Assembly (NCBI GenBank): GCA_018335335.1
Contig: JAGXKG010000007.1
Location: forward strand, 1-62,795
Direction of reading: 5' to 3'
Length of the DNA: 62,795 nucleotides
Source of the DNA: Candidatus Thorarchaeota archaeon
GTDB taxonomy: Archaea > Asgardarchaeota > Thorarchaeia > Thorarchaeales > Thorarchaeaceae
The first letter of the stretch is position 1, and each line of letters begins with the position of its first letter. Under the pieces are notes generated by a model. It ran no database searches. It worked only from the letters and a program-made list of their open reading frames with translations, and was not told where the DNA came from. This document shows positions 1 to 62,795 of this stretch, piece by piece. Both the position numbers and the translations under genes were made by a program.

Positions 1-218
1 GGGGAGTCTCCAGCGATGAAAGTGGGAAGGAAATCAGCGGGAAGATAGCTGTTGTACACACTCCAGCTTATCCCTGTCGTGAAGAAACCCAAACCGATCG
101 CAAGAACATACAGCCAGCGCATCTTCTCCGGCTCGTAGGACTCTGTATCCTCGGAGGCCGAATCTTCCACCGACATATCTTCTGTTTCTATGCTGTTCGA
201 GTCGTTATCCGTTGCCAA
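1..218 (-). CDS. MFS transporter, N-terminal fragment (SLC45/GPH-like)
   Basis: Only the first 72 codons lie in the window; the gene runs off the left edge. A hydrophilic acidic N-terminus of about 33 residues is followed by a first membrane helix reading LYVLAIGLGFFTTGISWSVY and then NSYLPADFLP. That pattern resembles the start of sucrose/GPH-type major facilitator transporters. The start is TTG at 216-218, because an in-frame TGA lies three codons upstream and GGTGA sits about 7 bases before the TTG. A permease role is inferred; the substrate cannot be judged. Confidence 0.6.
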   Translation of the reverse strand, partial: MATDNDSNSIETEDMSVEDSASEDTESYEPEKMRWLYVLAIGLGFFTTGISWSVYNSYLPADFLPTFIAGDS

Positions 219-263
219 GAGAAATCACCAATGAATACCAAACAAGGTGAGACATAGTTTTCG

Positions 264-271
264 GGTATAAG
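264..271 (+). promoter_or_regulatory. TATA box of the small winged-helix gene
   Basis: GGTATAAG lies about 30 bases upstream of the ATG at 298. Expected initiation is only a few bases before that ATG, so the transcript would be nearly leaderless. This supports 298 over the internal ATGs at 364 and 367. Confidence 0.4.
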
Positions 272-297
272 AACACACATGGTGATATTGAAACTGA

Positions 298-651
298 ATG
301 TGCAATTTTCAAAGGAACCTATCATTGAGTTCATATGAGCTAGCCAATATTGCTGCCTGTGTTATGATGGAATTGGACGTTACCTTCTTCGTGAAACCAG
401 AAGTCTGGATAGTACTGAAGGAGTTGTCATGGGGAGATCGCTTTGAACACGATCTTTCTGAGAAAATTGAGAAAGAACTCGATAGCAGTAGCCTGCCCTT
501 CGGTGAGTTGGCGGACAGCCTTGTAGAATCCGAATTATGCTATCGATTCGAAGGCGGTGAAGGTAATCCGTATCTAACACTAACTGACAAGGGTTGGAAA
601 GTAACAGAGAAGCTACTGGCAATCGAAGACATCTTGAAAGATTGGACATAA
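298..651 (+). CDS. Small winged-helix-like putative transcription regulator
   Basis: A 117-residue soluble protein. The segment KPEVWIVLKELSWGD followed by acidic helices and ending in NPYLTLTDKGWKVTEKLLAI has the helix-rich, beta-wing pattern of small archaeal winged-helix proteins (LTxKGxxxxxKL is a common closing motif of that fold). Start choice: the ATG at 298 follows a TATA-like element and a distant GGTGAT; internal ATGs at 364 and 367 lack a ribosome site. It stands alone between a divergent transporter and a methyltransferase. DNA binding is inferred from fold-like features only. Confidence 0.5.
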   Translation: MCNFQRNLSLSSYELANIAACVMMELDVTFFVKPEVWIVLKELSWGDRFEHDLSEKIEKELDSSSLPFGELADSLVESELCYRFEGGEGNPYLTLTDKGWKVTEKLLAIEDILKDWT

Positions 652-790
652 TACGCGGCATCCAAAACAGTAGGATATGTTATCCTATTACTCAGTGGGG
701 GTTCTCGACGTTCATGGCTTCATCATATTCAAATGGAATGCATGAATCTCTCCCATGCGGTAATGAAATCACATCATGAGGTAACCAAAT

Positions 791-1582
791 GTGCTACTGA
801 ATCATCTCTCGTCCTTGCAGTGCCCAAAGTGCCAAGGCAAGTTGAATCTCTCAGACACATCAAATATCTCAAACCGAATACCCCAGAATACGCTCTACTG
901 TGACAATGGGCATTGCTGGCAAATCAAGGATGGAATTGTTTCACTCAACTATCCGAAATTCCTTCGCAGAAAAGAAACAGATGTGCGAGGGAAAATGCTT
1001 CGAGGGCTCTCAGAGGAAAAAGATTCTCTCAACTTGAGTCTAGAAGATATCATGAAACCTGTAAAGGCATTTATACCGGCTCATGGCGGAATCCGCATTC
1101 TTGAACTCTCTGCAGGAGGATTTACGAGCTACCTTTTACTCAAGGATAAACTCAGTAATCTCCAGGGTACATTGGAATTACATGCATTGGATTCAAACTC
1201 GGAACGACTGAATCACACAATGCACAAAATATACGAGGGAGATATCCCAGTAACAGGTATACATGGAAATGAAACTCACGCGCCATACCCTTCGGAGTGG
1301 TTTGATCTTGTCTTTCAAATCGGGCAACTGAGTACATTCAGGAGTAAGGAGACAATTTTGAAGGAGATGTTGCGCCTTGTTGCTCCAAGTGGTTCAGCAG
1401 TTGTTCTTGATTGGGGTATGTCGCCAAAAATCAGAGATAAGGGGAATAGCGAAGGACTGCTGAAGAATCTTCAGCCCCTCGCCAATAGACCTCCCCTAGA
1501 GTCACTACCTAACGAAGTAGATAGCGCGGAGATAGAGTACGTGGCGCGAGATTTGATGTTCTGTATCCGGATGCAGAAGTAA
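791..1582 (+). CDS. Zinc-ribbon class I SAM-dependent methyltransferase
   Basis: The 263-residue protein begins with a Trm112-like zinc ribbon (CPKC at residues 11-14, then C37 and C42 in CDNGHCW), followed by a Rossmann methyltransferase domain. SAM motif I is ILELSAGGFTS (about 103-113), with Ser where the first glycine is usual; a motif IV-like segment WFDLVFQIG and a motif VI-like LRLVAPSGSAVV follow. This layout is seen in RlmA-like and UbiE-like enzymes with an N-terminal zinc finger. The start is GTG at 791, behind GAGGTAAC. The substrate is unknown. Confidence 0.65.
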   Translation: MLLNHLSSLQCPKCQGKLNLSDTSNISNRIPQNTLYCDNGHCWQIKDGIVSLNYPKFLRRKETDVRGKMLRGLSEEKDSLNLSLEDIMKPVKAFIPAHGGIRILELSAGGFTSYLLLKDKLSNLQGTLELHALDSNSERLNHTMHKIYEGDIPVTGIHGNETHAPYPSEWFDLVFQIGQLSTFRSKETILKEMLRLVAPSGSAVVLDWGMSPKIRDKGNSEGLLKNLQPLANRPPLESLPNEVDSAEIEYVARDLMFCIRMQK

Positions 1583-1936
1583 TCGGTGAGCACCCGGACA
1601 CAACAGAAGCCTACGTTGGTTCCCAACTCAGAACTTCTTCACGGGTCAAATCATCGCTATGCTCATGATTAGATTGATTCTGTGAGTCTTTGTGATTCAT
1701 AATATCATCATCCAGTTTGAAGTGATAATAAGAGAGGGAGAGAAGCGAATCGCCTGCTTCATCTCATCTACCTACGATAGATGTAAGCATAGCAAACCGC
1801 ATCTGTTCTCTCAATTTTCTTCCTGTTGTTCACACCGAGTATTCCTTTCTTCGAATTCCTTTCTACGGCCATCATTTTTCACCATTTTAGTTTGTTAAGT
1901 AAACTATTGCTCTGTGTATAGTACACACTCAAAAGC
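1583..1936. other. Intergenic region, no gene seen
   Basis: No open frame here has protein-like composition or a ribosome site. The sequence becomes AT-rich towards the promoter of the downstream regulator. One imperfect palindrome (1889-1905) is described with the operator region. Confidence 0.5.
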
Positions 1937-1997
1937 ATATAAAGGTTTGCTTTACAAACGATTCGAGTCTAGAAAGTATAAGGTTTAAACATTAAAC
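1889..1997 (+). promoter_or_regulatory. Promoter with three GTTT/AAAC inverted repeats (putative operators)
   Basis: A TATA box (ATATAAA, 1937-1943) stands about 105 bases before the TTG start of the following regulator gene. Three similar dyads flank it: AGTTT-7-AAACT at 1889-1905, GTTTG-5-CAAAC at 1945-1959 directly abutting the TATA box, and GTTTAAA-CATTAAAC at 1983-1997. The middle one would block initiation if occupied. Autoregulation by the downstream regulator is inferred. Confidence 0.45.
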
Positions 1998-2045
1998 TTT
2001 AAAATAGAATTTGGTATAAAATAGAGTGTAGCAGAGGTATCAGCC

Positions 2046-2801
2046 TTGGGACATGAAATAACATTCACCAAAGAAACAGACAGTCTCGAAGGTATCGAGC
2101 TCACTCCAGAGGGAAAGAAACCTCAGAAAGAACTCGAATTTGTCAAGGAAGCAAGTCGCGCCGAAGTCCTTGATGACCCTGTGAGGTTAGAGATAATCAA
2201 GATTCTAAGACAGGGAATCGAAGATACTCAAACCAGACGTGAATTCAACGAAGAGACCAACGAAACTATAATACGGAAAAAAGAGGTAAGGCGCAATATC
2301 ATGTCTGTTACCGAAATCGTGAAGATTAGTAAAGAGAACGATCGTTTCAACAAAGTAACAAAGAACCAAGCCTACTACCACATCCCTAAACTCATCGAAG
2401 CGAATTTTGTCATCAAGTACGGTACCGTTGAGACAGGCGACAGAACTACCGACTATTACAGACGAACCTCACAAAGCTTCGTTCTTACCAGAGGAAGACT
2501 TGTAACCGGAGAAAAAGAAGTGCGAGAACGAACTAAGAAACATGTCAAGCTACTTTCCCGGGTATTTGATTTAGGCTTAACCGAAGAGAACAAGGAGGAA
2601 CTGGTGAAGCTCCTTGTTCAGGCTGAAGAAATAATCAATGATGCAAGACCAAAAATGGCCGAGAAAATTACTGGTGATGTCGCCGACAAAGAGGTCATCG
2701 ACACTTGGATGTGGCTCTTGAGAGCTTATGCTTTCGGCGATGAAGAATGGGTACATCTCCAGAAGAAAATGCATAATCTGTTGTTTGAAGAAAATTCATG
2801 A
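2046..2801 (+). CDS. ArsR-like winged-helix transcription regulator
   Basis: A 251-residue soluble protein. An ArsR-type opening (ASRAEVLDDPVRLEIIKILRQ, about 38-58) is followed by a long charged insertion and a recognition-helix region containing NKVTKNQAYYHIPKLIEANFV (about 103-123), then a wing-like stretch. The C-terminal half is helical and acidic, possibly for dimerisation or ligand sensing. The start is TTG at 2046 behind AGAGGTAT. The dyads in its promoter suggest autoregulation. ArsR-like assignment is from motif; no metal-binding Cys cluster is present. Confidence 0.65.
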   Translation: MGHEITFTKETDSLEGIELTPEGKKPQKELEFVKEASRAEVLDDPVRLEIIKILRQGIEDTQTRREFNEETNETIIRKKEVRRNIMSVTEIVKISKENDRFNKVTKNQAYYHIPKLIEANFVIKYGTVETGDRTTDYYRRTSQSFVLTRGRLVTGEKEVRERTKKHVKLLSRVFDLGLTEENKEELVKLLVQAEEIINDARPKMAEKITGDVADKEVIDTWMWLLRAYAFGDEEWVHLQKKMHNLLFEENS

Positions 2802-2889
2802 AAGGAAACTACAGAAGAAACTATATCTGAGTAATGGCAATTTATCTTTCACTGTTCTAAAGCTACCCCGAGAAGCTGCATGTAGAGAA

Positions 2890-3258
2890 TCAGATTTGGC
2901 CCTTTAGAGTCAGAGCGGTCCTTGCAAGATCGATAATTGCAAGCTCTGGTTCTGAGTCAGTTTGCGCCCAAGCAATCAGCCAAGTCCCACTCTCCACTTT
3001 GCGCATCAAAATGTGACCATTCTTCTTTGCCGATGCTATGTAATAATCTGACTCGCTCTCAACTTGTATATAGGGCTTCCCCCCAACCACAATTGCCGGA
3101 GCATCGTTTGCAGAAGCTTTGGCCAGTTGCTCCGTATCCTCAGCTAGGTCCCAGTTGTTCGTTTGCCAGATGATTCGCCCATCCTTGAAAACTGCAAAAG
3201 CACCTATCTTGGGATTGTTCTCATAAAGAAGAGTCCAAGAATTTTCGATACTGCTCAG
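2890..3258 (-). CDS. Profilin-like protein (paralogue 1), apparent CTG start
   Basis: Homology to the upstream neighbour extends well beyond the first ordinary start codon (GTG at 3090). The open frame continues to an in-frame TAA just upstream of an AAGGAG ribosome site, and the best-placed start is CTG at 3256-3258, 9 bases after GGAG. The 122-residue product contains IGAFAVFKDGRIIWQTNNWD (about 18-37), the helix EDTEQLAKAS, and C-terminal strands ending TALTLKGQI. The order of elements fits the profilin fold; a Roadblock/LC7-like fold is the main alternative. A 5' truncation with loss of the true start is also possible. Confidence 0.5.
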   Translation of the reverse strand: MSSIENSWTLLYENNPKIGAFAVFKDGRIIWQTNNWDLAEDTEQLAKASANDAPAIVVGGKPYIQVESESDYYIASAKKNGHILMRKVESGTWLIAWAQTDSEPELAIIDLARTALTLKGQI

Positions 3259-3344
3259 TGATATACTCTCCTTTTAGGTGGATATGGCACGGCATAGCAT
3301 TCGCGGCTGTCGAAGTATTGTCCTAGAGGCTGCTGCCTGAAGGA

Positions 3345-3725
3345 CTATACCTTGCCTTTCAGTGACTTGGCTGCGCGGTCTACGTCTACGTAAATTCCGT
3401 CAGGTGCAGCATCCTTCGCTGCCCATGCTACTGCCCACTTACCGTCTTCTATCTTGGCAAGTACAAGAGTACCATTACCCTGAACGTTTCTCGCTACCAA
3501 ACTTTCTGGAGTTGTGCGTATCGTGCTGTATTTAACCTCATTCTGCTTCACACTTGTTGCTTCATTCTTTACGGCAGAAATCAAGCTTTGAGCGTCATTC
3601 TGAAGGTCCCAGTTGTCGCTCTGCCACAAGACTTCGCCGCTTTCAGAGATGACTCCAAAAGCTTGAACCATTTCACCGCTGTCTTCATAGGCCTGTGTAT
3701 AGGCTTCCATAACAGGATCACTCAT
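3345..3725 (-). CDS. Profilin-like protein (paralogue 2)
   Basis: A 126-residue protein: N-terminal helix (DPVMEAYTQAYED), strand-turn-strand VQAFGVISESGEVLWQSDNWD, helix DAQSLISAVKNEA, then VKYSTIRTTPESLVARNVQG, NGTLVLAKIEDGKWAVAWA, and a C-terminal helix DVDRAAKSLKGK. Spacing resembles profilin (helix, G-x-dG strand, helix, KYxxI strand, Gxxxxxxk strand, C-terminal helix). Start ATG at 3725 is chosen because a TATA box lies about 45 bases upstream; a longer in-frame extension would begin inside or before the promoter. Profilins bind actin in Asgard archaea; that role is inferred here. A Roadblock-like fold is not excluded. Confidence 0.5.
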   Translation of the reverse strand: MSDPVMEAYTQAYEDSGEMVQAFGVISESGEVLWQSDNWDLQNDAQSLISAVKNEATSVKQNEVKYSTIRTTPESLVARNVQGNGTLVLAKIEDGKWAVAWAAKDAAPDGIYVDVDRAAKSLKGKV

Positions 3726-3767
3726 TATATTGTACACCCGTACTTGAATTGTAGGAGCATAAGTCCA

Positions 3768-3773
3768 TTTAAA
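3768..3773 (-). promoter_or_regulatory. TATA box of profilin-like gene 2
   Basis: On the minus strand TTTAAA within TTTCTTTAAATGG lies about 43 bases upstream of the ATG at 3725. The predicted leader is around 18 bases, which argues against the longer N-terminal extension. Confidence 0.4.
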
Positions 3774-3914
3774 GAAATTCTTGATAACCTCTATTTTTGC
3801 AGGCAAGTGGCCAGAAATCTACATTTATGGTCCAAAAGATCCACCATAGTTGTGATATCTACCCAAAGACTTGTTATTCGCCCTGCAAGCCACACATACT
3901 GGAGAGTACTCCCC

Positions 3915-4229
3915 ATGTCTGTAAGCAAAGAAGTCATTTGGCAGGCCGATGCTGGAACGTTCTTGCGTGTGTTCGTGAAACCAAGGTCTGGGAAACGCAA
4001 CCTACTTGAAGAAATGACCGAAAACGCGATACAGCTTAATCTCAAGTCATCGGCAAGGCGTGGCAAAGCCAACAAGGAACTGCTGAAACGAGTATCCAAG
4101 GTCCTAGGCATATCATCAGGGGATATCTTACTGGTAGCAGGCCAGCGTTCAAGAGACAAAACACTCCTCATCCCAACTATGGAACCGGATGAAATCATCG
4201 AGGCTTTTGAGAGGCTGAAGGAAGAATAG
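3915..4229 (+). CDS. DUF167/UPF0235 (YggU-like) protein
   Basis: A 104-residue protein with the family core: FLRVFVKPRSGKRNLLEEM, then IQLNLKSSARRGKANKELLKRVSKVLGI and GDILLVAGQRSRDKTLLI. The family is widespread in bacteria, archaea and eukaryotes and has no settled function. ATG at 3915 is chosen because GGAGAG lies 10 bases upstream and the family starts at this point. It is followed 45 bases later by the OPT transporter gene on the same strand. Confidence 0.85.
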   Translation: MSVSKEVIWQADAGTFLRVFVKPRSGKRNLLEEMTENAIQLNLKSSARRGKANKELLKRVSKVLGISSGDILLVAGQRSRDKTLLIPTMEPDEIIEAFERLKEE

Positions 4230-4274
4230 ACGAAAGCTCAATTTGTTACCATATGAAGACACGGGGATGGGCTG

Positions 4275-6491
4275 ATGGCCTCCGAAAATCTGGCTTTGAG
4301 CGATAAGAACAGGTCAACACGGTTATTGCTCGCGGGGCTCTTTTCGGCCGGTCTTTTCTACATATTTTTCAGTCTATGGCAAGGGCGCTTTCCCACTCCC
4401 GCAACTATTATAGCAATTATCATTGAACTGGCATTGCTTTATGCTGCACTTTTCGAGCCGGCCCCCACTAAGAAACGACTTGTGGCAGGGATAACGGTAA
4501 TCGTGCTATATTCGGTACTAAGAGTGGTAGCAGGCTGGTCCTCAGAGATAGTTATTATGGCAGCAGGCGGAATAGCAATTTACGCCTTTATGATGAGTGA
4601 ACCAAACTTCCCGTTGACAAAGCGAGCGCTCATGACCGGTTTGGCCGTTGGTACGATTTACACATTTCTTGGAATCTATCTAGCGCTTAAGCTAGGTATA
4701 GTCTATTTCATTGGTGCTGAAATGCTCGGGTTCATTGTTTTAACTCTTCACGGTCAATACACCCCAGAAGAGAATACGATTGTAGTAGCTATTGCAAATG
4801 GCTCCTCCATGATTTCGGTAGGGGTCCTAATTACTTTTCCAGCTATCGCGATATTCCAACCGGATATAGCGCCTAGTCTCATTACTTATCCATTCATTGC
4901 ATTCGTCACCTTCGTGAGCGCAATCTTCGGCATGATATTACTTACCCCCTTTCGTGAGAGATTCGATAAGCAGCCATGGCCACAGGCCCAACCTCAAGCA
5001 GAGTGCATAGTCTCACTGGGACAAGAAAAAGAGGCAAAGAAGGCTGTTCTAGCGGGTATGGGGGGTTCAGCTATATGGATGGGGTCTACAAAGATTGTAG
5101 AGAAGGCGACAGGGAATGCCCTTGATTCACTACCAAATGCACTAAAACCGATTCTCCCTGGAGTCAGTACAGTACCTGACTGGATTGGAATCAGTAATTC
5201 ACCGTTGATTGCAAGCATGGGTTTCTTCATGGGCTGGAAGAGAACACTTGCTCTAATCTTGGGAAGCGTCGCATCGCTCCTGATTTGGGTGTTCTTAGAA
5301 GGAATGCAGCCCGTCACATATGCAACACATCTCCACAGGCCAGAAATACTCTATCTTGCTCTTGGTGTATTTGCTGCTGTAATTGGCGGCGATATCATGG
5401 CCACAAGAGAAGAGAGCATGACGGTAGAGGAATTCGAGGCAGTGGTAAACAGACAACAGAATAGTGGTAATCATCTACTCATCGACCATCCACACCGACC
5501 ATCAGAAGTGCCCGAGTACATCGATGATATGGACAAACAGACAATGTCGCTGAAAGTCTTCAGGAAAGAAGTCGGGCGCATGGTACGTGATCCAAGAGGG
5601 TACTTGGAGGCGATAAGAGGGGAATTGCCAATGTGGCTTGCGGCCGTTTCGCTTGCACTGTTCACAGCAATAGGCATAATCACATTCTGGTTTCTCAAAC
5701 CGTTTGCCGGCCTTAGCATTCATTGGTTGCTATTCATCCTCGGAGCACCACTTGTACTCTTGTCCGCATACTTCACTGCCCGAGCTATCAGCGAAACAGG
5801 GATGCTTGCTGGTTATATCTCCGATATAATCGCTGTTCCAGCAATAATCTTCTTCCGGCTTTCATTTGCAGCTGTAACGACATTCATGGCGATGCTAGGC
5901 GCATTGCAGGACTCTGCAATCGCTTTATTACTCCATTTGAAGCTTGGAAAATTGACTGGAGTGAAAGGAAAAGCGATTCTCAAAGCAGTATTTGTAGGTA
6001 CGATTCTTGCTACAACTTTCGGTTCATTGATTACGTACAGTATATACAGCCAATGGGGATTTGGCGGCACCAATTTTCCGGCTCCCGCTGCCCAATTGTT
6101 TGGATTTCTTGTAATCAGCTTACGCGGTCTCGGAAATCTAACATTGCCAGGGCTTGACAGATTGCCTGGAATACATCCCATCTTTGGGTTCTTCTACTTG
6201 GTCTCCTTTGGTGTCATTGGTGGGCTAGTAGGACGCGAACTGAACAAGAGAGATATGAGTGCAATCAGTCTCGCGGTAGGACTACTCATCCCGCCAGCAA
6301 CGTCAGTGGCTATGATGATTGGTGGTCTGATTGATTATCGGCTCAAGAAAAAAGAGCAAGTTGACCCCAAGGACGTGTGCAAGAGCAGAAAGAATCGAAC
6401 CACAAGGATACTGAGCGGTGTCGTAGCAGGTGAAGCAATAGTAACCATATTGTGGGTTCTATGGAGTGTTACAAGTTTCCTGTTCGTCTAA
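4275..6491 (+). CDS. OPT-family (oligopeptide/metal-chelate) transporter
   Basis: A 738-residue polytopic membrane protein with roughly 14-16 helices. OPT-family signatures are readable: LTKRALMTGLAVGTIYTFLG near the N-terminal third, TPEENTIVVAIANGSSMISVGVLITFPA (read in two overlapping parts), then the KQPWPQAQPQAECIVSL loop that matches the family's PxPxAxAxA element. A cytoplasmic loop of about 70 residues separates the two halves. OPT proteins import peptides or metal chelates using a proton gradient. The exact substrate is not determinable. The start ATG at 4275 sits behind GGGATGGG. Confidence 0.75.
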   Translation: MASENLALSDKNRSTRLLLAGLFSAGLFYIFFSLWQGRFPTPATIIAIIIELALLYAALFEPAPTKKRLVAGITVIVLYSVLRVVAGWSSEIVIMAAGGIAIYAFMMSEPNFPLTKRALMTGLAVGTIYTFLGIYLALKLGIVYFIGAEMLGFIVLTLHGQYTPEENTIVVAIANGSSMISVGVLITFPAIAIFQPDIAPSLITYPFIAFVTFVSAIFGMILLTPFRERFDKQPWPQAQPQAECIVSLGQEKEAKKAVLAGMGGSAIWMGSTKIVEKATGNALDSLPNALKPILPGVSTVPDWIGISNSPLIASMGFFMGWKRTLALILGSVASLLIWVFLEGMQPVTYATHLHRPEILYLALGVFAAVIGGDIMATREESMTVEEFEAVVNRQQNSGNHLLIDHPHRPSEVPEYIDDMDKQTMSLKVFRKEVGRMVRDPRGYLEAIRGELPMWLAAVSLALFTAIGIITFWFLKPFAGLSIHWLLFILGAPLVLLSAYFTARAISETGMLAGYISDIIAVPAIIFFRLSFAAVTTFMAMLGALQDSAIALLLHLKLGKLTGVKGKAILKAVFVGTILATTFGSLITYSIYSQWGFGGTNFPAPAAQLFGFLVISLRGLGNLTLPGLDRLPGIHPIFGFFYLVSFGVIGGLVGRELNKRDMSAISLAVGLLIPPATSVAMMIGGLIDYRLKKKEQVDPKDVCKSRKNRTTRILSGVVAGEAIVTILWVLWSVTSFLFV

Positions 6492-6582
6492 GATGTAAGT
6501 CACTAAGTTTTCAATGGAAAAACTTCAATCGTACAGAAGACGAATTCCTAAGACATGCCTTCGAGTGCTTGTTCAATAGAGG

Positions 6583-7932
6583 CTATGCATTGTTTCCAAA
6601 AGTTTCTTCCAAGACCGCATCCCAGTCATCTTCTTCCTTAGTTGTTCTTGCAGGGGGTTCTTCACCACGTTCTTCTAGCCTTTTCTTTCGCTCCTCTCGT
6701 ATCCGTATCTGTTCGCGCTCAGCATCGGTCATTTCTAGCTCTTCAATCTCTTCATCTTTACTCACCCATCCAATAACTAATGCAGCAAAGGGAAAAAGCA
6801 GAACAACCGGCACAAGGAGAAGGAGAACTATCTCGGGTTGCAAAAGCTCAACACTGTTGGCTATACCGGGGGGTAATTCAAGAAAGGAAAGGAATATTCG
6901 TGGATTAAGAAGGACAAATGACAACAGAACCACACTTACAAGGCGAATACCTGAACCGACTATCGTAGAGCCTATCACATAGCTTTGAGAGGGTGCTGCC
7001 GCTCGAGCCGTCAGTTCATCACGTGCTTGTGGGTCCTGTTCCAAGAGATCGTCTACATAATGCTGTAGACGCCGCACATCACTGATTGCATCGAGATTCT
7101 CAAGAACATCTTTGTCTCCCAACACTTGCCTTTCAATAGCTTCTCGAAGATATGAGAAAACCGTTGCACCTGAAGATCTGCTCATCGAAGTACTAGAGAT
7201 CTTCTGTTCCCGTTCGATTGCTGCTTGTTTTCGAGTAGCTTGACGAAGAGCTAGCAGCTGTTTCTTTAACGTCTCTTCACGGTCCTCCACAGGTTTTCCA
7301 ACCGAGTAGCTGTAGACCATCTGATAGCTGACTTCTAGGTAGGCAAAGGATACGAGCGCGAGAATCTGTAAAGAACTGGTTGCAAATTCTATGAAGTTTG
7401 TAGGAAACACAGTGAAGTTAGGAATACCTAGGTTGCGGAATGCTGCCACAACAAGAATCGACTGTATCGCGATGAACGCACCTCCAACAAAACGATGCTC
7501 AAGACGATACAACGACTGAAGAAACAATGCAACCCCAACTCCAGCACAGAAGAAGTAGAGGAAAATGAAAGCTTGGTCCCAGAGTGAGAGGGCCAGCGTT
7601 AAGATGCTGCCTTGTATCGATGCGAAAACCTCTTGAGCACTAGTAAGAGGGCCACTTACCCCATAGGGTTGTAGATACCACATTCGAAGGATGAGGGTAT
7701 TGTACAAACCGATAACTAGTTCATTTGTAGCTGCAGCACCAGCTCCCACCAAACTTAACAGACCTGCAATTGTTGTAACGGATACCAAGAATACGAGTAA
7801 GGATAACAAACGAAATACTGTAACAACGAACACGTATGGTGCTGCCCACGACCAGATACCTTCCGGATAAAGAAGCGTATAGACTAGCCAAGCCATGTAT
7901 GCAAAGAGTGCCGTTGAGGCTATCCGGAGCAT
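6583..7932 (-). CDS. Polytopic membrane protein, last gene of the MoxR operon
   Basis: A 449-residue protein with about five to six N-terminal helices, a soluble middle of about 120 residues (from SVGKPVEDREETLKKQLLAL to DELTARAAA), two more helices, and a highly charged C-terminal tail (ERKKRLEERGEEPPARTTKE) of about 60 residues. No enzyme motif is seen. It begins 14 bases after the DUF58 gene, so it is co-transcribed. Such genes often close MoxR/DUF58 operons and probably act with the AAA+ ATPase in assembling the surface protein encoded first. Function is inferred from context. Confidence 0.6.
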   Translation of the reverse strand: MLRIASTALFAYMAWLVYTLLYPEGIWSWAAPYVFVVTVFRLLSLLVFLVSVTTIAGLLSLVGAGAAATNELVIGLYNTLILRMWYLQPYGVSGPLTSAQEVFASIQGSILTLALSLWDQAFIFLYFFCAGVGVALFLQSLYRLEHRFVGGAFIAIQSILVVAAFRNLGIPNFTVFPTNFIEFATSSLQILALVSFAYLEVSYQMVYSYSVGKPVEDREETLKKQLLALRQATRKQAAIEREQKISSTSMSRSSGATVFSYLREAIERQVLGDKDVLENLDAISDVRRLQHYVDDLLEQDPQARDELTARAAAPSQSYVIGSTIVGSGIRLVSVVLLSFVLLNPRIFLSFLELPPGIANSVELLQPEIVLLLLVPVVLLFPFAALVIGWVSKDEEIEELEMTDAEREQIRIREERKKRLEERGEEPPARTTKEEDDWDAVLEETFGNNA

Positions 7933-7946
7933 CCATGTGACTACCT

Positions 7947-9269
7947 TCAGAATATAGCAACTCCTTGACGCTTAGCCCGCTCATACTGCTCAATCACGGT
8001 GGGGAGGAAGTCTTCTGGCCCCACATTGACTACTTCAATACCAAAACGAGAGAGTGCCCTTCCAATCTTCATGCGACGCTCCCAGAGTTCCTCAGATACT
8101 GCTTCAGCTAGTACTTTCTCTACAGGCCCAAATTGACCAACTGGAGCCTCAAACCAAGGTCCAAATGGGCTTATGACCATCGCTTTGTGTCCATTAGCGA
8201 TAAGCGTCTTCATCGCGTTGAGGAGAGGCGTTGGGCTAGCTTCCAAGTCGGTTAGCCAAATGAAGAAGCTTCGTTTCCTGACTTTCTCAGTTACCTTTGA
8301 TATGGCACGTTCGTAATTACTCCATCCACCGGGTTCAGCCATAGCCAAAGCTTCGAGGACATCATACATATGATTTGGACGCAGACTGGGTTCAATGATA
8401 GAGTGAACTATATCACTGAAGACACACGTTCCGACCAAATCCTTGCGTTCCAGTCCAAGGTGAGATAGCAGGACCGCAGATCGTATTGCATATTCGAGTT
8501 TGGTATTTTCGGGATACCCGTTCCCCATGCTTCCACTGCAATCAATCATACAGACAATCTGGATGTTCTTCTCCTGCTCATACTGTTTTACTACAATGTC
8601 ATCACGTTTTGCACTGCTCTTCCAATCGATAAGCCGGAAAGAATCGCCAGGTGCATATTCGCGGAAACCAGCAAACTCCGTGCCCATTCCCACGGTCTTT
8701 GTTCTGTGCGCTCCAAACATGAGACCAAGCTGTCGCTGTTTACCAAGGGCTTCTAGCCGTCTCACATCCTGCCATGTCGGGTAGACAAGTACCTCGGTAG
8801 ATTCTGTAAGAAGACGTTTGTAGTAATGCAACCCAAGCCGGTCTCGCATGACAACTTCAGTTGGACCAAGGAAGTAACGTCCACGCATCCTTGCTTGGAG
8901 TATATAGGAGAAGGTGATTGTGCTGCCAGGCTCTATCCGTGAAGCAATGAAATTTTCTCCTATCGCGAGTATCCATGTTTCGGGGTATCGGTCATGTACC
9001 TCAATGAAATCAAAATGACGAGAAGAATTGTTCTTGACTGTCACCTTGATTTTGATAAAATCGCCTGAAAATATCTTCTTCTTGTGAAGTTCTCGCTCAA
9101 TTTCAATACCAGCAACATTGGCAGTTGCTGCGAAAAGAGGGAGTGTGATAACGAGACCAACAAGCAGGTATACGCCGGCTACTACGAGATAGTAGTTCAC
9201 GAAAGAGAAACCACTAGTGAGGAGTAGAACCCCTGCGAATACAACCATGAAGCCTCGCTCTGTTAGCAC
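7947..9269 (-). CDS. DUF58 / von Willebrand factor A-like protein
   Basis: A 440-residue protein: two N-terminal membrane helices (about 8-50), a beta-sandwich region, the DUF58 core (FAGFREYAPGDSFRLIDWKS, about 199-218) and a vWA-like domain with MIDAS motif DCSGSMG (243-249). DUF58 proteins are the standard partners of MoxR ATPases. GTG at 9269 is the start, about 8 bases after GGAG. It lies between moxR and a membrane-protein gene with short gaps. The MIDAS metal site suggests divalent-metal-dependent ligand binding on the cytoplasmic side. Confidence 0.88.
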   Translation of the reverse strand: MLTERGFMVVFAGVLLLTSGFSFVNYYLVVAGVYLLVGLVITLPLFAATANVAGIEIERELHKKKIFSGDFIKIKVTVKNNSSRHFDFIEVHDRYPETWILAIGENFIASRIEPGSTITFSYILQARMRGRYFLGPTEVVMRDRLGLHYYKRLLTESTEVLVYPTWQDVRRLEALGKQRQLGLMFGAHRTKTVGMGTEFAGFREYAPGDSFRLIDWKSSAKRDDIVVKQYEQEKNIQIVCMIDCSGSMGNGYPENTKLEYAIRSAVLLSHLGLERKDLVGTCVFSDIVHSIIEPSLRPNHMYDVLEALAMAEPGGWSNYERAISKVTEKVRKRSFFIWLTDLEASPTPLLNAMKTLIANGHKAMVISPFGPWFEAPVGQFGPVEKVLAEAVSEELWERRMKIGRALSRFGIEVVNVGPEDFLPTVIEQYERAKRQGVAIF

Positions 9270-9307
9270 ACCGAATCGTCTCCAACGAATAATATAACAA
9301 TTGTTCG

Positions 9308-10294
9308 TTATCGCGGGCAGTCGACTTCTCCTAGTATCTTACTTACCACGCGTTCAACTGTAAGACCTTCAAGTTCTGCTTCCGGCTTCAAGATAAGCCG
9401 ATGGTTCAGAGCTGGAACAGCTAGCTTCCGAACATCTTCGGGGATAACATAATCGCGGCCGTGCATTGTAGCCCGAGCTTTGGAGGCATTCATCAACACC
9501 AGAGATGCTCTCGGAGAACCACCCAGAAGAATCTGTGGATCGTTACGCGTCCGAACAATCATATCACGTATATAGTTGACAATATCCTTGTCGATATGTA
9601 CAGTCCTGCAGGTTTCCTGCATTTTTACGATTATACCAGGGCTGGCAAGCACCCGTAAATCTGTCACCTCGCCTCTGTGCTTTCGTCGCACTATCTCGGC
9701 CTCTTCGCTGGGTGTCGGATAGTCAAGAATTAGACGAAACATGAAACGGTCCAGTTGAGCTTCGGGAAGGGGATACGTCCCTTCCTGTTCAACAGGGTTT
9801 TGTGTGGCAATCATCAAAAACGGGCGAGGTAATTTCCGCGTTACACCTTCCGTTGAAACCTGTCGTTCTTCCATGACCTCGAGTAGTGCACTCTGTGATT
9901 TCGGAGGACACCTGTTGATTTCGTCCGCGAGAACTAGATTTGCGAAAACAGGCCCCTTGCGGAACCAAAACTCGCCTGATTTCTGATTGAACACATTGCT
10001 TCCAAGCAGGTCGGCGGGTAAGGTATCAACTGTGAGCTGTATCCGGTTGAACTTGCAGCCCAGTATGGAAGCAAAAGTGTGAGCCATGTACGTTTTCGCT
10101 AAACCTGGCACTCCTTCCAGTACAACATGGCCATCTGAAAGAAGGGCCGTAAGCGTATTTCGGAGAATGCGGGTTTTGCCAACAATTACCTGCTGGCATT
10201 CCTTGATTATAGCATTTGAAAGCTTGTGAACTTCGTCTATAGTCATCTCAGGAGATGACTGCAGCTCAGCTTTCTCTGGTGCTTCTACTGTCAT
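9308..10294 (-). CDS. MoxR-family AAA+ ATPase
   Basis: A 328-residue AAA+ protein. Walker A is GVPGLAKT (61-68), Walker B is LVLADEINR (about 120-128), followed by KSQSALLEVMEERQVS, sensor 1 in ATQNPVEQEGTYPLPEAQ, the arginine element LDRFMF, and the lid motif GGSPRASL. All ATPase residues look intact. MoxR proteins act as chaperone-like motors for protein or complex maturation, usually with DUF58/vWA partners. Here the operon gives it a giant surface protein, a DUF4129-like and a DUF4350-like protein as likely clients or partners. Confidence 0.93.
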   Translation of the reverse strand: MTVEAPEKAELQSSPEMTIDEVHKLSNAIIKECQQVIVGKTRILRNTLTALLSDGHVVLEGVPGLAKTYMAHTFASILGCKFNRIQLTVDTLPADLLGSNVFNQKSGEFWFRKGPVFANLVLADEINRCPPKSQSALLEVMEERQVSTEGVTRKLPRPFLMIATQNPVEQEGTYPLPEAQLDRFMFRLILDYPTPSEEAEIVRRKHRGEVTDLRVLASPGIIVKMQETCRTVHIDKDIVNYIRDMIVRTRNDPQILLGGSPRASLVLMNASKARATMHGRDYVIPEDVRKLAVPALNHRLILKPEAELEGLTVERVVSKILGEVDCPR

Positions 10295-10308
10295 ATCTCG
10301 TTTCTACC

Positions 10309-11727
10309 TCACTTTTGTGTTTCAACTAATGATGAATGGATATTGCGCATGAAGAAGAATAAGCGCATCAACTCGTTTTCGTCAATATCTAAACTAGGAT
10401 TACTGGAGATTTCCTCGATACGTTCAACAGTTTGAAAGAAATCATCCCGGTTCATTTTGGGGTCTTTGAATTTCATCAAGTCCCAAACCTTCTCCCTTTC
10501 AAAAGATCTCCACATGTGCTTCTTCCGGAGATCTCTACGGAGTTTTCGATACAACATCTTAATGACACGTGCGTAATTGCCTTCTTGTCGATAATAGCTC
10601 ATACGTTCGCTGAAATAGGTCTCTCCCTTTCTCATGAATACTTCAGAGACACTCTTGACCTCCGGTTTCTTGGGGTCGGGAAGGTACTTCTTGATACCTA
10701 CAGCAGTGAAAATAGGATAAAGAGGAGCAAGCCACGGATTTGTACTCATCCATAACGCGCGTGATAAGAACTGCCCGAAAAAGAATTCGGGTGAATTCCA
10801 TGGAATAGCCAATAGACTCTCACAGAATAATACGGGCACATTCTCAGAGTCATGGGAAAGCCACTGTATAATATTACGACCTAATCGCCTGTTGCCAGCG
10901 AATCTATTCCACATATCGTTATCAAATGCACTGGGATCACTTATGGCAACAAGCCGGCCCCCTTCACCACCTGTCAGCGGACCCAAATCAAGAGCACCTG
11001 CAACCGGTAGTCGACCAGCTACTTCATCATCATCTGGTGCGGGATTGGGGTCACTGATGTTGGTTTCACACCATGCACGGGGCGTAGTCCAGGCAAAACC
11101 AGCAACTGGCGAGCCAAGAAGACATTTGGGGCTCAGTGCCGAGGCCCAGTTAAGATGGAGGCCCCCTTCGGATTCTACCCCGCTGATTAACTGGCTTTGG
11201 CCACCACTGGCTTGAAAATCGTGTATAACAGGTAATTTGGGACTCTTGTCATAGGAATCAAGATCGAGGAGTACACCACCAGTATACGAGAGGAAGCCTT
11301 CAACACCCAGCTCTTCCAATTGACGGCCACCAATGAAATCAAGAAGATAGTTATTTAGCAAATAGAACGAGCCGTTAGCTGTACCAAAATCATCTGCAAT
11401 CAGTACAGAGCCGCCTTCTGAAAGGTGGGAGAATATGGTGAGAATTGCATCTTTACTGAAATCTTTCACAGGACCCATAATGACAAGAACTGCATTTCCA
11501 TGAAACCGTGAAACGACGCTCATCGAAGCTTGGATAGACTGAACATCGTATCCTTGTTCTTCAGTGCTTGAACGGAATTCACTCAGGCCATCGTAGTGCT
11601 CATTCCATGCGGAGAAATCCTGTGGATAATCGTATTGTGCATTGAAAACCGTAGTGCCGATAAGGACCCCTATGGGCATCCACGAAAGCACGAATAGCAG
11701 TATTTGAACGGCTGGCTTCCAACGCAT
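10309..11727 (-). CDS. DUF4350-like membrane-anchored protein
   Basis: A 472-residue protein with an N-terminal membrane anchor (ILLFVLSWMPIGVLIGTTVF) and an alpha/beta domain with AVLVIMGPVKDFSKDAI and GGSVLIADDFGTANG, typical of DUF4350, which resembles a class I glutamine amidotransferase-like fold without a clear catalytic triad. A second hydrophobic stretch sits near 320-340 and a helical, basic C-terminal region follows. DUF4350 is a regular member of MoxR/DUF58/DUF4129/transglutaminase operons. The gene overlaps neither neighbour and is spaced 14-16 bases from each. Confidence 0.75.
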   Translation of the reverse strand: MRWKPAVQILLFVLSWMPIGVLIGTTVFNAQYDYPQDFSAWNEHYDGLSEFRSSTEEQGYDVQSIQASMSVVSRFHGNAVLVIMGPVKDFSKDAILTIFSHLSEGGSVLIADDFGTANGSFYLLNNYLLDFIGGRQLEELGVEGFLSYTGGVLLDLDSYDKSPKLPVIHDFQASGGQSQLISGVESEGGLHLNWASALSPKCLLGSPVAGFAWTTPRAWCETNISDPNPAPDDDEVAGRLPVAGALDLGPLTGGEGGRLVAISDPSAFDNDMWNRFAGNRRLGRNIIQWLSHDSENVPVLFCESLLAIPWNSPEFFFGQFLSRALWMSTNPWLAPLYPIFTAVGIKKYLPDPKKPEVKSVSEVFMRKGETYFSERMSYYRQEGNYARVIKMLYRKLRRDLRKKHMWRSFEREKVWDLMKFKDPKMNRDDFFQTVERIEEISSNPSLDIDENELMRLFFFMRNIHSSLVETQK

Positions 11728-11743
11728 GATTTTCCCTCGTGAT

Positions 11744-12187
11744 TTACTCCCGTGATTTCGCTATATCAACACGGGGATAAAGGTCTGTAAATATCTTGAT
11801 AGCATTCTCATATTGAGCCTTCCTCATTTTATGACCGGAGAATCTCGCTTCTTCATAGATTTCCAGAAATTCATTTACTATATCCCGATCTACGGAAATC
11901 GATTCTATCATTCGATCAAGGTATTCTCTTGAGGTTTCTGAGTTGGCCCTTTCTGACCCAATCTTCTTGCCCACCATTTCCTCAAATGTGCGATAGGCAA
12001 GGGTTATCGCGGTTCCGTATTTTCCTGCATTTGCAAGCTTCTTGATATTACGGAGTTTGCTTGATACATCCATGCCAGTTGTTCTCGTTTGGCCGCGAAA
12101 CATCCCGCGAACATAATAGAGATACAGTAGTACCACAATCACTGCTCCGCTCGCAGCCACAATTGGCAGTATTAGTTCAATTTGCAT
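11744..12187 (-). CDS. DUF4129-like single-pass membrane protein
   Basis: A 147-residue protein with one N-terminal helix (LPIVAASGAVIVVLLYLYYV) followed by a cytoplasmic helical domain: LRNIKKLANAGKYGTAITLA, then TSREYLDRMI and FLEIYEEARFSGHKM. The last motif, E-xx-RFSG, matches the C-terminal DUF4129 domain found fused to or beside transglutaminase-like proteins. It starts 10 bases after the giant protein gene. It may link the transglutaminase-like surface protein to the MoxR machinery. Function unknown. Confidence 0.7.
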   Translation of the reverse strand: MQIELILPIVAASGAVIVVLLYLYYVRGMFRGQTRTTGMDVSSKLRNIKKLANAGKYGTAITLAYRTFEEMVGKKIGSERANSETSREYLDRMIESISVDRDIVNEFLEIYEEARFSGHKMRKAQYENAIKIFTDLYPRVDIAKSRE

Positions 12188-12197
12188 GTTTTCATCC

Positions 12198-15100
12198 TCA
12201 CATTATTCTAAATGAATCTTGGCCGTCTAAATGGTCCAAGATTTCAACCGAAATAGCTCGGTATCTAGAACGTACTGAATATCTATATTTCCTGATTAAT
12301 ACAAGCCCCACTATAACTTCAATCCCGATGATTGCTATCCAGCCTATGGACCAAAGGGTGTTACCAGGCACACCGGTTGTTCTACGAACCTCTACTGTGT
12401 AGGGCCCTATGGACATGTTTTCAACATCAGATAGCAACGTAATTTGGTAGCTCAAATCGCCCTCTGACCTGGGGGCTGTGACAGCATATGATATTCTACC
12501 GTCTTGACCGGTAGTTATGTCCTCGGAGGTGCTACCATTAAGGTTGATGGTGATATCTCTATTTATGATTGCACGGCCTTCTGTATCAACGCATCTACCA
12601 CTAATGGTAAAATCTTGGCCTGGTGCTACTCGAGAGGGGGTATTCGAATTGAATGAAAAATCAATGAAAATATGAAGTGACGATGTTTCTTCAGCAGATG
12701 ATGGTGTAAACAACTCTCCACCAGGATACTCGGCATGCAGAATGAAATAACCGCTTTGAGTCCATGATTCAGGAATCGTGATTTGTAAGGTTACGAGATC
12801 TACCGTATTAATCGAGTAGTTTGACAGGAAAGTCGAATTCAAGTATACCATAACAGTAGCATCCGGTATCAATCCTCCATCAGCATCATGGAGACTGATT
12901 CTCGCTGTGAAATTCTCTCCTGGAAGGAGGCTCCTGTCGGTAACAAGTTCAACTCCAAGTTCTGAAGGAATCTGAACTGTAATAGACCACCTTTCGACAG
13001 GACCAATAATTTCGTAATTAGGGTCACCAATTTCAGCGAGAATCAGGTAAATCCCAATTTCCGTGTCCTGATTGCTCGAAAGTGTAATTTCGAAAGCACC
13101 ACTGGCGTCTGTTATAGCAGAAGTTCCAGTGGAAGTACCGTTTGCAGTAAGGAATACAGAAAGATTTGCAATGGGACCAATCCCGTTTGTTATTACTCCA
13201 GGAACGGTGATGCTTTCTCCCCGCACGATACTGAAAGTAGATTGTTCATCCAAGTCAATCTGTACTCTATCCCAAACTGATAGTGCCTGCTCACCAGTTG
13301 CTGCTTGTTCATACGCTTCACTCGGCCGAACAAAATGCATCTGATATGTTGTGTTGCCTGCAGTCCAATTCCATGGAAAGGTGTATTCGATTTCGAAATA
13401 GCCCGTAACAGCATCCTCAACTGTAGTAGAACCGACAAGAATACCTCCAATATACAGTTCTACGTCATATCCCGTCATTGCAGTTCCGTTTGCAAACGTC
13501 AGGTTCCCTGAAAATGTACGGGATTCGTTCAGGTAGACGGTGGAGTTAGAGACAGTTCCTGTAATATCAACCGGTATCTGCTCTATACTGACTGCCACCA
13601 TAGACGAAGAGCCAGATGTGATGTAGGCTTCTGAAGGTGTGCAGTTCGCAAAGAAGTAGGTTATACCAGTGGGTACAGAAAGATCAACTTGAAATACTTG
13701 CCCAAATTCGCCATCATCGTTTGTAACAAGAGTGAAGAGAAGCTCTTCATCTTGGCCATCAACAACATGATCCCAGTAGATTTCCACCGTGGCGCCAGCA
13801 TATGACGTACCATTGTCTAATGTGGCAGTTCCAGAAACGTTGAGATATTCGGTGAGGTAGACGGGGTTTGGGATTGCACTAAAAGTCCACTCTATAGTGT
13901 ATCTACTTATGTCTAGGGTGATGGGTGTAGTGGAGTTGTAATCGGCAATCCAATTATCACTCGACCAGTACTGAACGACTATATCATGATCTCCAGATTC
14001 AGTTGAGCCCGGAATCTGCCAGTCGATGGAAAAGGTTCCATCAGCTGCTGTCGTTCCCGTCTCCACCAAGATTCCATCAAATAGAACCTGCACAGGAGCA
14101 TTTCCATATGCTTCGTCAGGTTCTAAGTCCCATGATAGATTGCCGGTTATCGTTACAGTATCAGTAGGATGGAATGTGTAATTCCCGGTATCGAAGGTGA
14201 CGATGGTTGGCCACTGCTCCAGCGTTACTGATTCATGAGTGCTTTCAATAGAAGAGATGAATAGTGTACCAGAGTAATTGGCAAATACGTCAATACCAGT
14301 CCAGATTGTGTCTTCTTCCATTTTGGAATAAGAGAAACTGAATGAACCGTCAGGACCAGTAGTACGATTGGCTAAGAGGACAAGGGTTCCATTGTCCCAC
14401 CAGATTTCCACATATGCATTTGACACTCCAGATGAATTATGAAGAAATGTCAAGGTTCCGTTGAAGTCCAGTGTCTCGTTCAGGTAGACAGGATTAGGTG
14501 AGACAGAAAGGGTAAGTGCTGTGGAGTACTTGTGAGCAGTAACAACGAGATCTGAGGTCGTTGCATTTGCTACTAATGGATCAGCACTTGTATAGTTGCA
14601 TTTGAAATAGTAATCTCCAGGCCCCTGTGGTGGAACTTGGAACTCGTGCATATAATTGAATCCGCCCGTACTGTTTGTCACTGCTGTAGTAAGAAAAGCC
14701 CAGTGTGTTCCGGTCCAATTGTAGATGTTAACAGTCTCACCTTCGAGTGCGGGTGACCCTCCAGAGTAAGTCAAATTGCCCTGAATCACAAGGTCCTGAT
14801 CAAGATAAACAGAAGATACTACATCCATACTGAATTCGGGGGCATAGAGAACGAGCTCAATATCGAATCCTGGAGCAGATGTTGCATTATCCCAAAGGGC
14901 TACACTGTTGTTCGATTCAGCCCAGACTGTGACTGTAGCGGGCTCATCTTTGGAAACTGAGAGATTGTAATAGTAAACATATCCCCCGGTATCATTTGTT
15001 TGTACAGATGGAAAGATTTGCACTGTGCCATTGTTCCAATCCCAGAATATCGTAACATTTTGTCCTCCAATAGGTGTACCATTGGTTTGATATGTCAGAT

Positions 15101-18100
15101 AGCCAGAAATTTCAACTGTTTCGTTTAGATAATAGGAACTACTATTGGTAGTGCAGGTTAGATCTAATTGATAGAGCTTCAGGAGACGGGTTCGGTTAGG
15201 TGACTGAGCACTTTCCCACAATGCATTGCTGCTCGTGTATTGACTCCACAGATATACATATCCAAGTTCGTCATTGGTTGTGAGATTATATAGAAAGCTG
15301 AACCCCCCAGTGCTGTCAGTTGTCTTGTTGAAAAGGTAGACATCGGTGGTATTCGCATAGAAGACCGTAATCGTCTCACCTGCAATAGGGGCTCCATTTT
15401 CAACAAATGTCAATGTACCCGAAAATTCGATTACTTCATCCAGATGGTATTCGGTTGCATTTGTATTTCCAGTTAGATTGAGTTGATACAACTTAAGGGT
15501 TAGGGGATCTAGTACAGCAGTTGCGTTATCATAGAGCCTCGACGAGGAAGTGAAATTCACATCGACATTCACCGTGGAAGGTCCATCGCTTGGGGTTAGA
15601 TTATAGTAGAAGTCATAGTTTCCAAAATCATCCGTTGTTACATTAAAGACTTGTATTGTTCCGTTATCCCAGTGAATATAGACAATTGTATCGTTAGCTG
15701 GAGTTCCATTGACAGTCAGAGTACCGGAGAGATGTGCCGTCTCATTAAGATAGTATTCCGTACTATTTGAGGACACAGTGATCGACGAGTCATAATTGGT
15801 TACTTCTTGCAGAATATGGGTAGATTCGTTTCCGGCTATGGCGGGCGAAGGGGCACTAACATTTGCCCATACTTCTGCAGTACTGAGCTCGTGATAGAAA
15901 GGTATGGTATAGTCATATGAATATGTACCAAGAATTCCAGTATATAGAGCGGTTAAGTTGTAGGTACCTGTGCTATTGCGCCACCAAACAGTCAAATGGG
16001 TGTTTTCAAGCGGTTCTGCAATCTCGGGAAGATACACAGAGCCATTGATGGTTACGGTCTCAAGAAGGTAGACGGGATGGGGGTTTGTTTCAATAGATAT
16101 CACTAGCTCCCACCGTTTTACTGTGATAGAAAGATTCTCTGAGTGACATGACTCATATTCAAGAGTGGGCGAATCGAACTCGACCCAGTAGGTGACCTCG
16201 CCTTCATAGCCCGCTGATACGTTGTAGTTGAACTCGTAATAGCCATCAGTGCCAGTTGAAGTGGTATTCACCTTGGTTGTGTCGGTCCCATTCTTCCACC
16301 AGAGGCTGACATTGTATCCCTCAAGCCCACTCCCATTGATTGCATTTTTGAGACTCCCATTTACAGTCAGTATTTTCCAAATATGCACAGGTTCAGGAGC
16401 TTGTGGGTCGGATTCGATACTTAGATTTGTTAGACCGCTCTTGACTTCAATATTGAAAGTAACACTCCAATTGCCGTCAATCAAATTATATGGTGAAGTC
16501 CAATTTACATTTGCTGAGAAATTACCAGTGGATTGGTCAGATGGAATGGTATAGTCGTACGAGAAACCGCCAGAGCTGTTAGTTGTTGCAGTATCAATCT
16601 CTATATCGTCAAAGAATATTCCTATGTCTTCACCTGTAAGTGCAGTGCCATTTAGGAGATGTAGAACTCCTTCATATTCAATTGTGCTGCCTCTATAGAC
16701 TGATTGTGGAGAAACAGTTAGACTGAAACCAACCCGCCCCAAAACGGTTACAGTTGAATTATCTTCAGATCTTGCGGGCAAAAGCACAGGATATCCTTCT
16801 TCGGTGTATTCTCCAGCATACTGTGCCCAGACAGTATGATTGCCAGCCGTCATTCTGAGAGTATCTAGGGGGTCCACATAGATATCCTCTTCATAGGTGC
16901 CATCAGACTGAATTGTAGCATTAGCATACCATCCTTCGTCCCACATAATCTGCATCTGATCATTGTCGAGTGTACTGCCATCAACTGGTTCACCGTCTCG
17001 TGTCATTACACCGTGAACATGTATCGTATCTTCCCAGTAGGCGGTATAGTTGTCTAAACCCAGTTTCAGGTTCATTTCAACAGTTTCACTGATAGCAAAA
17101 CCGTTCTCTGCTTGAGCAGGAGACGTTGGGCAGAGTGGGTCGGGCTCTCCCGTTGCATAAACTGAAGTGTAGTTCGTTATGGAGAAAGAGCTTCCATGCC
17201 AAGTTGCGGATATATTGTGAGCTCCTGTACTCGCGTTACTTGGAAACGTGTAGGTGATATTTGCCAAAGGCAACTGGGAGCCTTGTTCTATCGTTGAGTT
17301 TCCGATATACACATCATCGGTATTATCATAGAACTGAATTGTCTCAGGAGCACTAACAGGTTGATCCTGGACCACAAGCAGCGAGCTCAGATTGAATGGT
17401 TCCCCAATGATAGCCCAGGGCTGGAATGAACTTGGCCAGACCCACAATTCAACATCGCCTTGGCCTGTATTTTCAGGAATATCCGTAACTCCAAGGTCAC
17501 CTGTCAGGGGAAGGGGTACAACCTGAATCCATTCACCACCCCCACCTGCTGTGGGAATATAAACTTCTGACCAGAATATCATATGTTTCACTTTGACAAC
17601 ACGGCGACCATCTTCGGCATCCCCAACCGCATATCCCGCTACCATTCGTGCAGGTATATCGAGTTGTCTCATGAAGACAGAGTATGCGGTAGCGAAATCC
17701 ATCGGGAGACCACCACCACGTTCAAGGAACCAGTCAGTGACTTCTCGCCCTTCTTCGGGTCGTTCCTGGTATTCGTCTGGTCCAATCATTAGTTCAAAGT
17801 TGTTCCTGAAATACAAGTCAACAGCCATTGCCTTGTCATAAGCATCATCCCCAACATCTTCGAATTGGGAGACGTTGTCAATCACCCTTTGCGTCAAATC
17901 TACCCCGTCTAAAGTAGAATATAAGGAGCTCACATCAGCAGGGGCTGAGGTGCCAGGCAGAGCATCATTGGAAATACGATCAATGTCCTGATTTGTGTAT
18001 GTGATATTGTAACTTACGAGAACATTCTCACCCGTGGTGCCTGAAAGAAGGGGGCTGAACAGTACGGTTCCGTATTCATCTATCTCCAAATCATATTCCC

Positions 18101-18707
18101 GTAGTCTATCACGGGGGTAGGTTCGAAATGAATCCTCGACAATCTTCACTTCAGGAAACAGAGAAGGCAGTTCTATGCTCCCAACATTCGGTCCCACAGT
18201 TACATTAAGGAATACACGATAGATTGTATTGTTCTGAGCTTCTGCTTCTTCTTGGGTTATTAGAGTAAGAGCTTCTTGGGAATCTAGACTCTTGCTCCAA
18301 CTAGATCCACTATAGCTGTCATAAGCGGTTTTCCGCCATAATTGAGCTGGGTTCTGCGGCTCTACAGCGAATAATACATCTTCAAGATGATCTGTCAAAT
18401 TATCAGGTAATTCCTGATCCATTGGGACATCCGTATAGTTGACATCATCAAACCAATTGGTTCTTCCACCAGCCCAATTCAAATCATAGGGCCACTCTTC
18501 CACTTCATCATATTCCTCGTGTGGATTTTGTGTGCGGACATTTCCGGTCTGTACAAAATAAAAGGTGGTCAATGCCCAAGCTAGCGTTGCTAGTAAGAAC
18601 ATGGTGCTAATCAGTGTGACCAAACTCATCCTTCTGCGAGTTACTTTCTTTGTAGCAGCACTCAACTGGTGGACCTCACATAATGCAGTTCTTACTGATT
18701 CCATCAA
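12198..18707 (-). CDS. Giant surface protein with degenerate transglutaminase-like domain and 15 Ig-like repeats
   Basis: The 2169-residue protein has an N-terminal membrane helix (MSLVTLISTMFLLATLAWAL), an extracellular transglutaminase-like region (about 290-400), about fifteen Ig-like beta-sandwich repeats and a C-terminal membrane helix (about 2115-2137) with a short basic tail. The transglutaminase fold signature is clear (FLERGGGLPMDFATAY, RQLDIPARMVAGYAVG, FWSEVYIP), but the catalytic Cys, His and Asp positions read P335, I377 and V397. N-x-S/T sequons are very dense, suggesting heavy N-glycosylation. It heads the operon with the MoxR module. The start is TTG at 18707 or ATG at 18704; neither has a strong ribosome site. 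Confidence 0.85.
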   Translation of the reverse strand: MMESVRTALCEVHQLSAATKKVTRRRMSLVTLISTMFLLATLAWALTTFYFVQTGNVRTQNPHEEYDEVEEWPYDLNWAGGRTNWFDDVNYTDVPMDQELPDNLTDHLEDVLFAVEPQNPAQLWRKTAYDSYSGSSWSKSLDSQEALTLITQEEAEAQNNTIYRVFLNVTVGPNVGSIELPSLFPEVKIVEDSFRTYPRDRLREYDLEIDEYGTVLFSPLLSGTTGENVLVSYNITYTNQDIDRISNDALPGTSAPADVSSLYSTLDGVDLTQRVIDNVSQFEDVGDDAYDKAMAVDLYFRNNFELMIGPDEYQERPEEGREVTDWFLERGGGLPMDFATAYSVFMRQLDIPARMVAGYAVGDAEDGRRVVKVKHMIFWSEVYIPTAGGGGEWIQVVPLPLTGDLGVTDIPENTGQGDVELWVWPSSFQPWAIIGEPFNLSSLLVVQDQPVSAPETIQFYDNTDDVYIGNSTIEQGSQLPLANITYTFPSNASTGAHNISATWHGSSFSITNYTSVYATGEPDPLCPTSPAQAENGFAISETVEMNLKLGLDNYTAYWEDTIHVHGVMTRDGEPVDGSTLDNDQMQIMWDEGWYANATIQSDGTYEEDIYVDPLDTLRMTAGNHTVWAQYAGEYTEEGYPVLLPARSEDNSTVTVLGRVGFSLTVSPQSVYRGSTIEYEGVLHLLNGTALTGEDIGIFFDDIEIDTATTNSSGGFSYDYTIPSDQSTGNFSANVNWTSPYNLIDGNWSVTFNIEVKSGLTNLSIESDPQAPEPVHIWKILTVNGSLKNAINGSGLEGYNVSLWWKNGTDTTKVNTTSTGTDGYYEFNYNVSAGYEGEVTYWVEFDSPTLEYESCHSENLSITVKRWELVISIETNPHPVYLLETVTINGSVYLPEIAEPLENTHLTVWWRNSTGTYNLTALYTGILGTYSYDYTIPFYHELSTAEVWANVSAPSPAIAGNESTHILQEVTNYDSSITVSSNSTEYYLNETAHLSGTLTVNGTPANDTIVYIHWDNGTIQVFNVTTDDFGNYDFYYNLTPSDGPSTVNVDVNFTSSSRLYDNATAVLDPLTLKLYQLNLTGNTNATEYHLDEVIEFSGTLTFVENGAPIAGETITVFYANTTDVYLFNKTTDSTGGFSFLYNLTTNDELGYVYLWSQYTSSNALWESAQSPNRTRLLKLYQLDLTCTTNSSSYYLNETVEISGYLTYQTNGTPIGGQNVTIFWDWNNGTVQIFPSVQTNDTGGYVYYYNLSVSKDEPATVTVWAESNNSVALWDNATSAPGFDIELVLYAPEFSMDVVSSVYLDQDLVIQGNLTYSGGSPALEGETVNIYNWTGTHWAFLTTAVTNSTGGFNYMHEFQVPPQGPGDYYFKCNYTSADPLVANATTSDLVVTAHKYSTALTLSVSPNPVYLNETLDFNGTLTFLHNSSGVSNAYVEIWWDNGTLVLLANRTTGPDGSFSFSYSKMEEDTIWTGIDVFANYSGTLFISSIESTHESVTLEQWPTIVTFDTGNYTFHPTDTVTITGNLSWDLEPDEAYGNAPVQVLFDGILVETGTTAADGTFSIDWQIPGSTESGDHDIVVQYWSSDNWIADYNSTTPITLDISRYTIEWTFSAIPNPVYLTEYLNVSGTATLDNGTSYAGATVEIYWDHVVDGQDEELLFTLVTNDDGEFGQVFQVDLSVPTGITYFFANCTPSEAYITSGSSSMVAVSIEQIPVDITGTVSNSTVYLNESRTFSGNLTFANGTAMTGYDVELYIGGILVGSTTVEDAVTGYFEIEYTFPWNWTAGNTTYQMHFVRPSEAYEQAATGEQALSVWDRVQIDLDEQSTFSIVRGESITVPGVITNGIGPIANLSVFLTANGTSTGTSAITDASGAFEITLSSNQDTEIGIYLILAEIGDPNYEIIGPVERWSITVQIPSELGVELVTDRSLLPGENFTARISLHDADGGLIPDATVMVYLNSTFLSNYSINTVDLVTLQITIPESWTQSGYFILHAEYPGGELFTPSSAEETSSLHIFIDFSFNSNTPSRVAPGQDFTISGRCVDTEGRAIINRDITINLNGSTSEDITTGQDGRISYAVTAPRSEGDLSYQITLLSDVENMSIGPYTVEVRRTTGVPGNTLWSIGWIAIIGIEVIVGLVLIRKYRYSVRSRYRAISVEILDHLDGQDSFRIM
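12400..17076 (-). repeat. Fifteen degenerate Ig-like coding repeats
   Basis: Within the giant protein, units of about 95-110 residues recur with the pattern VYLNETxxxxGxLT, then an NGTP turn, VxIxWDNGT, and TGGFSYxYN. I can delimit fifteen units by eye. The most alike are the central units near 14.8-15.8 kb (YQLNL and YQLDL openings), suggesting recent internal duplication there. The domains resemble bacterial/archaeal Ig-like carbohydrate- or adhesion-type modules and probably form a stalk. Confidence 0.7.
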
Positions 18708-18853
18708 GCGAAATTTGATCTCGGGGTGAAAACCGGCGTGGCTTGTCGAGATATTTTAACCTGAATAAGTTCTAATTTAATGGTTTCTTGCTGGTAGGTC
18801 CTTGACAAATCGAACCCAAAAGGATTTGATGCCGATATCGCAAGACGAGAACC

Positions 18854-19447
18854 ATGTTCCCTGAAGAAGCAATTCGGTCCTACGCAAAGGAAATCCTGTC
18901 AAATTCAGAAAGAGGTGCACATTCCTTCAGCCATGTTGAACGGGTCTATGCTATCGCAAGAGACCTAGGTGAGAAATTGGAAGCGAATATGAGGGTCCTA
19001 GGAACTGCAGCGCTTCTTCATGATATCGGCAGACCAAAGGAGGAAGAGACCGGAAAATCACATGCTATATTATCAGGTGAGATGAGTAAAGCGTTTCTTA
19101 TTGATATTGGCTATGAGGAGGACGAAATTGCAAATGTTGTTGATGCAATTCGGACGCATCGCTTCAGCGAGAACATTGAACCAAATTCACTTGAAGGAGA
19201 AATACTTAGCGATGCCGATAAACTGGATGCAATGGGCGCAATCGGAGTTTTCCGAGCTATTGCCAGAGCCACTCTGAGGGATTTAGGAATACCTGGCTTT
19301 CTGAAGCATGCAGAGGAGAAGCTCTTGAAGCTTGTTGACTGCATGTACACACAAGAAGCTCAGAGGATTGCTCAAGAGAGATATGATCTCCTGCACGCAT
19401 TTGTAGAAGAATTGAAAACCGAAATCCGAACTGACGGTGTCTACTGA
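18854..19447 (+). CDS. HD-domain phosphohydrolase
   Basis: A 197-residue HD-superfamily protein. Metal-binding residues are present: H27 in HSFSHVERV, the HD pair in ALLHDIGRP (56-57), H70 and H102 regions, and D120/D122 in EILSDADKLDA. The layout matches the single-domain YedJ-like HD hydrolases, which act on nucleotides or phosphodiesters. ATG at 18854 is chosen; the upstream sequence is AT-rich. The 3' end overlaps by 7 bases the convergent CYTH gene. Substrate unknown. Confidence 0.88.
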   Translation: MFPEEAIRSYAKEILSNSERGAHSFSHVERVYAIARDLGEKLEANMRVLGTAALLHDIGRPKEEETGKSHAILSGEMSKAFLIDIGYEEDEIANVVDAIRTHRFSENIEPNSLEGEILSDADKLDAMGAIGVFRAIARATLRDLGIPGFLKHAEEKLLKLVDCMYTQEAQRIAQERYDLLHAFVEELKTEIRTDGVY

Positions 19448-20013
19448 TTCAAGAGTAGTTCCAAGTAACTCTCGCGTATCGATTCATATTCTCCCGATAG
19501 AAGTCTATCAAGTAAATCGAAGAGGGCTGTTCTGCTTGGTTCCATCCGCTCCTTATCTTCTACCACTTTCTCCGCTTCTAGAAACCAGCCAATGTTCTCC
19601 ACGCAATCTAGAGCCAGTGAAATATCATCTATACAGAAATAGGTGCGCTCTTTTCTAACACAAGCAACCTTTGTGAAACCCACTGCTTCAAGTATGGCCT
19701 CCATTTTTTTGCCGGAATCAACACCCACGGAGAGCTCCTCTCGAGTCTTGCTAACAGAATCGATTTTGGCACCTTTGTACGTGAGTTCATATCTAGGCGT
19801 CGATTTGGTTGAATTCTCGCCCGAGGGGGGTTCAAAGATGATTTCGCGGATACGTAGTGCTTCATCAGTGTCAGCAAAGGAGTATTGAGGATGGTCAAGA
19901 TAGAGATCCTCGTGTTCTTCGCATTTGAGCAATTTGCCGCCAGTCTCAAGAATGGATTCCTCTAAACTAGTGGGGTCTTCTATCTTCACTTTGATTTCCA
20001 CTTCAACTGGCAT
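19441..20013 (-). CDS. cyaB: CYTH-domain protein (CyaB / class IV adenylyl cyclase-like)
   Basis: A 190-residue CYTH protein. The signature ExExK is EVEIKVKI at the N-terminus; further triphosphate-tunnel residues sit in EALRIREI, YELTYKG, VRKERTYF and LALDCVENIGWFLEAEK. Archaeal members of this family (CyaB-like) hydrolyse or cyclise triphosphate substrates; thiamine triphosphatase activity is known in the superfamily. It converges on and overlaps the HD hydrolase gene by 7 bases. The precise substrate cannot be read from sequence. Confidence 0.85.
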   Translation of the reverse strand: MPVEVEIKVKIEDPTSLEESILETGGKLLKCEEHEDLYLDHPQYSFADTDEALRIREIIFEPPSGENSTKSTPRYELTYKGAKIDSVSKTREELSVGVDSGKKMEAILEAVGFTKVACVRKERTYFCIDDISLALDCVENIGWFLEAEKVVEDKERMEPSRTALFDLLDRLLSGEYESIRESYLELLLNQ

Positions 20014-20125
20014 TTTGAAATTAACCTCAGTATGTAATCAGACATCCCAATCCAAAAACATTGCTTTTGAAATAATTTGACATGATTTTCTGTAGATATA
20101 AGGAGGTAACAAAAGTCACATAACC

Positions 20126-21409
20126 ATGGCCCATTGCATTGAGTGTGCAGGGATTGTCTTGTCTAAAATCAAACGCATCAAATGTGCAAAGTGTGGAAAC
20201 GAATACAGAATAGACAATGTACCGCCTAATGATGGATGCGGCGGAAGGATAGACTTCACTTTTGATTTGGAAGATCTGAAGGAAAAGTTTTCTCGGGACA
20301 GTCTTGAAGCAGAAAAAAGCAAGTCCAATATTCAGAAGTACTTCGAGCTTTTACCCCTGACAGAAAGAGAAGAAGCTGTAACCTTGGGGGAGGGACAGAC
20401 TGCTCTTTTGAGAAGCAAGCGTTTGGCAGAGAAGATGGGATTGGAGAACCTCTTTCTCAAGATAGAAACAACAAATCCATCAGGATCTTTCAAAGATCGG
20501 CCGATTTCCGTTGGGGTTAGTCGTGCCCTCGAAGATGGGGCTACAACAGTATCAGCAGCCTCTTCAGGCAATGCAGCCGCAGCCATGTCCACCTACGCAG
20601 CTGGTGGGGGTATCCGCTCAGTTGTTTTTGTACCCGAAAACGCACCTAGTGGAAAGCTGATTCATCTCAGGACACTCGGAGCGCATGTATTCAGAGTCAG
20701 GAAAGCACAAGAGGGCGTCGATCCAACTACAACCCTCCTAAAGGCAGCCTGTAAGGAGTTCGGTTGGACACCTTGCCCTTCCTTTGGACCATTCAATTGC
20801 TTTCAATTTGAAGGAACCAAGTCCCTGGGTTTTGAAATTGCAGAACAGATGGGCTGGAAAGTACCAGACTGGATATTCTTTCCAACGGGAAGCGGTGGAC
20901 TCATGGCTGGAACAATGAAGGGATTCTGGGAATTCGAGCAGATGGGGTTGATTGATAGACTGCCACGGCCAATTGTTGTCCAGCCCAAAGGATGTGCGCC
21001 AGTAGTAAGAGCATTTCATGAGGAGCAAAATCCCCTAGATATTCGACCATGGGACTCAAATGAAACTGTAGCAGGAGGGCTGGCAGATCCATTCCCGTGG
21101 GACGGTGATGCAGCACTCCGATATCTAAGACTGGCGAATGGGGAAGCAATTGAGGTAAGTGATAAGGAGATAGAAAAATACCTTGTCGAGCTTGGAAAAC
21201 TTGAGGGTATATTCGCCGAACCAAGTGGTGTAGCAGGGCTGGCTGGTCTAGATGCTCTTCTTCAACAAGGAATCATAGATCGCGGTGAGAACGTATGTGT
21301 TCCCATTACAGGTTCCGGATTCAAGGATCTAGCAACACCAGATAGGCTTACTGAACCTGTCAAGTTGATTAGTCCTGATACAGCTGAACTGCAAGAAGCC
21401 CTTAGCTGA
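20126..21409 (+). CDS. thrC: Threonine synthase
   Basis: A 427-residue PLP enzyme of fold type II that converts O-phosphohomoserine to threonine. The N-terminus has a zinc ribbon (CIEC 4-7, CAKC 20-23), as in archaeal ThrC. The PLP lysine is K123 in NPSGSFKDRP, the SSGNAA loop (about 146-151) follows, and the phosphate-binding GSGG lies near 256. The last part has ITGSGFKD. An AGGAGGT lies about 20 bases before the ATG, unusually far. The next gene follows after 15 bases. Confidence 0.9.
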   Translation: MAHCIECAGIVLSKIKRIKCAKCGNEYRIDNVPPNDGCGGRIDFTFDLEDLKEKFSRDSLEAEKSKSNIQKYFELLPLTEREEAVTLGEGQTALLRSKRLAEKMGLENLFLKIETTNPSGSFKDRPISVGVSRALEDGATTVSAASSGNAAAAMSTYAAGGGIRSVVFVPENAPSGKLIHLRTLGAHVFRVRKAQEGVDPTTTLLKAACKEFGWTPCPSFGPFNCFQFEGTKSLGFEIAEQMGWKVPDWIFFPTGSGGLMAGTMKGFWEFEQMGLIDRLPRPIVVQPKGCAPVVRAFHEEQNPLDIRPWDSNETVAGGLADPFPWDGDAALRYLRLANGEAIEVSDKEIEKYLVELGKLEGIFAEPSGVAGLAGLDALLQQGIIDRGENVCVPITGSGFKDLATPDRLTEPVKLISPDTAELQEALS

Positions 21410-21424
21410 TACTGAAGGAGGCAC

Positions 21425-22402
21425 ATGAAGATGGGTGTTGTACAGAGGAGAAAGAGAGCAAAAGAACTCGCCCAAGAGTACGGGTATCGAAAATACATGA
21501 TAGAGCGATATCTGAAACTGTGGGGTGAGGATGAAACGCTGGAGTTCATCAAATCCTGTGAACAAGAGATTAGAACCGCAATAAGAGCAAACGAATTGAA
21601 AGCACCTATTGGCGAGCTCGTGCGCAGATTGGAGAACAAGGATGTCGAGCTCGAGGATATTGAATGGCTAGAAGAGGGTTTCTATGCAGATTTCAAGGGG
21701 TTCTCAGCTGGAGCCATATTTGAACATCTGATTGGCCTCTACTACGTGCAGGGTGTACCGTCAATGACGGTTACGAAGATTCTCAATCCACAACCCGGAG
21801 AGACAGTCTTTGACCTAGCTGCAGCCCCAGGTGGGAAAACGACACACATTGCCCAGCTGATGAGGAATGAGGGGCAGGTAGTGGCAATTGAGAAAGACAA
21901 GTTGCGAATGATAAGTCTGGAAAGCAATTTGATGCGCTGCGGTGTGAAGAATACGTTGGTACTCAGAGGAGACGCAAAGAAGCTAGCTGAGATTCCTCTT
22001 ACCCCAGACAGGATATTACTTGATGCCCCCTGTTCAGGCGAAGGATTGATTCCTATAGATCCGACAAGAAAGACGAGTAAGACCATGGCAGATATTCGGT
22101 ACTGTGCAACAAACCAGGGCAAGATGCTAGATGCAGCTATTGATGCCCTCGGAAAAGGGGGTATCATTGTCTATTCTACTTGTTCTATAGCTCCTGAAGA
22201 GAATGAGTTCGTCATTGATGATTTGCTGAAACGAAGAGAGGATTTAGAGATTATCCCGATTGATTTGGAGTTTGGTGTACCCGGATATACTAATCCATAC
22301 AATATTCAAATGAATGAAGATTTGTCCAAGGCTCGACGTTTGTTGCCGCATAAACATCAGACGGAAGGTTTCTTTATGTGTAAAATGCGGAAGGTGGAAT
22401 AA
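21425..22402 (+). CDS. NSUN/RsmB-type RNA cytosine-5 methyltransferase
   Basis: A 325-residue enzyme of the NOL1/NOP2/Sun family, which methylates cytosine C5 in tRNA or rRNA. Motif I is FDLAAAPGGKTTH (129-141), motif IV LLDAPCSGEG (release Cys C203) and motif VI VYSTCSIAPEENE (catalytic Cys C253). The N-terminal helical domain precedes the Rossmann fold. Start ATG at 21425 sits behind AAGGAGG. The stop overlaps the start of the next gene, a PUA-like protein, so the pair is translationally coupled and likely acts on the same RNA. Confidence 0.93.
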   Translation: MKMGVVQRRKRAKELAQEYGYRKYMIERYLKLWGEDETLEFIKSCEQEIRTAIRANELKAPIGELVRRLENKDVELEDIEWLEEGFYADFKGFSAGAIFEHLIGLYYVQGVPSMTVTKILNPQPGETVFDLAAAPGGKTTHIAQLMRNEGQVVAIEKDKLRMISLESNLMRCGVKNTLVLRGDAKKLAEIPLTPDRILLDAPCSGEGLIPIDPTRKTSKTMADIRYCATNQGKMLDAAIDALGKGGIIVYSTCSIAPEENEFVIDDLLKRREDLEIIPIDLEFGVPGYTNPYNIQMNEDLSKARRLLPHKHQTEGFFMCKMRKVE

Positions 22403-22947
22403 TGTCACTAGAATTAGCCGAACCAGCTGAATGGAGAAACATAAAACAACAAATCGATAGCGATTTCGGCATCGGAACAGCAGAACAGCTCCGAAAGAAT
22501 CTTCTTCTGGTGAAGATTGATGAGAACTCCAAGCAATCATATTATCTTGTCCCACCCGAATGGGAAAGCCTTCTGGAAGCAGACTTAGATACATACAAGC
22601 CCGAGTTTGGAGGGATTTGGCTTGGGGATATGCAAGAGGGTGAGTTCAGAATCGGGTTACATGTTCTTGATGATCTCTCAGAAATCACTCAAAGCAAGGT
22701 AATTGTCTCTGACATAGGGGCAGAATCCTTTACCTACGGACGCAGCATACTCAAAGAATCGGTCATAACAATCGGTGTAGGATTGGAGAGAGGGCAGAAG
22801 GTAATAATCCTAAGCAATATGGGGGATAATCTTGGCTTTGCCAAGCTGACAATCGATTCCTCAAGAATCGACCTACTTTCGGATGAGAGTCTTGTAGCCA
22901 AGAACCTGGCTGATGTGGGCTGGTATATACGTAAATATACCCACTAA
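22402..22947 (+). CDS. PUA-like RNA-binding protein coupled to the m5C methyltransferase
   Basis: A 181-residue protein. The N-terminal half (EWRNIKQQIDSDFGIGTAEQLRK) resembles a pre-PUA domain; the C-terminal half ends in LGFAKLTIDSS and LADVGWYIRKYTH, in the style of PUA domains. Its ATG shares one base with the TAA of the methyltransferase gene. Inference: it supplies RNA binding in trans for the methyltransferase, whose own C-terminus lacks a PUA extension. Alternative: an independent Nip7-like protein. Confidence 0.55.
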   Translation: MSLELAEPAEWRNIKQQIDSDFGIGTAEQLRKNLLLVKIDENSKQSYYLVPPEWESLLEADLDTYKPEFGGIWLGDMQEGEFRIGLHVLDDLSEITQSKVIVSDIGAESFTYGRSILKESVITIGVGLERGQKVIILSNMGDNLGFAKLTIDSSRIDLLSDESLVAKNLADVGWYIRKYTH

Positions 22948-22969
22948 TTGGTGCCCTCTCGCTAGGTAA

Positions 22970-23716
22970 TCATACGAACATATCGCTTGAGGGGCTCTCT
23001 TCGGATTCGATGCTCTTCCGCATCTTCTCGAGCCGCTCGATTTCTTGACTCTCTTCAAGGAGCTGATCTACATCAGCTTTCACGCCATATACATCATTGA
23101 TTTTCTCGAGCATAGTTGCAGCAGCACCTGGGTCAGGGCGACCACGAGTTGCATAGGTCAGTAGTCCAACACCGTTTGCATCCCGCATCTCCAGTTCGGC
23201 TAGAAACAGGGCGAGAGGACCAGCAACAAAAAGACCCTCTTCAAGAATGGGGATAGACCACTTGTCGAGTTGTTCTTTGTATGCAGAAGTTGGTACACAT
23301 CGCATATCGGAGGAATCATCCTCTTTGAAACTTTGATCTAGGCCTCCAATCAGCAAAGACTCATCGAATTGGTTTTCTACAACCCATTCAGCGATATGGG
23401 AAACGAAATTCCACTGCTCATTATTATGTGGCTGAAATCGGGGAACCAAGAAAACCAGGTTCTTCTCTGAATAGAAGTAAATCTCAAAAGGAAGAACCAA
23501 TCGTTCATTTTCCATGGATACGAAAAGAGGTAGCATGTCACTTCGGATAAAACCTACACGTTCTGCTTCCAAGGTCCTCGTGAGATGAGCTGTGCTGAGG
23601 AAACCAACTTCTCCTAGGCCGTGAAAACCACAAATAAATGTAGCATGTTTGGGAACCTCGAAGTCATCTTTAAGCATTATCTCGAACTCGGATTCTCTTG
23701 TACTCACGAAAGCCAT
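22970..23716 (-). CDS. PAC2-family protein (proteasome assembly chaperone-like)
   Basis: A 248-residue soluble protein with PAC2 features: ATFICGFHGLGEVGFLSTAHL near the N-terminus, LLIGGLDQ, PILEEGLFVAGPLALFLAELE, and GLLTYATRGRPDPGAAATMLEKIN. The C-terminal helix is acidic. Eukaryotic PAC2 helps assemble the 20S proteasome; archaeal homologues are abundant and their role is less certain. The gene is convergent with the PUA protein gene and divergent from the SWIM/helicase-like gene. Confidence 0.85.
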   Translation of the reverse strand: MAFVSTRESEFEIMLKDDFEVPKHATFICGFHGLGEVGFLSTAHLTRTLEAERVGFIRSDMLPLFVSMENERLVLPFEIYFYSEKNLVFLVPRFQPHNNEQWNFVSHIAEWVVENQFDESLLIGGLDQSFKEDDSSDMRCVPTSAYKEQLDKWSIPILEEGLFVAGPLALFLAELEMRDANGVGLLTYATRGRPDPGAAATMLEKINDVYGVKADVDQLLEESQEIERLEKMRKSIESEESPSSDMFV

Positions 23717-23964
23717 TTCAACTCAAACCTCAGCCTGAAAGGATAGACACCGAAGTAGCCCATCCTCTTTGCCTTGACCCGGTCAGCTTTCATGTTGCTT
23801 TTAATACTATGGAATAGCTACATATTGCGGGGAAGGGGGGACAACGAGTACTTAGCGTTGAGGAGTTACTAATTGCCAAAGCCAGAAGGCAAATCTCTTT
23901 TTTTCAGCCAAGAATGCCCCAAACCCGTGATAAGGGGATGTATAGACCAAAAATAGTACTTTCC

Positions 23965-24039
23965 TTTATATATGGAGCACAAAAGACTAATAACTAATAT
24001 CAATAGTTTACAATGATAACTAATATCAATAGTTTACAA
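23965..24039 (+). promoter_or_regulatory. TATA box and 24-bp direct repeat across the start codon
   Basis: TTTATATAT (23965-23973) is a strong TATA box. A 24-base unit beginning ATAACTAATATCAATAG occurs at 23990-24013 and again at 24016-24039, period 26, perfect. Each copy contains the dyad AACTA-7-TAGTT. The ATG of the next gene lies at the junction, and the predicted transcription start falls inside copy one. Either a recent tandem duplication or a two-site operator. Confidence 0.55.
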
Positions 24040-26277
24040 CAAAGGTTGAATGAATCATTGAGCACCCTGAGAGAACTGGAATTCGAACGTACTTCACCAC
24101 GATTACTTGAGGTGTTAAGGCGACAGGGATTAGCTAGACTGACAGAATTCCAGACGAAATCTTTGAAAAAGGGAATTATGAGGGGGACAAGTCAAATCCT
24201 AGTGACAAATGATTATGTTGAAGGATATCAGATTGGGGAGATTGCCCTCCTAAACAGGGTCGCTTCTGATTTCCGTACTCGGGGTATTGTTCTTTGTCCA
24301 CATCCCCATCAAGCAGAGAAACGGCTTCGTTCCGTAGCCCAGAAATGTAGTAGAATGGGAATCGAAATTACCCCAATAATAAGAAGAAGTGACGCAATCG
24401 ATTTGCCAAGAGACATAGGGAGAGTAGTTGTAGCAACATTCCGGTCACTTAGTATAGCCGCACGGAAACAACCATCACTTTGGGAAGATGTAAGCTTTCT
24501 ACTCATAGAGAGGCTAGATCTAATAGGACAACCAAAGCTCGGGGTTCAGCTTGAGACAGCTATTGTGGGAGGAATGGGAAGAATTTCCAACATCCAGTAT
24601 GTAGCTCTATGTCCAGAAGTTGCTGATTTGCCAGATTTAGCAAAGTGGCTAGATGCGTCCATTGTCAGGGACAAAAAGCCTGATGTGAACAGAATATTCA
24701 GTGTGAAGGTGTTCAAAAGCATCACCGAGTCTCTAGCGGACCTATCGCAGTATGTTCACAAAAAGCAGGGACAAGTAATCATTCTTGCACCAGACATTCA
24801 ATCTTCCCAGATATTAGCAGAGCGGCTGACCGGTTTGGATGATAGTGGAACAACACCACATCTTGATTTTGGATTGACACCCGGGCATCGAGATGAACTA
24901 AGAGAACTCTGTATGCGTATAAAGAGGGTTCATCCCCAATGCAATATGACCCAGAGACTAGTGAATGTTCTTAGCAAGGGAGTTGCCTTTTTCCACGAGG
25001 GTGTTGCGAAGAAGCAGAGGAGAGCCATATCTGAGGCATGGGAAGACAAACTGGTACCAGTAATAGTGATGCCTACACGCTTTGCACTTGCCAGCGGCAT
25101 GACAGCTACAGTGGTCTTCTTGATTGGTGTTTTCGCACATAGAAAAGAGGACATTCTGCGGGATGACGAAGAGTTAGTGATGCTTTCAGAATGGCAGATG
25201 AATAACCTATTGCAAGCAGCTGGTAGAGCTAAGCTGGATACGGAAGGTTTCGGAATCCTCGTTGTTGATAATGAGCAAGAAAGGGAGAGGGTCTTGTTGA
25301 AGTATTTCAGAAGAGATGAGGAGGGGAATCTGATGCCACGGCTCGGAGAAGTTGACAGTCTCATGGATAACCCTGAGAACCTTCAGTTCTTGGTATTGGG
25401 GCAGCTTTGCACAACTGATGAGCAACACAGCAGCCCATTGGCAATCATAAATGAAACATTCTGGGCTTCCACAAACAAGACATTCAACCCGAAGGAGGAG
25501 CGTTACGTACCAATAGATGAGATTTCTATTGATACGCTCCTTTCACTACGAGCAACAAAATCCACGCTGGAAAGAGCAGAAGAAATTGGTGATGAAGATG
25601 TCAAAGTGGTTTCGGTAAGTCCATCCAAGATAGAGGGGCTTGTCCATAGCGCCAGCCGCGAGCTCTGGCATTATGTTACACTAAACTCATCCGAGGGTGT
25701 ATCTTGTAGCTGTGAGTCCTGGAAATATCAAGGGATGAAGAATCACAGATTGTGTAAACATCTTGTTAAATTCGCCAACTATGCACTCCATGACGATGAA
25801 GCGGAACCATATACCAACGGGGTTTTGAGACATTCATTACGGGGGCTTGAGACACTTGACGAACTGGAACAGAGCGGCCTTCTGGAGAAAAGTAGTGGGG
25901 AAGTCCGATGTACAGAACTAGGTCGGAGAGCTGCAGCATTAGGAGTTTCGATTGGGGACGCAAGAAGAACCAAAGGGATGATCGAGGACAGTGAAGGCGA
26001 CTTCACAAATACGCTAATTGAACTAGTACAAACCAAAACAGGAGCCAATCCGGAACAACTCAAGAGAATATTGACAGCTGTATTAGAGGACGACAACCAA
26101 GAGGGTATGTATTGTGAGGATGATTACCCCGGCCTCATAGAAAACCATGTAGAGGAGTTGCTCTACGTGAACTCTGTCCTAGAGCAGATGTTAATTGAAG
26201 ACGAAAATGGAATTCTCAAGGAAAGACCAGCTCATTTTGGAGAGAAACTCAGGCGCGCATTATCGGATATCGGTTGA
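24013..26277 (+). CDS. SWIM zinc-finger protein with degenerate Ski2-like helicase core
   Basis: The 754-residue protein follows the order of a Ski2/Hel308-type helicase but its ATPase motifs are eroded. The Walker A position reads VTNDYVEGYQ instead of a GxGKT loop; motif II reads LLIERLDLIG instead of DExH; motif VI reads QAAGRAKL, missing the second arginine. RecA2 framework pieces remain (GVAFFHEGVAKKQRRAI, FALASGMTATVVF). After the helicase part comes a SWIM finger, C565-x-C567-x13-C581-x-H583, then a winged helix-like segment and an acidic C-terminus. Probably a nucleic-acid or protein scaffold rather than a motor. Confidence 0.7.
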   Translation: MITNINSLQQRLNESLSTLRELEFERTSPRLLEVLRRQGLARLTEFQTKSLKKGIMRGTSQILVTNDYVEGYQIGEIALLNRVASDFRTRGIVLCPHPHQAEKRLRSVAQKCSRMGIEITPIIRRSDAIDLPRDIGRVVVATFRSLSIAARKQPSLWEDVSFLLIERLDLIGQPKLGVQLETAIVGGMGRISNIQYVALCPEVADLPDLAKWLDASIVRDKKPDVNRIFSVKVFKSITESLADLSQYVHKKQGQVIILAPDIQSSQILAERLTGLDDSGTTPHLDFGLTPGHRDELRELCMRIKRVHPQCNMTQRLVNVLSKGVAFFHEGVAKKQRRAISEAWEDKLVPVIVMPTRFALASGMTATVVFLIGVFAHRKEDILRDDEELVMLSEWQMNNLLQAAGRAKLDTEGFGILVVDNEQERERVLLKYFRRDEEGNLMPRLGEVDSLMDNPENLQFLVLGQLCTTDEQHSSPLAIINETFWASTNKTFNPKEERYVPIDEISIDTLLSLRATKSTLERAEEIGDEDVKVVSVSPSKIEGLVHSASRELWHYVTLNSSEGVSCSCESWKYQGMKNHRLCKHLVKFANYALHDDEAEPYTNGVLRHSLRGLETLDELEQSGLLEKSSGEVRCTELGRRAAALGVSIGDARRTKGMIEDSEGDFTNTLIELVQTKTGANPEQLKRILTAVLEDDNQEGMYCEDDYPGLIENHVEELLYVNSVLEQMLIEDENGILKERPAHFGEKLRRALSDIG

Positions 26278-26360
26278 CTTTTTACGTGGTAGTTTTGTCA
26301 ACGAAACTGAAGCAGGGTGCACGCTATTGTCCTGCTCTAACATCCCATGGAGAAATGAGC

Positions 26361-27506
26361 ATGAAGCTGTTTGAGTCAGAAGCGAAAGAAATCTTCCGTG
26401 ACTTTAACATGCCCACGCCTAGTAGTGGTCTGGCAAAAACGCCCGAAGGAGCCAAGAAAAAGGCTTCAGAGATAGGCAAGCCAGTTGTAGTTAAAGCACA
26501 GGTTCTTTCGGGTAAAAGAGGGAAAGCAGGAGGTATCAAGTTCGCAGACACCCCTGAAGAGGTTGAAAAACTAGCAGAAGAGATTCTTGCCATGCGAATC
26601 AATGATCTTCCCGTAGAAGCAGTGCTGATAGAAGAGAAACTCGATATCAAGCAAGAAATCTACGCAGGGATAACCATTGATAGGAACAGACGCCAGTACG
26701 TCTGCATTGGCAGTTCTGCAGGAGGCATGTCAATTGAGGAACTTGCTGAAGAAAGCCCCGAGAAAATCTTCAAAACCCATATCAATCCACATCTGGGTCT
26801 TCAACCTTTCGAGGCTCGACAATTAGCTGTTCGAATGGGGTTCAAGGGAAAACAAATCCACAAACTTGCCTCGTTCTTCTTGAAGCTCTGGAAAATCGTG
26901 GAAGAGTATGATGTGGAATTAACTGAGATCAATCCACTGATACTCACCGAACAGGGCGATTTCATCGCTGCAGATGCAAGACTGAATATTGACAATAATG
27001 CTCTATACAGACATCAAGAACTCATAGAGAGTTTGGATAGAGCTCCCTTAGAAGAAAACGAGAGAGAAAGACGCGCAAGGGAGAATGACATGGCATATGT
27101 CGAGTTGGATGGCAATATAGCGTGTATATGCAATGGGGCGGGCCTTACCATGGCCACCCTTGATGCCGTCGCTCTCTATGGAGGTAAGGCAAGCACATTC
27201 CTCGACCTCGGAGGCGGTGCCGATGCAGAACGAGTAGAAAAGGGCATCGAAATAGCTTTGATGTTCGATCAAGTGGAGGCAATACTTGTCAACATCATGG
27301 GTGGCATCACCAGATGCGATGAGGTTGCAAAGGGAATCGTGGGGGCCAGAGAAGACAAAGGAATTGATGTACCGATGGTCATCCGCATGGTTGGAACAAA
27401 TGAGAAAGAGGGGCAAGAAATCTTGGAAAAGGCTGGTATCCCATTCCTGCAAACCATGGAAGACGCAGCCCAGAAGGTAGTTGAGCTTCTAGAGGAGGCG
27501 GAATAG
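26361..27506 (+). CDS. sucC: Succinyl-CoA ligase (ADP/GDP-forming) beta subunit
   Basis: A 381-residue ATP-grasp protein. The family N-terminus [20 protein letters not shown] fixes the start at ATG 26361, 8 bases after GGAG; upstream in-frame codons are not part of the family. ATP-grasp elements include [19 protein letters not shown] and [10 protein letters not shown]. The C-terminal CoA-ligase domain has [12 protein letters not shown] and [13 protein letters not shown]. It catalyses the substrate-level phosphorylation step linking succinyl-CoA and succinate in the TCA cycle. The sucD gene follows with no gap. Confidence 0.95.
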
Positions 27507-28376
27507 ATGGCAGTTTTAATCGACAAAGATACGAAAGTCGTAGTACAAGGGATTACTGGTTCACAAGGTACATTCCACTCAGAAGCCATGCTCAAGTATG
27601 GTACCAATATAGTAGCTGGAGTGACACCAGGTAAAGGTGGTCAAGAGATTAATGATGTTCCGGTATATGACACCGTGTGGGAAGCCAAGAATGAACATGG
27701 TGTCACGGCATCCGTGATTTTTGTACCAGCTCCGTTCGCTGCAGGGGCTGCCATGGAAGCTATAGGAGCAGATCTCAATCCTGTTGTTGTAATCACTGAG
27801 CACGTACCGGTCAAGGATGAAATCCGAGTGATTCACGAAGCGAAGCGAAAAGACATCACAGTAATTGGTCCAAATACTCCTGGTATCATCCATCCAGGAG
27901 CAAAGCAGAAACTGGGTATCATGCCCGGTCATGTTTTCAAGGCCGGTGAAGTGGGCTTGATGTCCCGAAGCGGAACCCTAACCTATGAGATAGCAGCGGG
28001 CATGACACAGGCTGATATTGGCATTTCTACTGCAATAGGTCTCGGAGGTGATCCCTGTGTTGGTCTTACACCAATTGAGGGTGTGAAGCTCTTTGAGAAC
28101 GATACCGATACCAAAGCTATGGTTCTGGTGGGAGAAATCGGTGGAGATGCTGAAGAGCGAGCAGCGGCCTACATCAAAGACGAGGTAGACTTGCCAGTCG
28201 TTGCCTTTATAGCAGGACGCACTGCTCCGCCGGGCAAGAGGATGGGACATGCAGGTGCCATCATTAGTGGTGGAACAGGTACTGCAGCAGGCAAAATCAA
28301 AGCGTTTGAAGATGCAGGTGTCCCAGTTGCAGAGAAACCTAGTGATGTGGCAAAGCTGCTAAGAGAAAACCTTTAA
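27507..28376 (+). CDS. sucD: Succinyl-CoA ligase alpha subunit
   Basis: A 289-residue subunit. The CoA-binding Rossmann motif is [14 protein letters not shown] near the N-terminus; GPNTPGII and [12 protein letters not shown] follow; the phospho-histidine is H248 in [12 protein letters not shown]. It pairs with the beta subunit encoded immediately before; ATG follows the sucC stop directly. A 9-bp stem-loop lies just after the stop codon. Confidence 0.96.
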
Positions 28377-28386
28377 ATCGATTCTA

Positions 28387-28412
28387 AATGAGCCCCTCAA
28401 GGCGGGCTCATT
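28387..28412 (+). terminator. Stem-loop after sucD
   Basis: AATGAGCCC and GGGCTCATT form a perfect 9-bp stem with an 8-base loop, placed 10 bases after the sucD stop and just before the eL40 promoter. There is no following T-run, so it may protect the sucD 3' end or aid termination rather than be an intrinsic terminator. Confidence 0.45.
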
Positions 28413-28416
28413 ACAC

Positions 28417-28425
28417 CTTTATACG
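28417..28425 (+). promoter_or_regulatory. TATA box of the eL40 gene
   Basis: CTTTATACG lies about 35 bases upstream of the eL40 ATG, giving a predicted leader of about 10 bases. Confidence 0.45.
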
Positions 28426-28455
28426 TCCGTCCATATTTCACGAGAGGTTTGAAGA

Positions 28456-28617
28456 ATGCCAGTAGCAGACATTGAGAAACGCAGACTCGCACAGCACTAT
28501 CTGCTTTACAAATCAGTATGCAGAGATTGTGGAGCTACCAATCCACTCAAAGCAAAGAAGTGCAGAAAGTGCAAGAGCAAAGATCTCCGACCCAAAGTGA
28601 GGACAAGACGTAGATAG
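28456..28617 (+). CDS. rpl40e: 50S ribosomal protein eL40
   Basis: A 53-residue basic protein with a four-cysteine zinc ribbon ([19 protein letters not shown]) and the eL40 C-terminus [11 protein letters not shown]. In eukaryotes the same protein is made as a ubiquitin fusion; here it stands alone, as in other archaea. The ATG follows GAGAGGTTTGAAGA. It is followed after 28 bases by tRNA-Val and then eL38, so the three may form a single transcript. Confidence 0.95.
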
Positions 28618-28645
28618 GATAATAGCCGCGTAAGCCGGTGTATAT

Positions 28646-28718
28646 GGGCCGGTGATCTAGTGGTTATGATTCCGCCTTCACACGGCGGCTGTCGAGTGTT
28701 CGAATCACTCCCGGCCCA
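28646..28718 (+). tRNA. tRNA-Val (anticodon CAC)
   Basis: Cloverleaf read by eye: acceptor GGGCCGG with CCGGCCC, anticodon stem CCGCC/GGCGG enclosing loop TTCACAC (anticodon CAC), T stem GAGTG/CACTC with TTCGAAT loop, discriminator A. CCA is encoded at 28719-28721. No intron. Confidence 0.95.
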
Positions 28719-28761
28719 CCACCAAGCCAGCGAGCAAACAAGATACTGAGGAATCAACACA

Positions 28762-28977
28762 ATGCCGAAGCAGATATTTGATCAAGACGAGTTCCTCGAA
28801 TTGAGTGACAAAGCAAGCGAATGTCGAGTAAAGAGATTGCCTGAAAAGGTCAAGCTCAAACTGCGCACCGACAGGTATCTCTACACACTGGTAACCAATA
28901 CTGCTGATGCTGAAGCAATTCTTGAGCAGGTCCGCTGCAGAGTTGTCGAAGCTCGTCCTGGTGCAGAAGAAATCTAA
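28762..28977 (+). CDS. rpl38e: 50S ribosomal protein eL38
   Basis: A 71-residue protein matching eL38: acidic N-terminal helix (IFDQDEFLELSDKASECRVK), then KVKLKLRTDRYLYTLVTNTADAEAI, where the RYLYTLV core is diagnostic. eL38 is found in eukaryotes and in some archaea such as Crenarchaeota and Asgard archaea but is missing from most Euryarchaeota. ATG at 28762 begins the family-like N-terminus. A terminator-like hairpin follows about 75 bases downstream. Confidence 0.9.
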   Translation: MPKQIFDQDEFLELSDKASECRVKRLPEKVKLKLRTDRYLYTLVTNTADAEAILEQVRCRVVEARPGAEEI

Positions 28978-29052
28978 TTCTCGCCCTTCAATTAGTGTTG
29001 TTAACTCGTGAAAATCACTAAATTATGAGACAACAGTAAGAAGTAGTTTTCT

Positions 29053-29075
29053 ACGGCAGTTGTTGTGCCGTTTTT
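29053..29075 (+). terminator. Hairpin plus T-run after eL38
   Basis: ACGGCA and TGCCGT pair around a 7-base loop, followed directly by TTTTT. It lies downstream of the eL40/tRNA-Val/eL38 group and upstream of a convergent gene, a sensible place for a terminator. Confidence 0.5.
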
Positions 29076-29152
29076 GTATGATTTTTGGTTGGTTCCCCGA
29101 GTGATTTTTTCTGTTAATATTATGCTGGATCTCTATGATTTCTTTGCAACCT

Positions 29153-29479
29153 CTACTGTAACCAATAGGGATCAGTCTCAGGCGGGGGATATTTCTTGAC
29201 AATGAAGTACCCCATAATGAGACTTAGAGGAATTGGAACATAGGGCGAGATGTACGGATAACCCGGATATTGGAGAAGCGTCAATAGATTGCCAAGAGTA
29301 AAAGCGATGGGGAGGATGACACCAAGACTGCCGACTTTGAACGCTTTCTTCACCGAAGTCTTACCCAAATACACGCGGTACATAAAATAAGCGAATGCCA
29401 ACTGGGGGCCTGCTATGACCAAAAGAAGAGCTAGAACGTTTAAGCCTGAATCGATGAATACAACAATTAGGGCAACACG
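29153..29479 (-). pseudogene. Membrane protein, 3' part after an in-frame TGA
   Basis: Directly after the TGA of the preceding small membrane protein gene the same frame continues for 108 codons with strong membrane character (RVALIVVFIDSGLNVLALLL, then PQLAFAYFMYRVYLG, and two more helices). The first ordinary start is TTG at 29422, which would begin inside a hydrophobic helix. This may be the second half of a gene split by a nonsense mutation, a separate gene with an odd start, or a read-through product. No family recognised. Confidence 0.4.
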
Positions 29480-29665
29480 TCATGGCCCTTCGATTTTGTA
29501 AATCGTGAGCATCCATGTACCTGCCCACATAACAAATGAAGGAATGTACCCAAATTCAATCAGCACCCAATACGGAAATAAGAGTGCGGAAATAGTCAAA
29601 ATGATTCCTAGCTGTTTTGGTAAGTGATAATCCTCTACCTCATCTACCCGTCGCTCTGTACTCAT
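29480..29665 (-). CDS. Small two-helix membrane protein
   Basis: Sixty-one residues from ATG 29665 (MSTERRVDEVEDYHLPKQLG), with two membrane helices (IILTISALLFPYWVLIEFGY and SFVMWAGTWMLTIY). A longer start, GTG 29686, is possible. A TATA-like TTTTATATCCC lies about 45 bases upstream on this strand. It ends in TGA and the following sequence is open in the same frame. Not recognised. Confidence 0.4.
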   Translation of the reverse strand: MSTERRVDEVEDYHLPKQLGIILTISALLFPYWVLIEFGYIPSFVMWAGTWMLTIYKIEGP

Positions 29666-29821
29666 TTCTAATGTGCCCACAATCACATATGACGTAGTAC
29701 CAATGGGATATAAAACGAACGTATGTAAAACCTACAAAACATAATAGTAAACTGTGTATGTTGTGGGGCAAATAAGAGGTTAGAGGGCGAAGGATTTTCA
29801 CCCTCTTGTTTGCTCTATTAA

Positions 29822-31090
29822 CTAAACCTCAACGACGTCATTCATGAGCGGGACGTGAGCTGTCCTATCACGTATCTCAAGCTGTTCGGCAAGGACTTCT
29901 GCAGATTCTGGCTCTCCATGCACTATGTAGAACTCAGGGTCGCCAGGTATGCTCTCCAACATGTTCATCAGGCCGTATGAGTCAGAGTGGCTTGAAAGAT
30001 GGTGATACTTCAATTCTGCTTTCACCTTGTACACCTTATCGCCAAGAGTGACCTCTTTGTTCTCAAGCAGCTCAGCACCTGGTGTGCCTGGAATCTGGAA
30101 CGATACGAGAATGATAGCATTCTTCGGATCGTCATGCAGCTTACGGAAATAGGTCATACTGGACCCGCCCTTCAGCATACCAGCCGGTGTGATAATGACC
30201 GCGTTTTCATTAGATGCGCGGCGTCTATCATTATTGCTTCTAATCACTCTGGTTCGCTGTAGCGCTCGCTTGAACAGCTGTGGAGAACCAAGATATTCGG
30301 AGTGTCTACTGAATATCTCATTCACCTTCCGGGCCATACCGTCAATGTATACCGGATATTTATTGGGCAATCCATACTCTTCAAGAATGCACATAATCTC
30401 CTGACTTCTGCCAACAGCAAAAGCCGGAATGAGCACTGTGCCTCCTCGTTCAAGGGTCTTGATGACACTGTCAATAAGTGCCTCTTCAATCTCTTCTCGG
30501 CGAGGGTTGACTCTCGTTGCATAGGTACTTTCGGTAACTACGTAATCATGTTCGGGTAGATTTTCCCGTGCACCCACCGTGAGACGAGATGCAGTCAGAT
30601 TGAAATCACCAGTAAACAGAATTCTCTTTCCGTTGTACCCAATAGAAACCATCGAGCTGCCAGGTATGTGACCAGCATTGAACAGTGTCATTTCAAAACG
30701 GTGTCCAATTGGCAGAGTATATTCGTAGCCGAGTGGATGACATTGTTCCTTCACCCGAGCAATATCCTTTCTTGCGAATGGTAGCCGTCCACGGCTTATA
30801 TTGTACATATCACGGAGCAAAAGGGTCACGAGATCTCGAGTTGGTTTTGTACAGAATAACGGAATATCCTCAGACTGCCTAAGAATATTTGGTACTCCAC
30901 CGGAATGATCAAGATGAGCATGTGTAATCGCTACGCCCTGCAGACCGTCTATAGGTACAAGATCTGGAAACTTGGGCGGGTTGGCGAACTTAACGCCATA
31001 ATCAACTAGCAGGCTCTCTTCTCCGTCGTCAAGCAAAAATCCTGACCGACCTATTTCTTTACAAGAGCCTAAAAACTTCAAATGTGTCAT
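29822..31090 (-). CDS. aCPSF2-like beta-CASP ribonuclease (no KH domain)
   Basis: A 422-residue metallo-beta-lactamase/beta-CASP nuclease. Zinc ligands: HAHLDH (57-62), H in FNAGHIPGSS, D in FTGDFN, and H in ELKYHHLSSHSD. The beta-CASP motifs include VLIPAFAVGRSQE and ITPAGMLKGG. It begins directly at the nuclease domain, without the KH region of aCPSF1, matching aCPSF2 in size. Such enzymes process or degrade RNA 5' to 3' or as endonucleases. A KH-bearing paralogue is encoded at 41.4 kb. Confidence 0.88.
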   Translation of the reverse strand: MTHLKFLGSCKEIGRSGFLLDDGEESLLVDYGVKFANPPKFPDLVPIDGLQGVAITHAHLDHSGGVPNILRQSEDIPLFCTKPTRDLVTLLLRDMYNISRGRLPFARKDIARVKEQCHPLGYEYTLPIGHRFEMTLFNAGHIPGSSMVSIGYNGKRILFTGDFNLTASRLTVGARENLPEHDYVVTESTYATRVNPRREEIEEALIDSVIKTLERGGTVLIPAFAVGRSQEIMCILEEYGLPNKYPVYIDGMARKVNEIFSRHSEYLGSPQLFKRALQRTRVIRSNNDRRRASNENAVIITPAGMLKGGSSMTYFRKLHDDPKNAIILVSFQIPGTPGAELLENKEVTLGDKVYKVKAELKYHHLSSHSDSYGLMNMLESIPGDPEFYIVHGEPESAEVLAEQLEIRDRTAHVPLMNDVVEV

Positions 31091-31277
31091 TTTTCATAAC
31101 TTCCAGTTTGAAAACCGGTTTGGTTTGGTGAAAAGGTTATCGATTGCACGCCAAGAAGAAAAGGTTTCATCACACAATGACAAAATAGAGAAATAGACCA
31201 ATAATCGAAATCAATATTAGACCTGCGAGTAGATTAGGAAGCTACGAATCCAGTAACTACAACGGGAGCGACCTCGG

Positions 31278-31616
31278 GTGAAGGAGGAACAAAAAAACGG
31301 CAAGAAACAGGAAAAGGAGTCGAAAGACTCCCAAGGATTCAATGGGGAGCCCGTAGTGCTTGTGGGAAACAAGAATGTCATGAGCTACGTCCTCGCCTGT
31401 GTTACGCTATTCAACAAGGGAGCAGACCATGTCTCCATTAAAGCACGTGGCAGATTAATCAGCAGGGCAGTTGATGTAGCCGAAATAACAAGAAACAGAT
31501 TCGTTGATGGCTTGTGTGTTCGTAGTATCGATATAGACACAACAACAGTGAAAACTGACAAGGGCTCCGATTTGAATATCAGCACAATAGATATAGTCAT
31601 TGCTAAAGAAGACTGA
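31278..31616 (+). CDS. albA: DNA/RNA-binding protein Alba
   Basis: A 112-residue Alba-fold protein: a lysine-rich N-terminal tail of about 20 residues, then NKNVMSYVLACVTLFNKGADHVSIKARGRLISRAVDVAEITRNRF, and the beta-hairpin DIDTTTVKTDKGSDLNISTIDIVI. Alba is a small chromatin and RNA-binding protein; acetylatable lysines in the NKNVMSY region are a family feature though here the usual lysine pair is reduced. The start is GTG at 31278, so the tail is acidic/basic mixed and longer than in many homologues. Confidence 0.92.
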   Translation: MKEEQKNGKKQEKESKDSQGFNGEPVVLVGNKNVMSYVLACVTLFNKGADHVSIKARGRLISRAVDVAEITRNRFVDGLCVRSIDIDTTTVKTDKGSDLNISTIDIVIAKED

Positions 31617-31689
31617 CAAAACACAGCTTTCATATTGCCCTCGCTCGTGGGTTGCATACAAGTAACAGCACCCATTGGCGATGAAACAC

Positions 31690-32274
31690 ATGGAATTATG
31701 CGTCTGTATCTTCGACTTAGAATCAGGTATGCTCTGTCCAAGCTGCCAGAGCAAGCTAGATAGAGGGGAAATCACACAGTTTGATGTAGATTTCTCCTCC
31801 TGGATTCTTGATAGAGCTGAAAAGTACTCAGGAATAGATAATCTTCATCTCAGGAGAGCAATTCAAACAAATGAGTACGTAGTACTGGTAGTTGAGAGAG
31901 GGCAATCAGACATGATTCTCTCAAATGAAAAGCTAGTAGAAGATATTGAGGAGGAGTTTGGTGATTTGATGGTCATTGAAGGACCTAGCAATATGAGAAC
32001 TCTCATCAAGAAGCTGATTGATCCTGTCGTTGAGGTGGGTATTAACAGCCTATATCTGCCAGATGGTACAAAAGAGAGTATTGTAATGCTAAGAGAGGAG
32101 GACCGAAAACGCCTGCGCTACTCGTCGGAAACCCTTGGAGACATCATATCAGCGGTAACTGGTCAACATGTGATTTTTGACTTCCAAACCGAGGAGGAAG
32201 AGGAGGAAGAGGAAGAAGAAACCGATACGTTTGCTGAGAAGATGAAGGAATTCAGCAGTAGAAGAAGGTTCTAA
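31690..32274 (+). CDS. Archaeal NusA-like KH-domain protein
   Basis: The 194-residue protein matches the archaeal NusA-like family: a Cys-rich start (ELCVCIFDLESGMLCPSCQ), KLDRGEITQFDVD, then a KH-like domain and INSLYLPDGTKESIVMLREEDRKRL. The KH GxxG loop that binds RNA is absent: the corresponding stretch reads ILSNEKLVEDIEEEFG. An acidic E-tract (about 10 Glu) follows, then a basic tail. An in-frame ATG at 31681 is an alternative start. It converges on truD with a 4-base overlap. Confidence 0.7.
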   Translation: MELCVCIFDLESGMLCPSCQSKLDRGEITQFDVDFSSWILDRAEKYSGIDNLHLRRAIQTNEYVVLVVERGQSDMILSNEKLVEDIEEEFGDLMVIEGPSNMRTLIKKLIDPVVEVGINSLYLPDGTKESIVMLREEDRKRLRYSSETLGDIISAVTGQHVIFDFQTEEEEEEEEEETDTFAEKMKEFSSRRRF

Positions 32275-33617
32275 GCTCTATTTTTCGGATGATTCTTCAT
32301 CAGTTCGCGCATGACCACAGTTGCATAACTGCCTCTTCTCAGTTTGAAACTTATCCGTAGATTTTGCTGTATAGATTCGATTTCCAAATCCACAGGCTTG
32401 ATTGATATTGGATGAAGCCCGCCCGGAGAGCTCAATTCATCCATATGACGATTATGGAAATCTCGCAATGATACACCTTCCTCATCAAGGAGTTTCATCA
32501 GGAGGTCTGTCTGGGGACAGGGAGGGAGTTTTGTGGAATAGCCAGGCAATGGAGCGGCAACCATGTATTTGCCACTCTCAACGAGGGCACGCTTCTCTTC
32601 CAGACTCCGCTCTGTCACGAACAACCAAGTATCTCTTCCTGAGTGAGGTTCATCGCGGAGAACCATAAAGTCTCCTGTAACTGGTTTATCAATAGGAATT
32701 CCCTTCTCAGCTCTACGACTTACAAGCAGATTGAACAAGTAGGACTGGTAAGAATGAACAAAAAGGGTCTGAATTCGTGGTGGTATTTTTGTGAAAGCTC
32801 CGCGGTAATCTTCCAGGTTTTCTGATAGGTAGTCCATTGCACTCTTTTCATAACGGAGATAATCCGGAAATGCCTCGATTATCTCATCAGTAGGTATCAG
32901 ATCATCTGTTAGAGCTTCTCTCGCTTCCATGAGTTCATCGGATTCGTACTCACTAGGTGTCACCAGGAGTTCTTCCAATGCTCCTTTGAAATCCCGATTG
33001 ACAAGGTGTTTTCCGATGATATGAGAATTCGGACGTGTTACTCCAAAACGTTGGACACCAAAATAATTCAAAATCGGTTTGTTTCGTAGCTGTTCTGCAT
33101 ACTCTAGTGCCTCCTCGTATTCAACTTCAGGATTGCGAAGAACCAAAGTGAATCGGTTTCCCCATAAATCCCCGATTTGAATTTGATGACGACAGTACTG
33201 AAAATTGCGGAGTTCAATGTTATGAAGCTCAATCTCAGATAGATCATCTACAGAAGAAGCAGGTATTGACATAATTTGTGCCGTTATTGCACGTTTGTCC
33301 TTCAGGCCAGCATATGAAACCATCTGCCACGGCAGACTAAGGGAAGAAGCAAGTATTCTAGCAACATCAGTGGTATTAAGACCAATTTTCTGCATGGTGA
33401 AACAAATAAAGCGCGCTTTCTCTCCAGGAATCGACACGAATTTCTCAGGAACTGCTTCATCTCCGAAAGGCTGTACTTCTATCACTTCCTTCTGGGTGGT
33501 GATTTCTTCTACAACGAAATCTTCGTAACGATCTTTCAGTTTGCCACCAATCCCAGGAAAATCAGTAGAATAGAAGCGCATACCAAGTCTCTGTTCGAAG
33601 GGAAGCCCTGGCCGCAT
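32271..33617 (-). CDS. truD: tRNA pseudouridine synthase TruD
   Basis: A 448-residue enzyme that isomerises U13 in tRNA. The catalytic aspartate is D107 in SYAGLKDKRAITAQ. Other TruD motifs: YEDFVVEEI, GDLWGNRFTLVLRN, ILNYFGVQRFG, and HSYQSYLFNLLVS. Its length fits archaeal/eukaryotic TruD/Pus7. The gene ends 4 bases into the 3' end of the convergent NusA-like gene and starts 10 bases after pth2, a common archaeal pairing. Confidence 0.95.
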   Translation of the reverse strand: MRPGLPFEQRLGMRFYSTDFPGIGGKLKDRYEDFVVEEITTQKEVIEVQPFGDEAVPEKFVSIPGEKARFICFTMQKIGLNTTDVARILASSLSLPWQMVSYAGLKDKRAITAQIMSIPASSVDDLSEIELHNIELRNFQYCRHQIQIGDLWGNRFTLVLRNPEVEYEEALEYAEQLRNKPILNYFGVQRFGVTRPNSHIIGKHLVNRDFKGALEELLVTPSEYESDELMEAREALTDDLIPTDEIIEAFPDYLRYEKSAMDYLSENLEDYRGAFTKIPPRIQTLFVHSYQSYLFNLLVSRRAEKGIPIDKPVTGDFMVLRDEPHSGRDTWLFVTERSLEEKRALVESGKYMVAAPLPGYSTKLPPCPQTDLLMKLLDEEGVSLRDFHNRHMDELSSPGGLHPISIKPVDLEIESIQQNLRISFKLRRGSYATVVMRELMKNHPKNRA

Positions 33618-33627
33618 AGATAATCAC

Positions 33628-33987
33628 TCAAAGTAGCTTCAGAGAACCGGTAATCTTGTCGATGTCGTGATTTGGTGCCGGTCCGATTCCCAGTACAGTT
33701 GCAGTACCCGGCGATAGCTGTGTCATTCCTGCATCACGAACAAGATAGTGAGAGATATTGTAACTGTTTGCTTGATTCTTGAGATCTATCAAAGCATCCA
33801 TAGAATCAACCTGGACAGTTATTTTCTTTTGACCACCATTCAGCCAAGCTTTCCAAGCATCAGGACTCTTCTTGCGAGCTGCTTCAGCTGCACTAACTGC
33901 GCCGTGTGCAGTCTGAACTGCAATTTTCCCCACACTCATGCCCAAATCGGTCCGTACCGCCATAACCTGCTTGTATTGGTTAGTCAT
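33628..33987 (-). CDS. pth2: Peptidyl-tRNA hydrolase, Pth2 type
   Basis: A 119-residue enzyme that frees tRNA from dropped-off peptidyl-tRNA. Family motifs: YKQVMAVRTDLGMSVGKIAVQTAHG (read in two pieces), AWLNGGQKKITVQVDS, and HYLVRDAGMTQLSPGTATVLGIGPAP. Key residues K, H and D typical of Pth2 are present. It is upstream of and likely co-transcribed with truD. Confidence 0.96.
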   Translation of the reverse strand: MTNQYKQVMAVRTDLGMSVGKIAVQTAHGAVSAAEAARKKSPDAWKAWLNGGQKKITVQVDSMDALIDLKNQANSYNISHYLVRDAGMTQLSPGTATVLGIGPAPNHDIDKITGSLKLL

Positions 33988-34077
33988 TTTCAGTACCCTT
34001 CTGGAAGATAATGATATGAAAAGCCATTGGTACAGTTAAAAAAGGGTATCATATCACCTCTTTCACAGGTAGTTCCA

Positions 34078-35283
34078 TTGAAAGCCGATGTCGTAGTGGT
34101 TGGCGCAGGGCCATCAGGTCTCATTGCAGCCAGAGAAGTCGCACGCCATGGATACGACGTGTTGGTTCTGGAAGAGCATCCGAGAATCGGGATACCAGAT
34201 CATTGTGCAGGATTGCTTAGCACAACTGGTCTTGATTCTCTTGATTTGGATCCACCAGATAGTGTTGTCCAGAATAACGTGCACGGAGCAAGGATGTACG
34301 CACCAGACGGAACCGAATTGACAATCAGCAGAGGTAGAAGAGAAGCGCTGGTGGTAGACAGGCGAGAATTCGATTCATGGTTGGCAAGACGTGCAGAAGA
34401 TGTTGGTGCAAGGATTCTCACAAATACCAAGGCTATTGATGCTACATTGGATTGCAGGAATCATTCCACGGTTTTATGTCAGGAAAATGGGAAGGGCAAA
34501 GAAATCAAGGCAAGAATCATAGTGAATGCAGAGGGGGCGATTGGGCGGTTCTCAAGAGCAATAGGACTTCCTACTGTCAAGCGGTCATCGAAGCTTCCAG
34601 CGTTCCAATATGAGCTCAGAAACGTGCATCTGGATTCCGAGCAAGTTGAAATGTACTATGGGAGGAAATTAGCACCGGGTTTCTTTGCATGGTGTATTCC
34701 GCTTGGAAAGAATCGTGCCAGAGTAGGAATGGCAGCTCAAAGCCAAGTAAGAAAACGGCTCAATTGGGCTGTTCAATATCATCCCATAATCAGCAATAGA
34801 ATCAATGACGGAATGATAAATCGCAAAATGGGGGGAATTGTGTTAGTTGGAACTCCCATATCTAGGACCTATGACGATGGGATACTTGTTATCGGTGATG
34901 CTGCGGGAATCGTGAAAGCTACCACCGGTGGCGGAGTAATCATGGGAGGAAAGGCAGCAAAGATTGCTGGTCGAGTCATAGTTGGAGCACTATCTGAAGG
35001 GAACACGTCAGCCGAGTATCTGAAGAGATACGAGTATTTCTGGAAAAAGGAACTACTGAAAGACCTCTTTGCAATGTATGCTGCTCAGAAAATGATCTCA
35101 CTATTATCGGATCAAGGGCTGAACTTCATTTTCAAAAAGGTGAAAGAGTACGGGCTGATTGATACTATCGAACAACATGGTGATATGGATAGGCAATCCG
35201 AAGTAATTACCCAACTTCTGAAGAATCCACGTATTGCCCTAAGCTTGTTCGGTGTGATGCGCTATATTCAACCGTTCTATTAG
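34078..35283 (+). CDS. Geranylgeranyl reductase family protein
   Basis: A flavoprotein of 401 residues. FAD motif ADVVVVGAGPSGLIAAREV starts at the N-terminus; DHCAGLLS and the second FAD motif LVIGDAAGIVKATTGGGV follow. Family members saturate the isoprenoid chains of archaeal ether lipids. TTG at 34078 is preferred as start: AGGT lies 7 bases upstream and the family begins MKADVVVVGAGP-like. A TTG at 34027 would add 17 residues. Divergent from pth2. Confidence 0.88.
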   Translation: MKADVVVVGAGPSGLIAAREVARHGYDVLVLEEHPRIGIPDHCAGLLSTTGLDSLDLDPPDSVVQNNVHGARMYAPDGTELTISRGRREALVVDRREFDSWLARRAEDVGARILTNTKAIDATLDCRNHSTVLCQENGKGKEIKARIIVNAEGAIGRFSRAIGLPTVKRSSKLPAFQYELRNVHLDSEQVEMYYGRKLAPGFFAWCIPLGKNRARVGMAAQSQVRKRLNWAVQYHPIISNRINDGMINRKMGGIVLVGTPISRTYDDGILVIGDAAGIVKATTGGGVIMGGKAAKIAGRVIVGALSEGNTSAEYLKRYEYFWKKELLKDLFAMYAAQKMISLLSDQGLNFIFKKVKEYGLIDTIEQHGDMDRQSEVITQLLKNPRIALSLFGVMRYIQPFY

Positions 35284-35342
35284 TTGATTGCACAGCTTTA
35301 TGTGTTTACCAAACAGCTAGCCGTTATCAGGATGGCATTAGA

Positions 35343-36713
35343 ATGGTAGAATATGGGAAGATTCTGAAGACTGCATTCCAAGTCTTAGAAGACAAACCCA
35401 TATGCAATCGCTGTCTGGGTAGACAGTTCGCTTGGTTGAGCACAGATAGTGATAATGAAGAACGAGGGTATGCAACCAAGCTGCTCCTATCTATGGTGGC
35501 GGATGATTTCATCCGGACTGGGGAGAACAATAAAGGATACGAAATAGTAAGAATACTGGCGCAAAACGGGATGTTTCAGCCTGCTATATCCCTAGCACAG
35601 AACAACTCGTTGGAGCATGAAGCAGTCGATTATTGTTATCTATGCTCAATCGAAGGAGAATCGGTTTTCTCTCGTATCCCACAGATAACAAAAGAAGTTG
35701 TAGATATAAAAGAGCAAATCGAATTCGATACATATCTGGTTGGTTGTGTACCAGTTCCGAAGCTTGTTGAAAGACAAGATGAGATTAGAGCAAAACACAA
35801 TCTTCTTCATGGAGAACCACTAAAATCTGATTTCAATCGAGAGCTTGGGAAGAGCATCTATGAGGAAACAAAGAAGGAGGTAGAATTCGAACGTCCGGAC
35901 ATTGTGTTCATCTACGAAATGAAAAACAACACCTTTCGCCTTCAGATTAACCCGTTATTCATAAAGGGACGATACAGGAAATTACAGAGGGGAATACCAC
36001 AGAGTAGATGGGATTGCTCACATTGTCGTGGGAAAGGTTGTGAGAAATGCGATGGAACGGGAAGAAAATACCCCAATTCCATTTCCGAGTATATTGGTAT
36101 TCCAACGCAAAAAGCAGCCAAGGGATCTGGCTTCAAGTTCCATGCCGCTGGACGGGAAGATATTGATGCATTGATGCTTCGTACGGGACGTCCCTTTGTT
36201 GTCGAAGTGTCAGAACCACGGAAACGACATCTTGACCTAGAGTCGTTACGAGCAAAAATCAACAGTGCAGCGGAAGGCAAGGTTGAGGTTACAGATTTAG
36301 AGGCGTCAGACAAGAATACTGTTCAGAAATTGAAATCGGAAGCATCAGAGAATATCAAAGAATATGAAGCACTGATTCAAACTGAGGCAGACATAGAAGA
36401 GAGCTTGTTAGCCGAAGCAGGGAAGAATCTCTCTGATATCACGATTGAGCAAAGAACTCCAAACCGAGTATCTCACAGAAGAAGCGATTTGGTCAGAGAG
36501 AAGCGAATATATGAAGTGAAACTCGAGAAAACCGGAGAAAAGAAGTTGAGAGGCTTCTTCAAGGTTCAGGGCGGGACATATGTCAAGGAGCTGATTTCGG
36601 GCGATGAAGGCAGAACCAAACCCTCCCTAACCGAAGAGCTGGGAACAATGTGCATGTGTGAGAAGCTTAATGTTGTTGCAATACACGGCTTGCCCGCAGA
36701 CCATAATCCTTAA
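35343..36713 (+). CDS. pus10: tRNA pseudouridine synthase Pus10
   Basis: A 456-residue enzyme that makes pseudouridine 54 and/or 55 in archaeal tRNA. Two zinc-binding segments are present: CNRCLG near residue 21, and CSHCRGKGCEKC from C225. The catalytic region is AAGREDIDALMLRTGRPFVV (about 266-285) with the aspartate in DID. The C-terminal part has VQGGTYVKELISGDEGRTKP, typical of pseudouridine synthases. It opens a block with eL21, rpoF, DUF655, ksgA and hemK. Confidence 0.95.
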   Translation: MVEYGKILKTAFQVLEDKPICNRCLGRQFAWLSTDSDNEERGYATKLLLSMVADDFIRTGENNKGYEIVRILAQNGMFQPAISLAQNNSLEHEAVDYCYLCSIEGESVFSRIPQITKEVVDIKEQIEFDTYLVGCVPVPKLVERQDEIRAKHNLLHGEPLKSDFNRELGKSIYEETKKEVEFERPDIVFIYEMKNNTFRLQINPLFIKGRYRKLQRGIPQSRWDCSHCRGKGCEKCDGTGRKYPNSISEYIGIPTQKAAKGSGFKFHAAGREDIDALMLRTGRPFVVEVSEPRKRHLDLESLRAKINSAAEGKVEVTDLEASDKNTVQKLKSEASENIKEYEALIQTEADIEESLLAEAGKNLSDITIEQRTPNRVSHRRSDLVREKRIYEVKLEKTGEKKLRGFFKVQGGTYVKELISGDEGRTKPSLTEELGTMCMCEKLNVVAIHGLPADHNP

Positions 36714-36807
36714 GTCAGGAACTGAAAAGCCCCTTGACAGGCCTCGGGTAATCAGATGTGGTCATATCCAGAAATCCGAGATTAAGTCCAACAACGAGAT
36801 GATAGCG

Positions 36808-37104
36808 ATGGTCAAAAAGAGCCATGGATTTCGCAGAAGAACACGAAAGCTCATGACAAAGAAAGTGAGAGATAAGGGTCAACAGCCCGTTAGTCAGGTT
36901 TTGATTGACTACGAAGTGGGACAGAGAGTTGATATCATCATCGATCCTGCAGTACACAAGGGGATGCCACATTACAGATATCATGGACGAACTGGTGAAG
37001 TTGTAGAGAAGAGAGGCAGGGGAATTGTTGTTGAAGTCAACTTAGGGAAAAAACAGAAGACACTTATTGTTCGACCCGAACATCTAAGGCCATCAAAGAG
37101 CTGA
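36808..37104 (+). CDS. rpl21e: 50S ribosomal protein eL21
   Basis: A 98-residue basic protein: VKKSHGFRRRTRKLMTKKVRDKG at the N-terminus, then VGQRVDIIIDPAVHKGMPHYRYHGRTGEVV and a basic tail. ATG 36808 gives the family N-terminus. GAGATGAT lies just upstream. It is the second gene of the conserved archaeal pus10-eL21-rpoF order. Confidence 0.96.
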   Translation: MVKKSHGFRRRTRKLMTKKVRDKGQQPVSQVLIDYEVGQRVDIIIDPAVHKGMPHYRYHGRTGEVVEKRGRGIVVEVNLGKKQKTLIVRPEHLRPSKS

Positions 37105-37114
37105 GGGGTTGCAA

Positions 37115-37450
37115 ATGCCGAGGGAAGTTACAGATAGGCGTGAGATATCACTGCCACAAGTCAAGAAAATCCTGAGAAAAAGGAAGAAAAAGGGCGATTT
37201 GTCTTTTCAACAGACCATAACTATGGAACATGCCAGACTCTTTTCCAAGATGGCTCCAGCAGTAGCGCGCGATTTCATCAAAAGAATGCATGATAAATAT
37301 GAAATCGATAGACCTACGGCTGTGCAGATAGCCAATATAGCACCTACTTCCTTGGAAGAGCTCCGCAGCATACTCGGAAGGCATTACACAGGCCTTAGTG
37401 AGGAAGAAATGATCGAAATCGTAGATTATGTGAAGAAGAAACGGAAGTAA
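37115..37450 (+). CDS. rpoF: RNA polymerase subunit Rpo4 (RpoF)
   Basis: A 111-residue homologue of eukaryotic Rpb4, forming the polymerase stalk with Rpo7. Features: EISLPQVKKILRKRKKKG, the helix HARLFSKMAP, and AVQIANIAPTSLEELRSILG, the HRDC-like element. ATG 37115 sits 6 bases behind GAGGGG and near the stop of eL21, indicating coupled translation. Confidence 0.94.
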   Translation: MPREVTDRREISLPQVKKILRKRKKKGDLSFQQTITMEHARLFSKMAPAVARDFIKRMHDKYEIDRPTAVQIANIAPTSLEELRSILGRHYTGLSEEEMIEIVDYVKKKRK

Positions 37451-37571
37451 ACTCTTCTGCAAGTCGTATACAAGCGATTATTGTGTAGATGAAGTGTGGC
37501 CCGATTGACTTTTATTGATAGTTGATGCACTGCTGCTTGGTGCACCACGTTACGAATTGGATGGAACCGCT

Positions 37572-38144
37572 ATGGAAGATACACGACCCAAGAAATACGA
37601 GAGTCATGCGTATGTCTTAGCAGTCGCACAACCACAGGGGTTTCGCCGAGATTCGAGAGATAGTGCGCCAGTGGTACAAGGATTAGGTGAGACATACTTC
37701 ACGCTTCTAGAGATGGTTCCACGGCGTAACGTGAAATTTGGTACGGGAGAACGCATTTCACTAAAGAAAGGCACAAGAAGCAAGATTGATCATGTCAAGA
37801 GGAGAATATCCTACGAGGATTTGACAGCTGAAAGCAAGTCCGAACTCCCACTTGTTGTCGAGATTATTGTAACCAAACACGAAGCGAAGTTTGTCAAATG
37901 GTACAACCAAGCAAATCCAATTACCACAAGATTGCACTCACTACAGCTCCTGCCCGGAGTCGGTCAAGCATTAATGTGGGCAATAATCGAAGAGCGGAAA
38001 AAAGAGCCATTCAAAAGCTTCGATGATATAGCTGAACGAACAAAGCTTCAAAGCGCAAAGAAAGCAATCAAAGAGAGAATTATCGAAGAACTGGAAGGGG
38101 ATGTTAAGCGCTGGCTCTTCGTTAGACCACCTGTCCGAGAATAG
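37572..38144 (+). CDS. DUF655 protein with helix-hairpin-helix
   Basis: An archaeal DUF655 protein of 190 residues. The N-terminal beta domain (SHAYVLAVAQPQGF, ETYFTLLEMVPRR, RISLKKGTRSKI) resembles an OB-like RNA-binding unit; the C-terminus has a helix-hairpin-helix (SLQLLPGVGQALMWAIIEER, then FKSFDDIAERT). Almost always between rpoF and ksgA in archaea, consistent with a translation or rRNA role. ATG 37572 is chosen; TTG 37515 is an alternative but overlaps a likely promoter (TTTTATTG near 37508). Confidence 0.85.
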   Translation: MEDTRPKKYESHAYVLAVAQPQGFRRDSRDSAPVVQGLGETYFTLLEMVPRRNVKFGTGERISLKKGTRSKIDHVKRRISYEDLTAESKSELPLVVEIIVTKHEAKFVKWYNQANPITTRLHSLQLLPGVGQALMWAIIEERKKEPFKSFDDIAERTKLQSAKKAIKERIIEELEGDVKRWLFVRPPVRE

Positions 38145-38169
38145 AGACGTATTTCTTGTGTATGGGTGA

Positions 38170-39036
38170 ATGTTTTTGTCTGAAAAGAGAATAAAATCCC
38201 TTTTGCGGAAGTATGGCGTTAGACCGAGTCGCAATGCAGGCCAGAACTTCTTGACGGATAGTAGAATTGCCAATCGAATGATCAATGCAGCCCATTTAGA
38301 AAAGAGTGACCGTGTTCTTGAGATAGGAGGGGGATTAGGCACGGTAACCCGGTGGATTGCTAAAGCAGCAGGAGAAACATGGGTAGTTGAGATTGAAAGA
38401 GGTTTGGTTAAAGCTCTTCGAGACTCGTTGAGGAACTATGAGGGAGTACATATCATCCATGGTAACTTCCTAGAAATAGACCTACCTCCAGTCAACAAAA
38501 TTGTCTCAAATCTTCCGTATAATATATCCTCGAAAGCAATCTTTCGGATACTAGAGGAAATGGAAATAGAGGTGGCAGTACTGATGTTTCAAAAGGAATT
38601 TGCCGAGAGATTGACTGCAGAACCATCAAGCAGGGCATTCTCAAGACTTACTCTCAATGTTCAATATCATGCAGAAGTTGAATACCTCGAAACGGTTCCA
38701 GCTGAAAAATTCTATCCCACTCCAGCTGTTGATTCTGCGATTGTTAGAATCGCTCCTCAAAGGAGAAAAGTAAAGGCTAAGGATTATGCCGTTTTCAAGT
38801 GGCTGCTGCGAGGTGTCTATCTGTTTCCTAAGAAGCAATTTGGTAAAGCTCTCAGAATGTGGCTAGAAAACCTTGAGGAGGATCCAGCGTTAGCGGTAAG
38901 GATGCTGTCTGAAGTTGAACCAGAAATTGACAGAAATAGAAGACTAAGGTCCATCTCCCTTGAAGAATTGATAGCACTGTCAGATATCCTTACACACATG
39001 ATAGATGAGGGGCTGCTTGAAGGACCAGTAGAGTGA
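38170..39036 (+). CDS. ksgA: rRNA adenine dimethyltransferase KsgA/Dim1
   Basis: A 288-residue methyltransferase that dimethylates two adjacent adenosines near the 3' end of 16S rRNA. NAGQNFLTD (22-30) is the family opening; SAM motif I is EIGGGLGTVT (51-60); the catalytic motif IV is SNLPYNIS (113-120); FYPTPAVDSAIVR is the C-terminal signature. Full length with no unusual features. It is followed 6 bases later by the HemK-like gene. Confidence 0.96.
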   Translation: MFLSEKRIKSLLRKYGVRPSRNAGQNFLTDSRIANRMINAAHLEKSDRVLEIGGGLGTVTRWIAKAAGETWVVEIERGLVKALRDSLRNYEGVHIIHGNFLEIDLPPVNKIVSNLPYNISSKAIFRILEEMEIEVAVLMFQKEFAERLTAEPSSRAFSRLTLNVQYHAEVEYLETVPAEKFYPTPAVDSAIVRIAPQRRKVKAKDYAVFKWLLRGVYLFPKKQFGKALRMWLENLEEDPALAVRMLSEVEPEIDRNRRLRSISLEELIALSDILTHMIDEGLLEGPVE

Positions 39037-39042
39037 TCACAG

Positions 39043-39630
39043 TTGGAAGACACAGACCTTGATATTGTCGTATATGAAGGGGTCTACGCTCCGGCTGAGG
39101 ATACATATCTACTCCTGGATTCCCTCGAAATTGATGATTACGATTATGTTCTGGAAATCGGTTGTGGTTCTGGGCTCGTAACGACTGCAGTTGCTCGAGT
39201 TGCCTCAAGAGTTGTAGCCACGGATATATCCAGACTTGCTTTAAAAAATACAAGACGGAATCTGAAGGTAAATATCGGAAGACGCAATTGGAGCCTCCTG
39301 CAAACGGATTTATTATCTTCATTTAGAAATGTTTATGATTTTTCTGTGATATTATTCAATCCGCCTTATATTCCCAAAGATACGGAGAGAACAGCGCTAG
39401 ATAGTGCATTTATCGGTGGTGAAAGTGGAATAGAGCTCACCGTCGAATTTCTGAAACAGGCAAAGCAGAGAAGCTGCGAGGGGGGTACAGTCTATACTAT
39501 CGCTTCATCAGTTGCAGATGTAGATGGACTTTTGAGAAACATAGATGAGCTTGGTTTGGAATTTGAAATAATCAAGCGAAAGCGTATGTTCTTTGAAGAA
39601 CTCCTTCTGTTGAAGATAGCAATTCGTTAA
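39043..39630 (+). CDS. HemK/Mtq2-like release-factor glutamine methyltransferase
   Basis: A 195-residue single-domain enzyme. SAM motif EIGCGSG (38-44), motif IV NPPYIP (106-111), the signature of N-methyltransferases acting on glutamine or nucleobases. Archaeal/eukaryotic Mtq2 methylates the GGQ loop glutamine of aRF1/eRF1 with Trm112. Its place beside ksgA is conserved. The start is TTG at 39043; the protein then opens near YAPAEDTYLLL, as in the family. Confidence 0.9.
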   Translation: MEDTDLDIVVYEGVYAPAEDTYLLLDSLEIDDYDYVLEIGCGSGLVTTAVARVASRVVATDISRLALKNTRRNLKVNIGRRNWSLLQTDLLSSFRNVYDFSVILFNPPYIPKDTERTALDSAFIGGESGIELTVEFLKQAKQRSCEGGTVYTIASSVADVDGLLRNIDELGLEFEIIKRKRMFFEELLLLKIAIR

Positions 39631-39710
39631 TATCATAAAAGACAACCGTTTTATTGATAGATTAGTTCGACCAGAAGAGTAGCTCAGATAGTTATAGAGG
39701 TATGTCAGGT

Positions 39711-40496
39711 ATGTCAGACAAGGAAAATGAGAATGAATCCACGAAAGAAGATGAATCTGAAATCGTAGAAGAGAACGGGCTTGTATACGTGGATTATGTA
39801 GGTAGGACCAAGGAAGATGGTGAAATCTTTGACCTGACCCTTGAAGATGTCGCAAAAGAGGAAGGCATCTATAACGATGAAGAGAGCTACAAGCCAATGC
39901 TCGTAGCAATTGGGAAAAACTGGTTGCTACCAGCACTGGAGGAAGAGCTTGTAGGAATGAAAGTAGGAAAATCCAAGACCGTAGAGATTCCGCCTGAAGA
40001 TGCCGCTGGGCAGAGGGATCCAGACAAAATCAAGCTGGTTTCAAAACGGCAACTCCAAAAACAAGGTGTAAGTCCTAGAAAAGGTGCAAGAGTAGAAGTT
40101 GGGCGACAGAAGGGAATAATAACTAATGTCCTCGGCAGACGAGTGCGTGTAGATTTCAACAGCCCGTTAGCCGGAAAGACGCTTGTTTTTGACGTGACGG
40201 TAAAAGGTATTGTTTCCGGCGACATCGACAAAATCAAAGCGGTCATCAAAAGACGAATTCCTGGTTTACCTGAAGACAAATACGATGCTCGCATAGAAGG
40301 AAAAACAGTATATGTTCAGTTGCCAAAGGAATCCAGATACATTGAGAACGTACAGTATGCAGAAATCGGCATAGCTAGGGATACCTTGAAGGTAATTGAG
40401 GAAGCTGAAGAGGTCAAAATAGTCATCACCTATGAGCGTCCTGAAGAACCCAAACAGGAAGAAGAAACAGAAGAAGATGAAGAAAACGAAGAATAG
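39711..40496 (+). CDS. FKBP-type peptidyl-prolyl isomerase (SlyD-like)
   Basis: A 261-residue protein: a charged N-terminal tail, an FKBP domain (VYVDYVGRTKEDGEIFDLT, LVAIGKNWLLPALEEELVGM, VEIPPEDAAG), with an inserted flap domain (RRVRVDFNSPLAGKTLVFDV), then a C-terminal extension (about 80 residues) ending in an acidic tail. The same architecture is seen in long archaeal FKBPs. It is likely a cytosolic folding helper. ATG 39711 is preferred over 39702 because GAGGT lies 9 bases before it. Confidence 0.9.
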   Translation: MSDKENENESTKEDESEIVEENGLVYVDYVGRTKEDGEIFDLTLEDVAKEEGIYNDEESYKPMLVAIGKNWLLPALEEELVGMKVGKSKTVEIPPEDAAGQRDPDKIKLVSKRQLQKQGVSPRKGARVEVGRQKGIITNVLGRRVRVDFNSPLAGKTLVFDVTVKGIVSGDIDKIKAVIKRRIPGLPEDKYDARIEGKTVYVQLPKESRYIENVQYAEIGIARDTLKVIEEAEEVKIVITYERPEEPKQEEETEEDEENEE

Positions 40497-40562
40497 GCGT
40501 CGGAGAGATGAACCGGGTTACCGCATTCTATCCCGTAGAAGCAAAAGTACCATGAGAAAAGG

Positions 40563-40570
40563 TTTTAATA
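40563..40570 (+). promoter_or_regulatory. TATA box of the proteasome beta gene
   Basis: TTTTAATA preceded by AAAAGG (BRE-like) lies about 75 bases upstream of the ATG. Predicted leader is about 50 bases. Confidence 0.4.
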
Positions 40571-40639
40571 GTGAAATCTAAACGCGTTAATCGTCACTAG
40601 TTCTCCAAGGCCTAGTCTTGTTAGGGAGATAATTACAAA

Positions 40640-41287
40640 ATGCAAGAACATAGACAGTCCCCGAAGGAACCAGAATCCCTGAAAACTGGTACTACTACTG
40701 TTGGCTTAGTTGGAAAAGACGCAGCCGTTTTGGCTAGCGATCAGAGAGCCACCATAGGTTATCTGGTGGCGAGCAAGACAGCGAAGAAAATCCACAAGAT
40801 AACAGATAGAATTGGTGCCACAATCGCAGGATCAGTAGCAGATGCACAGTCGATAATTGATCTGTTGCAGGCTGAATCAAAGCTTTTTGAAATCCAGCGA
40901 GGGAGGGACATGCGAGTGAAATCACTGGCACGTCTGCTGAGCAACATAATGTTCCAAGGTAGGGGCTTATACGTTCTGCAATGCATAGTTGGAGGATATG
41001 ACAGTAATGGCCCACAGGTTTACTACAATGACTTTGTTGGTGCCATCCTTTCAGATGATTACACCGCCACAGGATCCGGTTCGCCGGTAGCCTTTGGTGT
41101 TCTCGAATCGGAGTATAAAGAAGGACTTACGAAAAACAAAGCCATCAAATTAGGCGTTCGTGCAATAGGTGCTGCAATCGAAAGAGATGCAGCCAGCGGG
41201 AATGCCATCCTTGCAAGTGTGATTGACAAGGACGGCTATCAAGAAGTTCCACAGGATAAGATCAAAAAAATCTGGAAATCTAAATAG
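40640..41287 (+). CDS. psmB: 20S proteasome beta subunit
   Basis: A 215-residue N-terminal nucleophile protease subunit. A 17-residue propeptide ends in G before catalytic T18 (TTTVGLVGKDAAVLASD); the mature Asp17 (D34) and Lys33 (K50, in SKTAKK) are present. The rest follows the family to GVRAIGAAIERDAASGNAI. It forms the inner rings of the archaeal proteasome. A PAC2-type possible assembly factor is encoded at 23 kb. Confidence 0.96.
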   Translation: MQEHRQSPKEPESLKTGTTTVGLVGKDAAVLASDQRATIGYLVASKTAKKIHKITDRIGATIAGSVADAQSIIDLLQAESKLFEIQRGRDMRVKSLARLLSNIMFQGRGLYVLQCIVGGYDSNGPQVYYNDFVGAILSDDYTATGSGSPVAFGVLESEYKEGLTKNKAIKLGVRAIGAAIERDAASGNAILASVIDKDGYQEVPQDKIKKIWKSK

Positions 41288-41410
41288 GAGCTTGCGTAAA
41301 TCCGGATATCCACTCCTAGCTCCAGTTCCTTTTCGGCTCTGGGGTACTCTCTATACCTTGGATAACTAGCGCATATAGTATTACCACTCAAATTGTGAAG
41401 TGACTTTAGA

Positions 41411-43321
41411 ATGGGCAAGAATAATAATAATGACCGCGATATCCGTGAACGGATACTAGAGGAACTGCCTCGCTCAGCGGTCATAGATTCCGTTGAATAC
41501 GAAGGTCCTGAGATTGCAATATACAGTAAAGCTCCAAAAATCCTTCTCGATGACGGGAACATAATCAAATCTCTAGCACGCAAGATGAGGAAACGCATCG
41601 TAGTCAGGTCAGCTCCTGAAGTGAGGCTTCCACATGATGAAGCAGAAAATACAGTTAGAGAGCTCGTACCTGAAGATGCAGAAATCACCAGCATCGATTT
41701 TGATGATTCGTGCGGCGAAGTTCTCATCGAAGCACAGAAGCCGGGATTAGTCATCGGAAGAAGTGGTAGTACACTGAGAGAAATCACTAGGCAAACCTTC
41801 TGGCGTCCCAATGTTATGCGAACACCTCCAATCGAGAGCAAGCTGATTAAGCAAATTAGGTATATTATTCAATCAGAGGCTGACCAGCGCAACAAGATTT
41901 TCAGAGATATCGGAAAGAGAATTCATCGGGATACGCTTGTTGATAATGGATGGATACGACTTACCGCCCTGGGCGGATTCCGAGAAGTGGGCCGACAGTC
42001 TATGCTACTTCAAACGTCTGAAAGCAGTATTCTGCTCGAATGTGGTGTAAATGTTGGCACACCAAAGAAGGCATTCCCGAGGCTGGATATGCCCGAATTC
42101 AGCATTGATGAGCTAGATGCAGTCATAGTGACCCATGCACACTTGGATCACTGTGGCATGGTCCCATTCCTGTTCAAATACGGATATCGAGGACCAGTCT
42201 ATATGACGAAACCAACACTCCATCTAGCAACACTTTTGCAGCTGGATTACTTGGACGTAGCCGAGAGGGAAGGAAAACTACGACCGTATAGGGATAGAGA
42301 CGTAAAGGAATCGATACTTCACACGATAACGCTCGGATACGGAGAAGTCACAGATATCGCTCCGGATGTTCGACTTACACTCCACAATGCGGGACATATC
42401 CTTGGTTCCGCTATTGTTCATCTTCATATTGGCGATGGACAATACAATCTTGCTTACACAGGTGATTTCAAATTCGGGAGGACTAGATTGCTGGAACCAG
42501 CTTCATTCACCTTTCCGCGTCTGGAAACGCTCATTATGGAAAGCACCTATGGTCACCCAACCGATAAGATGCCACCGCGACAGGAAGTAGAGCGGAAACT
42601 CGCGTCTATCATCAAGAGAACAATCGATAGGGGGGGTAAAGTCTTGATTCCGGTGCTAGCTGTTGGCAGGGCTCAAGAAATGATGATCGTCATCGAGGAC
42701 CTAGTGAGCAAGAATAGAATCCCAAGAATACCAGTATACATAGAAGGAATGATTGCCCAAGCGACAGCCATTCATACAACCCACCCAGAAGCCCTCAGCA
42801 AGAAAATCAGGGAAAAGATTTTCCATCAGGGTGTCAATCCATTCTTGAGTGATATATTCGTACAAGTCGACAACCCAGATGAACGAGAAAAAATCGTTGA
42901 AGGAGATCCTTGCGTCATCATGGCTACTTCGGGAATGCTTGCTGGTGGCCCCAGTGTTGATTACCTCCGACTGCTTGCAGCAGAGGAGAAGAATACTATG
43001 GTGTTTGTGAGCTACCAGGCAGAAGGAACGCTCGGTAGGCGAATACAGAAGGGGTGGAAAGAAATCAACATGCGAAATAGAGAGGGCAATACCCAAGTTG
43101 TACCTGTGAACTTGGAAGTAACCACCGTAGAAGGTTTCTCAGGTCATTCAGATAGAAAACAGATTCTCAATTTTGTGAAGCGATGCAACCCACGACCAGA
43201 GCGCGTTTTGACCTGCCATGGAGAAGCATCAAAATGTATCAACTTGGCATCAACAGTACATAAAGCACTGAATATAGAAACAAAAGCGCTGATGGTAGCA
43301 GAGAGCATCAAGCTGACGTAG
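41411..43321 (+). CDS. fttA: aCPSF1 / FttA: KH-domain beta-CASP transcription terminator nuclease
   Basis: A 636-residue protein: two N-terminal KH-like domains (GxxG loop IGRSG at 115-119) followed by a metallo-beta-lactamase/beta-CASP nuclease (HAHLDH at 242-247, FTGDFKFG, VLIPVLAVGRAQE, SGMLAGGPS, VEGFSGHSD). It is the archaeal homologue of CPSF73 and the factor FttA, which cleaves transcripts to end transcription. Full length. The preceding promoter region is short (about 120 bases). Confidence 0.95.
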   Translation: MGKNNNNDRDIRERILEELPRSAVIDSVEYEGPEIAIYSKAPKILLDDGNIIKSLARKMRKRIVVRSAPEVRLPHDEAENTVRELVPEDAEITSIDFDDSCGEVLIEAQKPGLVIGRSGSTLREITRQTFWRPNVMRTPPIESKLIKQIRYIIQSEADQRNKIFRDIGKRIHRDTLVDNGWIRLTALGGFREVGRQSMLLQTSESSILLECGVNVGTPKKAFPRLDMPEFSIDELDAVIVTHAHLDHCGMVPFLFKYGYRGPVYMTKPTLHLATLLQLDYLDVAEREGKLRPYRDRDVKESILHTITLGYGEVTDIAPDVRLTLHNAGHILGSAIVHLHIGDGQYNLAYTGDFKFGRTRLLEPASFTFPRLETLIMESTYGHPTDKMPPRQEVERKLASIIKRTIDRGGKVLIPVLAVGRAQEMMIVIEDLVSKNRIPRIPVYIEGMIAQATAIHTTHPEALSKKIREKIFHQGVNPFLSDIFVQVDNPDEREKIVEGDPCVIMATSGMLAGGPSVDYLRLLAAEEKNTMVFVSYQAEGTLGRRIQKGWKEINMRNREGNTQVVPVNLEVTTVEGFSGHSDRKQILNFVKRCNPRPERVLTCHGEASKCINLASTVHKALNIETKALMVAESIKLT

Positions 43322-43357
43322 TAGATAGCTGCTATTTGCCCCCTGCAACCAACTCGC

Positions 43358-43756
43358 TTAGAATTTCACAAATGAAGGTGTCACGATTACACAATCATCA
43401 TTAACGAGAGCAATATCTGCATCATAGCCTCTTGTCTGTCCACGTATGCGCTCAACGATTCTTTTCAGCTCGAGCTTTCCTTGGCCGTTGCTGTGCATTC
43501 TTGATATGTCCAGCAGAACGATACGGCCATCGCGAACTTGATTTACAACAAAGGGTACGTCTTCTTCCAGTGATGTCAGCTTTCTTGAGCGGATGAAAAT
43601 CTGTTCCAATTCAGCCAGTTTCTTGCAGTCTCTCGCCGGATTCTCTTGTTGGACTGTATGAGCAGGGGAGAAAAGACCAAGATTAGAATTGGTTTTCTCG
43701 TCTGACTCTTTATCATCTTCATCTTTTTTCCGACCAAGCCCGAAAGGTAGCTTCAT
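43358..43756 (-). CDS. sepF: SepF-like cell division protein
   Basis: A 132-residue protein: an amphipathic N-terminus (MKLPFGLGRKK) that fits a membrane-targeting sequence, an acidic linker, and a SepF/DUF1621 core (EQIFIRSRKLTSLEEDVPFV, VRDGRIVLLDISRM, DADIALVNDDCVIVTPSFV). In archaea SepF anchors FtsZ to the membrane. It is divergent from the helicase gene and convergent with fttA, with only 36 bases between. Confidence 0.87.
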   Translation of the reverse strand: MKLPFGLGRKKDEDDKESDEKTNSNLGLFSPAHTVQQENPARDCKKLAELEQIFIRSRKLTSLEEDVPFVVNQVRDGRIVLLDISRMHSNGQGKLELKRIVERIRGQTRGYDADIALVNDDCVIVTPSFVKF

Positions 43757-43877
43757 TCAACTACACCTCAGAATCGAGACTGATAATTCAATACACAAAG
43801 AAAAGGGCGTGTATTATTGCCCAAGCCTTTTTGCAGAATTCTTATACTCAGCTTTGTACTTGTGGTAGTTGACTACC

Positions 43878-46523
43878 ATGGAAATTGAATCTTTGCAGAA
43901 AAAACTCAAGGTTCTCAGCAACCGATATGCAATCCTAATTTTGCAGGTGCTAAGCCCAAGAGAGGGCGCGGTGGTTCACAGCTTGGGCTGGGACGATTTG
44001 GCAGAGGGAATCCTACAACTGCAGGGATACCCGCAGCCTGACACAGCGCATGAAGAAAAAACCAAGGGTCAAGCCCAATACGAAAAGAAGAAGGCAAAAA
44101 TAACGTCAGGAGGCACATTGTACGAAACAATGGGGAAACTTGTCGAAGAGGGTTTCGTGCTTGAGGAGGGAGAGAGGCGTAAGAAGAATCGCGCCTTTCG
44201 CATTACTAGAGAAGGTCGACTGGCTCTTTCCGCGTTACAGGCTATGGAAGGATCACTTGGCGCAACTACTAGATTACAAGAAACAGCTGAGAAGCTACTC
44301 AAGCACAAGAACTTCCTTGGGTTTCTCCCAGGTCAACGGGAATTTCTCCAGCAGGTGGAAGAATTACCAGGAAATATGATTATCCAGATGGGGCCTGGGG
44401 CTGGAAAGACCTTCCTCGCAATCATCCTAGTACTTTCTCGAATTCAGGAAGGAGCGAAGTGTATATACCTTGCACCCTATACGTCTCTGCTTCGGCAGAT
44501 TATTGATGAATATAGTGTGCTTTTCAAACAGATGGGAATTAACGTCGTGAGGTTAGATGGAACAACCAGACCATCTAGTCAACAGTTGAACGAGGCTGAT
44601 CTTGTTATTGCTATTTACGAGTCGTTCCTCTCAGCAATCATGGCAAATCAGCTATGGACAAAGGATATCGATCTGGCGGTAATTGATGAGCTTACAGAGC
44701 TGGATGGAGGTCAGCGAATACTTCGAGCGCGGTATCTCGGAAACGACCGCAGTACCAGACTGGATTGTCTCATAGCGATTCTCAGAACCCAAGCCAATCT
44801 AGTTACACTTTCTGCAAGATTCGGGGGTACACAGAAAGCAGCAGAATGGCTAAAGGCTGCAGTTTTTCACCCCGATAGAGTTGTCAGGCCAGAGGAGTTC
44901 ATTGCCAGCAGAGAGGGAGAGGTTCTCAGCATAGAAAGCAGCGACAGTTCACAGCAGTGGAACGTAAAGTGTGAGGATAGTATAGATGGAATACTGGAAT
45001 ACGCAGAAGAATACAAGGAGAAATCAATTCTAATCGTAGTTGGTTCTAGGGGAAGAGCGGAACGAATCGCTAGCAGACTGGCTGACAGATATCCCCGGGA
45101 GATTCAATCTAAAACAGTCGATATGATAGTTGGGAAAGATGATAACATGCCAATTGCTCAACGGCTCAAGGAAGTACTTGTGAGGGGTGTTGCATTCCAT
45201 CACGCGGGTCTTGCATCAGATATCAGATGGAGACTGGAACGGAGCATAAAGGAGAGAAAGGTTCGAACAGTGGTATCAACAACGGGTATCACTGCGGGCA
45301 TGAGTTTCCCCATCGATGTGATTATCATTGTGTTTGATAAATCTACGTTCTATATCGCATCTAGACCCCAATACTTGCAGATTGCAGGCAGAATAGGCGA
45401 ATACCACCTTGTTGAGGACGGCGGGGTCGTATATCTCGTTCATGAAGAGCCAACAAAGGAGCTGGAGAATCAGGAAAGCCTACGGTGGAAACTGCTGCTA
45501 ACGCCTTTAGAGCAAATCGAACCTTCAGAAATGTATCCATCGCTCATGCTTGGCCTCATTGCCATGTCTGCGATGAATCTCTTGGAATTCACAAAGCAGG
45601 ACATCCGACATGAGTTCCTCGCATTGGTAAAACGGACTCTCAAATATTTTTTGAATGAAGACTATCTTGATACGATGGAGCAAAGATTCGATGTGTTGTA
45701 CGAATGGTTACTAGATCAGCGCATCCTCTCAAAGAGTGAAAACCGAGTTACAGTAGCAGGAGAGCCCAAAAAAGCAATCGAGGCAGGAATGTATCTCATT
45801 GATTATGCAATTCTTAGAGAAGATATCATCAATCTTTCTGGGAATACACCATTAGAGGAATTAACTGATATACTTCTCCGATTCAATCTCCTTCAATCAT
45901 TGCGGCCATCGACTCGTTTTCCAGCAGAAATCGAACTCAAGACGATGGAACTGGAGGAGCCAGATGACTGGTATAAAGAATTAGTTGAAGAACGTAATGA
46001 AGTCAAGAAGAAAGCAATCCTGGATTGGGCAAACGAGTTAGATATGCCGACGATTATCGAGAATTCTGACAAAATCACACAGGAAATCAAGATTGGGGGT
46101 AGACCGGCTTCCGGAAGTGGCATCGCTGAAGGAGATCTGATTACACTCGTAGGCGTTTGTAGTAATCTTGTAAGTGGAGTCAGTCGATTTTTCCGTGCCA
46201 TCAAGAGAGAGGAAGCTGCACAACAAATGGAGATGTGTTCAGTACGCCTCAGATATGGTGTCAAACAGGATTTGGCACAATCAGACTTTTTCGAACTGGA
46301 GATACCGAGCGGGAAGGAAACACGGGCGCTTACAAGAGAAGAAGCTAGAATACTATACGACAATGGATACAAATCAATACGAGACCTGGTTTTCAAGGAC
46401 ATCGACCGAAAGAAGAAAGGATATGCCAGGGATCGCTTTGCACAAAACTGCGGACTTGATGAGGAGGAGGGAATGAAAATCTACAAGGCTGCGCTCAAGC
46501 ATGTGCGAAGCCAAAACGAATAA
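43878..46523 (+). CDS. Ski2-like superfamily 2 helicase with N-terminal winged helix
   Basis: An 881-residue helicase. The N-terminus carries a winged-helix-like unit (LSNRYAILILQVLSPREGAV, later GTLYETMGKLVEEGFVLEE). The helicase core is intact: Walker A QMGPGAGKTF (about 170-179), motif II AVIDELTEL, motif III LVTLSARF, RGVAFHHAGLASDIR, VSTTGITAGMSFP, and motif VI LQIAGRIGE. A long C-terminal domain ends with a helix-hairpin-like YDNGYKSIRDLVFK. It is related to Hel308/Ski2 DNA or RNA unwinding enzymes. TTG at 43869 is an alternative start. Confidence 0.82.
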   Translation: MEIESLQKKLKVLSNRYAILILQVLSPREGAVVHSLGWDDLAEGILQLQGYPQPDTAHEEKTKGQAQYEKKKAKITSGGTLYETMGKLVEEGFVLEEGERRKKNRAFRITREGRLALSALQAMEGSLGATTRLQETAEKLLKHKNFLGFLPGQREFLQQVEELPGNMIIQMGPGAGKTFLAIILVLSRIQEGAKCIYLAPYTSLLRQIIDEYSVLFKQMGINVVRLDGTTRPSSQQLNEADLVIAIYESFLSAIMANQLWTKDIDLAVIDELTELDGGQRILRARYLGNDRSTRLDCLIAILRTQANLVTLSARFGGTQKAAEWLKAAVFHPDRVVRPEEFIASREGEVLSIESSDSSQQWNVKCEDSIDGILEYAEEYKEKSILIVVGSRGRAERIASRLADRYPREIQSKTVDMIVGKDDNMPIAQRLKEVLVRGVAFHHAGLASDIRWRLERSIKERKVRTVVSTTGITAGMSFPIDVIIIVFDKSTFYIASRPQYLQIAGRIGEYHLVEDGGVVYLVHEEPTKELENQESLRWKLLLTPLEQIEPSEMYPSLMLGLIAMSAMNLLEFTKQDIRHEFLALVKRTLKYFLNEDYLDTMEQRFDVLYEWLLDQRILSKSENRVTVAGEPKKAIEAGMYLIDYAILREDIINLSGNTPLEELTDILLRFNLLQSLRPSTRFPAEIELKTMELEEPDDWYKELVEERNEVKKKAILDWANELDMPTIIENSDKITQEIKIGGRPASGSGIAEGDLITLVGVCSNLVSGVSRFFRAIKREEAAQQMEMCSVRLRYGVKQDLAQSDFFELEIPSGKETRALTREEARILYDNGYKSIRDLVFKDIDRKKKGYARDRFAQNCGLDEEEGMKIYKAALKHVRSQNE

Positions 46524-46529
46524 TGAAAC

Positions 46530-47036
46530 CTATCTGTTTTTGCCAAACTGCCAGAGCTCGTCGTTTACATGATGGCGGGATAGTACAACTTTGCCGCTGT
46601 CTGTATTGCGCATGTCTTCTGCATCCATAGTTGCTACACCAACAGCAAGCGGCTTACCATGACGCTCATCTACTATGGCAACTACCTGCCCATCCTTTAC
46701 AACGTCATCAATCTCAACAACACCTGGCGCCATAATGTCCGCGCCATTAGCAACGAATTTCACTGCACCCATGTCAACGGTGATTTCGGGTAAATCAACA
46801 ATGCCGCTCAAAAGAGCGCGTAACGTCGGATAGAGTGTACCTTCTTCCTCCCAGAATACAATCTCACCATCTAGGAGGAGCACACGCGAATCATCATCCA
46901 GTATTCCTTCTTCAAATCGCTCATCACCGAGATTCCCAACCTGTGAACCAAGAATATCCCTGATCCGCTCCAATTCATCTCTGTGTTCAGTCTTCTTGAG
47001 TAAATGACGTCGTTTGATGCGCTCGAATTTAGGCAT
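46530..47036 (-). CDS. MCT1/Tma20-like PUA-domain RNA-binding protein
   Basis: A 168-residue protein: N-terminal helical part (KRRHLLKKTEHRDELERIRD, close to DUF1947), a central strand region (LLLDGEIVFWEEEGTLYPTL), and a PUA domain (GADIMAPGVVEIDDVVKDGQVVAI, then KPLAVGVATMDAEDM). In eukaryotes MCT-1 binds the 40S subunit and reinitiation factors; the archaeal role is not settled. ATG 47036 is chosen as the family start, with GGAATC upstream. A TATA-like CTTAAAAAGG lies near 47130 on this strand. Confidence 0.85.
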   Translation of the reverse strand: MPKFERIKRRHLLKKTEHRDELERIRDILGSQVGNLGDERFEEGILDDDSRVLLLDGEIVFWEEEGTLYPTLRALLSGIVDLPEITVDMGAVKFVANGADIMAPGVVEIDDVVKDGQVVAIVDERHGKPLAVGVATMDAEDMRNTDSGKVVLSRHHVNDELWQFGKNR

Positions 47037-47164
47037 GGTATGATTCCACGGACAACTGGGCTTTTGAAGCCTACGAATCCTACCTCGTAATCTCACGCGA
47101 TTAATGCTGTGGTAGCATCCGCACCTTTTTAAGAAGAAAATAAGGCCTGCCGGAAAAGGTCGGG

Positions 47165-47171
47165 TTTAATA
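47165..47171 (+). promoter_or_regulatory. TATA box of the LSm gene
   Basis: TTTAATA in GGGTTTAATAGG lies about 38 bases before the ATG at 47203; predicted leader is very short. Confidence 0.4.
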
Positions 47172-47202
47172 GGCCTATGGAAGTTTTTCCGCTCGGTGAT
47201 GT

Positions 47203-47463
47203 ATGATGAATGCTGGTAAACCTATGAGAATATTGGATGAATCTATTGGTGCCCAAGTACTTGTGGAACTAAGAGGGCAACAAAAGATTCGTGGAAAGTT
47301 GCTGAGCTATGACCAGCATCTAAATCTCCATCTTGAAGATGCAGACGAAATCACCACCAATTTGGAAGATGGAAATGATACTGTCAAAGACATAGGTAAC
47401 GTGATTCTTCGCGGCGATAACGTAGTTATTGTCAGCCCCACACCCCAGAGAGCAAGAGATTAG
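47203..47463 (+). CDS. Sm-like protein (LSm)
   Basis: An 86-residue Sm-fold protein: Sm1 motif (GAQVLVELRGQQKIRGKLLSYDQHLNLHLEDAD, read in parts) and Sm2 motif GNVILRGDNVVIVSP. Archaeal LSm proteins form heptameric RNA-binding rings. Start ATG 47203 or 47206. The eL37 gene follows after 97 bases, a conserved archaeal arrangement. Confidence 0.95.
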   Translation: MMNAGKPMRILDESIGAQVLVELRGQQKIRGKLLSYDQHLNLHLEDADEITTNLEDGNDTVKDIGNVILRGDNVVIVSPTPQRARD

Positions 47464-47477
47464 GGTTTAAGTCAACG

Positions 47478-47485
47478 TTTTTAAA
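47478..47485 (+). promoter_or_regulatory. TATA box of the eL37 gene
   Basis: TTTTTAAA lies about 80 bases before the eL37 ATG. An upstream GGGTTTAAG overlaps the LSm stop codon. Confidence 0.35.
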
Positions 47486-47560
47486 CCAAGACCGAGGAGC
47501 TCATCTCAGTAATTCGGAGTAGCATGTTCCGATAAATCATTCAAATCAGAAGTGGTTACT

Positions 47561-47749
47561 ATGGGTAAAGGAACTCCATCCAAAGGCAAGAAAGGTAAGA
47601 CAACTCACATTCGCTGTAGACGATGTGGTAGACGATCATACAATGTCAAAAAGAAGCGGTGTGCTGCCTGTGGGTTTGGTGCCTCCAGCAAGATGAGAGA
47701 CCCATCATGGTCCAACCATAAGAAGGTCAACGGAACCCGCGTCCACTAG
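47561..47749 (+). CDS. rpl37e: 50S ribosomal protein eL37
   Basis: A 62-residue very basic zinc-ribbon protein: [21 protein letters not shown], then CAACGFG and [13 protein letters not shown], all family features. ATG 47561 gives the canonical MGKGTPS start; GTGGTTACT precedes it. Confidence 0.96.
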
Positions 47750-47889
47750 GTTTCGACGTTTCTCCTTTCTTATGTGTCGATTCGATTCTTGTAGTGGAAA
47801 TTTCATTTTCAGATTCAATATTCTATCATTGCAGTTTGAACAAAATTACCACTAAACCGCAACAGAATCATTCCTGAGAATGGGAGTGG

Positions 47890-47992
47890 TGGACCGGACG
47901 AGATTCGAACTCGCGACCGCCTCCAGCGTGGTCATCAAGCCAAAGCTTGACAATTGCCAAGGAGGAATTCTACCAGGCTGAACTACCGGCCC
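47890..47992 (-). tRNA. tRNA-Ala (anticodon GGC) with a 29-base intron
   Basis: Read on the minus strand: acceptor GGGCCGG with CCGGTCC gives the alanine-specific G3:U70 pair; anticodon stem CCTCC/GGAGG; loop TTGGCA then an intron (47926-47954) between positions 37 and 38; T arm GCGAG-TTCGAAT-CTCGT; discriminator A; CCA encoded at 47887-47889. The intron folds into a 9-bp helix (TTGTCAAGC/GCTTGATGA with G-U pairs) consistent with a relaxed bulge-helix-bulge. Confidence 0.88.
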
Positions 47993-48117
47993 ACGGTTGC
48001 ATCTCTGTGTATCTCACAGACATTCTACTCTTGTCGAATAACAGACCGTTAAAAGAATTTTGGAGCACCCGTTAATGCGAAGGATACAAATCTGCGTTTT
48101 ATCTTTACAGACCAGTA

Positions 48118-48690
48118 ATGGGTCCCGAAGTGATGCGAACCCCCATCCAGAGGATTCTCCTGCCAACCCTACCCGATGACGGGTTGATTCTTGATATTGG
48201 GGGCGGCGGAGAGGCAATTGTTTCGAGGATATGGCGTGAAAGAGTGTTTGCGGTGGACATCCAGCTGAACAAGATCCGAGAAGCGCATATCTACCCGGTT
48301 GGACACACCAATTGGTTCCTCTGTGACGGCGGCAGACTATGTTTTGGAAACGGGGTATTCAGCGCGGTTTCACTCTGGTTTTCACTGGCATACATGCGAA
48401 CGTGGGAGAAGAAGAGAGAGGTGATTCGCGAAGCCTTCAGAATACTCTCACCTAATGGTGTTCTCTCGTTACTAGCTGCGACGATAGGAGGGAAATATGA
48501 GAAGCACATACTGCGGGTCCGCTTTCAACTGCCTGATGGCACCATCTCTGAGACGGGTTATGGACTGATGGGACAGCAGACTCAGAGCCTGGAAGAAACA
48601 GAGGAGGTACTCCGGGAAATAGGATTCTCAGTCAATCAGTCTGAGGTGTATGATTACTGGTTCAGAATCGAAGCAGTCAAGCGTAATTAA
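48118..48690 (+). CDS. Class I SAM-dependent methyltransferase
   Basis: A 190-residue single-domain methyltransferase (LILDIGGGGEAIVSR as SAM motif I, then RVFAVDIQLNKI, and motif VI-like REAFRILSPNGVLSLL). The segment AVSLWFSLAYM stands where the catalytic motif IV would be. No substrate can be inferred. It begins near a possible TATA (TTTTATC) next to the tRNA-Ala gene, transcribed in the opposite direction. It is the first gene of an accessory stretch. Confidence 0.75.
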   Translation: MGPEVMRTPIQRILLPTLPDDGLILDIGGGGEAIVSRIWRERVFAVDIQLNKIREAHIYPVGHTNWFLCDGGRLCFGNGVFSAVSLWFSLAYMRTWEKKREVIREAFRILSPNGVLSLLAATIGGKYEKHILRVRFQLPDGTISETGYGLMGQQTQSLEETEEVLREIGFSVNQSEVYDYWFRIEAVKRN

Positions 48691-48764
48691 CCTCAATCCT
48701 TTCCAAAAGCTTAAAGTGGTCAGCCAGATGCTGAACGTTTAACCGCAAAAGCAGGTAGACAACA

Positions 48765-49283
48765 ATGAGCATAGCAATTTGGTGGCGACGTGGCAGTAAG
48801 CCTGGTTTGATAATGATATTTCTCGGGATTGCAGGCTTCGTCCAGATCCCGGTGATGTGGCATGCTCAAAGTTACGTCCAGGTCCTCAGTGCGGAGCTTC
48901 AGCTTATAGTGGCACTTGGGGCGATGGCTGTGCTTGGAGGATCGTATATCATCATGGCTGAGGCCATGTACCGCTGGGCAAAGCTGGCCTCAAAGAGAAG
49001 AATCAGGAAACGTCAGCGGGCACAGGCCGGCCCTATCCGCCGCCTCTCGATGTTTATTCGTTCCAAAGAAGATTTGCCAGCATTTGTAGGTGTCGGGCTA
49101 CTCACATGCATCTTCCTCATGTTCTACTTTGTACCGTTTGGTATAGCAGACGCGTACAGTCTACCGGCCTGGCTGGCAACACTTTCATTTCTCGATCCTC
49201 TGTACCAATATCCGATTGGCTTGAACGCAGCGGCGATTCTTACAGCGCTCACCGCTTCATATCTCAATCACAAGCTCAAGTGA
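48765..49283 (+). CDS. Four-helix membrane protein of unknown function
   Basis: A 172-residue protein with four predicted membrane helices (LIMIFLGIAGFVQIPVMW, LIVALGAMAVLGGSYIIMA, VGLLTCIFLMFYFVPFGIA, and PIGLNAAAILTALTASYLN), and a very basic central loop (ASKRRIRKRQRAQAG), so the loop is probably cytoplasmic. No family recognised. It sits 74 bases after the methyltransferase gene and 85 bases before the peroxiredoxin gene. Confidence 0.6.
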   Translation: MSIAIWWRRGSKPGLIMIFLGIAGFVQIPVMWHAQSYVQVLSAELQLIVALGAMAVLGGSYIIMAEAMYRWAKLASKRRIRKRQRAQAGPIRRLSMFIRSKEDLPAFVGVGLLTCIFLMFYFVPFGIADAYSLPAWLATLSFLDPLYQYPIGLNAAAILTALTASYLNHKLK

Positions 49284-49368
49284 AACTGAACAGGGCTACA
49301 TGTTGTAAGCAGGTCAGAAAAGCTAATCTTTAAGTAGATTCTAGTGTTAACTATATTGAATTGATATT

Positions 49369-49857
49369 ATGAATAGTGAACTTGATGTTGGAGACAATGC
49401 GCCAGATTTCACACTCTTGAGAGATTGGACTGGCGAGCCGGAGGAAACAATCACACTGAATGAGAAGTTGAAAAAGGGCCCCGTCGTTCTCGCTTTCTTC
49501 CCTGCAGCTTTCTCGGAGCCATGTACCGAAGAGCTATGCACGTTCAGGGACTCCTTGGCCGAGTATAATGAACTGGGGGCGCAAGTTCTCGGCATCTCAG
49601 TTGACGGTGTATTTGCGAATGCTGCATTCAAAGACAAAAATGACATCCAGTTCCCGATCCTTTCCGACTGGGACAAGGAAGTCATCGAAGACTACGGTGT
49701 TGTGCTTGAAGATCTCGTTGGCATGAAAAGAGTAGCCAATAGGGCAGTCTTCGTTGTCAAAGAGGACAGGGAAATCGTCTACTCGTGGGTAGGTGAGAAA
49801 CCGTCCAATATGCCACCCTTTGACGAGGTCAAGAAAGCAGTGGAAGAAATCACCTAG
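49369..49857 (+). CDS. Peroxiredoxin (AhpC/TSA family, AhpE/Bcp-like)
   Basis: A 162-residue thiol peroxidase. The peroxidatic motif is FFPAAFSEPCTEELC, with C52 as peroxidatic and C57 as a possible resolving cysteine; NELGAQVLGISVD and FPILSDWDKEVIEDYGV follow. It reduces hydrogen peroxide and organic peroxides. A TATA-like AATATTG-rich stretch lies upstream. It is probably a single-gene transcript. Confidence 0.9.
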   Translation: MNSELDVGDNAPDFTLLRDWTGEPEETITLNEKLKKGPVVLAFFPAAFSEPCTEELCTFRDSLAEYNELGAQVLGISVDGVFANAAFKDKNDIQFPILSDWDKEVIEDYGVVLEDLVGMKRVANRAVFVVKEDREIVYSWVGEKPSNMPPFDEVKKAVEEIT

Positions 49858-50349
49858 ACCGTTCGATGACACCAACTTCGTATCTGAAAGTTCAGATGTG
49901 CATGGCACACCTCTAACATATATCATTCATTTTGGTGGACTAGTGTTCGCCCTTGAATCGGTCAATAGATATCTACTGAAAGACATAATCCATTCCTAGA
50001 ATGCATTACAGGTGCGGGAAAATCCATTCCATCAATCCTTTGAAGAAAGCGGTAATATTGACAACCCTTAGGAAATGCTCAACGTCTTGCGGTATGATAG
50101 GAGGTTACCTTTTCAACAGAGTCATTCTCAATAGCGGGATATGTGTACAAGTACCCCAAGAGTAAGAAAGGTGAAACCTATTCGAGTGTGCCCATCACGA
50201 CAGCGTGACCGATGCATTCTGTTGGTATATATGAACATAGTTCCCGTTGTGAGATTTGTGCGCCGAAAGCGCTCAAGGAGGGGAGATACAGGGAAGATGA
50301 CCCGAAACAGTAACCTAGAGCGCTATTAGTACGACAAGAAGGTCCTACA
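49858..50349. other. Intergenic region with a decayed-looking reading frame
   Basis: No complete gene was found in these 492 bases. A 6-bp hairpin (TCTGAA-AG-TTCAGA) lies at about 49885-49898. The frame 50101-50313 reads as protein-like sequence (ending RCEICAPKALKEGRYREDDP) but is broken by TGA at 50206-50208 and has no upstream start, so it may be a pseudogene remnant. Confidence 0.3.
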
Positions 50350-52392
50350 TTATTCAATTGAAAGGTTTTGGAAAGCTTCTTTTTCATCTCGTTCGCTCTC
50401 GTGTTCTTGGTGTTTGACTTCTCTTTTATACTTCAGTAACAACACAGTAAATACAAATATCACAAGCGAAGAGCCAAGTAAAACCTCCCGAGAGTAGAAT
50501 TCCACATACTGCATAACAGAAATCATTGGGTTATTCGGATCATATCCGTGAGAAGTCTCCCACCTGTCGGACATACCGTCTCCATCGCTGTCATGTTTCA
50601 ATGGATTCGTGCCTAAAGTGAATTCCTGCAGATTGCTTAATCCATCACTATCAGGATCTTCATTTGCGTCATAAAAGGTTGCATTCAGTCCGTAAAGTAT
50701 CTCCCAATTATCAGGCATCCCGTCTCCGTCGCTGTCGGCCACTAGAGGATTTGTCTCATGGAGCACTATCTCTTCATAATCACTAAGACCATCCGAATCA
50801 GTATCATTCGAGTATCTGTTCGTTCCAAGTTCAACTTCCTCAAAATCTCGAAGGAAATCATTATCTGAATCACTCATATCTCCAAGCTGAACCACAAACC
50901 CCTCATCAAAACCGCTGGTGAAACCATCGTTTGATGAAGTGACAGGAAAGTCAGGAGACTGTGTCAAGCCAGCTAGATAGAGGTTCCCGTCATCATCCAG
51001 ATCCATTGCATTCACCAATTCGACGTTGCTTCCTCCAATCACAGTCGCGTATGAAATGGTATTAGTCCGCGAATCCAGCTTCATAGCATATACATCATTA
51101 AGGCCTGAATGAGCGGCACCAAGCGAGTTAACCAGAGGGAAATCCCCAGAGCGCGTCGATCCCGCAACATATATCGAGTATTTATCATCCATAATCACCG
51201 TGTTGCCTTCCTCTTTGCCACTCCCTCCCAGATACGTTGAATAATTTGGATTTCCAGAATTGGTATTCATTTCAAGGATGTATGAGTCGGAAGGGCCAGA
51301 GAGCTCTCGGTCAATTGCATTTGGGGTGGTAGGGAAATCGAAGGATTCGGTTGCTCCTGTTAAGACAGGGGAGTGATTGACAGTTGTGGTTAATGCTCTG
51401 CCATAATCGTTCGAGCTGCCACCAATCAAGTGACATGTGGAGATGGTTCCAGTCGGGGACATGCGCATTAGAACTATATCTGATTCTCCCAGAGGACCAG
51501 TTTTGTTGGCTGTAACAGGGAAATCAGCCGAATAGGTGTATCCTGTTATCCATAAATTGCCACTACCATCCTTCATACCTGAAAGGAAATTATCTGTACC
51601 TGATCCCCCAACTCGTTCAGAAAATATGATAGTATCATCCATCCAATCCAATCCGAACACAATAGCATCAATCGACGTACCATGGGAGGCATACCTGGAT
51701 CCTGCTTCGGGAAAGTCTATTGACTCCGAGAACCCTACGATGAAGAGTGTTCCATCCGGGGCCAGTTCAATTGATTGGGCGAAATCGCTCAGGCTTCCGC
51801 CTATTCTTGTGGAGTAGATTAGGTTGCCATCCGCACCAATAACTGAGACAAAACAATCAGACTTGCTTCCCGGATAAAGGCTATTGGATGCATTCTTCAC
51901 AGGGAAATCAGAAGAGAACGTGGAACCTGTCAGAAAGCATCGACCAGTAGTGTCCACCAGTATATCCGTAACAATATCAGTATCAGAGCCTCCAAAGAAT
52001 TGCGTGTCTATAGCCATGAGAGATTGATTCATTCTCGCCAGAAAGCTGTCAGGTGCGGTAGTATTCTCGTAGTCCATCGTAGAAAAATCAGGAGAGTTTG
52101 TCCATCCCCCTACGTGAAGGCCACCGCGGTCATCAAGTTGGAGAGCAGTACACTCGTCTCTGTAGGAGCCACCAACGAATCTCGATGCATTTAGGGGAGA
52201 AGGAATAGTTCGCTGTTTGCTGAATGATTCATCACTATTCATGCTACTGGGGGATACTGGTGCTAGAGCGTCCTGAGAGGAATAATACAGGATTCCTTCG
52301 TAGAAGGGAAGAAAGAGGTATGTGACGACGAGAAGAAGAGTAATTGCAGTGAATGTTCCGTTTGGTACCTCTGAAAAGTGCATGTCATACAT
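50350..52392 (-). CDS. Surface protein: seven SBBP repeats, calcium-binding repeats, C-terminal anchor
   Basis: The 680-residue protein begins with a membrane/signal helix (FTAITLLLVVTYLFLPF). Seven SBBP-type units follow, each with a GGS-x-x-D start and a GxTxSxDFP end (for example LHVGGWTNSPDFS and LFIVGFSESIDFP), enough for one seven-bladed beta-propeller. Then come about five acidic DSDGDGMPDNWE-type calcium-binding (thrombospondin type 3-like) loops, and a C-terminal membrane helix with a basic tail. Extracellular, anchored at both or one end. No enzymatic motif. Confidence 0.8.
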   Translation of the reverse strand: MYDMHFSEVPNGTFTAITLLLVVTYLFLPFYEGILYYSSQDALAPVSPSSMNSDESFSKQRTIPSPLNASRFVGGSYRDECTALQLDDRGGLHVGGWTNSPDFSTMDYENTTAPDSFLARMNQSLMAIDTQFFGGSDTDIVTDILVDTTGRCFLTGSTFSSDFPVKNASNSLYPGSKSDCFVSVIGADGNLIYSTRIGGSLSDFAQSIELAPDGTLFIVGFSESIDFPEAGSRYASHGTSIDAIVFGLDWMDDTIIFSERVGGSGTDNFLSGMKDGSGNLWITGYTYSADFPVTANKTGPLGESDIVLMRMSPTGTISTCHLIGGSSNDYGRALTTTVNHSPVLTGATESFDFPTTPNAIDRELSGPSDSYILEMNTNSGNPNYSTYLGGSGKEEGNTVIMDDKYSIYVAGSTRSGDFPLVNSLGAAHSGLNDVYAMKLDSRTNTISYATVIGGSNVELVNAMDLDDDGNLYLAGLTQSPDFPVTSSNDGFTSGFDEGFVVQLGDMSDSDNDFLRDFEEVELGTNRYSNDTDSDGLSDYEEIVLHETNPLVADSDGDGMPDNWEILYGLNATFYDANEDPDSDGLSNLQEFTLGTNPLKHDSDGDGMSDRWETSHGYDPNNPMISVMQYVEFYSREVLLGSSLVIFVFTVLLLKYKREVKHQEHESERDEKEAFQNLSIE

Positions 52393-52463
52393 TTTCGCCT
52401 TTCACCCCTATATAGAAAACAAGACTATCTTCCTTCTGTACAGATATGTCAGTGATTCTTTTC

Positions 52464-53915
52464 TTATAGGGTAACCCCAGTGTCCCTCAATATCACACAA
52501 TGTTCCCCTATGTCAGGATATGATGATTCGGCATCATTGAAAGCTTGACCGACGGTATCCCCATCTGCAAGCGCATCCCAAAATACTTCGGTAAAGTCAG
52601 TACCATCAATAGAACCAACGGAATCATCGAAACCAATCACTGCATTATGGTAGTAGGTTCGACCGTCTAATGTGGTCCTTTTGGAATTCCAAAGGAACTG
52701 ATATGCCACGCACTCTTCTTCATGGCCAGGATATACCAATCCCGAATAGCAGTGGAGCAAATACACCAGATACCTAGGCGGCGCATTGGTGATTTCATCT
52801 GCGTACACATAAGCATAGTATCCATTCTCCCCCTCTATTTTAACGCGGTTACCTGTTCCATCGACACTTCCGTGACCACAAGAGAAGAACACGTAACTTG
52901 AGGAAGCAGAAAGCCATTCGTTCTCGGAGAGTATATTCAGCGTTCTTGCACTTTCTAGTTTATTTCCCATGATTTGGTAAACATAATGCATGATATCATA
53001 GTGCTGATCTCCAGGATCTTTATTTGTGACATCCGTATTGGTACTCTGTCCTTCATAGGCAACGAAGAATGCTCCATTTCTTAGTAGGGAACCATCAACC
53101 GCTGAAATCCAGAACTCACCAAAATCGTTGACAATTATCCAAGCCAAAGTAGCCGGCTTAGAACAATTCTCGGAGGAAACCCATTGAAGACTCATCGATT
53201 GTACAGTGTCAAGACCAGCGGACACATATCCAAGCTTATTCAGACTCTCGATAGCCCTACGTTGAGAAATCTCAACGACGGGTTGTGCAAATTCATCGGT
53301 CCATCGCTTTGAGAAAGAGAAAACTCTTCCTGTATTGGGATGAACTTTGATACGAATATAGTTGTCATGCACATTGTAACCCTGAATAGATCTGCCAAAT
53401 TCAACAAGCCAGCTGTCGTAACGTTGCTCTACAGACCGAACGCTGGTCGCAGGATGATCATCAAATATATTGTGTAACCAGTCATAGGAATAAGTAATGG
53501 CATCAGCCCTTGAAATATCCCGGTTTAGCATATCTTGGTGGGATACAATTGGAGAAGTATCCAGATAGTAAACGAGCCTTAACGTAGATGCATCTACTCT
53601 AACTTTCCGTACGTAATCACCTTTATCCCATATATACGACCAAACAAGCTCACCTGTTCGCACGTCAGGTTTAAGCTTGACCGAGCGAAGATTCCAGAGA
53701 GAGTTGATTTCTCCAATGTCATAGGCAATTTCCGCTGCATATAGGCCCTCTGATTCAACGGTAATGCCATTAGAAAAGAGACTTTGCAAGGTTTCCCCGT
53801 CAATTTGACCCCCATATGTAGTAGTTCTTACATCAGGAGTCGCTGCAAGGACTAATCCTCCCAAAATAAGAAAGCACAGAAATATTGAGATATTCTGTTT
53901 GGTTTTCAGGTACAT
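52464..53915 (-). CDS. Secreted clan CD-like cysteine peptidase (gingipain/caspase-like fold)
   Basis: A 483-residue protein with a signal peptide (IFLCFLILGGLVLAATP). The N-terminal half resembles PepSY-like propeptide units (ADAITYSYDWLHNIF, IKVHPNTGRVFSF). The C-terminal domain has the clan CD pattern: a His in VFFSCGHGS (H348) and a Cys in YLLHCYSG (C389), each after a hydrophobic strand, and a later AVIGFDDSVG. That order is typical of gingipain- and caspase-like peptidases. GAGGGG lies just before the ATG. Activity and specificity are inferred; a zymogen is likely given the propeptide-like part. Confidence 0.6.
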   Translation of the reverse strand: MYLKTKQNISIFLCFLILGGLVLAATPDVRTTTYGGQIDGETLQSLFSNGITVESEGLYAAEIAYDIGEINSLWNLRSVKLKPDVRTGELVWSYIWDKGDYVRKVRVDASTLRLVYYLDTSPIVSHQDMLNRDISRADAITYSYDWLHNIFDDHPATSVRSVEQRYDSWLVEFGRSIQGYNVHDNYIRIKVHPNTGRVFSFSKRWTDEFAQPVVEISQRRAIESLNKLGYVSAGLDTVQSMSLQWVSSENCSKPATLAWIIVNDFGEFWISAVDGSLLRNGAFFVAYEGQSTNTDVTNKDPGDQHYDIMHYVYQIMGNKLESARTLNILSENEWLSASSSYVFFSCGHGSVDGTGNRVKIEGENGYYAYVYADEITNAPPRYLVYLLHCYSGLVYPGHEEECVAYQFLWNSKRTTLDGRTYYHNAVIGFDDSVGSIDGTDFTEVFWDALADGDTVGQAFNDAESSYPDIGEHCVILRDTGVTL

Positions 53916-54346
53916 CCCCTCAAATTTTTGTTATATTGTATTCTTAATAGTTTTACGAAATTTCAGTTGAATCCAGCTAGATTGACTTGAAGAACATACC
54001 ACCCCTAAGAACTCCATCTTGAACAGATTCCCAAGTGAGTCCACCACAAGGAGACCTACATCAGCACACAGTGCAGTGAGTATGTCAAGATGTCCAATCA
54101 TTTTGTCTTCATTCAGCTATACATTGCGGTTATGTTTGATACTATTACATCAGGTTCGAGACGGAATCCCTTTTGCCCTCACCCGTATGATCATTAATGA
54201 GAACGTCCATTGGGTAGTCGTCGATTCAAGTCTATTCTTCTATATTCATGCCGCTAATTTTATATCATAAGACCGGGCCTCTTCTCGTACACCGAAAGGT
54301 GTGTCTGTATCTGTGTAGTAACACAGGTCAGCAAAAACATAGCAGA
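53916..54346. other. Intergenic region before tRNA-Phe
   Basis: No gene is seen. The left part must hold the minus-strand promoter of the peptidase gene. A TATA-like TTTTATATC (about 54257-54265) and a perfect 6-bp hairpin CTGTGT-AGTA-ACACAG (54311-54326) precede the tRNA gene. Confidence 0.45.
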
Positions 54347-54452
54347 GCCGAGGTAGATCAGCATGGGAGATCGCGCGGCTGAAGACTCACGTACAGTCAT
54401 TGTGCGTGTAGCCGGCACCGCGTTGTCGCTCGTTCAAATCGGGCCCTCGGCA
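54347..54452 (+). tRNA. tRNA-Phe (anticodon GAA) with a 32-base intron
   Basis: Acceptor GCCGAGG/CCTCGGC, D stem GATC/GATC, anticodon stem CGCGG/CCGCG, loop CTGAAG then an intron (about 54385-54416) and A38. T arm GCTCG-TTCAAAT-CGGGC, discriminator A, CCA encoded at 54453-54455. The intron forms an 8-bp helix (CACGTACA/TGTGCGTG, one G-U) with loop GTCAT. Exact splice points are uncertain by a base or two because the bulge-helix-bulge is irregular. Confidence 0.88.
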
Positions 54453-54500
54453 CCATCTTCCTTATTTTGAACGAAATGTACCCACAAGAGGTGAAAGGCC

Positions 54501-54923
54501 ATCCAGACGTTTCTGCCCTACGAGGATTTCGAGAAGACAGCAAAAGCGCTTGATAGGAAACGCCTCGGGAAGCAGCGGGTGGAAGCGATGCAGATTGTCA
54601 ATGCCCTCACGACTGGAGGAAGTGGTTGGTACAACCATCCTGCAGTACAGATGTGGAAGGGGTACGTTGAAGCCCTGAAGCTGTACTTCAATGCGATTTC
54701 AGAGGAGTGGGTCAGGAGGGGGTACGAGCACAACATCGGCTTCTATGACGTTGAAGAGTCCGAAGTCGAGTACCCGCCGTGGTTGGGGGATGAGGAGTTC
54801 CACAAATCCCACAGAAGCAACCTGCTACGGAAGGAACCCGAGTATTACCGACAATTTGGATGGGATGTGCCGGACGACCTACCGTACGTGTGGCCCGGGC
54901 GGGAATGTGAAGGTGAGGAGTAG
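54501..54923 (+). CDS. MSMEG_6728-family protein, apparent ATC start
   Basis: A 140-residue protein. Similarity to the family spans the whole length: QTFLPYEDFEKTAKALDRKR, LGKQRVEAMQIVNAL, WYNHPAVQMWKGYVEALKLY, PPWLGDEEFHKSHRSNLLRK and DDLPYVWP. The family normally starts MQTFLPY; here the codon in that place is ATC (54501-54503), preceded by an in-frame TGA three codons earlier and by GAGGTGA 7-8 bases away. An in-frame ATG exists only at 54579. Some relatives are labelled pyrimidine-dimer DNA glycosylases, but the activity is unproven. Either ATC initiates or the start was lost. Confidence 0.65.
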   Translation: MQTFLPYEDFEKTAKALDRKRLGKQRVEAMQIVNALTTGGSGWYNHPAVQMWKGYVEALKLYFNAISEEWVRRGYEHNIGFYDVEESEVEYPPWLGDEEFHKSHRSNLLRKEPEYYRQFGWDVPDDLPYVWPGRECEGEE

Positions 54924-55017
54924 GTTCTCTCAGAAGCAACAACTCTTTTTGCAGGGATATTTGGGAGCGTCATCAACTACGAAGTGTGACTGTCACAATC
55001 GACTAGCAATCGTTCAA

Positions 55018-56268
55018 TCAGTCATTTTTCGGCAAGTCGATGCGCCGTAGGACAGCCAAGAGCAAGAGGGATGTAACAAGCGCAATTGCCCCTGCAACCG
55101 AGTATACGACCCGAAGGCTCAGCGTGAGTTCCCAGACGACTGCTCCAAAGAACTGGGCGGCCATGCCGGTTATGCCCATCAGCAAATCATAGGTCCCCAA
55201 AGCCCTTCCTTTGGTTTCTTCTGATACGACCAGGACAAGGATACTCCGTTCTGCACCGATCCAGAGCACAAAGGGTATTGCCCAGACAAAATTGATGACA
55301 TACAGCATCAGCGCTCCGCTTCCCACGCTGAACCAGAACAGGATGAACGCATTTCCCACCACCCCCGCCACAAGGGCCCCTTTCAGATTCCGGTCTGCAG
55401 CAAGGCTTGCTGGATACATGATTATGGCACTGGTAAGAGAGAACAGACTCCAGGTCAACCCATAGGTGACAGTATCAACGGCCCAGGGGCCAATCGAGAG
55501 ATTACCAAGAAAGGGGATTGATGTATTCCATGCAAAGAGAAATCCGACCATGGCCACAGTGAGAAGCCAGAACTCGCGTCCAAGGTCTCGCACAGCAATC
55601 TTGGGCCCTTCCCGGGCCTTCTCGATGATCTCAGAGCTCAATGACTCCCTGATGAGAAAGAAGGTGGAAATGCATGCAACGACGGAGGCGAGTGCAGCGA
55701 GGAAATGGAGATCGCCAGACCCATAGCCCGAACTGAGGAGGAACGAGCCAATGATTGGTCCAAGAGCATCCACAAACCAGAGCGGCATCATAACCATCAT
55801 GAGCCGCCGTGCAGGATTGAGACCCTCGTCAGCTGCAATCTCATCAGCCGGAATAGCTCGCGACATAAGCCGGGACGTACTGATGCCGAACCAGACCAGA
55901 CCATACTGCATGGCAATCAGAGGCCAAAGCGGAAAATAGGACAGTGTAAAAAGGCCGATGATAACAGGTACAAAGCCAAGTATGATTGTGTATCGTCTAC
56001 CGACAAAGTCAGCGATGTAGCCAGAAACGACGCTCGCAATCAGCCCAGCAAACGTCGCTATGGAAAACACGAATCCGATCTGCCACGGCTGGAGGAACCC
56101 CTCCAGGAAGATGCCAAACTCCCACTTCCACAGGGCTATTGAGAGCTGAGATATACCCATCACAGCAGCCAGGCGCCACAAGTTTGGGCTCAGACCAAGA
56201 CGTCCCGGGCGTGAATCAGCAGCAAGTGCGGCTTGATTGCTGTCAGCAGTCCCTTCGTCCTCGGTCAT
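55018..56268 (-). CDS. Major facilitator superfamily transporter
   Basis: A 416-residue, 12-helix transporter. The loop 2-3 signature is GYIADFVGRRYTIILG, and a second-half equivalent MYPASLAADRNLKGALV occurs. N- and C-terminal tails are hydrophilic. The substrate is not evident. The gene converges with the MSMEG_6728-family gene and diverges from the dUTPase gene. Base composition of this stretch looks more GC-rich than the ribosomal block. Confidence 0.85.
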   Translation of the reverse strand: MTEDEGTADSNQAALAADSRPGRLGLSPNLWRLAAVMGISQLSIALWKWEFGIFLEGFLQPWQIGFVFSIATFAGLIASVVSGYIADFVGRRYTIILGFVPVIIGLFTLSYFPLWPLIAMQYGLVWFGISTSRLMSRAIPADEIAADEGLNPARRLMMVMMPLWFVDALGPIIGSFLLSSGYGSGDLHFLAALASVVACISTFFLIRESLSSEIIEKAREGPKIAVRDLGREFWLLTVAMVGFLFAWNTSIPFLGNLSIGPWAVDTVTYGLTWSLFSLTSAIIMYPASLAADRNLKGALVAGVVGNAFILFWFSVGSGALMLYVINFVWAIPFVLWIGAERSILVLVVSEETKGRALGTYDLLMGITGMAAQFFGAVVWELTLSLRVVYSVAGAIALVTSLLLLAVLRRIDLPKND

Positions 56269-56384
56269 AGAGAGACTCTGATGTGTTGTTACTTATGTTA
56301 GTGTCGATATTGTAGTAAGTCTTAACAGCAGTGCAATTCCACCCAAAGACGAGTAAACCCAAACCTAACCCTATACAGGTGAGG

Positions 56385-56849
56385 ATGGTTCGCCCCATGA
56401 AAGAGCAATCAGATGAAGCTGTTACGGTCCGTGTCAAATTCCTTTCTGAAGACGCCAAGCTTCCACAGGCAGCGAAACCTGGAGATGTGGCGTTTGATCT
56501 CCATTCTGTCATTGAGACAACACTGGAACCTGGCGAACGACAAGCCATCCCAACGGGGTTGATTATGGAGATTCCACCTGGATACGAGGGACAGGTGCGC
56601 CCACGCAGCGGACTGGCCTTGAGAAAAGGATTGAGTGTGGTGAACAGCCCAGGAACGATTGACAGCGGGTATCGAGGCGAGGTTAAGGTAATCGTCATCA
56701 ATCACGGCAAGGACCCTTTCACCATCACAAAGGGTATGCGGATATGTCAGCTCGCCATCAGGTCAGTGCCCAGAGTCAGGTTTGAAGCGGCAGAAGAGAT
56801 ATCAGACTCAGAACGGGGAGCAGGCGGCTTCGGAAGCACAGGAGTCTAG
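56385..56849 (+). CDS. dut: dUTP diphosphatase
   Basis: A 154-residue trimeric-type dUTPase, which hydrolyses dUTP to dUMP. Motifs: AFDLHSVIE (motif 1), RPRSGLALRKGL (motif 2), NSPGTIDSGYRGE with catalytic Asp (motif 3), KGMRICQLAI (motif 4), and glycine-rich motif 5 near the end (GAGGFGSTG). ATG 56385 follows AGGTGAGG; ATG 56397 is an alternative. tRNA-Val follows after 66 bases, with its own TATA (56863-56870). Confidence 0.93.
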   Translation: MVRPMKEQSDEAVTVRVKFLSEDAKLPQAAKPGDVAFDLHSVIETTLEPGERQAIPTGLIMEIPPGYEGQVRPRSGLALRKGLSVVNSPGTIDSGYRGEVKVIVINHGKDPFTITKGMRICQLAIRSVPRVRFEAAEEISDSERGAGGFGSTGV

Positions 56850-56862
56850 CGATGTCGCAATG

Positions 56863-56870
56863 TTTTTAAT
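56863..56870 (+). promoter_or_regulatory. TATA box of tRNA-Val(GAC)
   Basis: TTTTTAAT lies about 50 bases upstream of the tRNA 5' end, compatible with a short 5' leader. Confidence 0.4.
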
Positions 56871-56915
56871 CGACTACAGGGCCAGTCAATACAGCAAGAG
56901 CTAAGAGTAAGATGT

Positions 56916-56988
56916 GGGCCGCTGGTCTAGTGGCTATGATTCCGCATTGACAGTGCGGAGATCGCTGGTTCGAATCCGGCGCGGCCCA
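56916..56988 (+). tRNA. tRNA-Val (anticodon GAC)
   Basis: Acceptor GGGCCGC/GCGGCCC, anticodon stem CCGCA/TGCGG around loop TTGACAG, T arm GCTGG-TTCGAAT-CCGGC, discriminator A and CCA encoded at 56989-56991. No intron. It is the second valine tRNA in this window (the other reads CAC). Confidence 0.95.
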
Positions 56989-57119
56989 CCATTCCTTTTC
57001 GGAACCAGCACTGACGGGTATAGAATACAAGTTGTATGATATTCTAAGAGTTGAATCACGGCTCCATATCTGAATCTACTTGTGGGAATGGAGAGCAGTT
57101 CTGAAATAATATCAAATAA

Positions 57120-57647
57120 TCAGAAATACATGCCAGAGCGCATCGGATACCGTTTTTCGAAGGTTTTCCGTGCTTGCTTCTCCAGCCTGCTTTGAACCTT
57201 TGAAATACTGGTGTTCATGGATTCGAAATTTGGCCTTCGCAGGACCGGTCCACTGAGAAGGTGCTCTGCTTTCGTCTTTTCAAGGTCAGGAGGAGCGATT
57301 GGAGATCGCTTCAGTATGGACTCAAGACTTGTCCTAGAGCTTTCTGGGTCACGCAGGGATTCGAGAATGTTACTCATATCAGTTTCAGTGATTGGCCGCA
57401 GGCCGAACTCCGGAATGGATTCGGCAGGGGGAAGGTTCCTGTCGGGATTGGGAATTTCCAGACCCGCTCCTGTGAACTTGTTCGGGCCCAAAGAGATAAG
57501 CTTCAATTGAAAAGCAGTTGATGGCCCGCGAATCAGCATGTCTCCTCGTGGAGTACTCAGTACTCTCCAGCCTCGTGGTTTCTCGGAGTACTGTTTCATG
57601 ATTTGAGGTACTAGCTCTTCAACGGGTTTCGTTTCATCGGAAGTCAT
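57120..57647 (-). CDS. Unrecognised soluble protein
   Basis: A 175-residue protein without membrane helices. The N-terminal part alternates strands and turns (GWRVLSTPRGDMLIRGP, FQLKLISLGPNKFTG); a proline-rich middle and a basic C-terminal helix (KVQSRLEKQARKTFEKRYP) follow. I do not recognise the family. It lies downstream of another unknown gene on the same strand with an 84-base gap. Confidence 0.55.
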   Translation of the reverse strand: MTSDETKPVEELVPQIMKQYSEKPRGWRVLSTPRGDMLIRGPSTAFQLKLISLGPNKFTGAGLEIPNPDRNLPPAESIPEFGLRPITETDMSNILESLRDPESSRTSLESILKRSPIAPPDLEKTKAEHLLSGPVLRRPNFESMNTSISKVQSRLEKQARKTFEKRYPMRSGMYF

Positions 57648-57731
57648 TTCAGTTTGTTATTCTATTCGGAACTGATAATATTAATGGTGGGGCACTTCGA
57701 CTGTAGAGGGGTACGTGACAATCCAATATGA

Positions 57732-58115
57732 TTAAGATTTGGCCACAGCAAGTCGTTTCCAGCTGTGTTGTGGAGTTTCGACAGTACCTTTGATGAGATT
57801 ATATTCAGCCTGGAGATGTTCCAGCATCGATCGCATGCGTCTATCCGCTTCGCTAGTCTGTTCATCCCAGCCAGTCGATCCTGACATCAAATCGCCATAT
57901 TCGAACACATACTTGAAGGTCACAGGAAGACCATCCATCTCAACACCGACTGCATGAAGGATAAGACGGCGCAAACGCTTAGAATCATCGAGAAACGGAC
58001 TGTCGAAGTATTCTGTGCGGTATGTAACAACAGCTGCTTTGTTTGCAAACTCTTTGAAATCCTCGTAACATTCCAGTAATACTGGGGCCATGACCCTAGG
58101 TTCTTTCGTATTCAT
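57732..58115 (-). CDS. Unrecognised small protein with structured leader
   Basis: A 127-residue acidic soluble protein (ECYEDFKEFANKAAVVTYRTEY, then KYVFEYGDLMSGSTGWDEQT). Start ATG 58115 is chosen because GGTGAA lies 5 bases before it; a longer frame up to 58160 has no ribosome site and overlaps a hairpin. No family recognised. Its probable leader is long and holds a perfect hairpin and, upstream of the TATA box, a 20-bp palindrome. Confidence 0.5.
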   Translation of the reverse strand: MNTKEPRVMAPVLLECYEDFKEFANKAAVVTYRTEYFDSPFLDDSKRLRRLILHAVGVEMDGLPVTFKYVFEYGDLMSGSTGWDEQTSEADRRMRSMLEHLQAEYNLIKGTVETPQHSWKRLAVAKS

Positions 58116-58145
58116 TTTATTCACCAATTCCGATATGCCCCTCAC

Positions 58146-58166
58146 CCCTCCATTTCCCATGGAGGG
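58146..58166 (-). promoter_or_regulatory. Perfect 8-bp hairpin in the leader of the 57.7-58.1 kb gene
   Basis: CCCTCCAT and ATGGAGGG pair around a 5-base loop, about 31 bases before the ATG. It is stable and carries no T-run, so it may act in translation control, mRNA stability or attenuation. Confidence 0.45.
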
Positions 58167-58269
58167 TTACGGGACGGGTTATGTCTTTGGAGGCTACAAT
58201 GCCTCACCATGTACTACATATACATAACTACATATAAACATATCTATTTTATTATTTAATTCGATAGTT

Positions 58270-58307
58270 ACCTTATATATACATTCAATTAGAACACGTG
58301 TTCTAAT
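58270..58307 (-). promoter_or_regulatory. TATA box with upstream 20-bp perfect palindrome
   Basis: On the minus strand ATTAGAACACGTGTTCTAAT (58288-58307) is perfectly symmetric and lies about 8 bases upstream of TATATATAAGG (about 58271-58281). Its place at the BRE/activator region suggests a dimeric regulator site. The surrounding 100 bases are very AT-rich. Confidence 0.55.
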
Positions 58308-58352
58308 AAAACAACAGAAATGGGAAGTTAGGACGGAGATGAAAACCTTTCT

Positions 58353-58802
58353 TCAGAACGTGGAGCACAGACGCCTGATGCTCTCGATTTGACCGGCCTT
58401 TCTGGTAGCGAAGTACTCGAAGAGACGGGAAACAACTTCTGATTTGCTTCTCACAGCAAGAGAAAGAAAGAAGTTGTATCCCTTTACTTCTTGCTCTAAC
58501 GCGCGGTTACAGACGTAAAGTCGCGGATCGGTTTCAGCTCGCTGTGGATCAAAGGGGGTAAGATTGGGTTCAGCGATATCATCGGTAGATTCAAGGGATT
58601 CGAGTTCCTCCACGATGCCTGTTGCAAGCATATCCTCGATACGGTCAATGAGCTCTTCCTCCGCTTCGGCCAACACAAGAAGCAGGGCCTTGACTCTTGT
58701 TGTCTTAACTTCATCAGCAGCTCGTTGATAGTAATCAAAGTGATTCAGGGCTGTTGCTAATGCCACGCGCAGCATGTGATCGATAGTCTTCTGAGAGCTC
58801 AT
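58353..58802 (-). CDS. Rubrerythrin/ferritin-like helical protein with altered metal ligands
   Basis: A 149-residue helical protein. Helices such as ALNHFDYYQRAADEVKTTRV and LVLAEAEEELIDRIEDML, then ALEQEVKGYNFFLSLAVRSK and LFEYFATRKAGQIESIRRL, follow the spacing of a rubrerythrin four-helix bundle. The usual ExxH pairs are not kept (EEEL and KAGQ at those positions), so di-iron binding is doubtful. Family assignment is tentative. The PyrE-like gene lies upstream on the same strand. Confidence 0.45.
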   Translation of the reverse strand: MSSQKTIDHMLRVALATALNHFDYYQRAADEVKTTRVKALLLVLAEAEEELIDRIEDMLATGIVEELESLESTDDIAEPNLTPFDPQRAETDPRLYVCNRALEQEVKGYNFFLSLAVRSKSEVVSRLFEYFATRKAGQIESIRRLCSTF

Positions 58803-58879
58803 ATGAACAGCAGTATACTATCATAGCATAAGAAAGGACTTTCGGTTTTAGTGCAGTATTGGTGAATCGTTCATTCAGC

Positions 58880-59596
58880 TTACAAATACTCCAGTATTGT
58901 GTGATATTCGTCCTCATTCATCAGTTCTTTAATCATTGGTAGCCCCTCGTCGATCAATCGGATGAGTGAATGAAGGTGAATGCCCTCACTACCAGCTTTT
59001 TCCTCGGCACCTTGCTGTCTATCAACAATGACAGCTACATGCTCACAACGAATATTTTCCAGTTCGCGCCGTTCGATTTCTACTTGAATCTGTGCTTGAG
59101 CAAGTAGTTTGCTTTCCATACCAGTAACAAGGTCGTCAACAATGCACAAAGAATCACCAGACTCAATAACTCCTTCCACTAGGGAGTGTTGACCATACTC
59201 TGATAGATGCTCCTCCAAATCATCTTGGTTTCGAACCCCTAGTACTTTCCGGGTATGGCAAGCAGGAATATCCGAAACCATGGAGATAGCAGTTGCAATA
59301 GGTATACCGGCAAATGCAATACCTACGACTCTGTCGATCTCAGGCTTCTCCTGCTCAATCATGAATTTCATGGCTTCCCCAACCAGTTGGAGGGTGTTGG
59401 GATATGAGCTGAGTATGCGGAGCTGAATGTAGAATGGACTCCACATTCCAGAGACGAGCTCCCAGCCATCGGATTTGTCCCGTACAGAGGTCAGGAGCAT
59501 CCGATTCTCGTAGATATCTTCCATAATTCGCCTCTTCATCGAATCGTAGGATCTTACATCAGAGGGCAAGCAGACCACCGAGGCTTCAGAATCCAC
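58880..59596 (-). CDS. Orotate phosphoribosyltransferase-like protein
   Basis: A 238-residue PRTase-fold protein. PRPP-binding loop: SLCIVDDLVTGMESK; the PyrE-like IDRVVGIAFAGIPIATAIS and helix MDSEASVVCLPSDV precede it. It resembles OPRT more than other PRTases by spacing, with a longer N-terminal region and a C-terminal helical tail. The likely reaction is orotate plus PRPP to OMP in pyrimidine synthesis. Start GTG 59596 is used, although AGGA is immediately adjacent; a downstream start is possible. Confidence 0.75.
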   Translation of the reverse strand: MDSEASVVCLPSDVRSYDSMKRRIMEDIYENRMLLTSVRDKSDGWELVSGMWSPFYIQLRILSSYPNTLQLVGEAMKFMIEQEKPEIDRVVGIAFAGIPIATAISMVSDIPACHTRKVLGVRNQDDLEEHLSEYGQHSLVEGVIESGDSLCIVDDLVTGMESKLLAQAQIQVEIERRELENIRCEHVAVIVDRQQGAEEKAGSEGIHLHSLIRLIDEGLPMIKELMNEDEYHTILEYL

Positions 59597-59653
59597 TCCT
59601 CTATTAACTATGACTGCAGCAGACGAGCCCCTAAAACTATCACAAGAGGGGGG

Positions 59654-60733
59654 TTATGTTCGCCCTGTGAAGATGAATTTGAGTGTGCTGTTTACTCGAA
59701 TAAAACGAGTTGTAAAGGTGATTGTGATAGCAGTTGCAGATATGAACCGAATAAACCAGCCTAGTGGTTCAATAGGGATGAGCCATCCAAGTAGCATTCC
59801 TGCAAGCATGATAACAGGGGTTACGAGATAGAAAACCAATGGATGTGCTTCATATACCTCCTGAGAGTGTCTTCCGATCCGCAGAAGAAGGCGGCGGATA
59901 GTCTCAGACGCTTCCAAGGCCATGTTGGTTGCGAGCGTCACCATAACTGTTCCTAGTGTGCCTGTTGCCAAGTACAGCCATAAACTGCTCCCATAGTTAT
60001 CCATGGCCAAATCTACAAATCCATTCATTCGAGAAAGGAAAATAAGCAGCGAAGTCCCAGCCAAAAGGGCGAGTGCATCAAGGGTGGTGGATCCAAAGGA
60101 CCATGCATCAAGCTGACGAAAATGTCTCGCCTCATTACCTATGATGATAAACGCAGTAGAGATAAGAATCGCATTAAGATGCCATGGAACCAGCATTGGG
60201 TCGAACAATGCTTTCAGAAAACTTGCTCCGTAGAATAGAACCCCTACAAGCATCCACCTGAATGATCTTGGTAAATCTTTTGTCACGTAGTCCAAACCAA
60301 CAAACAGGACCATTCCGAAATATAGCACAGGCAAGAACCACAGGTGTAGAGTTAATTTCGGAGGGCCACTGCCATAGATAAACCAGAATCCCAACTCAGC
60401 CAGTGTGATAGGAAATTCTAAAACTGAAGAGAATGGTACGAATAAAAGGAGTACAACGCCATACAAGCAGAAGTATGGGACAAGTAGCTGTTTCGCTCGT
60501 GTTTTCAGAAAGCGCTTTACATTGCTACGGTGTTTATCGACATTGTGTGTGACACCGGAGAATATGAAGAACAGTGGAATAACAAAACTGCTCACATGCA
60601 AGGTGATAGGATTGATGTTTGGAATGATGCTGTGAACTAGGATAACAAGCATAACACCAATGCCGCGGGTGGCATCTATCCAATCCATCCGTCCGTGTTT
60701 TGGTTTTGCAGAATCGTTATTCGAGGTCGACAT
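59654..60733 (-). CDS. Acyltransferase 3 (OafA/NolL-like) membrane protein
   Basis: A 359-residue protein with about ten membrane helices. The family opening is RMDWIDATRGIGVMLVILVHS, followed by FVIPLFFIFSGVTH and LWFLPVLYFGMVLFV. Such enzymes transfer acyl groups to sugars or lipids at the membrane. The specific acceptor is not known; a role in surface glycan modification is plausible given the nearby surface proteins. The gene starts with ATG at 60733 and its stop lies 58 bases before the PyrE-like gene's start on the same strand. Confidence 0.85.
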   Translation of the reverse strand: MSTSNNDSAKPKHGRMDWIDATRGIGVMLVILVHSIIPNINPITLHVSSFVIPLFFIFSGVTHNVDKHRSNVKRFLKTRAKQLLVPYFCLYGVVLLLFVPFSSVLEFPITLAELGFWFIYGSGPPKLTLHLWFLPVLYFGMVLFVGLDYVTKDLPRSFRWMLVGVLFYGASFLKALFDPMLVPWHLNAILISTAFIIIGNEARHFRQLDAWSFGSTTLDALALLAGTSLLIFLSRMNGFVDLAMDNYGSSLWLYLATGTLGTVMVTLATNMALEASETIRRLLLRIGRHSQEVYEAHPLVFYLVTPVIMLAGMLLGWLIPIEPLGWFIRFISATAITITFTTRFIRVNSTLKFIFTGRT

Positions 60734-60923
60734 ATGTACTTCAAACTTAAAATCTAGACACTACTTATTATCCTAATGCATACCGACATGACAGAAACGA
60801 GATAGTCTCATCCATAGGAGAGATCCAACCACCCGTTTGCCAAGCTTTTTATTTTATTCCGACGCGCAATTCTCTCGGAATCATCAGTATGAAGCCTTCA
60901 CTCGAGGTGGTTTCGGGGAAGGC

Positions 60924-60929
60924 TTATAA
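60924..60929 (+). promoter_or_regulatory. TATA box of tRNA-Gly
   Basis: TTATAA within GGCTTATAATCC lies 50 bases upstream of the tRNA 5' end. Confidence 0.4.
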
Positions 60930-60978
60930 TCCGTCGAAAGACGACAGCTGGTGATGAATGGTCCATCAGAAGAAAAAT

Positions 60979-61050
60979 GCGCTCGTTGTCTAGTGGCTAT
61001 GATGGATCCCTGCCACGGATCCGGCCCGGGTTCAACTCCCGGCGAGCGCA
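60979..61050 (+). tRNA. tRNA-Gly (anticodon GCC)
   Basis: Acceptor GCGCTCG/CGAGCGC, anticodon stem GATCC/GGATC around loop CTGCCAC, T arm CCGGG-TTCAACT-CCCGG, discriminator A and CCA encoded at 61051-61053. No intron. Confidence 0.95.
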
Positions 61051-61222
61051 CCATTTTCCTTTTTGGCGGCATATAGTAAAGCAAGTAAGATGATACGACA
61101 CCATGTAAAATGTCATCTCTAGGAGATATGAAAACCGCTACACCCGTCATATGTGGGTGTATGAATCATATGCAGAGGTATAATCAGATAGATATACAAA
61201 CGGCCAACAAGATGAAAGACAA

Positions 61223-61672
61223 ATGAAGCAGGTTCTTTTCTTATGCACAGGCAATTCAGCTCGGAGTCAGATGGCTGAAGCATTACTCAGGTCCCTTGGT
61301 GGGGACGAATATGAAGTCATGAGTGCGGGTACTGACATCCAATCGGAAGTCAATCCCTTTGCCATTAGGGTGCTAGAGGAAAAAGGAATAGAAACTGACG
61401 GCCTTCATCCAAAAAGGGTTGAGCAATTCATAGACAAGTCTATTGATCTCGTGATAACAGTCTGCGACCAAGCACGTCAGACCTGCCCATCATTCCCTGG
61501 GGCAAAAGCGATGGAACACTGGTCACTTGAGGACCCCGCAACCTTTGAAGGCACCTACGATGAGATACTCGTCAAGTTCAGGGAGACTCGAGATGAAATT
61601 GAAAAGCGGATAAAGAGACACCTTCTCAATGGTGACCCTCGGATTTTCAATCAAACGAATTTGAAACTGTGA
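61223..61672 (+). CDS. arsC: Arsenate reductase / low-molecular-weight phosphatase-like protein
   Basis: A 149-residue LMW-PTP fold protein. The P-loop is LCTGNSARSQMAEAL with C8, and the redox pair C81 and C88 sits in VCDQARQTCPSFPG, as in thioredoxin-coupled arsenate reductases. The acidic residues ahead of the C-terminal helix (ATFEGTYDEI) fit. Start ATG 61223. No arsenic-resistance neighbours are seen, so the physiological substrate may differ. It is convergent with the topoisomerase gene. Confidence 0.85.
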   Translation: MKQVLFLCTGNSARSQMAEALLRSLGGDEYEVMSAGTDIQSEVNPFAIRVLEEKGIETDGLHPKRVEQFIDKSIDLVITVCDQARQTCPSFPGAKAMEHWSLEDPATFEGTYDEILVKFRETRDEIEKRIKRHLLNGDPRIFNQTNLKL

Positions 61673-61684
61673 ACTGGGAATGTA

Positions 61685-62795
61685 TCATGGTTCTGAACCG
61701 TTTTTCTCCTCAACCCAGTCGAATTTTCGCTGCAGGACCTTGGTGTAAACGTCCCGCCAATCATAATCAACCGATTCACACCAGTCATACACGATTTTGG
61801 GATGGATGTATGACTTGATAGAGGTGTTCAGGTTCCATACGCGTGATTCCTTAGCCAACTCATAATCAATCTCAAGCTTCGTCTTTGCTCTCTTGGCCTT
61901 ACGAAGGCGCTCCTTTGCTCGTTCAAGAATCTCCTTCCTTCGTTCAATACGTTCCTCTGCCTTTTCTTTGGCTTTTTTCCGGGATTCTTTCTTCTTCTCC
62001 AAGACAGCCTTGCTTTTTTCATATCGTTCCCTTGCTTTTTTCAAACGCTTCTCGGCCTTCTCAAGCCGATTCTCGGCCTTATCGATTCTTTCCTGCGCCT
62101 CAGCCAGTCGTTCTTTCTTTGTGCGTTTGGTTTTTCGTCGGCTCTCTCGTATTTCGCGTTTACGTGCTCTAGCCTTATCCCATTGTTCCTTTGCCTTATC
62201 GCGCTTCTCACGATATTCCTTGACCGTTTCCCATCGACGCTCTACAACATCTTCCTGTTTCTTGATGAGTCTCTTCTTCTTTTCGAGTCGTTCCTTCTCC
62301 GTTGCCTTGCGATCCTTCAATCGTTTCCGCTTGTCTTTGATAGCCGCTTTTGCTTTTTCAATACGTTCATCTGCCTTCTCAAGCCGTTCTTGGAAGCGTT
62401 CCTCCCGCTTGTCCCAGCCTTTGGGCTCCTGTTTTGTGTGGTTCATGATTCTAGCGACTTCTAGATTTGCCTTCGTAACCGCTTCTTTTTTGATGAAATC
62501 CGGATCGTCTTTCTCAACTCCACTTTCTGCAAGCTCTTCTTTCACCGTCTTCGAAGCATGATAGGTCCTGAAGTCTTTAGCAGAAATATTGGGTGCAACC
62601 TCGCTCAAGAAACGATTTACATGACTGCTACTTATGGCGGGAAACAGTTGAGCAATCTTCTTGGGGTCGCCTTTTCGCTCTCCCGCCTCATACTCTTCAA
62701 TCCGCTTAACCGCTTTGTCGTGGATTTCCTTAAACACCTTGTAGACATTTTCTGGAACGTCGATTTCCTTATGCCATTTGACATAGTCCTTGCCT
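61685..62795 (-). CDS. DNA topoisomerase IB, C-terminal part, with long coiled-coil linker
   Basis: At least 369 residues of a eukaryote-like topoisomerase IB; the 5' part lies beyond the window (the reading frame is open to the edge with GKDYVKW-type core sequence). Catalytic residues visible: R in DFRTYHAS, H in RIMNHTKQEPKG, and the active-site Tyr in NTSIKSYIHPKIVYDWCES. Between the last two lies about 180 residues of Lys/Glu/Arg-rich coiled coil, much longer than the linker of human topoisomerase I. An in-frame GTG at 62737 is only an internal codon. It relaxes supercoils by a 3'-phosphotyrosine intermediate. Confidence 0.9.
   Translation of the reverse strand, partial: GKDYVKWHKEIDVPENVYKVFKEIHDKAVKRIEEYEAGERKGDPKKIAQLFPAISSSHVNRFLSEVAPNISAKDFRTYHASKTVKEELAESGVEKDDPDFIKKEAVTKANLEVARIMNHTKQEPKGWDKREERFQERLEKADERIEKAKAAIKDKRKRLKDRKATEKERLEKKKRLIKKQEDVVERRWETVKEYREKRDKAKEQWDKARARKREIRESRRKTKRTKKERLAEAQERIDKAENRLEKAEKRLKKARERYEKSKAVLEKKKESRKKAKEKAEERIERRKEILERAKERLRKAKRAKTKLEIDYELAKESRVWNLNTSIKSYIHPKIVYDWCESVDYDWRDVYTKVLQRKFDWVEEKNGSEP

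Follow-up and report, generated by a model that had tools for sequence, protein, structure and literature searches.

The window analysed here (a 62,795-nucleotide stretch of a Candidatus Thorarchaeota genome) carries on its forward strand an uninterrupted open frame of 754 codons (24013-26277) whose product combines a Hel308/Ski2-like helicase fold with a SWIM zinc finger, and which we refer to as a pseudohelicase, a designation predicted from the loss of its catalytic motifs (Table 1). Homology favors the TTG at 24058 as the probable true start: the N-termini of orthologues read [M/L]-S-T-L-R-E-L-E, the codon matching this TTG is ATG in two of them (L012 and L024) and TTG elsewhere, and a genus mate (L003) has an in-frame stop just 5' of the homologous start. 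The apparent ATG start at 24013 is created by a 24-bp direct repeat, ataactaatatcaatagtttacaa, which together with its 2-bp spacer occupies positions 23990-24039, just upstream of the likely start. The gene lies within a near-fixed order, HD - CYTH - threonine synthase - Nop2-like - Nip7-like - PAC2 - pseudohelicase - CoA-ligase subunits, based on the comparison of 30 thorarchaeal loci and the window (PAC2 is on the opposite strand, and threonine synthase was assigned by sequence inspection). The window also encodes a 2169-aa protein with a transglutaminase-like core and macroglobulin/Ig-like domains (12198-18707, reverse strand), which is kept at the same place in most Thorarchaeia loci.

Table 1. 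The pseudohelicase gene, its domains and motifs, and its adjacent genes in the window (domain borders were taken from residue counts and are approximate).
Feature	Positions	Strand	Residues	Basis and remarks
RsmF/Nop2-type rRNA m5C methyltransferase	21425..22402	+		Pfam 5.8e-61; synteny
Nip7-like/UPF0113 PUA protein	22402..22947	+		profile and synteny
PAC2-family proteasome-assembly chaperone	22970..23716	-		profile and synteny
Pseudohelicase coding sequence	24058..26277	+		739 aa from TTG 24058 (probable start); ATG 24013 is 15 codons upstream
RecA-like domain 1	24133..24687	+	~41-225	NCBIfam Hel308, AlphaFold/Foldseek
Erased Walker A	24205..24228	+	65-72	alignment
Erased motif II	24508..24528	+	166-172	alignment
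Erased motif III	24610..24618	+	200-202	alignment; SAT replaced, mostly by xPP
RecA-like domain 2	24688..25317	+	~226-435	NCBIfam Hel308, AlphaFold/Foldseek
Retained motif IVa	24979..25020	+	323-336	G323, H328, G330 and R336 preserved
Altered motif V	25066..25110	+	352-366	now a conserved M-P-x-x-F-A-[IL]-A-S-G-like sequence
Degenerate motif VI	25204..25227	+	398-405	Q398 and R402 gone; G404 and R405 mostly preserved
Winged-helix domain, first half	25345..25548	+	445-512	S449 and L462 common to Hel308; model helices
SWIM zinc finger	25630..25788	+	540-592	C565, C567, C581, H583; interrupts the winged-helix domain
Winged-helix domain, second half	25804..25947	+	598-645	T634-x-x-G637; model and alignment
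Shortened ratchet-like helical domain	25948..26274	+		model and residue counts
CoA-ligase beta-type subunit (ATP-grasp), downstream	26274..27506	+		profile and synteny; real start probably internal

Both sequence and fold place the protein in the Hel308/Ski2-like family, across the two RecA-like domains, the winged helix and the ratchet. Residues 29-447 match the NCBIfam Hel308 model NF040935 (5.5e-26), with a score of 90.9 bits against the curated cut-off of 1200, that is, the protein is not a Hel308 equivalog by this model. The window protein also matches the Hel308/Hjm chains of the PDB (2va8, 2e-17; 2zj2, 1.6e-15), and a profile built from the pseudohelicase family recovers the same chains at 1.5e-29. 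The AlphaFold2 model derived from the family alignment (mean pLDDT 80.3, pTM 0.80) has Hjm and Hel308 as its top Foldseek matches in the PDB (E 5e-26 to 3e-23), followed by Pol theta helicase, Brr2 and Mtr4. These profile and fold matches rule out that the N-terminal half is unrelated to helicases, a challenge that the initial annotation had raised against its own reading. A Pfam HemN_C match (E 0.09) was dismissed as chance. Toward the C-terminus, the ratchet-like part counts 72-73 residues vs. 115-119 in Hel308, and the helix-hairpin-helix of Hel308 (domain 5) is absent, with 48 residues past G707 vs. 130-159 in Hel308.

The zinc finger C565-x-C567-x13-C581-x-H583, noticed at the outset from the letters of the sequence, is real. 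Pfam SWIM (PF04434) matches residues 560-585 at 18.3 bits (E 0.0017; gathering cut-off 19.6), 24 of 26 family members match the same profile at E <= 0.01, and the four CxC...CxH ligands are invariant across 43 aligned relatives. The finger belongs to an insertion of ~110 residues that splits the winged-helix domain, so that S449 and T634 are 185 residues apart vs. 72-73 in Hel308. The Shu2/SWS1 family is defined by CxC...CxHxxA (PMC6316741), and its conserved Ala is not found in the pseudohelicase, which has C-K-H-[LI]-x-[KR] instead.

Walker A, motif II and motif VI, described as degenerate in the initial annotation, all align to the corresponding motifs of intact relatives, and their loss proved to be conserved. 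Specifically, the ATP site is altered alike in all 32 aligned thorarchaeal copies, with GKT replaced by E-A-Y, DExH by [DE]R-x-D, and SAT by PP (PEV/PPV, mostly xPP, in the family); K71 and T72 of Walker A, E167 of motif II, A201 and T202 of motif III and R402 of motif VI are missing from every copy, that is, the Walker-A Lys or motif-II Glu of an active Hel308/Ski2-like helicase is present in 0/32. Charge is reversed at catalytic positions (Gly/Lys of Walker A give way to Glu/Ala with an extra Asp, and the Glu of motif II to Arg), and the 26-row family alignment shows no variation at D67, E70, R167 and D169 or at the four zinc ligands. Motifs IV and V are rewritten as well (F258, R262, T354, T356, G360 and R366 are missing), a new and invariant loop carries Arg-Arg at 124-125, and Q47, P96, A101, T142, G323, H328, G330, R336 and G404 are columns common to the intact and dead proteins, as are the zinc ligands among those with a SWIM finger. 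Judged from these alignments, the ATP site is erased throughout the class Thorarchaeia, beyond the window copy alone, and the fact that the substituted residues are themselves conserved points to re-use rather than decay.

Whole-genome searches (E-values are per genome) recovered an orthologue or fragment in 45 of the 47 sampled genomes of the window's family, in all 13 genera, some of these positives being fragments at contig ends. Full-length thorarchaeal copies scored about 1000-1260 bits, and almost all matches among public sequences were from Candidatus Thorarchaeota. The two genomes without a pseudohelicase (G220 and G226) are incomplete assemblies, and absences are generally soft since the genomes are mostly MAGs. 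The Nei-Gojobori dN/dS ratio is 0.114 between the window copy and its genus mate and 0.07-0.17 among close orthologue pairs, whose dS reaches 1.25 at most; in their SWIM segment, the two closest copies differ by 0 nonsynonymous vs. 11 synonymous changes. Low dN/dS and presence in 45/47 genomes thus reveal purifying selection despite the lost catalytic motifs. Alternatively, the gene could be a decaying pseudogene or an assembly artefact, as its erased catalytic motifs and long stem branch might suggest; yet the frame is open in dozens of genomes, the substitutions are identical, dN/dS is low and synteny is kept, and we reject this possibility as exceedingly improbable based on dN/dS, open frames and synteny. 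A pseudohelicase kept under selection, as initially proposed, is borne out by the fold, the identical substitutions across the class, dN/dS and the invariant zinc ligands. The gene is, as far as motif loss predicts, a retained pseudohelicase and not a decaying gene, also in view of the intact relatives in other Asgard families and of an intact paralogue (G000:C19) in ~30/47 Thorarchaeia (the paralogue and Hel308 counts rest on score thresholds).

The intact Hel308-SWIM proteins of other Asgard families (L032, L035-L040, L044, L046) have GKT, DExx, a SAT-like motif III and GRAGRP, share ~20-25% identity with the pseudohelicase, and carry the SWIM finger inserted at the same place. The closest relative outside the family, in G042 (family f7), matches over its full length at 299 bits and has intact motifs; all other relatives outside the family score <=134 bits in the whole-genome search. 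Close homologues with an intact Walker A/DExH, the counter-evidence that the initial annotation had asked to look for, are absent from the class: the intact proteins are either from outside it or a distinct paralogue. In the tree, Hel308 stands apart from the Hel308-SWIM proteins, which all group in a single clade (support 100), and the dead copies are likewise monophyletic, on a long stem. The best (free) tree places the intact copies of families f7 and f13 nearest to the pseudohelicase (support 75); joining the latter to the intact thorarchaeal gene instead passes the AU test (p 0.36). This analysis omitted L033/L034 (f3), whose earlier joining with the pseudohelicase was flagged as long-branch. 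In two f13 genomes (L039/L102 and L104) the intact Hel308-SWIM gene follows Nop2-Nip7-nucleoside phosphorylase; since Nop2-Nip7 come first there as in Thorarchaeia, gene position favors an f13 origin, but the absence of the helix-hairpin-helix is common to the pseudohelicase and the thorarchaeal intact copy. These clues conflict: the pseudohelicase may be orthologous to the intact genes of f7/f13, or it may have arisen by duplication of the intact gene found in Thorarchaeia. The two f3 proteins (L033 3163-5343; L034 2729-4930) represent a second Hel308-SWIM lineage, with Walker A and DExx present and motifs III, V and VI degenerate (SDI, GKAGNYKYD); judging from these motifs, it is possibly an independent loss of catalysis.

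In Thorarchaeia, the intact paralogue is part of a compact operon (L048 302-6859, that is, G000:C19; also L041-L043, L045, L047, L049-L051) consisting of a ~90 aa protein, a ~780 aa protein without a clear Pfam match, Hel308-SWIM, a ~530-600 aa protein without a Pfam match, and a RadB/Rad51-paralogue-like ATPase (TIGR02237, 6.8e-9). An intact Hel308-SWIM gene also adjoins a RadB-like ATPase in families f6, f9, f11, f12 and f25, a RadB-like gene being near Hel308-SWIM in L035, L036, L040, L044, L106 and L107 of other Asgard families. Among the 47 Thorarchaeia, the RadB-like gene (28/47) and intact Hel308-SWIM (~30/47) are mostly co-present or co-absent; the pseudohelicase persists where this pair was not found and, hence, does not depend on it. 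By analogy, the Hel308-SWIM/RadB-like locus recalls the eukaryotic Shu complex (SWS1-SWSAP1), and it is tempting to speculate, though we hold the idea tentatively and rather doubt it, that the Asgard pair might be an archaeal counterpart of the Shu module, and that in Thorarchaeia one branch of Hel308-SWIM became a class-wide non-catalytic recombination adaptor.

The neighbors of the pseudohelicase could instead hint at an adaptor in RNA or ribosome maturation, tied to the Nop2-like methyltransferase and the Nip7-like PUA protein in the manner of Utp25. The order Nop2-Nip7-PAC2-pseudohelicase is found in almost all sampled Thorarchaeia loci, the two f13 genomes mentioned above have a similar arrangement upstream of an intact Hel308-SWIM gene, and the block further includes TruD, L38e and an RNase J-like gene (the last by sequence inspection only). 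However, the entire block of ~20 genes is conserved, unrelated metabolic genes included, and adjacency therefore says little about function; moreover, the helicases of the Hel308 family act on DNA, and a RadB-like ATPase adjoins the second SWIM subfamily. We thus consider an RNA-maturation role unlikely.

A partnership with the Ski2-like helicase at 43.9 kb, suggested in the initial annotation, found no specific support and was dropped. The latter protein is a distant relative of the pseudohelicase (36 bits in BLASTP, over a single short stretch), lies ~20 kb from it in G009 and G021, and occurs in 40/47 genomes; since both genes are part of a block that keeps its order in most of the class and the helicase is this common, their co-occurrence is uninformative. 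More generally, the pseudohelicase might form a hetero-dimer with, and regulate, an active helicase (canonical Hel308, intact Hel308-SWIM, or the 43.9-kb helicase), given that several such relatives per genome are usual (38/47, ~30/47 and 40/47, respectively) and that Brr2 has tandem active and inactive Ski2 cassettes. Nonetheless, the pseudohelicase (45/47) is more widespread than any candidate partner, canonical Hel308 was not found at 1e-100 in either genome of the window's genus (G000 and G001), the intact SWIM paralogue is missing from many genomes (with incomplete assemblies as a caveat), and no obligate partner emerges, all of which makes such a hetero-dimer improbable.

We favor, with reasonable but far from full confidence, the explanation that this dead Hel308-SWIM descendant is a non-catalytic scaffold or adaptor that binds nucleic acid. 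That is, a catalytically dead offspring of an Asgard Hel308-SWIM helicase would have been kept in essentially all sampled Thorarchaeia; it still has the fold of two RecA domains, the winged helix, the zinc finger and several of the motifs on the nucleic-acid side. The former ATP pocket would be shut by salt bridges between D67/E70 and R167 and, so closed, would neither bind nor hydrolyse ATP, although the absence of ATP binding is not proven by motif loss because the enzymatically inactive, Ski2-like C-terminal cassette of Brr2 still binds nucleotide (PMC8220420). The protein might then grip single-stranded or structured nucleic acid like a fixed clamp, with no motor action; contact would be made by the winged helix, by what is left of the ratchet and, in the RecA groove, by motifs Ia, Ib and IVa together with Arg-Arg 124-125. 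A partner could dock at the SWIM finger. The path of the nucleic acid also involves motifs IV and V, and their rewriting could mean that binding is weakened or lost. Under a second hypothesis, the protein would hold its partners together by means of the RecA core, the winged helix and the SWIM finger, with no nucleic-acid contact at all, consistent with these two motifs having become new conserved sequences, the missing helix-hairpin-helix and the inactivity of the Brr2 cassette (PMC8220420); we find this improbable too, as the winged helix and the invariant Arg-Arg loop persist along with the positions of motifs Ia, Ib and IVa, and the intact relatives are helicases. As for the pathway of the favored nucleic-acid adaptor, we lean slightly toward recombination/repair over RNA/ribosome maturation given that the protein belongs to the Hel308 family and that its intact SWIM sister adjoins a RadB-like ATPase; the neighbors, a mix of metabolic and RNA/translation genes and not repair genes, speak against it. 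The initial view that selection maintains a pseudohelicase whose zinc finger looks functional is supported, and the nucleic-acid adaptor role that it proposed, which we infer as well, is plausible.

Pseudohelicases, Hel308 and SWIM fingers are each already known; neither a Hel308-SWIM family nor a class-wide dead member turned up in the open-licence literature that we searched. There are few documented cases of a pseudoenzyme fixed throughout an archaeal class, and the existence of active sisters makes helicase loss and re-use traceable in sequence. Further, Thorarchaeia are Asgard archaea, relatives of eukaryotes, and Asgard SWIM proteins together with Rad51-paralogue-like ATPases are relevant to how the recombination mediators of eukaryotes arose.

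Among known systems, Hel308/Hjm is the best structural match, sharing two RecA domains, a winged helix and ratchet-like helices, but in the pseudohelicase the ATP site is erased, a SWIM finger sits in the winged helix, the ratchet is short and the helix-hairpin-helix is gone. The intact Asgard Hel308-SWIM proteins (e.g., L032, L039, L048) have the finger at the same place and fall in the same clade (support 100), yet retain GKT, DExx, SAT and GRAGRP at ~20-25% identity. Shu2/SWS1 shares the CxC...CxH zinc finger, with a Rad51-paralogue-like gene at the locus of the intact paralogue as a further likeness, and differs in that the alanine of CxHxxA is Lys/Arg in the pseudohelicase. To our knowledge, SWS1 has no helicase domain. 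Precedents for pseudohelicases as adaptors are Deinococcus radiodurans PriA (PMC4504706) and Utp25 of the small-subunit processome (PMC9539457), which likewise retain the helicase fold and have lost the catalytic motifs; these, however, belong to other families, are without a SWIM finger, and have a tested binding or cellular role. Finally, the C-terminal cassette of Brr2, a third such precedent, is Ski2-like and inactive as well, but it is part of a tandem protein, binds nucleotide and is without a zinc finger.
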